Assembly (NCBI GenBank): GCA_013368515.1
Contig: JABWCI010000012.1
Coordinates: forward strand, 1 to 35,138
Origin: Candidatus Altimarinota bacterium
Lineage (GTDB): Bacteria > Patescibacteriota > Gracilibacteria > BD1-5 > UBA6164
Length of the DNA stretch: 35,138 nucleotides
Direction: 5' to 3'
The position numbers and the translations under genes were made by a program. Positions 1 through 35,138 of this stretch are shown here, one piece after another. Below the pieces are notes generated by a model. It made no database searches. It saw nothing but the letters and a program-made list of their open reading frames with translations, and had not been told where the DNA came from. Position 1 is the stretch's first letter. The number at the start of each line of letters is the position of its first letter.

Positions 1-105
1 TAATAATTAAATAATAATTTGTAATAATTAAATAATAATTTGTAATAATTAAATAATAATTTGTAATAATTAAATAATAATTTGTAATAATTAAATAATT
101 AATTA
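1..105. repeat. 21-bp AT-only-rich tandem repeat
   Basis: A 21-bp unit, taataattaaataataattt plus g, is repeated head to tail about 4.7 times from the first base of the window, so the array may continue beyond the edge. Copies are identical until the last partial unit decays into taattaac. No spacer structure is present, so it is not a CRISPR array. It lies just upstream of the copper cluster. Its function is unknown; it could be a simple variable-number repeat. Confidence 0.9.
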
Positions 106-138
106 ACATATATATAATTTAAAATTAAATTTTATATT

Positions 139-555
139 TTGAAAAAATTTATTTTACATCTTATATTTACTATATTTATATTTGTAAATTTTAGCCATAA
201 CGCAGTTATGGCTTTTGGTGATGAAATAAGTTTTTCTATGTGAAATCATAACATAGAAATTCAAAATATACCTGATTGTCATAACTCTGATACTAGTGAT
301 TTTGATGATTGTGAAAGTGTATGTTGTTATGAAAAAGATTATACTACAAATAATTCTTTGATTTCAAACTTTAGTCAAAATACAATTAAAAAATATAAAA
401 TAATAATTTCATTTTTTGATATCTGAGTTATAGATAGTCTAGTTTTTGATTGGAATTTTATTTGAGATACTTCTCCACCAGATCCCACTATATCTTTTAA
501 AATACAAGAAAATATATACATAAAATTAGTTTGAAAAACAAAATCAAATACTTAA
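139..555 (+). CDS. small secreted protein, unrecognised
   Basis: 138 residues with no family I recognise. TTG at 139 is chosen as start because the first 25 codons then encode a classic signal peptide: two lysines, a hydrophobic run rich in Ile, Phe and Leu, then an Ala-x-Ala-like end around VMA. An ATG at 211 would remove that signal. The mature part is rich in Asp and Asn and carries several cysteines, including a CESVCC cluster near residue 55. Three TGA codons are read as Gly. It ends at TAA inside the 5' arm of an inverted repeat. Its position before HMA, CopA and oxidase genes suggests an exported metal-related protein, but that is inference from context only. Confidence 0.6.
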
Positions 556-642
556 TAAAAACTATATAAATAAATATAGGCATTTTTTTGTGCCAAAATT
601 CTTTAAAAGAATTTAATATATTTTATATATATAGTTTTTATT
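554..642. other. nested inverted repeat, possible branched RNA element or terminator
   Basis: A perfect 15-bp outer stem (554-568 with 628-642) encloses two smaller hairpins: GGCA/TGCC (579-582 with 591-594) and AATTCTT/AAGAATT (597-603 with 607-613). The result would be a three-way-junction-like RNA. It starts in the stop codon of the small secreted gene and ends 18 nt before the next ATG at 661. It could be a complex terminator or a leader controlling the copper genes. No known riboswitch class is recognised. Confidence 0.5.
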
Positions 643-660
643 TTGTTTAAAATTTAAAAA

Positions 661-1965
661 ATGAAAAAAATAATTCAAATTAAATGAATGCATTGTATAA
701 GTTGTGAGATGCTTTTAGAAAAAGAATTAAAAAATATCAAAGATATAAATCTCATTATGGTAAGCCATAAAAAGGGAATAATGGAGGTAGAATATAAAAC
801 TGAATCAGATTATAAAAAAATTGTTAAAATTATAGAAAAAAATAATTTTAAAGTTATTGAAAATACAAAAAATGAGTTTGATCAAACTAATTTTTTGTTA
901 AATATAATAGCTTTATTATTTGTTGTTATTTTATATATATCAAGTAAATTTATAGATTTTAATTCATATATTCCAAATACAAATAGTATAAATTTTGTAA
1001 GTGCAATTTTTATATGACTTATAGCTAGTTTATCTACTTGTCTTGCTATAACTTGAGGTATTATAATAGGTTTTTCAAAGTATAGTTGAAGTAAAAATAA
1101 TTTTTTATCAGATTTTAAAATACAAACATTTTTTCAAATTTGAAGAATTGTAGGTTTTTTTATATTCTGATGATTATTATGATTATTGTGAAAATCTATT
1201 AGTATAAATTTTACTCTTACTGGTATTTTAACTTTGTTTATATCATTTATTCTTATTTATATATGACTAAATATACTTTGATTATTACCAAGTATCACAA
1301 AATTTGGTATACATATGCCAAAAAGTTTTGTAAATAAGTTTCAAAGTTTTAAAAACCCTAAATATGCTCCTTTTGTTTGAGCTATGACTTTTTTCTTACC
1401 ATGTTGATTTACTCAAACTATGCAATTATTAGCAGTTTCAAGTTGATGATTTTTTACTTGATGACTTGTTATGATGTTTTTTGCTATATGAACTTTACCA
1501 GTTTTATATTCTCTTTGATTAGGATCAAGTTATTTTTTGAATAAGGATTATAAGATTTTGAATAAATTAATCTGAGCTTTGATTATTTTCTTTTGAATTT
1601 TTTCTTTTTCCAATTCATATAAATTAATTGATTTTTTGTTTGTAAAAAATGAAAATACAACAATTGAGTCTATAAATAATTTAAATCAAGAGTTAGAAGA
1701 AATAAATGTTTCTCATAATGGATGGCAAACAGTACCTGTTTTTATAAAATTGAAAGCATGAGGAAATTATAAACTTATTGTAACACCAAGTTCTAATTGA
1801 CTTTGATGTATGTCTACTCAAGCTATACCAAGACTATCAAATAAAGTTTCTTATGTAAAATCGGGGGTTCCAATTATCTATGAAATTTACAATGCAAAGC
1901 CATGAAAATATGACATAGTTTGTGCTAGTATGTGAATGACTCAATGACAAATAATAATTGAATAA
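661..1965 (+). CDS. HMA - DsbD/TauE-like membrane - cupredoxin protein, copper handling
   Basis: 434 residues with three parts. Residues 1-65 form a heavy-metal-associated domain with the GMHCISC metal-binding motif (Cys12, Cys15). The middle has at least six hydrophobic helices of the DsbD_2/sulfite-exporter-like family, including a conserved FLPCGFTQTMQ segment. After a Glu/Asn-rich linker, about 85 C-terminal residues look like a cupredoxin, with a GCMST Cys-Met stretch and a VCASMGMTQG copper-site-like segment before the end. Such fusions are known near copper export genes; moving copper from the cytosolic HMA head to an outside cupredoxin is the likely role. Many conserved glycines are TGA. 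The copper ATPase follows 162 bp downstream on the same strand. Confidence 0.8.
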
Positions 1966-1994
1966 AAATTATTAGAAAACACGGAATAATTCAA

Positions 1995-2018
1995 AAATGT
2001 TAAATTTTTTTAACATTT
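1995..2018 (+). terminator. hairpin between the HMA protein and copA genes (weak terminator)
   Basis: A perfect 10-bp stem (1995-2004 with 2009-2018) with a TTTT loop lies 30 nt after the preceding stop. No long T run follows, so termination may be partial. A second small hairpin, GCCTT/AAGGC, lies at 2058-2070. The rest of 1966-2127 contains no gene. Confidence 0.4.
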
Positions 2019-2127
2019 CATTTCGTAAATAAAATCTAAAAATTATTTCAAAACTCGCCTTTTCAAGGCTTTAACAGTTGAAACATTTGTTTATTAATTT
2101 AAAAATTATTTATATTAAATAAAAAAT

Positions 2128-5100
2128 ATGCAAAAAAAATTTATTATAAAAAAAATGACTTGTGCAAGTTGTGTAAATTTAAATCAAAATGCAATAAAAA
2201 ATTTACCATGAGTTAAACAAGTTAGTATAAACTTGGCTACAAATATAGCCAATGTAGAATTTGATGAAAATCTAGTTGATTTTTTAAGAATAAAAAAAGA
2301 AATAGAATCTAATTGATTTGAAGTAGAAGAAAATATAAAAACTAATAAAAATAAAGAATCTGAAACAAGATATTTTAAATTATTTTTAGGATCACTTATT
2401 TTTTCTATTCCTGTTTTTTCAATGATGTTTGGTGATTATATGATTTGAAAAACATTTTTATGAGTTGATTTATTGATGTATATTTACTCTATTTTATCAG
2501 CTATTGTAGTTTTTATATTTTGATATCATTTTCATATTTGAGCTTTTAAATCATTGTTAAAATTACATTTTAATATGGATTCATTAGTATCACTTTGAAC
2601 ATTAACAGCATTTATTTATTCTTTTATTGTTATGTTTTTAGGTTGATATGTAGTATATTTTGAAGCAGCAGTAGCAATAATAACTCTTATAAATTTAGGG
2701 AAATATTTAGAAGCAAAAGCTAAAGCAAGAGCATGAGATGCTATTTCAAAATTACTTGAATTATGAGTAAAAAAAGCTTATGTTTTAAGTTGATTAAAAG
2801 TTATAGAAAAAAATATAGATGATGTTTTAGTTTGAGAAGTTGTAATTGTAAAATCATGAGAAAAGATACCACTTGATTGAACTATTTTGACATGAAGTGC
2901 AAATATAGATGAATCAATGTTAACATGAGAAAGTTTACCTGTTTATAAAGAAGTATGAAGTGAATGTTTTGGTTCTACTATAAATTTAGATTGAAATATA
3001 AATGTCAAAGTAACTAAGACAAATTCTAATTGAACTTTGGCAAATATTATAAAAATGGTTGAACAAGCTCAAACTTCAAAAGCACCAATTGAACATTTAG
3101 CAGATAAAATTTCATGAATTTTTGTACCAGTTATTATAGTTATTTCTATTTTAACTTTTACTTTTTGGTTTTTTATTACAGGCGATATTAGTATATCAAT
3201 TATTAGATCAGTAGCAGTTTTGGTTATAGCTTGTCCTTGTGCTCTTTGACTTGCCACACCAACAGCAATTATGGTATGAACATGAGTTTGAGCAAAAAAT
3301 GGTATACTTATAAAAAATGCTGAAACTTTGGAAAAAGCAGGTAAATTAGATGTAATTGTTTTTGATAAAACAGGAACTCTTACAAATTGAAAACCTGAAG
3401 TTACAGATATAATTAATTTTACAAAAGATAGAGAAGTTTTTATATCAATTTCAAAATCATTATCTATATTATCTAATCATCCATTATCAAAAGCTATATC
3501 AAATTATGATTCCAAAAATGAAATTTATAAAGTAAATAATTTTGAGGAAATAAGAGGAAAATGAATAATCTGAGAAATAAATTGAGAAAAAATTAGATTA
3601 TGAAATAAAAAATTGTTTGAAAATATAAGTGATGAAATAAAATTTCAAATTGAAAAACTTACAGAATCTTGAAAAACACCAATTATAATATGAAATGAAG
3701 ATGAAATTTTTGGTATTATTTGATTACTTGATTTACCAAAATCTTGAGTTATTGAAACTATTAAAAAGATTCATGAAAAAGGTATAAAGGTAATTATGTT
3801 AACTTGAGATACAAAAAAAACAGCAGAATTTATATGAAAAGATATATGAATTGATAATATATTTTCTGAAGTTATGCCAGAAGATAAATTAAATGTAATA
3901 ATTTCTTTACAAAAAGAATGAAAAAAAGTTGCTTTTGTATGAGATGGTATAAATGATGCTCCAGCATTATCTCAAGCTGATTTGTCAATAGCTATGTGAA
4001 CTTGAAGCGATATTGCTATTGAATCAAGTGATATAGTTTTAGTAAAATGAAATTTAGAAAAAGTAATTCAAGCAATTGAATTATCAAGGGAAACACTTTT
4101 TGTAATTAAACAAAATTTATTTTGGGCTTTTATTTATAATATTATAGGTATTCCTTTGGCTATTTTTTGATTATTAAATCCTATATTTGCAAGTTTTGCT
4201 ATGAGTATGAGTAGTGTAAGTGTAGTTAGTAATAGTTTGAGATTAAAGAGGTTTAATACTTGAAATAGTTTAAAGAAAATTATTTTTATAATTATATTAT
4301 TTTTAAGTTTAATATTTTGATTTTTATTTTCTTTAAAAATTAATAACCAATTAATTGAAGAAAAAGTTTATGTTGCATTAGAATGAGAATGAAAAGTTAA
4401 GGTTATTGATTCATTAAATAAAAAAGTAGTTAAAACTATTAATTTAGCTGAAATAAAAAATTGAAAAAAAATATTATTTATGGCTCATAATATTCAAGTT
4501 TCTCCAGATGGGAAAAGTGTTTGGGTTACTGCAAATGTGATGAGAGATGAGAATAATAAAAAAATAGAAAAAGAAAAAATATTGGATCAAGTTATAGTTA
4601 TAAATCCAACTACAGATAAAATAATAAAAAGAATTCCTATAGATTATGATACTCATTTAGCTCATATTGTAATATCATCGAAAAATGATAAAGCATATGT
4701 GGCATTACAAGAGAAATGAGAATTATATATTATAAATACTTCTAATTATAATATAGAAGAAAAAATTAGTCTTTGAGATTGAAGTTGACCTCATGGTTTA
4801 AGATTATCAAATGATGATTCTAAAATTTTTATTGCATTGTTAGATTGAAAGGGATTTTTAATTTTTGATATAATATCAAAACAAATAGAAAAAATATGAT
4901 TTGATAGTTGAGTTGTGCAAACTGCTATTTCTAAAAATTGAAAGTATGCATTTGCTACATTATATAGTTCTAAACAAATATTAGTTTATGATATAGAAAC
5001 AGCTAAAACAAATTTAATTGATTTACCAAAAGAATCAAAGTGACCTGTTCAAATATATGCAACTCCAGATTCTAAATATTTATATATTGCTGATCAATGA

Positions 5101-5364
5101 TATTATTTTGATAAGGAAAAAAATAATTTAGTTTATAGATTAAATATTTCTGATTTAATTATAGATTCATCTATAGAAGTCTGATTAGCTCCACATTGAA
5201 TAGTTATTGATAGTAATTGAAAATATTCTTATGTTACAAATTTACTTAGTGATGATATTTCAATAATTGATATTTCTCTTTGAAAAGAAATATGAAAAAT
5301 AAAAGTTTGAAAGATGCCAAATGGAATAAGTGTATGGAATAAAAATTTTTGATGAACAAAATAA
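2128..5364 (+). CDS. copA: CopA-type Cu(+) P1B ATPase fused to a C-terminal beta-propeller
   Basis: 1078 residues in a single frame without TAA or TAG. Residues 1-70 are an HMA domain with MTCASC (10-15). The P1B ATPase core follows: TGES actuator motif near 266, CPC ion-binding motif at 369-371, DKTGT phosphorylation site with Asp413, an [11 protein letters not shown] motif, GDGIND at 605-610, and the [15 protein letters not shown] copper-site helix that normally ends CopA. Here the chain continues into an extra hydrophobic helix (about 715-735), then about 340 residues of YVTN/lactonase-like propeller with repeated SPDGK-, SNDDSK- and PDSKY-type motifs. CopA C-termini are cytoplasmic, so the extra helix should place the propeller outside the cell. 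The gene pumps copper out; the propeller's role is unknown. The multicopper oxidase follows 21 nt later. Confidence 0.9.
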
Positions 5365-5385
5365 TTTATTTATTAATTAAATAAT

Positions 5386-7023
5386 ATGAAAAATAACATT
5401 AACAATGCTATAAAAATAATTTTGTTTTCTATTTCTTTATTAGTTATATTTTATTATATATCAATGTGGTGAGCTAACTATTTTCACTCAAATATGATGA
5501 ATATGAATAGTTCTGTAAATAATAAAACAATATCTAGTAATGAGCTTATTTATTGACAAAATATAGAAGCAATAGATGAAAAAAAGCAAGAAATAGTTAA
5601 TTTAAAAGAAGGGGATAATTATACAATTGAAATAGTTAAAGTTAAAAAAATGATTTGAAATAAAGAGGTAGAAATGCTTTCTTATAATTGAAGTATCCCA
5701 GGTCCAATAATAAAAACAAAAGTTTGAACAAAAGCAAAAATTACAATTGTAAATAAAGTTTCTGATTTAGAAACAACTCTTCATTCACATGGTCTTAGGC
5801 TTAGTGATATGTTTGATTGAGTAGTTAAAGATATGATGTGAAAACAAGATCCAATAAAATATGGAGATAGTTTTACATATGAACTTAGTTTTCCAGATGA
5901 GTGAGTTTTTTGGTATCATCCTCATTTGAGAGAAGATATACAACAAGAATTATGACTTTATTGAAATTATATAGTAGAACCGATTTGAGAGGAAACTAGA
6001 AATTTTGTAAATCGTGAATGACCAATCATTTTAGATGATATTTTACTTAATGGAAATAAAGTAAAACCTTTTTATAAAGATTTTACAAATTATGTTTTGA
6101 TGTGAAGATTTTGAAATACTATGTTTATAAATGGTAGTTCTGATTATGAATTTAATATGAAATCTGGTGAAGTTGTCAGAGCATATGTAACAAATACAGC
6201 AAATACAAGAGTTTTTAATTTAAAAATTCCTTGAATTAAAATGAAATTAATTTGAAGTGATATTTGAAAATATGAAGAAGAAAGTTTTATAGATAATTTA
6301 ATTATTTCTCCTTGAGAAAGATATATTGTTGATTTATATTCTCCAAAATCATGAATTTTTGAGATATTAAATTCAACACCAGATGAAGATATAACTTTAT
6401 GAAAAATTAATGTTTCTAGTGAAAAAGTAGAAATATCTTTTAAAGATAAATTTGAAACTTTAAATATAAATGAAGTTGTAAAAAAAGATATAGAAAATTA
6501 TAGACAATATTTTTCAAAAGAAGTTGATAAAAATTTAGCTCTAGAATTATGAAATGTTGGTAAAAAATGATGAATTGATGAAAGTGATATGTGAATGATG
6601 TGATGACATATGATTTGAGATAATGAAGAAATTGAGTGGGAAGATAATATGCCAATGATGAATAAAGAATCAACTTCTCTAAATTATGAATGGAAGATAA
6701 TTGATGAGGATACAAAAAAGGAAAATATGGATATAAATTGGCAATTTAAAAAAGGTGATATTGTAAAAATTCGTATTGAAAATAAAAAAGATTGAGCTCA
6801 TCCTATGCAACATCCTTTTCATCTTCACGGACAAAGATTTTTAGTATTAGAAAGAAATGGAGAAAAACAAACAAATCTTGTTTGGAAAGATACTGTTTTA
6901 ATAAAAACATGAGAAAATATAGAGATATTGGCTGATATGAGTAATCCTTGAGAATGGATGGCTCATTGCCACATATCAGAACATTTATTTTCAGGTATGA
7001 TGATGCATTTCAGTGTTAAATAA
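5386..7023 (+). CDS. multicopper oxidase (CueO/laccase-like), secreted
   Basis: 545 residues with an N-terminal membrane anchor or signal (about 8-28). All four copper motifs are present: HSHG with His133 and His135, WYHPH with His178 and His180, HPFHLHG with His476, His479 and His481, and HCHISEH with His527, Cys528, His529 and His533 plus the axial Met538. A Met/Gly-rich insertion (MGMMGGHM and NMPMM near 405-425) resembles the methionine-rich loops of CueO-type cuprous oxidases. The likely reaction is oxidation of Cu(I) or other substrates with reduction of O2 to water outside the cytoplasm. It lies 21 nt behind copA and ends at a strong terminator, so it closes the copper operon. Confidence 0.9.
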
Positions 7024-7024
7024 T

Positions 7025-7052
7025 AAAAAACTCGCACATGTGCGAGTTTTTT
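7025..7052. terminator. strong bidirectional terminator after the copper operon
   Basis: A perfect palindrome centred on CTCGCACA/TGTGCGAG (7031-7046) is flanked by A6 and T6 runs. It serves the oxidase gene on the plus strand and the convergent 66-residue gene on the minus strand. Confidence 0.9.
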
Positions 7053-7061
7053 CTTTCAGTT

Positions 7062-7265
7062 GAATCACTTTATCAAGCCTTGAGACTTGCAAAATTCCTC
7101 GACTGTCATTTTTGAAACAAAGCTTCCAGAATTGGTATAGATTTTTCCATCTCCACCAACCCTATAACCAGTTTCATTCCCATCAAGATAGATCTTGTTT
7201 CCATGACCAACCTTGAGTTTTACATAAGCACCATTGGGCTTATATACCATTTTTTCCCAGCTCAT
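7062..7265 (-). CDS. small protein in canonical genetic code (TGA stop), probably acquired
   Basis: 66 residues (MSWEKMVYKPNGAYVKLKVG at the N-terminus); no family recognised. It differs from every neighbour. All ten glycines are GGN, none TGA, and codons are more GC-rich. A strong Shine-Dalgarno, AGGAGG, sits before the ATG, whereas most genes here lack one. The apparent end is TGA at 7062-7064, with a second in-frame TGA two codons later and a terminator directly after. Read with UGA = Gly, the frame would run through the terminator and about 120 codons into antisense of the oxidase gene, which is implausible. Its promoter, gene and terminator form a closed unit between two native terminators. 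It may not be made correctly in this host. The alternative is that the true product is a read-through protein. Confidence 0.7.
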
Positions 7266-7297
7266 TTTTGCCTCCTGTATAAAAATTAGCCATATAT

Positions 7298-7326
7298 ATT
7301 ATAAAATATTAATATTATTATGTCAA
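7298..7326 (-). promoter_or_regulatory. perfect sigma70 promoter of the canonical-code gene
   Basis: On the minus strand TTGACA (7321-7326) and TATAAT (7298-7303) are separated by exactly 17 bp. This is full consensus and the best promoter in the window. It lies 33 bp before the ATG at 7265, with AGGAGG between. Confidence 0.85.
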
Positions 7327-7330
7327 ATTT

Positions 7331-7364
7331 AAAAGAGTAAGAAATTTTAATTTCTTACTCTTTT
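7331..7364. terminator. terminator at the end of the zinc operon
   Basis: A perfect 15-bp stem (7331-7345 with 7350-7364) with a TTTA loop. The stop codon of znuB (7347-7349) lies in the loop and the last znuB codons form one arm, so the coding end and terminator overlap. Confidence 0.85.
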
Positions 7365-8150
7365 ATTTATCAGTGCCATTATGAAAAATATTATTAATAT
7401 CAAAACTATTGTTGCAGAGCTAGATGTTCATAAAAAATATGAAGAAAAAAGTCATATTATTACACTTAGTATAGAAAAAATTAGAGAACATATAAATACT
7501 TTTTTTAAGCTGTTTGATACTATTTTTGCTGTATTAACTGGTATTATTAAAAAAGCTCAAATAAGCATTATTCAAAACATTTTTATACTTATAGCTATAA
7601 ATAGTGATAGTATTATAAGAAAAGATATGTTGTAAATTGATGTATTTATTCATATAGATTTTGCTATATCTTCGTTTATTATTATACTTAAAAACTTGTC
7701 TTTAAATATAAAAAATAGTATATATATTATAATTGCAAAAATACTTAAAATAATTAAATCGGATTTATTTATAAAAAGTATATTTCAAAATAAAAAATTA
7801 TTTATATCTAGAGTCAGATTTCAAATAAATCAAAGTGTAAAAATACCTCCAGCAATTCCTGCTTGTGAAATTATTTCTTTTGTTGATTCACTAGTTATAT
7901 ATTTTGTTTTTTCTATAAAATAAATTAAAAAGCTTCAAATTATAGCAAATATAAATGCAAATAAATAATAATCTTTATTCATAAGTAGGGAAACAGCAAC
8001 TCATAAAAACAAAAAATTTGCTATACTATGAGTTATATTTGCTTCTTTTCTCATCACTATAAAAACTCACAAAATAGAGGCTATTAGTGATATAATTATT
8101 CAAGACAATAGAGCATTTTGAAAAAAATTGTATTGTAATATTTCAAACAT
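7347..8150 (-). CDS. znuB: zinc/manganese ABC transporter permease
   Basis: 267 residues of the ABC-3 permease family. It is almost entirely hydrophobic, with about eight membrane helices. The KIVSNS stretch after the IGAFLIIPVNTA helix matches the usual coupling-helix region of ZnuB/MntB proteins. TGA serves as Gly at many positions. It is the last gene of the regulator-znuA-znuC-znuB operon, 2 nt after znuC, and would form the membrane channel moving Zn(2+), or possibly Mn(2+), into the cytoplasm. Its stop is buried in the terminator hairpin. Confidence 0.85.
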
Positions 8151-8152
8151 AT

Positions 8153-8902
8153 TTATTTATTATGATTAGTTTTATCGTGAGGGTTGTGTTTATAAGGTAG
8201 AGTATATTTACCAAAAATACTTTCTGTTATTTTATTTGCTGAAACTTCAAGTGGACTTCAATGACAACAAAAATTATTTTCATGCAAGCAAATAACTTTG
8301 TCACTATTTTTATATACTAGTTTTATATTGTGAGAAACAAGTATGATAGATATCTTAGGGAAAATAACTTTTACTTCTTTTATTATTTCATAAAAAATTT
8401 CTTCTCAAATTATATCAATTCAAGCAGTTGGTTCATCAAGTAAAATCAAGTCAGGTTTATTTAGTAAAGCTGAAATAATAAGTACTTTTTGAAATTCTCA
8501 ACCACTTAGAGAAGCTATATTTTTTTCAAATAAGTTTTCACTATTAAACTTTTTTAGATAAGAAATTATATTTTCTTTTGTTGTTTTTGGATTATATATT
8601 TTTATAAATTCTGATACCAAAATAGGAAAAGTCTTGTCTAAACTTATCTTTTGAGGTACATAAGAAAGTTTTTTATAATTTTTAATTATTTTTCAACTAT
8701 CTATTTTTTGTATTCAAGCAATTACTTTTAAAAGAGTAGATTTTCCACTTCAATTCATTCAAATTATGCTTAATATTTCTCAAGATAACACTCAAAAACT
8801 TATGTCTTTTAAGACATAAGTTTTTTTGTTATCATAAGATAAACTTACATTTTCTAATTTTAATATTTCTTCTAGGGTATTAACCTTCTCTTTATTATTC
8901 AT
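8153..8902 (-). CDS. znuC: zinc/manganese ABC transporter ATP-binding protein
   Basis: 249 residues with a complete ABC ATPase: Walker A GMNGSGKST, Q-loop VPQK, signature LSGGE, Walker B LILLDEP and the switch histidine in LVSHN. Several glycines in these motifs, including one in the signature, are encoded by TGA. The C-terminus is His-rich (HNPHDKTNHNK), common in metal-transport ATPases. It overlaps the end of znuA by 8 nt and is followed by znuB after 2 nt, so the three are translationally linked. Confidence 0.9.
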
Positions 8903-9842
8903 AGATTTTTTCTAGAGATAAAAGATTGTTTTTATAGTTTTCTATATAACCATTTTTACTTATATCAGAACCAAGAGGGTTAAGTATAAGTATTTCTAGA
9001 TTATACTCATTTGCAAGTTTTTGTAAATTAGAATCACTTAATTGAGGTTCTTTGTATGCAATTTTTACTCAATGTAGTTTTATTTCATCAATTAATTCTT
9101 TCATTTCATTACTATTTGGATCATCTAAAACAGATTTTTGAAATATTACTCTTTTACTAGAATCAATTCATAGATCTTCAAATAAATAATTGTAAGCATC
9201 GTGAAATATTATAAATTCACTTTGGTTTTTACCATTTGTTTTAATTAAAAAATCATTTTTTACTTTTTCTAATTCATCTTTTAAAGAAGCTAAATTATTT
9301 TCAAAATAAGATTTATTGTCAGGACTTAATTCACTTAATTTTGTAGTAATTTTTTCAGCAATAATTATTGCATTTTTTGCACCATTCCAAATATGAGGAT
9401 CAACAGAGTGAGTTTCTTCTGTATGATTTTCTTCTTCGTCATGGTATTCATCTTCATGTCATTTTTCTTCATGACTATGTTCAACTCATTTTATTAATTC
9501 TATTCACTCAGAAACCACTAATTTATCTTTATTTGAAATAGCTTTATTTAAAAATGCATCTATATGGTCTAGATTTAGATATATTATTAGATCTGATTTT
9601 TCTATGTCTATCATTTGAGCTGGTTTCAAATCATAACCATGAGGACTAACTCAAGCTGGAACCAAAGAATTTATTTCTACAAAATCTCCACCTATATAAT
9701 TAGTTAGGGAAGCAAGAGGTATAATAGAAGTTTGTATTTTTATTTTTGAATTAACTTCTTCTTTATTTATTATTTGATTATCTTGTTTTGTACAAGAAAA
9801 AAGCATAAAAAATGCTATAAACAATATCGTTATTTTTTTCAT
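8895..9842 (-). CDS. znuA: zinc-binding lipoprotein of ABC transporter
   Basis: 315 residues. The signal ends in a lipobox with Cys17 (LFSC). The family is the ZnuA/TroA metal-binding proteins: SPHGY gives the first His ligand (His68) and DPHIW the second (His150). Between them is a His/Glu-rich loop (about 121-146) with eight histidines, the hallmark of zinc-specific ZnuA rather than manganese-binding relatives. A later FHDAY segment matches the third ligand. ATG at 9842 gives the best signal peptide; an in-frame upstream ATG at 9872 would add ten unneeded residues. It delivers Zn(2+) to ZnuB. Confidence 0.9.
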
Positions 9843-9859
9843 ATTTTTAAAATTAATTA

Positions 9860-10258
9860 TTAATTTAAACAATTTTTACAAGTTCCAATAACTCATATAC
9901 TATGAGATTTTATTTCAAATCACATTTTTTTCGCTTCAGCAAATATTTTTTTACATATATCATTTGAATGAAAAATAATTATAGAGTTACATTTACAACA
10001 CTTCATATGTTCATGGTGATGCTCACTATCATTTAACTCATAACTCATTATATTGTCTCATAAATCAAGTTTTCTTATTATTCAAAGACTCAAAAAAAGA
10101 TTCAAAGTTCTGAAAACACTAGATCTTCATATATCTTCAAAATTATCCATTATATCATTATATGTAAAAATGTGTTTTGTTTTAAGAAAATCAAAAATAG
10201 CTACTCTTTCAGGAGTTACTCTGTTTTGTTTCTCTCTCAATATTTTTTCAATATCCAT
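9860..10258 (-). CDS. zur: Fur-family metalloregulator, probably Zur
   Basis: 132 residues, the usual length for Fur/Zur/PerR. The N-terminal winged helix is recognisable from RVTPERVAIFDFL, and the GRSSVFRTL recognition helix starts with a TGA-coded Gly. The dimerisation half carries the HHHEHMKCCKC metal and structural zinc site and a second CKNC pair at the C-terminus. It is the first gene of an operon with znuA, znuC and znuB, which points to zinc sensing. Because it is the only Fur-family gene in the window, it could also be the protein that reads the Fur-like palindrome at 12816. Confidence 0.85.
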
Positions 10259-10289
10259 ATTATAGAGACTTAGTATCAATAAAGTATAT

Positions 10290-10318
10290 TTATAATAATA
10301 AAAAATCTTTTTTGTCAA
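10290..10318 (-). promoter_or_regulatory. promoter of the zur-znuACB operon
   Basis: On the minus strand TTGACA (10313-10318) is followed after 17 bp by TTATAA (10290-10295), about 30 bp before the regulator ATG. I see no clear Zur-type palindrome over it. Confidence 0.65.
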
Positions 10319-10331
10319 AGAGAAAAATAAA

Positions 10332-10357
10332 AAAAGATAAGTTTTATCTTATCTTTT
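10332..10357 (-). terminator. terminator of the Na/Pi cotransporter gene
   Basis: AAAAGATAAG (10332-10341) pairs perfectly with CTTATCTTTT (10348-10357). On the minus strand it is followed by a U-rich run. The stop codon of the gene lies in the stem. Confidence 0.8.
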
Positions 10358-12313
10358 ATATTTTTCTATAATAAAATCTATATTTTTTATTTCTTCTTTT
10401 ATTTTTAAAATTTCATCTTTGTTTTTTTCTTTTTTAATTTTATCTTTTAAAAATGTTTTTCTTCTCTTTAATTTTTTTATTGATTTTTCAATTTCCTTTT
10501 CAGATAATCAAAAAGTTTTATTAAACCAGTTATTAATTTTTTTATTTTTTTTACTTTTTATTTCTATTATTTCTTCTGAAATTTCATTATTAAATGCAAA
10601 TTCAGCAATTTCTAATAAATTATTTAAAGCTAGATTTTTATAATTTGAATCATTTATTAGGGAAGTAGCCATTTCATTTGTTACTCTATTTTCTCTAATT
10701 AAAGAATCAATAATTCAATTACTTATTATATCTCTTTCTTTTTCATTTATTTCTATTTTTGCAAGTAATTTAAGCTTTTCTTCATTTAAATCTTTATTGC
10801 TTAATTCATCAATTAATTTAATAGTATTTATTAAATCAATTATTATATTTTCATATTGTGATTTTATATCTAAATTTGTTGATTTTAGATATTTATTTAC
10901 ATTTTTTTGTAAGTGTTTTATTGATTTTATTACTTCTACTAATCTTCTACTTTCATATCTTATTTTATAGAAATCATTTGCATATTTTTCTGGATTATTA
11001 GCTTGTGCTTTTGTAGCAAAATCAATTATTTCTCAGTATAAAAATTTAATTTTTTTATTATATAATTTATCTATTTCTTCAGAGTCCAAAATATTTATCT
11101 TTTTTATAACTTCTGTAGAATTATAATCTCATTCTATATCTTTTTTATCTAATCAAATTGATTCTATTAATACTTCAATTGTATTTTTATATAGGTGTTT
11201 AACTTCTTTTATTAATGATATTAATGCTGTATCTGGAAAATCAAAAACTGCATTATTAAGATATATATTTCAATATAAATTATCTAAATTTTTATTTTTA
11301 TCTGGAAAAATTTTGTTTACTAAACTTATTAATTTATTTATAAATGGTATCAAAACTATTACTCACATTATATTAAAAATTGAATGAAAAAGTGCCAATT
11401 TTAGAGTATAGTTTTCATTTTCTAATCATATTATATTTGATAATATATCAATTACTGAAATAACTTGATTTAGAAATATTATAAATATAACTCAAGTTAT
11501 TGTTTTAAATAATACATCAGCAATTGCTAATCTTTTTCAATTTATATTTCAAGTAAGTGATCATAAAACTGCAGTTATTGTAGTTCAAATATTTGCTCAT
11601 ATAACAAGTGCTAATGCATTTTCATATGTAACTTGTTTTGTAGCTAATGCTGCAATTACTAGTATTATTGTTGCATGACTAGATTGCATTACTATTGTTG
11701 CTAATATTCAAATTCAAACAAAAGTAATTATTCATAAAAATCAATCCATTGCATATTCTATCAAATTTATATTTTCTTGGAATGATTCAAATCAAACTTT
11801 CATATAATGAATTCATAAAAATAGAAATCATAATCAAGCAAGTATTGATCAAACTCATTTTAAATTTTTACTTTTTTGAAATGAAAAAATCATACCAAAA
11901 ACAAGCATTGGCATTGCATAAGCTGATATGTTTATTTTCATACCAAATGCAGCAATTAACCATGCTCATGTTGTAGTACCAACATTTGCTCAAAAAATTA
12001 TTCAAAGTCATTGAATAAGTGTTATTAATTCAGCACTTAAAAATGAAATAGTAAGTATAGAAACTAGAGAACTAGATTGCATTAATGTAGATGCACTAAA
12101 TCAAAAAAGTAAACTTTTCCACATTCTATCATTACTTTTTTGTAATATTTTTTCAAGTATTCATCAAGTAAATGCTTTAAATCATTGTTGTAGAAATAAC
12201 ATTCAAAATAAAAAAATAGCAACTCATGCTGAAATTTCTTTGAAATCAGGGCTTATCCAAAATCAATAAGTAAGAATTGCCAATGTTGTAGGTAAAAATA
12301 TTCTATTAAACAT
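10349..12313 (-). CDS. Na/Pi cotransporter II-related protein with PhoU-like tail
   Basis: 654 residues. The first half has two inverted Na_Pi_cotrans repeats, each with the family's QSS motif and a GAN(I/V)GTT motif: LMQSSSLVSI with GANVGTT, then VMQSSHATII with GANIGTT. TGA codes for the glycine in both GAN motifs. After about residue 370 the protein becomes a charged, Lys/Glu-rich helical region like the PhoU domain found in bacterial NptA proteins. It likely imports phosphate with sodium across the cytoplasmic membrane. It stands alone on the minus strand. Confidence 0.88.
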
Positions 12314-12411
12314 AATTAAACTATTATTTATATAACTTTAAAAAAGTTTACTACATAATTAAAAAAATGTCAAAATAGTACTATTGATAATATTTTAAAA
12401 AGTCAAATAAT

Positions 12412-12441
12412 AAAAAACTCCTTTATATTAAGGAGTTTTTT
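12412..12441 (-). terminator. terminator of the Dps-like gene
   Basis: A perfect 12-bp stem AAAAAACTCCTT/AAGGAGTTTTTT around a six-base loop, ending just before the Dps-like stop on the minus strand. Confidence 0.85.
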
Positions 12442-12442
12442 A

Positions 12443-12793
12443 TTATAAAAATGCTTTTGAAGTTCATTCAATATCTTCTAAATCATCTGCTAAACCTCAA
12501 AGTAAATCATCAGTTCATAGAGTTAATTCGTTATTTGCTTGATAATCTTCTATTTCTCTTTTTAGATTTGCTATGATTTCATTTGCTCTTTTTTTCTTGC
12601 TAGATAGGGAACCACCAACTAGTTCTCAATCTAAATCAACATATCTTTCTCAGATTTTGTGAGCAACTTCGAATAAAGTATCATAAAAACTTTCAGTTTC
12701 TTTATGAAATAATAGATCTGTAGTTTTTGTATCAATGTGAATTTGAAGCATTTCAGTATAAGCTTCTAGAGCTTTTTGATGTAGTTCTTTCAT
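12443..12793 (-). CDS. Dps/ferritin-like protein (short)
   Basis: 116 residues, mostly helical. An H-x3-T-x4-LFHKE...FYDTLFEVAHKIGERYVDLDGE stretch matches the layout of the Dps ferroxidase region (His and Asp/Glu ligands, then AER-like GER). It is shorter than typical Dps (about 150-170), so the family call is moderate. It is a single-gene unit with its own terminator and a Fur-box-like palindrome 23 bp before the ATG, which supports iron storage or oxidative protection. Confidence 0.55.
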
Positions 12794-12815
12794 AATTTTA
12801 ATATTATTTAATTAA

Positions 12816-12834
12816 AATGAGAATTATTCTCATT
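12816..12834. promoter_or_regulatory. Fur-box-like operator
   Basis: AATGAGAATTATTCTCATT is a 19-bp near-perfect palindrome (9-1-9) and closely resembles Fur/PerR-family boxes. It lies directly upstream of the Dps-like gene on the minus strand and in the divergent gap to the PHP gene. Repression by an iron- or zinc-loaded Fur-family protein is the likely meaning. Confidence 0.75.
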
Positions 12835-12958
12835 AAGATTATATACCATTTTATATTTATTGCAAGTTTTTAAATATTACTTTTTATAAAGATACTTGCT
12901 TTTTTTATTTTTTATTTTATAGTATATGTAAGATTATTATATCATAAATTTTAAAAAA

Positions 12959-13879
12959 ATGAAATTTGAAATGCATTGTCATTCTACAAATTCAGACTGA
13001 GGCAGCAGTGAACAAGATTTATTATTAAAAGCAAAAGATATTTGAATTGATTTTATGTTTTTAACTGATCATGATAGGGTTAGTGATTCTTTTTGTGAGC
13101 AAGCAGAATATTTTTGAATCAAAACTTGTCCATCAGTAGAGATATCTTCTTATAGTGCAAAGCATAATAAAAGTTTACATTTAACATTTTATTCAGAAAA
13201 AATAAGTTGAGATATATATGATATACTTGAAAATACTGTAAACTCTAGAATATGACTTATAAAAAGACAAATAGAAGTTTTACAAAGTGCAGGATTTGTT
13301 ATAGATATAAATGATTTTTATGATTTTTATTTAAATGAAAATAGAAAACCAGATTCTTTAAATAGATATGATATAGTTAGATACATGTTTTTAAATCCAT
13401 ATAATAGAAATTTAGCTAAGAAAATTAATTATGATGAAGAAATAGATTTCACTTCTTTTTATAGAAAATATCTTAAAAAATGATGAAGTCATAGTGAATT
13501 ATTTCTTGATTTAGTTCGTAAATATGAACCAAATTTAGAAGTTGTAAGAACTCTTAAAGAATCAAATAATGCTTTATTATCAATCGCACATCCAAACTTT
13601 ACTTTTAGAAGTATAGAAGAATATAAAAAAGTTTTACCAGATTATGTTTCATCTTGAGTAAATGCAGTTGAGATTAATTCAAAAGCAAATCTTGCCTGGG
13701 TAACTGCTATATTGGAATCTAGTCATGAACATGATTTATTTTTAACTTTTTGAAGTGATTGTCACTTTGTTTGAAATCCAGATAAAAATCATTGAGATTT
13801 AGGAGATAAAAATCCTTTTATATCAGAAAAACTTCAAGAAAGAAATTTTAATAGATATATAGATTTATTAGGTTTATAA
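12959..13879 (+). CDS. PHP-domain phosphoesterase
   Basis: 306 residues with the four PHP metal-binding motifs. HCHSTNSDG opens the protein at residues 6-14, LTDHD follows near residue 40, a histidine segment SIAHPNF comes near 205, and GSDCHF near 265. This places it with the TrpH/YciV-like PHP proteins, which hydrolyse phosphate esters such as short 3'-phosphorylated nucleotides. The exact substrate cannot be read from sequence. ATG at 12959 follows an A-rich leader without a Shine-Dalgarno. It is a single-gene unit with its own terminator. Confidence 0.8.
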
Positions 13880-13882
13880 AAT

Positions 13883-13908
13883 AAAAACTTACAAAATTGT
13901 AAGTTTTT
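13883..13908 (+). terminator. terminator after the PHP gene
   Basis: AAAAACTTAC (13883-13892) pairs with GTAAGTTTTT (13899-13908), followed by more T residues. Confidence 0.85.
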
Positions 13909-13967
13909 ATTTGTTTTATTCAAATATTAAAATATTATTTATATTAGTTATTATTTAATAATATTTT

Positions 13968-14894
13968 ATGTGAAGATATCTTGATTTACTTAAAAATACA
14001 AATGAAAAAAATCTAGCTAGTTTAGACTTGGTTGTTATGGCTGCTCTTGATTTATTTTCAAGTGACTTATCTGTAAAAATCCCAGATTTTGATTTTAAAA
14101 AACCAGTTATAGTAGGTTCTTGAAATGCAAAAAATACATCAAAAATATTGTACGAAAATAGAGATGTATATTATGCAGATGAAAATAATTATAAAGAAAT
14201 TATTTCAATGCCTTGAGTAGATTGAGTTGTTATCTTTAGTGCATCTTGAGGTAAACATGCACCTATTGTAGCTCAATATGCAAAAGAAAAAAAATTGAGA
14301 GTTAAACTTGTAACTTGTAATGAAAATAATGAAACAAATAAAATTATATGAGTAGAAAATATAATTGTAACTCCTAGAAATCTAGAACCATATACATATA
14401 ATACTTCTACATATATGTGATGGATCATAGCAAAAACAAAAGAAAATCCAAAAGAAATATCAGACTATATAGAACAGCAATTGAAAACTAAAATTGATAT
14501 AGATTTTACTAAATATAATTCATTTTTATTTGTGATTCCAAATAAATTTGCAAATATAGCTCCGCTTATAGAAGTAAAATTTATAGAGTTATTTTGAAGA
14601 AATATTGCTCGTGATGTAAAAACTTTTGAAGAAATGAAGCATGCTGTAACGGTGGTTCCAAATCCTAAAGAATTATGTATCAGATTTTGAAAGCAGGATA
14701 TATATCTTTCTTGAGACATAATTGATATAGAATTACCAGATTTTCTTTGATTGGCTTGATTTATGGCAGTTTCATATTATATAGTAGGAGTTTTACAAAA
14801 TCAATTTCCTCCTTATTTCAAAAATCATATAGAAAACTATATTTCATATCTAAATAAAAGTGATTTTTGAAAAAATATAAAAATAATTGTTTAA
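13968..14894 (+). CDS. SIS-domain protein, phosphoglucose/phosphomannose isomerase-like
   Basis: 308 residues. A SIS fold is recognisable: VGSGNAKNTSKIL early, then GVVIFSASGGKHAPIVAQYA, the usual phosphosugar-binding turn, then RVKLVTCNENN. The layout resembles the bifunctional phosphoglucose/phosphomannose isomerase family, and a conserved His lies in the MKHAVTVV segment of the C-terminal half. It probably acts on sugar phosphates in the cytoplasm; the substrate is unproven. ATG at 13968 is followed directly by a TGA-coded Gly. It is monocistronic, with terminators or promoters on both sides. Confidence 0.65.
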
Positions 14895-14899
14895 AAAAT

Positions 14900-14928
14900 T
14901 TGACAGATATATTTATTTATGTTTTAAT
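14900..14928 (+). promoter_or_regulatory. promoter of the exported coiled-coil gene
   Basis: TTGACA (14900-14905), a 17-bp spacer, then TTTAAT (14923-14928), about 50 bp before the chosen ATG. Confidence 0.65.
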
Positions 14929-14978
14929 TATGTTTGTAATTATAAAAAATTACATTTTAATATTTAATTTTATTGCAT

Positions 14979-15749
14979 ATGAATAAAATGAAAAATACAA
15001 TTATGTTAATCGTTTTGTTACTTATTAGTGTTCAAGTTAATGCAGGGGATGAAGTATATAATACAAAAACAACTTCAACTACAACATTAGTGGACGAATA
15101 TACTAAACATTTAAATCTTTTCAGAGAAGAATTTAAAAGTGAATTATTAAAATGAGAATTTTCTAGAATAGATCAAAAAATAAAAGGTTATGAATGAGAT
15201 ATAGCATATATTTCAAGTGAAAAATGAAGTCAATATGCAGGTAATCTTGATATATATAAAACAAAGTTAAAAGCATTACAACAAGTAAGACAAGAATATA
15301 TTTCTTATTATAAAGAAACAAAGACAAATGTTGTTGAATATACAAAAGAACAATTGATGGAAAAGGAAAAAATGGCTTTAGAAGCTAAAGAAAAAGCAAT
15401 TTTAGAAGCTAAGAAAAAAGCAGAAGAAATTAAAGAAAAAACTACTCAAGTAAAAGAAAAAGCTTTAGAACAAACTAAAAAATTATCAAATATTGAGTTA
15501 TTAAAACAAAAAAAAGCAGAAATTATAGCTAAACATAAAGAACAATTTGCTAAAAGACTTGAAAAAACAATTGAAAATTTAAATACTACTCAATTGGAAA
15601 AAGCTTTAGCTAGAACAAATGAAATGATAGAAAAACATTCTTCTAGAGAAGTTGTTTTAGTTCAATTAATTGCATTGAAAGATTTAATTGAAGAAAAAAT
15701 ATCTGCTACAGAGGAATTAGATATTGAAGCAATATTCAAATGACTATAA
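14979..15749 (+). CDS. exported coiled-coil protein, unrecognised
   Basis: 256 residues. The N-terminus is a signal peptide (MNKMKNTIMLIVLLLISVQV) cleaved after VNA. ATG at 14979 is preferred; an in-frame TTG at 14973 and ATG at 14988 are alternatives. From about residue 125 the protein is a long Lys/Glu/Ala-rich coiled coil with heptad-like EAKEKAILEAKKKAEEIK repeats. A shorter, more polar helical region ends the chain. No catalytic motif is seen. A structural role in the cell envelope is plausible, but the function is unknown. Confidence 0.75.
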
Positions 15750-15753
15750 AATA

Positions 15754-15787
15754 AAAAAATAAAACTATGAAAATAGTTTTATTTTTT
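15754..15787. terminator. bidirectional terminator between convergent genes
   Basis: A perfect 14-bp stem AAAAAATAAAACTA/TAGTTTTATTTTTT with a TGAAAA loop. It terminates the coiled-coil gene and overlaps the stop codon of the convergent VF530-family gene. Confidence 0.85.
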
Positions 15788-16036
15788 GTTTTTTCTTTTA
15801 TTTAGTACAGATTTTACATATAGACCTTGTACTTGTAAACGAGCCCACTCAGTTTTCCTTAAAAACTTTAGACTAGATTCCTTGCTTGGATTATTCTTAA
15901 AACAATTTATATTAAATAATTTTGAAAGTTCCTCAAATCAATATTCTTCAATAAGATAGTCAAGAATCATAGATAAAGTAATTCAATGTAATATATCATC
16001 ATTTCTATTTATTGGTTCTTTTTTTATTTTTTCCAT
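15779..16036 (-). CDS. VF530 (DUF2132) family protein
   Basis: 85 residues. The family signature runs almost through the whole protein: ILHGITLSMILDYLIEEYGF, then INCFKNNPSKESSLKFLRKT and EWARLQVQGLY. VF530-type proteins are small, compact and predicted to bind DNA; the exact role is unknown. TGA encodes the conserved Gly in HGIT. A basic Lys/Arg/Asn tail closes the protein. The small Pro/Arg-rich gene lies 15 nt upstream on the same strand, so the two are probably co-transcribed. Confidence 0.85.
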
Positions 16037-16051
16037 TTTTTAAAATTATTT

Positions 16052-16243
16052 TTATCTACCTCTTCAAGAAGCTTTTCTTTGTACTTGTTTAGTAAAATTG
16101 TTTTGATTTCATCTAAAATTATTATTTCATTTTATATATGCAGGAGGTCTAGTGAATTTAGCTACAGGAGGTACAATAGGAGTTTCAACTTTATTTTCAA
16201 TTTGTTCCTCTTCTAATTTTTCATTTTCGTTTTCGTTTGTCAT
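16052..16243 (-). CDS. small acidic-to-basic protein, unrecognised
   Basis: 63 residues with strong charge polarity: the first 20 are Glu/Asn-rich, the middle is Pro-rich (TPIVPPVAKFTRPPAY), and the end is basic with Gly/Asn/Arg (GNNNFRGNQNN, ending SGRGR). No fold is evident and it is probably disordered. The basic Gly/Arg end would suit nucleic-acid binding, which is inference. It lies directly upstream of the VF530-like gene. The ATG follows a clean AT-rich leader without a Shine-Dalgarno. Confidence 0.55.
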
Positions 16244-16331
16244 AGTTTTATTATTATTTAATAATAACATTATATTAAAATAAATGTATTTTATTTCAAG
16301 TTTATTATTATAAAAATATATAAATATAATA

Positions 16332-16360
16332 TTGACAATTATATAATATATATATATATA
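16332..16360 (+). promoter_or_regulatory. promoter before the 412-residue gene
   Basis: TTGACA (16332-16337), 17 bp, then TATATA (16355-16360) inside a pure (TA)n stretch that runs from about 16344 to 16370. The alternating TA tract could itself melt easily. Confidence 0.6.
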
Positions 16361-16414
16361 TATATAATATATTTCTAAAAAACAAATTTATTAAAAATTA
16401 ATAACAAACACTAT

Positions 16415-17653
16415 ATGTTATATAATAAAATTTATCAAGATATTAATTGAAATAAATCTTCATTTATAAAATATTTTCTATATTTTTGTAAGAAGGTAAA
16501 TGCTCCAAAGGAATTATATGATAAGATTGAATCTTTAAATAGTTGAGATAAAAATAGTTGGGCAGAAATTTTTAAAGTTTTTTTATCTATTTTAGATAGA
16601 CATAATAGTAAAATAAATCTAGATAATACAAAACTTGATACAACAAAAAATTATGAAAATTCTTTATTTCTTTTGTGATTGAATCTTATAAAATGATATA
16701 CGAATTATTTAAATGATTCTCTTTCTATTTTAAAAGAAAAACCTATGAAAATTGATACTTCTGAAACTATTTTAGATTTAGAAGAGGAAATAAATGAAGT
16801 TATATTGATTTTAGAAGAAGATAGTATTAATAATGATTGGATTTGATTAAGAAATCATATAGATCATTTGCAATCTAGATTATCAAACTTATCTTTAGAA
16901 GTTAGTACTTATAATAATAGGAAAGTAGAAGTTATGTCTTCTGTTCGCCAAAAAGCATGGTTAGCATATATCGATTCAGGACTTAAAAATATGGATTTAT
17001 ATTCTACGCAAAGCAAATTAGATATACCATTATCTGTAACTACTACTGATATAGTTTCTTGAGTTAAATCAAGATTTAAAGATGTTTGATGACTAGATGT
17101 TTTGAATTTAAAAGATACAAAAGTTTTAAAGGCTATTAATTCTATCCAAAATAAACATTCAGATGTTGCAACTGATTTTTCATTATGTCTTAGATATGAT
17201 TTACATAAAAAATTTTCGGATGCAGCAAATGATGATAATTTCTTTTCAAAATTTTTAGATATATATCATGATAAAGAATCAGATGATGTTGTATGATTAA
17301 ATATAACTTGATATGATTTATTCAATATTATTTCTTATGAAAAATTAAATTGAACAAATAAAGCAAAATTTAAATTTCAGTATAAAACATTATGATCAGA
17401 TAAAATAAATTATTCTTATTTTTATGCTGACCCTTCTTCTTTGATATCATGACAACAAGCTCGTATTTGAATTTTACAAAGTGATAATAGTATAAAAATT
17501 GAGCTTATAAATATTAACAATATATACAACTCTTGAGTTATTATCAAAAATAAATCTGAAAATAAACCTCAAGAAAATAAATCTATTTTTAGTAAAGCTA
17601 AATCATATATAAAAGATAGATTTTCAAATTTATTTAGCAAAAAAGCAGCATAA
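16415..17653 (+). CDS. hypothetical cytoplasmic protein, 412 residues
   Basis: I do not recognise a family. There is no signal peptide or membrane segment. The first 250 residues look helical, with Asp/Glu-rich stretches (LDLEEEINEVILILEEDS). A middle region contains a Ser/Thr-rich IPLSVTTTDIVSG turn. The last 130 residues look more like beta strands (GLNITGYDLFNIISYEKLNG, YSYFYADPSSLISGQQARIG) before a Lys/Ser-rich tail. Many glycines are TGA, so the gene is native to this code. The broken helicase-tail region follows 16 nt later, so the two may once have been one operon. Confidence 0.7.
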
Positions 17654-17669
17654 TAATTAATTTTAAAGT

Positions 17670-18255
17670 ATGAGTTTTACAGCATTTTATGATTAAAGGT
17701 TTGATCAGAAAAATTGATTTGAACCTTTAAAATGATTAGAAAAAAAAGTAAAAGAGGCAGTTTGATTTTTCTTAGAAAAATTAAACTGAGTTATTTGAGA
17801 ATGATTTAAACAATTTAATTGATCGAAAAAATCAAGTTTTTTTTTGATTATTTTGAACTAATCTTTCAACACAAAAGACAGATAATTCTACTTTTGAAAC
17901 ACTAAAAACACCTAGATTTAAAGAATCTTGAGTTATACAAAATATTGATACTTCTAGATTAAATAAAACCTCATACAAAATAGAAAATAAAGATTTTGTT
18001 TTAAATAGTACAACTGCCTTTTCATTTTGTAATCAAGAAGAAGTAGAATATTTACTTGATATTCAAAAAATGCTTTGAAGAAAAATAGATGTTATAAAAG
18101 ATCATGCATATCATATAGAAGTAGATGAAAGTATAAAAGCACCTAAAAAACAACAAAGAAATAGTAGACCAATAGCAAGTAATGCTTCTAATAGACCAAA
18201 GAAAACATTTTCAAGACCAAATAATTGAAATAGAAATACTAATAAGAGGAAATAA
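17670..18255 (+). pseudogene. broken gene ending in a DEAD-box RNA helicase-like tail
   Basis: Coding-like sequence runs through with at least two lesions. ATG at 17670 meets TAA after eight codons (17694-17696). The same frame then reads sensibly with TGA as Gly (FDQKNGFEPLKGLEKK) up to a T9 run at 17837-17845, where a one-base shift is needed to continue. The second frame is open to TAA at 18253 and has no start codon of its own until residue-poor positions near 18070. Its end, TAFSFCNQEEVEYLLDIQKM followed by a basic Arg/Asn/Lys tail, resembles the C-terminus of RhlE-type DEAD-box helicases, but no helicase motif is present upstream. Decay, a real slippery site or a homopolymer sequencing error are all possible. 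Confidence 0.5.
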
Positions 18256-18342
18256 AAACAATAAAATATAAGTTTGACAAAAAATAAATATTTTTTAATA
18301 TACAAAAACTAAAAATAAATTTATTAGATAACATTTAAAAAT

Positions 18343-18596
18343 ATGGAACATTCAAATATTAATATTTGAACTGAGAGTTTAAAAAAAAAAGTATATTTAC
18401 AAATGAGTTAATTGAGCAAATGAAAAATTTTTGATTTAAGTCTACAGTTGAAGATATATTAAAATGAAATTATTGAGTTACCGATGCTGTTATTATTTGA
18501 GAAAAATTACAATTAGAAGTAATCTTAGAATTAATTAAACTTAATAAAGAATTTAAATCATCTAGTTTTAAGGGGATCTTTTCAAGTAAAAATTAA
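18343..18596 (+). pseudogene. small gene split at an A10 run
   Basis: ATG at 18343 opens MEHSNINIGTESLKKK, then reaches a run of ten A (18381-18390). In frame it stops at 18409. One base back (-1 at the A run) the reading continues as SIFTNELIEQMKNFGFKS through VEDILKGNYGVTDAVIIG to TAA at 18594, giving about 84 residues in all. Without slippage, an intact 58-residue protein could start at ATG 18420. I recognise no family. Polymerase slippage on A10, an assembly error or true decay would all explain it. Confidence 0.5.
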
Positions 18597-18612
18597 TTTA
18601 AAAAAATACAAT

Positions 18613-18643
18613 AAAAACACAATACAGAATGTATTGTGTTTTT
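18613..18643. terminator. bidirectional terminator; likely the original terminator of tRNA-Glu
   Basis: A perfect 14-bp stem (18613-18626 with 18630-18643) with a GAA loop, A-rich before and T-rich after. It ends 12 bp before the left att core. If the island is removed in silico, the minus-strand tRNA-Glu runs directly into this hairpin about 14 nt beyond its CCA end. Confidence 0.85.
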
Positions 18644-18654
18644 TTGTTTCTCTT

Positions 18655-18661
18655 TTGGTAC
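18655..18661. other. left attachment core (attL) TTGGTAC
   Basis: A seven-base match to 30627-30633 at the tRNA-Glu 3' end; flanks differ on both sides. The position is fixed by the recombinase reading frame, which continues across the join without shift (see the displaced 3' end at 18662). Confidence 0.8.
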
Positions 18662-18784
18662 AGCTGACAAAGATGATTAAAAACGATATGAGCTCTTTAT
18701 GAATATGTAGCTAAAAACAGAAATCAAGTGAAATTTGATATGTGAGAATTGAAAGATGCGATGGTTTGAGAATATGCTTTCTAA
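18662..18784 (+). other. displaced 3' end of the serine recombinase gene (last 40 codons)
   Basis: This stretch has no start codon. In the circular form, recombinase codon TAC (30631-30633) is followed directly by AGC at 18662. The frame then reads SGQRGLKTIGALYEYV, then AKNRNQVKFDMGELKDAMVG, then EYAF and TAA at 18782-18784. It uses TGA as Gly five times, as a real coding sequence here does. The circular product would be 518 residues, against 494 in the integrated state. Confidence 0.8.
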
Positions 18785-19124
18785 ATACAAGAATTAACTA
18801 TGTTTTATAGATTACCTACTAATAATGATAACATAAGAATTAATTTATATATTCAAAGAAGAAAAACATAGAGTAAATTTTATATTTACTCCTTTCTCCT
18901 TAGAGAAAGTTATATTATGGAGTAAAATACATTTTTTGCTTCTTTTTTATTGTAAAAATGAAAAATCATAACTCCAAAAATTAAAATAGAGTTTTTGGCT
19001 CTGGTACTTTGAAGGATTATATCTGAAAAATAGTTTTTGGAGTAAAAATGAATAAATAATTAACTTGAATTTTTATCAATTATGGTTATATTATTATCTG
19101 TATATTAAAATCTATAAAGATATT
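18785..19124. other. left-end non-coding region with inverted repeats
   Basis: No convincing gene. A 23-codon ORF (18800-18871, ending INLYIQRRKT) is possible but weak. GAGTAAAT/ATTTACTC forms a hairpin near 18872-18892. ACTCCAAAAA (18971-18980) and TTTTTGGAGT (19034-19043) form a spaced inverted repeat. In the circular form this region lies directly downstream of the recombinase, so one of these may be its terminator or part of the attP region. A likely promoter for the XRE gene is TTGAAT (19065-19070), 16 bp, TATATT (19087-19092). Confidence 0.5.
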
Positions 19125-19328
19125 ATGAAAGTAGAACTAAATATTGAAGGATTATTAAAAGAAAAAGATATGAGATTGAGTGATTTAGAGAAACTTGTAT
19201 CTCTGAGTTACCAACAATTATGGAATATTAAAGAATGAAGAACTACAAAAGTGAGCTTTGAAACAATTTGAGAGCTTTTAAAAGGTTTTAAATGTAAACC
19301 AAATGATTTATTTAAAATAACTAAGTAA
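19125..19328 (+). CDS. XRE/Cro-like transcriptional regulator (HTH_26-like)
   Basis: 67 residues, one compact helix-turn-helix. LLKEKDMRLSDLEKLVSLSY followed by QQLWNIKEGRT gives the two helices, and a later IGELLKGFKCKPNDLFKI segment closes the fold. Small Cro-like regulators of this kind often control mobile islands or restriction genes. It is the first complete gene in the island. Directly after its stop comes the highly structured RNA region and then a DNA methyltransferase, so it may control the whole defence block. Its own promoter lies about 35-60 bp upstream. Confidence 0.8.
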
Positions 19329-19330
19329 AA

Positions 19331-19512
19331 TTAGTTACTAAGGAATACTTAGTAGTTGAAAAATAAAAATGAACTATTAGGAAAAACCAAATAGTTGATA
19401 AATAAAATTGTGAACTGTAAAGAAAGCCTTGATAGTTCATAAAGAAAGTTTTTCCTGAAGGCTGGAAAAACCTCAAAAGTAATTAAAAATAAGGAAAAGT
19501 AACTACTTTTTA
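19331..19512 (+). ncRNA. structured RNA with hairpins and a predicted pseudoknot
   Basis: This 196-bp gap has no ORF but many perfect complementary pairs. TACTAAG/CTTAGTA lies at 19336-19354. ATGAACTAT (19369-19377) pairs with ATAGTTCAT (19432-19440). A competing hairpin AACTATT/AATAGTT (19372-19378 with 19390-19396) shows GGAAAAAC in its loop. GTTTTTCC (19448-19455) pairs with GGAAAAAC (19464-19471), and the loop of that hairpin contains AAGGCT, which matches AGCCTT at 19425-19430 (a pseudoknot). GTTTTTCC can also pair with the first GGAAAAAC (19380-19387), which makes a switch. AAAAGTA/TACTTTT closes the 3' part. It could be a leader controlling the methyltransferase or a free small RNA. 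No known RNA family is recognised. Confidence 0.65.
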
Positions 19513-19524
19513 ACCAAATAAAAA

Positions 19525-20307
19525 ATGCCAAAATTTAATGATTTAGATTTACAAAATTGGAAAGATATAGATTTAGACATGAATAGTTTATGGGTTATTC
19601 CTGAAAGAAAAAAGGGATGAAAACATGATAATTTTTATCATTGAAATTTTATTCCTCAAATTCCTGAACATTTTATAAAAAGATATACTAAAAAATGAGG
19701 TTGGGTATTAGATCCATTTTTATGAAGTGCTACAACTGCAATAGAATGTGAGGAATTATGAAGAAACATTATTTGAATTGATATTCAAAAAGAATTAGTA
19801 GATAGAGCAAAAGAGTTAATTGATTCAAAGAAAATACATGCTCATTTTTGAGTTTGAGATAGTTCATCAAAAGAAACAAGGGAAGATATAGAAAAAATAT
19901 TTAAACATAGAAAAATAGATTGAGTTGATTTAGCTTTACTTCATCCTCCTTATGCTGATATTATTAAATTTACTGATAAAAAAGAAGATCTTTCGAATAG
20001 TTGAAGCATTGAAAACTTTTTATTAGATTTTTGAAAAGTTTTAAAAAATACATATAAACTTTTAAAGGAGAAGTGATATATGGTAATTGTTATGTGAGAT
20101 AAATATCAAAATTCAGAATGGATTCCATTATGATTTATGTGTATGACTGAAGCTCAAAAGGTATGATTTAAATTAAAATGAGTTATTGTTAAAAATATGG
20201 AGTGAAATAGATGAAAATCTTGAAATTGAGCAATATGGAAATATAGAGCATTAAATAGTGATTACTATTTATTTAAACATGAATATATTTTAGTTTTTAA
20301 GAAATAA
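19525..20307 (+). CDS. DNA methyltransferase (N4-cytosine/N6-adenine type)
   Basis: 260 residues. The SAM-binding motif I is LDPFLGSATTAIECEELG (Asp63 onward) and the catalytic motif IV is HPPY at 140-143, in place of the commoner (D/N/S)PP(Y/F). A late GNRGKSGNGAIWK loop and the LNSDYYLFKHEYILVFKK end are typical of N6_N4_Mtase proteins. The order is motif I before IV. It marks DNA, presumably to protect it from a partner nuclease. It follows the structured RNA by about 12 nt and is separated from the DUF262 gene by 4 nt, so MTase, DUF262 and HEPN form one operon. The base modified and the target site are unknown. Confidence 0.82.
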
Positions 20308-20311
20308 TAGT

Positions 20312-21448
20312 ATGGTAAATATTGATAAATTAAAAGAAGAAATTACTTCTTTAGAAAAAAATACAATTGCAGATTGATCAACAGTTTTAATTGATCATCT
20401 TATTATTAATTATGATAAAGATAAATTAAATATAAAACCTAAGTATCAAAGGGTATTTAGATGGAATAAGGATCAAAAATCTAAATTTATAGAATCATTA
20501 TTATTATGAATTCCTTTACCTAGCATATTTGTTGCTGAAGATGAAGATTGAAAATGGGAATTAGTTGATTGATTACAAAGAATTTCAACAGTTTTGGAAT
20601 TTTCAAAAAATAATAAATTTTTAAAAGATTATGTTGAAAATTCAGAATCTATAGTTTCCTGATTAGATAATTGACAATATTTAAAAAATTTAGAATGAAT
20701 AACTTGGGATATATTACCAGAAAAATATAAAAATAGAATTTTAGATACAAAGATTTATGTTTGAGTAATTAAAAACACATGAGATGTAAAAGCTAAATTT
20801 GAGTTATTTGAAAGATTGAATACTTGATGAACAAAATTGTCTAATCAGGAAGTAAGAAATTGTTTATTAGTAGATAAAAGTGAAGATAATTATAATAAAA
20901 TAGAAGACATATCTAATAATGAAAAATTTTTAAAATTAATAGATAATATTTCTGAAGATAAACTAAGTGCAAAAGAAAATATGGAATTAGTTTTAAGATG
21001 TTTAGCTTTGAAGAATATTAAACTAGATAAAAATATCAAAATTGAAGAATTAATAGATGATTTTATTTATAAAATTATTTGATTAGAAAATAGTATTTTT
21101 CTTCAAGAATTAGATATAAGTAATGATATTTCTAATTTTTGAAAAATGGTAGAGTTATTATATGATTTAAATGATAGATCTTTTAATAAGATTAATGATG
21201 ATTGAACTAGAAAAAATCATTTTATTTATCCTTTATTTGATACTATATCTTCTTGAATTACATATAATATTTCAGTTTGAAATATAGATGTTAATAATTC
21301 AACTCATAAAGAAAAACTAAAAGAAAAAATTGACTCTATACAAAATAATAGTGAATATATTTTATGAGCAACAACTTGAAGCTCATTAATGAGATTAAAA
21401 TTTGCGAGTATTTTTTGAAAAGATTTTTTTAATTTAGCTCAAGATTAA
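20312..21448 (+). CDS. DUF262 (GmrSD-like N-terminal nuclease fold) protein
   Basis: 378 residues. Residues 25-190 show the DUF262 hallmarks: PKYQRVFRWNKDQKSKFIES, then LLLGIPLPSIFV, then LVDGLQRISTVLEF with DGLQR at 86-90, then LFERLNTGGTKLSNQEVRN. In GmrSD and SspE this ParB/Srx-like domain binds or hydrolyses NTP and drives cleavage of modified DNA. The partner DUF1524 nuclease domain is absent here; the C-terminal half is helical and not recognised. It sits between the methyltransferase and a HEPN protein with 3-4 nt gaps. A defence role, perhaps sensing DNA that lacks or carries the methyl mark, is inferred. Confidence 0.85.
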
Positions 21449-21451
21449 AAT

Positions 21452-22225
21452 ATGAAACAAAATGAATTTTATTCATCTTTTTATGATATAAAATTAAAAA
21501 GAGAAAGACAATTATCTGATTTATTTTGAGTTATAACTAAATTTGAAGAAAAAATAAATAATTATGATAAGTTGGATCAATTTGATAAATTATTAATTAA
21601 TAATTTAGTAATTCATAGTATTGTAATAAGTAATTCAAATATACAATGATTTTTTGAAGATATTATTGATTTGTTTGAAAAATTTATATTAAGAAATAAT
21701 GTTAAAATAAATAAATTAAATAAAAATATTTATGATATGTATTATGAAAAACATAATAAAATAATTATTAGAGATTTTTTAGTTTATTGAGAGTGAATTT
21801 CAACAAAAGATTTATGAGAATTCATTTCAAAAACATCTAATGGCAATATAATTTTAGAAAGTTGAACATCAAATACTATTAATTATGATAATTTGAAACA
21901 AATATTAAAAATATTAATTATTGATTTTGATAAATTAGTATGAAATATAAATATAGATATCAATGATTATAGGTTTATAGATAATAGAATATGATTTAAT
22001 TATGTATTAAAATCAGATAATAAGGTTAAATTTTATAAAAAAATTATAAGTGATTTAAATAATACTAGAAATGAAATTGCACATTGAAAAATATTAAAAT
22101 CTGATAATATAAGGAATAATTATGATTTATTTTTATTAATAAAAAAATATTATTTTGATAAATTTTTAATAGAATTGGAATTAAGTATTAAAGATAATAT
22201 AAGAAATTGAATATATTTTAAGTAG
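21452..22225 (+). CDS. HEPN-domain protein (MAE_28990-like), probable RNase effector
   Basis: 257 residues, helical throughout. The C-terminal part has LNNTRNEIAHG, with the R-x4-H catalytic motif of HEPN ribonucleases (Arg206, Asn207, His211). The layout, an N-terminal helical domain and a late RNxxAH, resembles the MAE_28990/MAE_18760 HEPN families, which I recall as often paired with DUF262 genes. HEPN proteins in toxin-antitoxin and abortive-infection systems cut RNA. It begins 3 nt after the DUF262 stop and ends at TAG, followed by a terminator. The family call rests on the motif and neighbourhood. Confidence 0.68.
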
Positions 22226-22235
22226 TAGAATAGAT

Positions 22236-22284
22236 ATTTATAGTCTGTAGATTTATAGTCATCATTTAATATAATGGTGACTAT
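22236..22284 (+). promoter_or_regulatory. direct-repeat operator and terminator between the two defence operons
   Basis: ATTTATAGTC occurs twice, at 22236-22245 and 22251-22260, spaced by 15 bp, and GACTAT occurs inverted at 22279-22284. Such paired boxes upstream of a small XRE gene resemble C-protein operators of restriction-modification systems. The second box is also the left arm of a 12-bp hairpin (22255-22266 with 22273-22284, one or two G-U pairs) followed by a T run, a good terminator for the HEPN operon. One element may do both jobs. Confidence 0.6.
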
Positions 22285-22310
22285 ATTTTTTATATTTAAA
22301 AATTAAAAAT

Positions 22311-22511
22311 ATGAATATTAAATCAAAATTTTGAGATAGAGTAAGGGATTTAAGAAAAAAACAAGGTTTATCTCAAGAAAAGTTAGCTGAAAAATGCAAA
22401 TTACATAGGACATATATTTGAATAATTGAAAGATGAGAAAAAAATGTTTGTCTTGAAAATATTGAAATATTAGCAATAGCTTTAGAAGTTGAAATAAAAG
22501 ATTTATTTTAG
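22311..22511 (+). CDS. XRE-family regulator, C-protein-like
   Basis: 66 residues. A full helix-turn-helix is seen: KFGDRVRDLRKKQGLSQEKL, then AEKCKLHRTYIGIIERGEKN, then VCLENIEILAIALEVEIKDL and F. This is the length and sequence style of the controller (C) proteins that time restriction enzyme expression after a restriction-modification system enters a new cell. It lies 26 bp after a repeat that looks like a C-box operator and 16 bp before a nuclease gene, which fits the usual C-R order. Repression or activation of its own operon is inferred. Confidence 0.82.
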
Positions 22512-22527
22512 TAATTTTTTTAAAAAA

Positions 22528-23730
22528 ATGACAGCACATGTTTTTGTTGTTTCTCAAGAAACTTTTCCAATTCACTTAAAATATATGTTTGCTTGAACTT
22601 GAGCATGAGAAGATTGACATGAAAATTTATGAATGATTTCTGATGTTGCTTCTTGTAGAGAATGAGATAAAATATTATTTTTTGTAACCTGAGTAGGTTT
22701 TTTCGGTTCATTTAAAGTAAAAAAAGAATATTTTTTAGATAAGACTTGAGATACTTATATGGATTATCAAAATAAAAAATGAAAAACTGAAATAATAAAA
22801 AAATTAACAAATAGAATTTTAATTAAACCTTCTGAAGTTTATTCAAATTGACTTTCAGAATGGGATATTTTAGATAATCTATCAAATTTACCTAATTGAA
22901 AGAAAAGTAATATTCAAGATTTTTTATGGTCTTTATTATATAGAAAATTAGATTGAAATAGAGGATGTACTCCAATTTTTGATTATGAATATGATTTAAT
23001 TTTAGATCAAATAAAAGCAGTAAATAATAATAAAAAATTGTTATGTAAAAATTTATTTTTTAATTGAAATAAAATTATTGAAATAAATGAACCTAGTAAA
23101 GAATATGATTTAAGTAATGTAATTAATAATGTTACATTAAAAAAATATATATGAAAAGATAAATGAGATTATATTTATGAAATTGAAGATAAAATCTATG
23201 ATGTTAAAAATAATGAAGTAAACAAAAATCAATTTAAGAGATGATCAAAAACAGAATTATGTTTACAAAAAACTGTAGAATCAGAATTAGAATTATTTTT
23301 TGCTACATATTGAAATACAAATACTAAACAATGAAAGGAAGTTTCTAAAGTAATTTGAAAAAATATTTTTTATTTTTGAACACAAGTTGTTTGTAGTTTT
23401 TGAGTAAAAAGAATTGATATATTAACAATAGATAAAGAAAATATAATAAGGGTTATAGAATTAAAAGATACTAAATATTATGATTGAATTATAGATGAAC
23501 AGTTAAAATATTATTTATGTTGGGTAGATCAATATATTAAAAGCAGTAAAGATAAAGTAATTGAACCAGTTATTGTAATAAATACTACAGATTGATTGGA
23601 TTATGATGAAATAAATAATAAAATAATAACTTTATCAAAAGAATATAAAATTAAATCAAAAATATTACCAATAAAAATATTTTTTTGGGATATAGAAGAA
23701 TGAGATATTAAATTTAATTTATTTAAATAA
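22528..23730 (+). CDS. restriction endonuclease-like: PUA/EVE-like head with NucS-like PD-(D/E)xK nuclease
   Basis: 400 residues. The first 150 look like a PUA/EVE-type domain: AHVFVVSQETFPIHLKYMFA, then VASCREGDKILFFVTGVGFF. This fold often reads modified or flipped bases. The C-terminal third has a nuclease core RIDILTIDKENIIRVIELK with Asp297, Glu311 and Lys313, the D...ExK pattern of NucS/EndoMS-like and related enzymes, plus the DEQLKYYLCWVDQYI helix. It probably cuts DNA in a modification-dependent way or serves as the restriction subunit for the downstream methyltransferase. It follows the C-protein-like gene by 16 nt and precedes the HNH gene by 7 nt. Confidence 0.65.
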
Positions 23731-23737
23731 TTTTTTT

Positions 23738-24391
23738 ATGATTAAAAATCCTTTTAATGAATGAACTCAGATTTATAAAATTTTTGAAATTTTATCAGAT
23801 TTGGAATGGCATTGTTCTGAACATGAGCTACCTTGAAGCCAACCTGCTAAAGCATTACAGATGATTAGACAAGCTTGATATAAAATGGAGAAAGTAGGTG
23901 CTAATTATGAAAAAAGAATGTTTTGTGAAGTATGTCAAAGAAAAACACCTTTTAGAAAATTAATATCATTAGAGAAAGAAGAAGAATCAATTGAAAGAAC
24001 AAAAACATTAAATCCAAAATTAAAAGAAAGAATTATAAAATTATTTTGAAATAAAGATGCTTTTTTGGATTATGAACCTACTTGAAGAAAAATAGAAGTA
24101 GATCATAGAATCCCACAAGTAAGATGGTTGGAAAAGGAAGAAGATTATATAAATATGACAGATGAACAATTATTAGATAAATTTATGTTATTAGTTAGAG
24201 AACATAATTTATTAAAAAGTAGAAATTGCGAAAGATGTGAAAGAACATGAAAAAGACAATCTTTTTTTGGTATAGATTTCTTTTATGAGTGAGATGAAAA
24301 TTATAATGAAAAGTTATGATGTAAATGATGTGGTTGGTATAATCCTGAAAAATGGAGAGAAAAATTAAATAAAAAAATAACTTGAAAATAA
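23738..24391 (+). CDS. HNH restriction endonuclease with zinc fingers
   Basis: 217 residues. The nuclease core is IEVDHRIPQVRW (Asp122, His123) followed by LLVREHNLLKSRNC (Asn157), an H-N-N/H-N-H pattern. Three cysteine pairs flank it: FCEVCQRK, NCERCERTGK and GCKGCGWYNP; these would hold structural zinc. The N-terminal 60 residues, with HELPGSQPAKALQMIRQAGY, look like a winged-helix DNA-binding domain. This resembles Type II HNH restriction enzymes. It lies between the NucS-like nuclease and the adenine methyltransferase, so it is the likely restriction partner of the latter. Recognition site unknown. Confidence 0.75.
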
Positions 24392-24441
24392 TTCATTTTT
24401 GAATACTATAAGTATCAATTAAATAACTTAAAAATAATTAT

Positions 24442-25509
24442 ATGAATTACATAGGATCAAAAAAATCACTGTTAGAATTTATTGAAAAATCTATAGCAAA
24501 AGTTGTATCAGAAAAAGATTATAAATTTTCTGATCTTTTTGCTGGAACTTGAATAGTTTGAAGATATTTTAAAGAAAAATGACATAGTGTTATAGCAAAT
24601 GATTTACAATATTATAGCTTTGTTATCAATAAAAATTATATAGAAAATCACAAACCTTTAGAATTTAAAGGTTTATTTGATATCATTGAAAAATTGAAAG
24701 ATACAGAGATATTAAAAAGAAAAGATTTAGTTCTAAATTTTTTAGATTCGTTAAAAGGTAAAAAAGGTTTTATTTATAAAAATTATTCTGTTTGATGAAC
24801 TAAATGACAAGAACATGAAAGAATGTATTTTAGTGATGAAAATGCAATGAAATGTGATGCAATTAGAACACAAATAGAAGATTGGAAAAAATCAGAATCA
24901 ATAAATGAAAATGAATACTATTTTTTACTAGCTAGTTTGTTAGAAAATATAGATAAAGTTGCAAATACTGCTTCTGTTTATTGAGCTTTTTTGAAAAAAC
25001 TAAAAAAATCTGCTCAAGTTTTAATGAATTTAAAACCTGCTGATTTCTTTTTAAATGATCACGAACATACAGTTTACAATTCTGATATTAATGAATTAAT
25101 AAAAAATACTTCTCATGATGTTGTTTATCTAGATCCACCATATAATGAAAGACAATATAGTGCAAATTATCATGTACTTGAAACAATAGCAAAATATGAT
25201 AATCCTGAAATAAGATGAAAGACTTGAATGAGAGATTATTCTATGCAAAAATCATTATATTGTAGAAAAACTGAGGTAAAAAACTCATTTAGAGAATTAA
25301 TTCAAAATATAGATGCTAAATATGTTTTTTTAAGCTACAATTGTGAAGGTTTAATGAGTTTTGATGATATTAAGGAGGTTATGTCAGAAAGATGAGAATA
25401 TTGAGTTTTTACGAAAGAATATAGAAGATTTAAAGCTGATAAAACTGAAGCAAGAAATCATAAAAAAGATAGTGTAACTGAATATTTACATTATGTAGTT
25501 ATAAAATAA
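24442..25509 (+). CDS. D12-class N6-adenine DNA methyltransferase
   Basis: 355 residues. The protein opens with the family signature MNYIGSKKSLLEFI. The SAM-binding motif is SDLFAGTGIVGRYF (Asp31 on) and the catalytic motif is VVYLDPPYNERQYSANYH with DPPY at 231-234. A long insertion between them contains KNYSVGGTKGQEHERMYFSD and is the probable target-recognition part. It methylates adenine at N6, protecting the host from one or both upstream nucleases. Gap to the HNH gene is 50 nt; the same operon is likely. Confidence 0.88.
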
Positions 25510-25530
25510 ATATTTCTTAATTAATTTTAT

Positions 25531-26757
25531 ATGGATAAAAATAAATCAGCTTGAAAACTTTGGAGGTTAACAAAAGTTTTGTATTTTATAATTACAATAC
25601 CTTTAGTTTGATTATGAGCTTGAGCATTATTACTTTTACAAGAAATAAATCGTTGAAGTTACTCATCATGAATTTGGATTAATGATTATTATATATGAAG
25701 TTTATATATGATTTTATTTTTAATCTCATATATTTTATTAACTGATTTAATAAGAAGAATAATTTCATATATAAATAATTGAACTTTTAATTGATTTATT
25801 CCATATATTGAAATACTAAAAAGATTTTCCATACTAATTATAATAATTTGATGAATTATTTCAGTTATATTAATTTCTTTAAGTCAAAATTTAAGGAATG
25901 AATGTACTTGAAATAATGAATGATTTAATGATTATTGAGTTTGTAATTGTTATGAATGATATATTAGAGAAAATTGAAGCTGTAAAATAACTTTAGAAAA
26001 AACAATTTTAAATGTAATTCCTTATTGAAGTTTTTTAAGAGAATATAAAGAAATACCATGAGAAAATGGAGTTTATATCTGAATTTATATAAAAAATTAT
26101 GAGATATTAAGCGAATGAAAACAAGAATATGGTTTTAATTGAGAAAAAATGCCATTATATTCAGATTGTTTTTGAAATGTAGAATGACAATGAATAAAGT
26201 GAGAGTACTATTTATTTTCATTTAAAGATTGAAGAATATTAAATGAAAAGGAAGTTCCAGTTTGATTTAGATTTAATAATATATCCAATAATTCTGAATT
26301 ACCAAAATTAACATTTTCATATTATAATACGAAATATAATAATAGTTATTACTTTTTAAAAAAAGAAGTTGAATATAACGATGAAAATAATTTTTCTATA
26401 GAAAAAACAAGTTTAATAAATTTCAGTGATTATAATTGAGATTGAATAAAAAATGAATTTTTCTTAGTAGATCACTGGGATCAAGTTTGCTGACATAACA
26501 ATTATTTAATAGCATGATATGACAATAAAACTAATTGAGTAATAATATATTGAATTAAAAGTAAAGATTGAACTACTTGATATTGGTGAGATAATTTTAT
26601 ACCAGATACAAAATGAGAAGTAGTAAATTGATGGAATTGTTGAGATCATTGATCAGATACATTAAATAAAACTTATTATAAATTCAATAAAGAAAATAAT
26701 ATTTTTGAATATGTAAAAAATGAAAATAGAAACTGTACTGAAAATGATTATAAATAA
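25531..26757 (+). CDS. membrane protein with cysteine-rich EGF-like segment, unrecognised
   Basis: 408 residues. Three to four membrane helices lie in the first 130 residues. Next comes a Cys-rich stretch (NECTG, then GVCNCYEGYIRENGSCK) that looks EGF-like, so it should face outside. The rest is a polar, Asn/Tyr/Gly-rich domain with repeated DYNGDGIKNE- and SKDGTTGYWGD-type loops that resemble calcium-binding or VCBS/FG-GAP-like turns. There are about 50 TGA-coded glycines. It lies 21 nt after the D12 gene and 25 nt before the DUF4238 gene, so it belongs to the island operon. Its role in defence or in cell-surface interaction is unknown. Confidence 0.6.
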
Positions 26758-26782
26758 TTTTAGACTTTAAAGATTTTTTATA

Positions 26783-27922
26783 ATGCAAAATATAGAAGAA
26801 CTAAGTATAGAACAAAAGAAAGTAATAAAATTATTTTTAGAAAGTGATTCTTTAGATTTAAAAGATTTTATATCAAAAAATAATTATGATGTAATTTTTG
26901 ATGAAATACATATAAAAGATTTAAATGACATTGCAAAATTTAAGATACAAACAACAAAAGATCAACATTATGTCCAAAAAGCATATTTAGATTTATTTAA
27001 AAATCCTAATAATAAGCAATGAGAAGTTGATATTTTAGATATGAAGCTAAAAAAAGTTGTAAAATCAAAAGTTAGTAAATGATTGTGTGTAGAAGATTAT
27101 TTTTATTGAATAGAAAGTTGAAAACAAGATACCATGTCTCAAATTATAGAGTGGTATTTATGAAAGTATGAAAATAATTTTTTAGATTTAGAAAAAAGAA
27201 TATCAAAGCAAATATTAGAAAATAATTCATCTAAATTAGATGAAAAAGATCTATATGAACTTTGTGTTTATATTTCTTTAACATTGATGAGAACAAAAAG
27301 TTTTAGAGAAGAAATTTGATGTGATGATGATAAAATATTTAATACTTTATGAATTAGTAAAAAAGATAATATAACTCACATACAATTTTTATTTAATTCT
27401 AAAAATGTATATTGATTTTGAAATTTACTTTTTAATAAAAAAATTAATATTTACTATATCAAATGATTAGAAAAAAATTTTGTAACATCTGATTCTCCTG
27501 CTATACAAGTATTTCCTGAATATGAGAAAAGTATATTATGAATTGATTTTATGAGTAGAATTCATTATTTTCCATTAAATCCTCATATATTATTTGAATT
27601 TTTACCTTATAAATCTTGAAAAAAAGTAAAAAAAATACAAATTCAAAAAAATGATAGAGTTACTTATTATAATTTAATTCGTTCAATTCATTCAAAATAT
27701 CTTTATTCCAATAACAAAGATAATTTCATTGAAAATGATTATGCAATTGCAAGAACAAATTATATTGATGAATTATATAATATTTTCTGAGATCATGATA
27801 AATTAGATAAAGATTATGAAATTATTAATCAATTGAAAGAAAAATATAAATGAATACATTTTGCTGATAATTACGAAATATTAAAACATTATGAAAAAGA
27901 AGAATTAGATTTTTTAAAATAA
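26783..27922 (+). CDS. DUF4238-like protein
   Basis: 379 residues. The DUF4238 layout is visible: TTKDQHYVQKAYLDLFKN near residue 65, a VEDYFY segment, an IIEWYLGKYEN helix with the family's acidic residues, ISLTLMRTKSFRE, then NFVTSDSPAIQVF and a HYFPLNPHILFEF end. DUF4238 proteins are frequently found in defence islands, and a nuclease activity has been suggested for the family from the conserved His and Asp residues, but the function is not established. It lies in the middle of the cargo operon. Alternatives are poor given the motif order. Confidence 0.7.
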
Positions 27923-27944
27923 TATAATTAATATAAATAAAAAC

Positions 27945-28886
27945 ATGGATAAAGAACTAAATTTCCTAAAAACCATAAAATCTAACTACTCATCAATAGA
28001 AGTAGAACATGAAGCAAGAGAAAAATATTATATTCTTACCTTTTTGAACTACCTACAAATTAGATGACAAGTAAATATAAACAATAAAATAGATAATTTT
28101 TTAGAGTTTTTCAACTTAGTAGATTGGGCTAAAAAAGATAAACTAAATTATTTTTATGCTAATTTTTATAATTATCTAGAGTTTTTTGAACTTGCTTGAA
28201 ACTTGGAACTAGAAAAACAAGATATACAAGAATTTTTTACAAATAATGAGTATTTAAAATATAGAGAAGAAGAACTAGAGAAAGTATACATAACAATCAA
28301 AAAAGACATCAGTGTAGAGGATTTTTGGGAAGTATTCTATGAATGATACATTACAGATTTTTTTGAAAGTGTTTATTACTCATACTATGAAAGCAAAGAA
28401 CATGATAAAGAGAAAAGAGTTATAATGAACACTTTATCGTATTTGTACAATGTTTTATGAGATACTTTTGAAATAGATGAAAGCATCTTGAATAAAAAGC
28501 AAAAAATAACTTTTGATAAATTTATAACTTCATATTTCTACATCTGATTTCTAGATATAGAATGAGTAACTTTTAAAGATAATAGTCCTTTATTTAAAAT
28601 AAAAGTACTTCCAAAACTTTGAGAAGTACTTGAAGAAATAGAAAATACTAGATCATTAATCCTTGATAAACTATTTGATGAAGCATATAAAGAAATAAGG
28701 ATCAGAAAAAAGAACTGAGAACCACACTTACTAGAAGGAAGTCTAGAGTTTGAATGAGATGAAAATAAATTTGTAGAACTAAGAAAAAAGTATCCAAATT
28801 CAGAGATAAATACTAAGAATTACAAAGGAAAAACTCAAAAATACGAGATAAGAGAAAAACTTTGGCTTGATAATTCAAGTAAATAA
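27945..28886 (+). CDS. hypothetical protein upstream of the recombinase
   Basis: 313 residues; no family recognised. It is helical, Glu/Lys/Tyr-rich, with no membrane segment. A repeated FFE/FYN motif style (NYLEFFELAGNLELEKQD, ITDFFESVYYSYYE) suggests tandem helical hairpins. Its codon use differs from the genes before it, with more CTA, CTT, TTG and ATC and fewer TTA, and it resembles the recombinase in that respect. It may therefore belong to the mobility core of the element rather than to the defence cargo. TGA encodes Gly about nine times. Confidence 0.6.
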
Positions 28887-28988
28887 ATATAATACACTTA
28901 TATCTTATGAAATACTAAGATCCAAATACAGTGATAGAAACAACTATTTTTGAAATATAAAAAAAGACTTCTATGTACTGACTAATCA

Positions 28989-29117
28989 ATGCTTACAAAT
29001 GAGCAAATCAGAAAAGCACTATGAGAGAGCTTTTCACATCTAACAGAACAAGAAGTAGAGCAATTGGGAATCCAAATGCTTAATTTTTGGTCGATGATTT
29101 TGGAAGAAGAGGTTTAA
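28989..29117 (+). CDS. small protein before the recombinase (possible directionality or regulatory factor)
   Basis: 42 residues: MLTNEQIRKALGESFSHLTE followed by QEVEQLGIQMLNFWSMILEE and V. It is helical and amphipathic, with one TGA-coded Gly. A terminator hairpin overlaps its end, so it is transcribed separately from the recombinase. Small proteins at this place in serine-recombinase elements are sometimes recombination directionality factors, but nothing in the sequence proves it. The stretch 28887-28988 before it holds no clear gene; another frame there (about 28900-29040, YSDRNNYFGNIKKDFYVLTN) looks coding-like but has no good start. Confidence 0.45.
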
Positions 29118-29129
29118 TAGCCTCTTTTT
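29107..29129 (+). terminator. terminator after the small ORF
   Basis: AAGAGG (29107-29112) pairs with CCTCTT (29121-29126), with T5 in all. The hairpin is short, so efficiency is uncertain. Confidence 0.6.
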
Positions 29130-29145
29130 CATTGGATATTATATC

Positions 29146-29155
29146 AACTATAGTT
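29146..29155. promoter_or_regulatory. palindrome upstream of the recombinase (possible operator)
   Basis: AACTATAGTT is a perfect 10-bp palindrome, 45 bp before the recombinase ATG, in an AT-rich promoter-like stretch. It could bind a regulator such as an XRE protein of the island. Confidence 0.35.
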
Positions 29156-29199
29156 ATACTAATAGATACAAATGTAATTATATTAATTTTTAAAAGAAC

Positions 29200-30684
29200 A
29201 TGAGAGAAACAGCAATAATATACTGTAGAAAGTCTACAGATAGAGAAGATAGGCAAACTAACTCACTTGAACATCAACTCAAAAATTGTAGAAAATCAGC
29301 TGAAAATAATGCTTTAGTGGTACTTGATGAGATTCAAGAAAGTGTAAGTGCAAAAACATGATGAAAAAGAGCTTGATTTAATAGGATGATAGAGGAGTGT
29401 AACAAAGGAAGAGTAGATTATATCATCATTGATGAAACCAAAAGACTTGCAAGAAATATAATGGATTCAGCTCTTATAATCTGACTTCTAGATAATAATC
29501 AGATCAAGTGAATTATTACAACTGATAAGAAATTTGAAGCAAGTGATATATCTGCAAAGTTTATGCTTTTACTTGAACTTTGAATATCTAAAATGGATAA
29601 TGAACATAGAAGTAAAGATATAAAAGCAAAAATGATCACAGCACTTCATAGATGACAATGGTTATCAAAAGCAACTTTTGGATATGAAAATGTCTGACCG
29701 AAATGAAAAAGAGATGTAAAAGTAGTAGAGGAAGAAGCAAAACTAGTGTTAAATGCTTTTATTATGAGAAGCCAAAATAGAACACTTCAAGAAATATCTG
29801 ACTTCCTAGAAGAAAAAACAAGTAAAAAATGGAACTGAGAAAGAGTATCAAAAATGCTAACCAATACAAAATACTACTGATTACAAAAATTTTGATGAGA
29901 AGAAGCACTACTTAATAGTCCTTGATATAGACCAATTGTATCAAAGGAGCTTTTTGATAAGGTAAATAAAGTAACAAGAACTATTCCATACCAAAAACAT
30001 GAATCACTTCCTAGATATTTTTCAAACCTATTAAAAGATGATGAGTGAAATAATTTGTATGTATATAAAACAAAATGACATATTTATTATCACTCAGGTC
30101 AAAATACATCATATAAAATAAATATCAGCCAAAAACAGATATTTGCTGAAGTAGAAAAATATATTGATAACTACAACTTCCCAAAACCTTTTATAGCTCT
30201 ATCAAAAGCAACTTTGAAAGAATATTACAAAGATAAAGTAAATATGAGAGAAACTGATATGAAAAGAACAAAAAAAGAACTCACTCAAGTAGAAGAAAGA
30301 CTATCGAGCCTACTTGAGAAGTTCTTAGATAATGATATAGATAAAAAGACTTATGATGAAAAAAAGAAAACTCTATCAACTGAAAAAATACAATTAGAAG
30401 AATCTTACAATGCAATTAAGCAATGAGATAATAATATTATAGAAATCATAGAAAATTTGTGCGAACTCGTAGAAAACCTGTCTGGTAGCTATAAAAATGG
30501 AAATGATGCAAAAAAGTGAAAAATCATCAGAGCGATGCAATGCGAACTAATTATAAACAACAAAAAAGAGCTTGTAATCAAGGAAAACAAACTCTTTGAG
30601 ATAATCAAATCTCTTAATTTTCAGGATTGGTACTCCCAAGGGGAATTGAACCCCTGTTTGGACCGTGAGAGGGTCCCGTCCTAG
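29200..30684 (+). CDS. large serine recombinase (integrase), C-terminus altered by integration
   Basis: 494 residues as integrated. The catalytic domain starts at YCRKSTDRED with nucleophile Ser12, followed by SLEHQLKNC, VSAKTGGKRAGFNRMIEECN and IIDETKRLARN. The Recombinase domain follows (about 165-290: GYENVGPKGKRDVKVVEEEA, ERVSKMLTNTKYYGL). A coiled coil spans about 340-410. No clear zinc-ribbon cysteines are seen. The last 16 residues (SQGELNPCLDRERVPS) are encoded antisense to tRNA-Glu and the stop lies inside the tRNA. In the circular form, 40 other codons would follow Tyr478 instead. At least fifteen glycines are TGA, so the enzyme only works in a UGA-Gly host. It integrates and probably excises the island. 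Confidence 0.9.
30627..30633. other. right attachment core (attR) TTGGTAC at the tRNA-Glu 3' end
   Basis: Identical to 18655-18661. It covers the complement of CCA, the discriminator base and the first acceptor pair of the tRNA, so integration leaves the tRNA intact. Confidence 0.8.
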
Positions 30685-30702
30685 CCACTAGACGATGGGA
30701 GC
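30628..30702 (-). tRNA. tRNA-Glu (anticodon CTC)
   Basis: A complete cloverleaf on the minus strand. The acceptor GCTCCCA pairs with TGGGAGT (one G-U pair). The anticodon stem GGACC/GGTCC holds the loop CTCTCAC with anticodon CTC (30667-30669 on the plus strand). The T stem GGGGT/CCCCT... has a TTCAATT loop. The CCA end is encoded. It is the insertion site of the island, and its 3' half overlaps the end of the recombinase gene in antisense. No terminator follows it now; the matching hairpin lies at 18613-18643. Confidence 0.95.
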
Positions 30703-30814
30703 TTGTAGAGTAGTGTTATTATAATAAAAACTTTTAAAAATCAATAAAATATTTTTATTTAAAATTTTTTCAATAGAATAAGTTTATTATTTTATAAAAT
30801 ATTATATTTATATT

Positions 30815-31264
30815 ATGGAAATTAAAAGATATGAAGATTTATATTTTGATTCATTTTTAGAATGTTTTTTATTATTTTGAAAAAATAGATGACATAATAT
30901 AAATGATAATAAAAATTTAATAATAGAAAATGTTAAAAATAAACTTTTAAGTAATAATTATTTATATTTATGATTAATTGATGGTATTGTAGTATGATTT
31001 TTATGGGCTGAAGTAATTGAGCAAAATAATTTATTTTCAAAAAATATAAAGAAAATTCTTATATCTTATTTATATGTTATAGAAAAAGAAGTTTGAAAAT
31101 GATATTCAACTAAGTTAAAAGATGCTTTATTTAATGATGTTAAATTAGAATGAAAAATTAAAAAAATATCTTTAAATGTAAAAATAGAAAATAAAACTGC
31201 ATTTAACATATATAAAAAATGGTGATTTAAGGAAAAAAAATATTACATGGATCTAGATTTATAA
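30815..31264 (+). CDS. GNAT-family N-acetyltransferase
   Basis: 149 residues. The GNAT pattern is visible in the second half: ILISYLYVIEKEVGKGYSTK is the acetyl-CoA-binding V-x-x-x-x-(R/Q)-x-x-G-x-(G/A)-like loop, and KISLNVKIENKTAFNIYKKW with GFKEKKYYMDL is the typical end seen in RimI-like enzymes. It transfers an acetyl group to an amine; the substrate cannot be told. It is outside the island and ends at a strong terminator. Confidence 0.8.
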
Positions 31265-31265
31265 T

Positions 31266-31299
31266 AAAAAAACTCTTGAATTAATTCAAGAGTTTTTTT
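31266..31299. terminator. strong bidirectional terminator between GNAT and rplK
   Basis: A perfect 17-bp palindrome, AAAAAAACTCTTGAATT with its complement and no unpaired bases between. It ends both convergent genes. Confidence 0.9.
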
Positions 31300-31303
31300 A
31301 AAA

Positions 31304-31780
31304 TTATGCAATTTTAGCAGCAACTTCAGCTTTGTTTAACCCATCTATATCAGTAGTTATACCAACTGATCTAGCTGTACCTCTAACTATTAACATAGCT
31401 CATGCTAAATCTATAGCATTTAAGTCTGGCATTTTTTCTAAAGCAACTTCTTTTACTTGTTGTAAACTTAAGTGAGCAACTTTATCTTTATGAGGAAGTT
31501 TAGAACCACTTTTTAAGTTAGCTTTAGCTTTTACTAAATGAGACATTGGAGATTGTTTTACTATGAAATCAAAACTTTTATCTTCATAAACAGTAATGAT
31601 AACTGGTAATTTAATTCACATTCTATCTCTAGTTTGTTCATTAAATCTAGTAGTAAATTCCATAATAGGTACTCAGTGTTGTCCTAGAGCAGGTCAAACA
31701 GGAGGTGCTGGATTAGCTTGACCTCAGTTAATTTGTAATTTTATGTAACCTTTAACTGGTTTATTTGATTTTGGTGCCAT
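31304..31780 (-). CDS. rplK: 50S ribosomal protein L11
   Basis: 158 residues, slightly longer than the usual 141. The N-terminal signature is [20 protein letters not shown], then LGQHGVPIMEFTTRFNEQT. The C-terminal RNA-binding half has LNAIDLAGAMLIVRGTARSV and GI. TGA supplies invariant glycines, including that of PVGPALGQHG. L11 binds 23S rRNA in the GTPase-associated centre and methylation sites are on its Lys residues in other bacteria. The gene is alone here; rplA is not next to it in the window, and the 31781-31930 gap upstream carries no gene. Confidence 0.97.
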
Positions 31781-31932
31781 TTTTATTAAATGATTATATA
31801 TTATTTTTTATATATTTTTGAAAAATTAATATTTCTTTTTTCTTTCTAATTTCATGGATTGTTTTCGGGACAAAACAAAATTAGAACTACTTAAATAATC
31901 TATTATTTTTCGGAAGCCAGTGAATTATATAA

Positions 31933-31972
31933 AAAAAACTATATAAATCAAGTTTTTTTATATAGTTTTTTT
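31933..31972 (-). terminator. terminator of the VirB4-like gene
   Basis: AAAAAACTATATAA (31933-31946) pairs perfectly with TTATATAGTTTTTT (31958-31971). The stop codon of the VirB4-like gene overlaps the right arm. Confidence 0.8.
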
Positions 31973-33809
31973 ATCTGTTTGGATTTGTAGTTATTACTTG
32001 TTCTTCATAGTAACTTGCAACTACTTGAATTCATACATGTTCTGTACCAGCAAAGAATAATCATTGTCAAACAGAAGCATTTAGAAGTATATATTTTTCT
32101 TGTTCTGTTAATTTATATATACTTTGAAGGACATCAATTGAAGCACTAGATTGTTTTAAAAGTAACTGAATTGAAGAGTTTGTCATTATTGGTTTACCAT
32201 AAGGACTTCATACGAAATCTTCTACGTCTTGAGTTATTGTAGTTATACCTAGATTATATTTTCTGGCTCTTTTAACAAGTCAAAATAAAAATTTAGCAGA
32301 GTCTTCATGTTGCATTATATTCCAAGCCTCATCAACTACTAGTAGTCTTTTTTTATTACTTGACCTTACTTTATTCCATATATGATTTAATACTACATAC
32401 ATAGCAATTGGTCTAAGCATATCATCTAGATCTCTAACAGAAAATACTTGTAATCATTCTCATAAATCTACATTTGTTTTTTGTGAAAATATACCAGAAA
32501 ATATTCAAGTAGTAAATTTTTCTATTCTTCTAACCATACTAGTTGCTCAATCCATAGTTTCAAGTACATCTTGTAAGTCTTTCATAACTGGTATTTCTTT
32601 TCAAGAAATATTGTCATCTTCAAGAGTAATTCACTTTAAACTATAAGTTGTAATAAGTGCTTTTTCCATTATAGATGCTTCTTCTGGAGTAAGTTTTCAT
32701 AGCATCAAGTTCATAAGCCCTAATAAATCTATTACTGCATTTCTAAGTAAATCTCCAGGTCTTTCTTCTTGGTCTTTTAAAGCAAGAGGTAAGTCAAAAG
32801 GATTTATTCTTTTAGTTGAATTTAACGATACATCAAGATAACTTCATCATACTTTTTCTATTAAAGTTCTGTACTCATTTTCAGGGTCTATTACTATAAC
32901 ATCAGTTCAAAACATAAGACTTCTAAGTATTTCAAGTTTTACAGCAAAAGATTTACCTCAACCTGATTTTGCAAATACAGTCATATTTGCATTTTCAGTT
33001 TTAAATCTGTCAAATATTATCAGTGAATTATTATGAGTATTTATACCATAAAGTATACCATCATCATGAGTTAGAGTACTTGATGAAAAAGGAAATGTTG
33101 TAGATAATCATCAAGTTGATATATTTCTATAAACTCAAAGCTCATCTTTACAAAAAGGTCAAGTTGATATAAATGCTTGTTCACTTCTTAAAAAAGCTTG
33201 TTTTTGTAATACATTTCTACCAGATAAAATAGTTTCTATGTCTTTTCATATTCTATTTACTTGTTCTTCAGTATCTCAATATATACTTATATATAATCAT
33301 AGATGAAAATATTTTTCTTCTCATCTAGTAAGTTTATGTCTAAGTTCTTCAACGTCTTGAATTTGTGCTTCTATTGCAGGGTCATTTAATAGTCATTTTT
33401 CTGCATTTATACTTCTTTCTGAATATAATTGAGTAAGTCTTTTTTTAAGATATTTTTGAATAAATCATGAATCTATAGGATAAACAAAAAGACTCATATC
33501 AAATTTTACATCCCAGTTTATTATAGGAGATAACCAATTTCACTCTAGAAAATTAGGATATGCATATACAAAAAAAGTTTTTACTATAGTGTTATTTATT
33601 ATAACTCTATCAGGTAAAATTTTCATAAAAGCAGGCGATATCAAATCTTTTATATATGCTAATGCTTCTTTATATTCTTTTTCTGATTCTATAATTTCTT
33701 TTTCTTCAGATTTTATAGGTTTTTCTATTTCTTGTTTTTTTACATAAGAGAAAGTATCTCATGTTATTCTAGTACTTACTAGCTTAACTAATTTTTCTTG
33801 TTTTTCCAC
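31971..33809 (-). CDS. VirB4/TraC-like conjugation or secretion ATPase
   Basis: 612 residues. GTG at 33809 is the start because an in-frame TAG lies two codons upstream. The Walker A box is AKSGGGKSFAVKLEILRS (280-287 core) and Walker B is RLLVVDEAWNIM (Asp493, Glu494), with the family's ITTITQDVEDF and NSSIQLLLKQSS segments after it. The N-terminal third carries an AYPNFLEGNWLSP VirB4-like region. Such single VirB4-like ATPases are widespread in Patescibacteria and are thought to power DNA uptake, type IV-like secretion or pili. Partner genes are not in the window. It is followed by its own terminator. Confidence 0.85.
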
Positions 33810-33917
33810 GAGTATCTATTTAAATTTTATTTTGTTTTATTTTAATTATAAAAAATATATTGTAAAGATTGTGTAGTATATCAGACTTTACACTTTTAAA
33901 AATATAGCTTAAATAAA

Positions 33918-33945
33918 AAAATAAGGATTTTAAAATCCTTATTTT
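33918..33945 (-). terminator. terminator of the PP2C gene
   Basis: AAAATAAGGATTTT (33918-33931) and AAAATCCTTATTTT (33932-33945) form a perfect 14-bp palindrome at the stop of the phosphatase gene. Confidence 0.85.
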
Positions 33946-35138
33946 ACCAATTCCATTCAGTTATAAAATCTTTTGCAATTTCATCAGGGAAATCTTCTTC
34001 TTTTTTATAGTCTGGAGTTTTATATTGTATTACAGCTAGAGTTACATCATCTAATTGAGTAGGTTTATATCACATAAATTTTGATAAATTTATTGTTATA
34101 TTATTGAATATACTTCTAGCAGATTTATATTTTTTACCATTCATATTTGGAGCAGTATTTATAGCTTCTTCAAGTCTATTTTCTCAAAATAATTCTTCAA
34201 ATCAATCTCTTTTAGGTCTATTTATAGCTTCAGTAATTCAATCCGAATATAAAACTAATATATCTCATACTTCAAATTTTATTTCTTGTTCTTTGATTAA
34301 TTTTGATATATCTTTTATCATTCATATAGCAACTCAACCTGATTTTATTCTAAATGTTTTTCATAAAGCTTGTTTATATATCATAAGATATTCGTGTCAT
34401 GCTCAAGTCATGAATAATCTCTTTTCTTTTTCATTCCATCTTATTAAAAGCATACTCATAAGTAAATTTGCTTTTACTCTTGGTTTTAATATTTCATTTG
34501 TTTTTATAAGTACAGTTGCTCCTGATTTATATATTTTTGAAAATCAGCTTACTAATGCATTTACCATTATCATAATAAATCAAGCTCATACTCAATGTCC
34601 TGTTGCATCTCAAACATAGATATAATAATTTTCATCTTGCTCTATTATATCATAACTATCTCAACCAATTTCTCATGCAGGTTTAGATTTAGCAACAATT
34701 TCAAAAGAAGGTACTTCTACATGTTTTTTTGTAAGCATTTTTCATTGTATTTCTTTACCTAATTCAACTTCTCATTTTATTTCCTTACCATGTATAAACT
34801 CATCTTTTATATTTTTAAGTGTGTTTAAAGTTTTTCAGAAAAATGACAATGCATAATTTAGATGTATATTTGGAGTCTTTCAGAAATCTATTTCACTATC
34901 TTTCAAATTTCAAACTAAAAAATGTTTTATTGTTAATTCCAATTTTTTTATTGGGTCATGATAAAATTTTTTAACAACAACAATTATTATTGAAAAATAA
35001 ATAATAGTCAGAATTAAAAATAGTAAAATTTTATTTATTTCACTAAATTTATTTATTTTATCTCAAAACGCTATAAATATTATTGGGTTTATAGCTAATA
35101 TACCTATAATAGTTAATTTAAAAATAGTGTAAAAAATG
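33944..35138 (-). CDS. SpoIIE/RsbU-like PP2C serine phosphatase, membrane-bound (5' end outside window)
   Basis: 397 residues visible; the start is beyond the right edge. The visible part starts with two hydrophobic helices (FKLTIIGILAINPIIFIAFG and ILLFLILTIIYFSIIIVVV), then a linker like HAMP, then the PP2C core: VELGKEIQGKML, GEIGGDSYDI, YYIYVGDATGHGVGAGFIMI, MTGAGHEYL, FEVGDILVLYSDGITEA, TQLDDVTLAVI. The metal-binding aspartates of SpoIIE-type phosphatases are kept. It likely dephosphorylates an anti-anti-sigma-type or other protein in response to an outer signal. TGA supplies most of the conserved glycines. Confidence 0.9.

Follow-up and report, generated by a model that had tools for sequence, protein, structure and literature searches.

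Standard-code gene cassettes kept on the chromosomes of bacteria that read UGA as glycine

Introduction

The genes of the Agrobacterium T-DNA carry the expression signals of the recipient, which are eukaryotic, and the T-DNA has border repeats and is moved by a known transfer system. arfA and brfA are small non-stop genes under the control of tmRNA. Another relevant case comes from phages of Gracilibacteria and Absconditabacteria, some of which are compatible with code 11 and have no in-frame TGA although their host reads UGA as glycine (Liu et al. 2023; PMC10746230). A phage that itself uses code 25 is also on record (PMC13059738). Genomes of BD1-5 were found to lack prfB (PMC6851277), and the related Absconditicoccaceae live as episymbionts of Gammaproteobacteria and depend on host lipids (PMC13059738).

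One expects every working gene of a genome to follow the code that its own ribosomes read. Here, several unrelated families of a code-25 genome appear to have been written otherwise over the history of the lineage. As resident genes with the expression features of another cell, they would have their nearest functional analogy in T-DNA; however, they are single cassettes scattered over the chromosome, their code is that of other bacteria, and no transfer system was identified. With arfA and brfA the cassette shares a small gene that would have no usable stop before its terminator in a code-25 cell. The difference is that its predicted product is a folded domain and not a rescue peptide, that the proteins across the set are unrelated, and that TGA and TAA replace one another among its members. 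The code-11 compatibility of the phages extends over entire genomes, which carry back-up stops after TGA, whereas here it concerns old, single chromosomal genes, mostly with none. Finally, transferred genes that have not yet ameliorated would share the higher GC content, the foreign codons and the standard code, and two members of the set, NhaA and an acyl carrier protein (ACP), do resemble proteobacterial genes; yet these features persist in the conserved families, whereas genes of equal age next to them change. No chromosomal genes kept in the standard code by a code-25 bacterium were described in the open-licence papers searched, which does not establish priority.

Genetic code of the cell

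The window, a stretch of 35,138 nucleotides from a Candidatus Altimarinota bacterium, is contig C1 of a genome of 1.15 Mb in 28 contigs (G000). TGA accounts for 73.7% of the glycine codons in this genome (519 ORFs, 657 kb), and ORFs with at least eight glycines and no TGA number 3 of 442. A tRNA with anticodon UCA was located by ARAGORN at G000:C23:37788-37866, and tmRNA is present. A GGAGG motif is found upstream of just 1 of 519 ORFs, and the 3' end of the 16S rRNA, ...GGACTATCTCCTTA (L159, minus strand, 7124; G000:C22), is one base off the usual anti-Shine-Dalgarno sequence.

RF2 had been expected to be missing from this cell, and the release factors bear this out. In G000 the sole class-I release factor scores below the cut-off of the prfB model and has the PAT motif of RF1; its gene contains 15 in-frame TGA codons and spells the GGQ motif as GGT TGA CAA. 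No RF2 and no second class-I release factor were found in G000. A match was obtained in 43 of 48 genomes from the same GTDB family, and only one of the 48 (G487, a 2.7-Mb bin) passes the RF2 cut-off; this bin also carries a gene of RF1 type.

A standard-code cassette in the window

The features of the cassette and of the genes compared with it are collected in Table 1. The first-pass annotation had described a consensus promoter, an AGGAGG, ten GGN glycines, TGA followed by a second TGA, and a terminator, flanked by genes that favour TGA for glycine. All of these parts are present, and the canonical-code cassette is confirmed as real and, given the genome-wide counts above, as no product of chance. 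With regard to the strong Shine-Dalgarno site, AGGAGG does stand before the gene, but the altered 16S 3' end means that it pairs with a wobble. The neighbours are not without promoters, as TTGACA and TATAAT boxes with at most one mismatch accompany 42 of 859 genes.

Table 1. Coordinates of the standard-code cassette, its neighbours and other standard-code genes (positions in the window unless a contig is named)
Feature	Coordinates	Strand	Remarks
Family 1 gene, 66 aa, standard code	7065-7265	-	ATG at 7265, TGA at 7067-7065; ten GGN and zero TGA glycines
-35 box TTGACA	7321-7326	-	perfect match
-10 box TATAAT	7298-7303	-	perfect match; 17-nt spacer from -35 box
Leader GCTAATTTTT	7281-7290	-	kept in genus copies; resembles the leaders of further standard-code genes (noted post hoc)
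Shine-Dalgarno AGGAGG	7271-7276	-	
Second TGA	7056-7058	-	in frame; no in-frame TAA or TAG before the terminator
Intrinsic terminator	7021-7052		bidirectional, common to the converging oxidase gene; stem 7030-7047, ACTCGCAC/GTGCGAGT, 8 bp; T run follows on the minus strand
Multicopper-oxidase-like gene	5386-7023	+	code 25; 30 TGA, 12 GGN; codon control
ABC-permease-like membrane protein gene	7347-8150	-	code 25; 12 TGA, 3 GGN
Family 2 gene, 277 aa, membrane-anchored by appearance	G000:C6:10783-11616 (L074)	-	10 GGN, TGA end, GC3 0.42
NhaA, standard code	G000:C27:51914-53101 (L167:11914-13101)	-	39 GGN, 0 TGA, TGA end
ACP, standard code	G480:C3, L218:11488-11736	-	TGA end

Searches of Pfam, NCBIfam and PDB sequences with the 66-residue protein assigned it to no family, and PHROGs returned a single weak and partial match (E 0.0037). 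Its structure model is confident (pLDDT 91.6). Fold searches with this model gave weak matches only; among them, the tyrosinase caddie protein MelC1, 9-19% identical, may bear a weak likeness in fold, with scores (Foldseek E 0.26, VIA-align Z 3.8) that fall far short of a safe value. A structured RNA was considered as the cause of the high GC content, and both the confident protein model and the concentration of substitutions at codon position 3 speak against it.

Two further features of the window lie apart from the cassette. Positions 19525-25509 hold a defence-like cluster in code 25 with N6_N4_Mtase and D12 class DNA methylases and a GmrSD-type restriction gene. A VirB4/TraG-type ATPase is also encoded; such genes prove nothing on transfer.

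Distribution and age of family 1

The cassette had been taken for a transfer from a bacterium with the normal code, and a database search for the donor had been proposed. A scan of genome contigs from all bacteria with the one query gave three relatives, 92, 89 and 73% identical, all from 'Ca. Gracilibacteria' and all adjoining the same multicopper-oxidase gene. A profile search of 353 genomes of the class then recovered 17 copies in 15 genomes and 7 genera, and every copy found sits in the same GTDB family. Outside this family, no homologue was found in the sets searched: profiles gave nothing convincing in a 380-genome sample of the phylum, and no homologues were found in the phages, plasmids and viral contigs.

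Five genomes of the genus carry the gene in the same neighbourhood. Four other genera, with seven genomes, have it immediately ahead of recJ-like genes, and a tRNA-Arg often flanks its other side; the copper neighbourhood is confined to the one genus. Chimeric assembly is excluded, as independent assemblies show the same junctions. The divergence of family 1 is comparable to that of its neighbours. Most of its substitutions are at codon position 3, and thus the protein appears to be under some constraint. The gene is therefore neither patchy, nor out of synteny, nor younger than the genes around it, and recent transfer of family 1 is not supported. The first-pass annotation was right about the code, the TGA end and RF2, but not about transfer, and it did not notice the wider set of genes.

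The 15 intact copies of family 1 contain 126 GGN and zero TGA glycines, and TGA ends 15 of 15. A TGA end is likewise seen in the second copy of a tandem (L011) and is kept by a frameshifted copy in G503, while a divergent tandem copy in G503 closes with TAA and has no TGA glycines either. Ends in TAA or TAG at the same place among code-25 homologues had been named as an observation that would count against the first-pass reading, and these are nearly missing: TGA closes 17 of 18 copies and TAA 1 of 18. The claim that the end is always TGA was dropped, given this one copy and the mixed stops of families 3 and 6 described below.

Translation in code 25 had been predicted to run on into the terminator. 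For the message of the window this holds: it would read ...GLIK-Gly-FNGKKKLAHVRVF, with no stop before the terminator. Most other copies likewise have no TAA or TAG ahead of it. The TAA copy is an exception, and so are L020, L021 and L023, in which TAA follows 3-5 codons past the TGA, so that they are not non-stop. The tails after the TGA are unrelated among copies, and no common sequence after TGA was found across the standard-code genes compared. Selection on the non-stop state itself could not be demonstrated, since short AT-rich tails free of TAA and TAG are not rare.

Retention of the standard code

Between G000 and its sister genome G480, counted in both directions and with genome pairs that are not independent, four neighbour genes kept 15% of their G/C third positions and 22/52 (42%) of their GGN codons, against 67% and 18/18 in family 1 and 62% and 18/18 in family 2; over families 1-3, GGN was kept in 21/21 cases, for which the chance at the neighbour rate is about 1e-8. 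Synonymous divergence of the family 1 gene is similar to that of its neighbours (0.25 against 0.30), and the same is true of family 2. In family 3, the G/C third positions are lost nearly at the pace of the neighbours. Because family 1 keeps GGN where its neighbours lose it, its readability in the standard code appears to be maintained rather than a relic. The comparisons show family 1, as far as sequences can tell, to be old, vertically inherited and kept in the standard code.

Strong expression at home was considered as a cause of the missing TGA, since TGA use in G000 is lower in ribosomal genes (44 of 123 glycines) and in EF-Tu (9 of 41). However, ribosomal genes and EF-Tu keep the opposite codon preferences. 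Lysine is encoded by AAG at a frequency of 0.56 and 0.62 in families 1 and 2 and of 0.03 in ribosomal genes, leucine by TTA in 0/30 cases against 70/97, and GC3 is 0.36 and 0.42 against 0.10. With a codon usage opposite to that of ribosomal genes, the lack of TGA in families 1 and 2 is not explained by high expression at home. A code and a codon usage that are not those of the donor cell appear to be kept by selection, as would be looked for in a set of genes directed at a host.

Other standard-code genes

In search of further members, 1.14 Mb of G000 were read in stretches and scanned with a codon model, and 816 kb of G480 were read. Family 2 is found throughout the genus, syntenic and with a TGA end in 5/5 genomes, and has a distant copy in G504 (L135). 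Family 3 (137 aa) is likewise syntenic in five genomes, and ends there at the same place with TGA, TAA, TAA, TAA and TGA. Family 6 is a PgsA-like phosphatidyltransferase with an intact motif; of the five genomes of the genus, three end it in TAA and two in TGA. Since families 3 and 6 swap TGA and TAA in place, TGA behaves as a stop in these genes.

Sequence comparison points the same way for family 1, whose ends align, and for NhaA, in which the TGA coincides with the normal C-terminus of its family; read in code 25, the NhaA gene would meet no stop before its terminator. NhaA is 57% identical to NhaA of an Agrobacterium plasmid. In the matching slot of G480 there is instead an unrelated standard-code NhaD with a TAA end; a DHH-type gene (74% identical) flanks the slot in both genomes, and the terminators of NhaA and NhaD are similar. 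G000 also carries an NhaD-like gene in its own code (26 TGA, 6 GGN, TAA end). The ACP of G480 is up to 59% identical to proteobacterial ACPs. A crude pattern scan of G000 and G480 gave no clear motifs of own-code fatty-acid or CDP-diglyceride synthesis, which would leave ACP and the PgsA-like enzyme without pathway partners at home. NhaA, NhaD and ACP were each seen in a single genome and may simply have arrived by recent transfer.

Where the genes may be read

Taken together, these observations suggest, but do not prove, that the standard-code genes are meant for reading in another cell, for example a host. That the proteins would be produced by a cell that uses the standard code and has RF2, with the host or prey as the likeliest candidate, is the reading we tentatively prefer, at somewhat below an even chance. 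The more specific idea of a store of genes in host code (for small proteins, the Na+/H+ antiporters NhaA and NhaD, a phosphatidyltransferase and ACP), whose products would come out right only in the host, is doubtful; it would amount to a genetic parasitism gated by the code, with the UGA stop serving as a lock at home. On the preferred reading, the code-25 family holds a small set of chromosomal standard-code cassettes, of which the DNA or the message would pass to the presumed host or prey cell. In the cytoplasm of the producer, UGA would be read as glycine and translation would run to the end of the transcript, where trans-translation by tmRNA might act on the non-stop complex and clear the product, so that the gene would be off at home. 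The host or prey would be the most economical site for correct reading. The episymbiont lifestyle of this bacterium is itself assumed, by analogy with its relatives in the literature, and the cassettes, which are scattered singly, showed neither a delivery route nor a border sequence or secretion signal. The perfect -35 and -10 boxes argue against reading in the host, suggesting transcription in the producer too, as do the members that end in TAA or meet TAA or TAG 3-5 codons past the TGA, which would also work at home. Much greater confidence attaches to the description than to the mechanism.

Several other explanations compete with reading in a host. Import from standard-code bacteria followed by slow adaptation, with TGA glycines and local codons still missing, would account for the foreign codon usage of families 1 and 2 and for the proteobacterial likeness of NhaA and ACP, but an old, syntenic family 1 with no donor homologue does not fit it, nor does the retention of GGN and G/C third positions next to neighbours of the same age that lose them; we regard it as unlikely. 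Just as unlikely is a function at home, in which UGA would be glycine, the protein would gain a short tail or run into the terminator, and its amount would be set by tmRNA as for arfA and brfA. The consensus promoter, the presence of tmRNA and the lack of TAA or TAG before the terminator in most copies agree with this; against it stand the unrelated tails, the early TAA in three copies and the TAA end in one, and it leaves unexplained the foreign codon usage, the TGA-free body and the exchange of TGA for TAA in families 3 and 6.

The cassettes are also self-contained, avoid in-frame TGA in the same way as the phages compatible with code 11 (PMC10746230) and, in family 1, adjoin a tRNA-Arg in several genera, so that they might be the present or past cargo of mobile elements which live in both code-25 and standard-code cells. 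The empty searches of phages, plasmids and viral contigs, the fixed chromosomal places of families 1, 2 and 3 and the mostly missing back-up stops make this rather improbable. Lastly, the producer might terminate at UGA in these messages through an unrecognised factor or context. The exchange of TGA for TAA in place and the intact catalytic motifs in genes that end in TGA or show this exchange speak for it; with UGA as the main glycine codon, one class-I release factor and no shared sequence after the TGA, we hold it to be the least probable of these explanations.

To return to reading in a host: if the genes serve that cell, episymbionts would manipulate the physiology of their host by passing on genes, and recoding would serve to contain them. 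If instead the producer is served, UGA must carry a second meaning in its cells that has gone unrecognised. In both cases the strictness of a reassigned code is put to the test. Standard-code genes are also a marker that can be searched for systematically across code-25 genomes, and the host might be identified with the help of their codon usage.

Additional TGA-free genes

A number of other genes share some of these features. In G480:C3, a standard-code ORF of 120 aa (L212:7179-7538, plus strand) has no assigned family and a terminator directly after its TGA. In G000:C19, a TGA-free gene for a 107-aa protein with a signal-peptide-like start (L084:10775-11095, minus strand) has foreign codon usage and ends in TAA. 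The end of G000:C20 carries genes for an HlyD-like adaptor (L120:12878-14116, minus strand) and a GNAT protein (14258-14713, plus strand), both TGA-free and with foreign codon usage; this may be a recent insertion or a chimeric end. In genus g331, an ilvC-like gene (L094:6334-7821, minus strand; 38 GGN) and a threonine-synthase-like gene (L095:12463-13926, plus strand; 29 GGN) are also free of TGA, and may be either transfers or more standard-code genes.

Follow-up and report, generated by a model that had tools for sequence, protein, structure and literature searches.

A segment dense in complementary strings lies at 19331-19512 of the stretch of DNA analysed here (35,138 nt from a Candidatus Altimarinota bacterium, hereafter the window), where it is flanked by the gene of an XRE-family regulator and by a DNA methyltransferase gene, the latter followed by a GmrSD_N gene (Table 1). 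The question raised by this locus is whether the segment works as a folded RNA ahead of the methyltransferase gene or as double-stranded DNA read by a protein. For the analysis, the window was translated with genetic code table 25 (UGA = Gly), and 353 genomes of the class, including the window genome (G000), served as the comparison set.

Table 1. Positions of the features at the window locus and of two RhuM-Fic genes used for comparison
Feature	Position	Strand	Evidence
TTGA-N7-TCAA inverted repeat in the XRE promoter region, unlike the array sites	19065..19079	.	seen upstream of 8 among 9 XRE genes printed
XRE-family regulator (HTH_26, PF13443)	19125..19328	+	Pfam 5.8e-10
U1, AGTT-ACTAAG-gaata-CTTAGT-AGTT	19333..19357	.	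inner 6 pairs perfect, 8/10 overall
U2, AACT-ATTAGG-aaaaa-CCAAAT-AGTT	19372..19396	.	9/10 pairs
U3, AACT-GTAAAG-aaagc-CTTGAT-AGTT	19413..19437	.	8/10 pairs, 9 with G.U
U4, ordinary hairpin GTTTTTCC-tgaaggct-GGAAAAAC, not RhuM-type	19448..19471	+	z -1.26 for 19441-19512
DNA methyltransferase (N6_N4_Mtase, PF01555), first gene past the array	19525..20307	+	Pfam 1.4e-30; PADLOC MTase_II 7.3e-89; 20 UGA codons read as Gly
GmrSD_N/DUF262 protein	20312..21448	+	Pfam PF03235 4.2e-27; PADLOC NsnA 4.5e-62, PD-T4-2_A 1.5e-35
HEPN-like protein, weak match	21452..22225	+	PF18735 3.1e-4, below cut-off
RhuM-Fic fusion without internal palindrome, tandem array upstream	L353 2001-2993		Fic named by reading
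RhuM-Fic fusion without internal palindrome, tandem array upstream	L354 about 3082-4074		Fic named by reading

The inverted repeat upstream of the XRE gene, which was missing from L056 alone among the nine XRE genes printed, is the probable operator of the XRE protein itself. Further along the window, positions 22311-25509 hold an XRE gene, a gene for a protein without a Pfam match, an ICEA/HNH-type nuclease gene (PADLOC REase_II 1.4e-31), and a D12 methyltransferase gene, which likely form a second restriction-modification set. The part of the window that holds the segment terminates where a serine recombinase gene (29200-30684) overlaps a tRNA-Glu gene (30628-30702), and this overlap indicates that it is probably an integrative element.

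Fold and palindromes of the segment

The preliminary description had read the segment as a highly structured RNA with mutually exclusive pairs. All of the pairs that it named were present, namely the repeated string GGAAAAAC (19380 and 19464) with its single partner GTTTTTCC (19448), the proposed pseudoknot strings AGCCTT (19425) and AAGGCT (19458), and the competing stem strings ATGAACTAT (19369) with ATAGTTCAT (19432) and AACTATT (19372) with AATAGTT (19390). The degree of structure was also borne out, with a fold of -43.3 kcal/mol against -22.95 +/- 3.21 kcal/mol for 200 dinucleotide shuffles (z -6.34). The excess was confined to 19331-19440 (z -6.9), and 19441-19512 gave merely z -1.26. 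The minus strand folded as well (z -4.9), because palindromes necessarily fold on both strands. In agreement with the statement that no known class fits, no Rfam family was matched; the covariance-model scan of the window returned one tRNA only, and the best score in the region was far below the gathering score. When the region was compared with its own genome by blastn, the matches were all short and AT-rich.

The region 19331-19440 was recognised by eye as three tandem 25-bp palindromes (U1 to U3), each with 10-bp arms and a 5-bp centre and each near the form AACT-N6-N5-N6'-AGTT. The apparent mutual exclusion of stems results from the outer arms AACT...AGTT that the palindromes have in common. 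The exact strings of U4 were absent from G116 and G126, the two other genomes found with the window locus. The eight exact pair strings fared similarly there: G116 retained AACTATT only, without its partner AATAGTT, and G126 had none.

Palindromes of the same geometry occur within RhuM genes (next section), and two covariance models were built on them. As model R1 includes the window units, the window was tested with model R2, which consists of 35 in-gene RhuM sites only. On the 35-kb window, R2 returned U2 (E 2.2e-7) and U3 (E 5.3e-6), and the next unrelated place scored 0.05. U1 was weak on its own (E 0.063), and units occupied the same place in G116 and G126. U2 fitted R2 best on the minus strand, that is, reversed. 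In the search of the whole genome, U2 ranked first (7.4e-6) and U3 second (1.8e-4) among the places listed; the genome's own RhuM site was not among these places, so the genome search misses some sites. The inner hexamers ACTAAG (U1), ATTAGG (U2), and GTAAAG (U3) were all among 39 RhuM words; U2 and U3 deviate in their right halves, and U3 has two imperfect inner pairs. Thus U2 and U3 are clearly, and U1 is weakly, of the in-gene RhuM palindrome type, and the units of 19331-19440 are very probably RhuM-type sites.

The palindrome within RhuM genes and its probable reading by the recognition helix

In RhuM (PF13310) genes of bacteria, archaea, and phages, an in-frame 25-bp palindrome was present at a fixed place just past the HTH codons, and its arms varied from gene to gene yet remained complementary. 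Of the 48 genomes in the family, 25 had RhuM genes. Matches to R1, in which the window units are included, were obtained in 88 of the 353 genomes of the class. Of 17 R1 loci that were read, 16 lay in a RhuM frame and one had no open frame, and 22 further loci, with frames judged by reading, comprised eight in RhuM, two in Bro-N, and 12 in neither. Since the model and pattern searches score few candidates per genome (16), non-coding arrays are undercounted.

In a collection covering all bacteria and archaea, 80 RhuM loci were obtained, 59 of them scorable by a motif search and 43 by a strict motif. The number of paired arm positions in the 59 loci was 10 of 10 in 38, nine in 14, eight in six, and seven in one, and in 41 of the 43 the palindrome stood ahead of the [YF]NLD motif at a distance of 64 or 55 bases. 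The covariation that had been named as a check on the structure was present in these palindromes of the same kind: in 35 aligned in-gene sites, 96.3% of the cells were paired, with 94 double-change cells against 25 in shuffles. Over 104 genes, 9.57 of 10 arm pairs were observed, compared with 6.6 of 10 expected from synonymous recoding. Word-sites with a spacer of 5 were found in 80 of 96 loci and none with spacers of 3, 4, 6, or 7 or with reversed words; as the 39 words were partly learned from the same genes, only the spacer and reversed-word controls are independent. The loci of the class, whose non-coding members had been fetched with R1, gave 72 word-sites at spacer 5 and 1, 1, 1, and 2 at the other spacers. 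Mismatches read on the sense strand of the in-gene sites were G.U in 15 cases and A.C in 17. That G.U was no commoner than A.C points to selection of the site as double-stranded DNA rather than as an RNA hairpin.

The idea that each RhuM gene has a second copy of its palindrome nearby was rejected: for 52 RhuM genes outside the array group, each with at least 9/10 arm pairs, the surrounding 1.5 kb contained no such copy, and the best match to the own site had 6-10 mismatches, like controls. By reading, short RhuM remnants were seen around palindromes at L245, L237, and L254. A pair of similar palindromes with the word GTTGCA retained lies behind a membrane-protein-like gene in two genera (G087 and G091; L241 and L242).

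In a near-deterministic manner, the inner six arm bases were found to track the residues of the HTH recognition helix (xxxI..H) in the gene's own protein product. Among 110 RhuM records, 104 entered a leave-one-out prediction and 97, with repeats removed, the calculation of mutual information; left out of the 104 were L102, L111, L176, and L200, with a palindrome in another register, and L235 and L251, with no internal palindrome. The mutual information between helix and arm reached z values as high as 33; the controls did not exceed 9.5 at 29 variable C-terminal positions or 5.6 at eight N-terminal positions. With respect to the residue two past the Ile, Glu corresponded to GG at arm positions 9-10 (22/22), Tyr to GA or AA (15/16), Arg to CA (9/9), Lys to CC or CA depending on the residue preceding the Ile, and Leu, Met, Ile, or Gln to AG. 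When donors were restricted to genes less than 70% identical over the next 60 residues, the helix predicted 4.98 of 6 bases, compared with 2.43 from any other gene and 2.81 from the gene with the nearest C-terminal region.

The code was also examined in 12 fresh plasmid and phage genes, of which 11 were scored and the twelfth, from Pseudonocardia, had no helix motif. The helix predicted 4.89 of 6 bases against 2.22, and all 11 genes had 8 to 10 of 10 arm pairs. In a gene of an archaeal virus, the palindrome was perfect and its word did not follow the code (1.9 of 6 bases predicted, 1.6 by chance). We conclude from this correspondence that RhuM proteins appear to read, as double-stranded DNA, a site within their own coding sequence. 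By the same code, the words of U1 and U3 are predicted to fit helices like QNI[ST]LH, and the word of U2 TINEH-like helices.

In an AlphaFold model of RhuM (mean pLDDT 84.8), the covarying residues were on helix 45-58 and the palindrome-encoded residues formed the first wing strand (67-76), both of which were well predicted; the C-terminal part modelled alone was poor (pLDDT 46). No PDB relative was detected by sequence, and the best Foldseek match had an E value of 0.01. No description of the palindrome in RhuM genes was found in the accessible literature, including the accessible parts of PMC8263062, PMC12111858, and PMC7581432, and no tested function of RhuM proteins came to light in the literature searched.

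The U2 word at spacer 5 was found in 25 stretches of a viral collection, four of them in RhuM genes that all have the [IV]NEH helix expected for this word; the remaining stretches belong to about nine families and lie mostly outside large open reading frames, and some are perhaps terminators. The U1 word was found in five stretches, none in RhuM and two inside long open reading frames. The two controls used, one scrambled word and spacer 6, each gave 0. As these were the only two controls, the viral occurrences amount to support and fall short of proof.

Related loci and the proposed role of the window array

Homologues of the XRE gene were detected in 14 of the 353 genomes (16 matches), and the genes downstream, named by reading, were RhuM, methyltransferase, phospholipase-D-like, or type I restriction-modification-like genes, or a recombinase. 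The array was carried by only three of the 16 XRE matches read. Similar units stood before the same methyltransferase in G116 and before a different gene in G126, the second unit scoring 1.5e-6 and 2e-7 with R2, respectively. The flank GAAAAATAAAAATGAACT before the second unit was identical in G000, G116, and G126, and the inner word that follows differed among the three genomes (ATTAGG, ACTAAG, and GTAAAG), each site still being largely palindromic. In G099, G119, and G118, a RhuM gene with an in-frame palindrome lies directly 3' of the XRE gene. An odd mismatch at arm position 7 is common to U3, the second unit of G126, and the XRE-linked RhuM site of G099, indicating that some array units probably share descent with that RhuM gene. 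The regions upstream of 15 methyltransferase loci contained units in G000 and G116 only, L023 being uninformative with merely 5 nt of upstream sequence; most relatives of the methyltransferase are without an array. At L013 (G118:C19), the methyltransferase is preceded by another tandem repeat, CATGTTAAC...TTAACATG followed by AAGTTTTT, present twice, which was not RhuM-type by R2.

Non-coding arrays were also found directly before RhuM-type genes. In G021 and G022, the RhuM-Fic gene has no internal palindrome (6 and 5 of 10 pairs), and five R2 sites directly precede each gene. The near sites of these arrays, AACTACCGGG and AACT[AC]CCCGG, contain the words ACCGGG or ACCCGG, as expected by the code for the [DK]TIGEH helices of the RhuM-Fic proteins. 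Three R2 sites precede a RhuM gene in G018, and two precede another gene in G121. All of these non-coding arrays look like operators and provide the best model for the window array.

No RhuM gene was found in the window, so the array lies neither within such a gene nor immediately ahead of one. The only RhuM gene of the genome (site ATGTGCA) is on another contig, and this gene and the two Bro-N genes of the genome have palindromes other than U1 to U3. As the assembly, which is about 95% complete, yielded no cognate regulator of U1 to U3, the regulator would come from another element, or else the sites are left over from RhuM genes since lost. The first of these readings, in which the window array provides operators for RhuM-type regulators whose genes lie elsewhere and stands before the methyltransferase/GmrSD_N operon, is given an even chance or slightly better. 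Transcription from the XRE promoter would run through the array into the methyltransferase gene, and a RhuM-type winged-helix protein from elsewhere, such as a related integrative element, would bind at least one array site and thereby block or tune this transcription. Different sites of the array would answer to proteins of different specificity. Counting against this reading are the failure to find a cognate in the genome, the weak score of U1 and the two imperfect inner pairs of U3, the presence of the array at only three of the 16 XRE matches and its absence from most methyltransferase relatives, and the lack of second site copies near the 52 RhuM genes.

The main rival supposes that the palindromes are the functionless remains of RhuM genes that once separated the XRE gene from its cargo. 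The RhuM genes directly 3' of the same XRE gene in G099, G119, and G118, the position-7 mismatch shared with the G099 site, the missing cognate regulator, and the RhuM remnants known around palindromes at three other loci are all consistent with such an origin. On the other hand, about 1 kb would have had to disappear two or three times with exactly the site left in place, the second-unit flank is identical in three genomes while the inside differs and is largely palindromic, and the similar arrays before RhuM-Fic genes resemble working operators; on balance we consider this origin possible but doubtful. The neighbouring XRE protein is a much poorer candidate. The array does adjoin its gene in three genomes, but the neighbouring units differ in sequence where the XRE proteins are 87-97% identical to the query, and the XRE promoters have their own inverted repeat, which makes an XRE operator very improbable. 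A silent bank of cassettes for RhuM variants was dropped because no RhuM gene adjoins the array and one unit has the opposite orientation.

The RNA readings of the preliminary description fared less well than its observations. A methyltransferase mRNA leader that acts as a conformational switch or as an attenuator would agree with the strong fold, the competing exact pairs, and the position upstream of genes. However, the partners GGAAAAAC/GTTTTTCC and AGCCTT/AAGGCT are missing from the homologous loci in G116 and G126, no Rfam family matches, the in-gene sites show no preference for G.U, and the model of in-gene DNA sites accounts for U2 and U3; such a switch is accordingly very unlikely. The tandem, hairpin-containing units of about 39 nt could also recall a type III antitoxin or a guide RNA, but the neighbouring genes include neither a toxin nor a Cas-like gene, the units differ in sequence and follow the words of RhuM sites, and one unit (U2) is reversed, leaving this reading a negligible probability. 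On the operator reading, the RNA hairpins would be a side effect of the palindromic DNA. The proposed control of the defence genes thus survives in part, as the array is probably regulatory for them, and its form as an RNA attenuator is unsupported. Overall, the structure was confirmed and its interpretation was supported in part.

The operator reading can be extended in a speculative manner. RhuM-type proteins of mobile elements might tag the genes that encode them with a hypervariable operator written into the coding sequence. Host or island arrays like that of the window might in turn offer landing sites of several specificities, through which a defence operon (methyltransferase and GmrSD_N nuclease) senses which elements have entered the cell; words would be exchanged at fixed positions, and the set of sites would thereby turn over. 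Taken as a whole, this proposal is unlikely. Plasmids, prophages, and defence islands commonly encode RhuM proteins. If the target of a RhuM protein is written in its own gene and readable from its helix, sites become predictable for many uncharacterised proteins, and regulatory links of mobile elements to defence operons become directly testable. The locus also illustrates that a DNA operator array can mimic an RNA switch when folding alone is examined.

Comparison with known systems

The array units resemble the in-frame palindrome of the RhuM family (PF13310; PADLOC candidate PDC-S05) and have the same inner words, but the window sites are non-coding, tandem, and without an adjoining RhuM gene. 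The Bro-N (PF02498) genes that were read have an in-frame palindrome at the equivalent place, with words other than those of RhuM-type sites. Such Bro-N palindromes were noted at L239 (1-2001), L250, L334, L356, L357, L265, L266, and L269, and in the window genome, for example AGTTGTCCCA-taatt-TGGGACAACT. The nearest solved fold is the N-terminal DNA-binding domain of DdrC from Deinococcus radiodurans, which matches RhuM over residues 3-124 (Z 7.8, rmsd 3.6, 96 residues), where a Z under 8 may reflect a mere common arrangement; the sequence identity is only 8%.

In type III toxin-antitoxin systems, tandem RNA repeats are followed by a ToxN-like toxin gene, whereas the genes behind the window array encode a methyltransferase and a GmrSD_N protein. 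In C-protein control of restriction-modification, a small HTH gene precedes methyltransferase and nuclease-like genes. The window has the same arrangement, with a small XRE gene ahead of methyltransferase and nuclease-like genes, but unlike C-boxes the words of the array are not tied to the XRE protein, since near-identical XRE proteins adjoin different words. RepA_N plasmid initiators have binding sites inside their own rep gene, and these are direct-repeat origins of replication. Similarly, RhuM is a DNA-binding protein that appears to have its site in its own coding sequence; however, the RhuM site is a hypervariable palindrome of fixed geometry.
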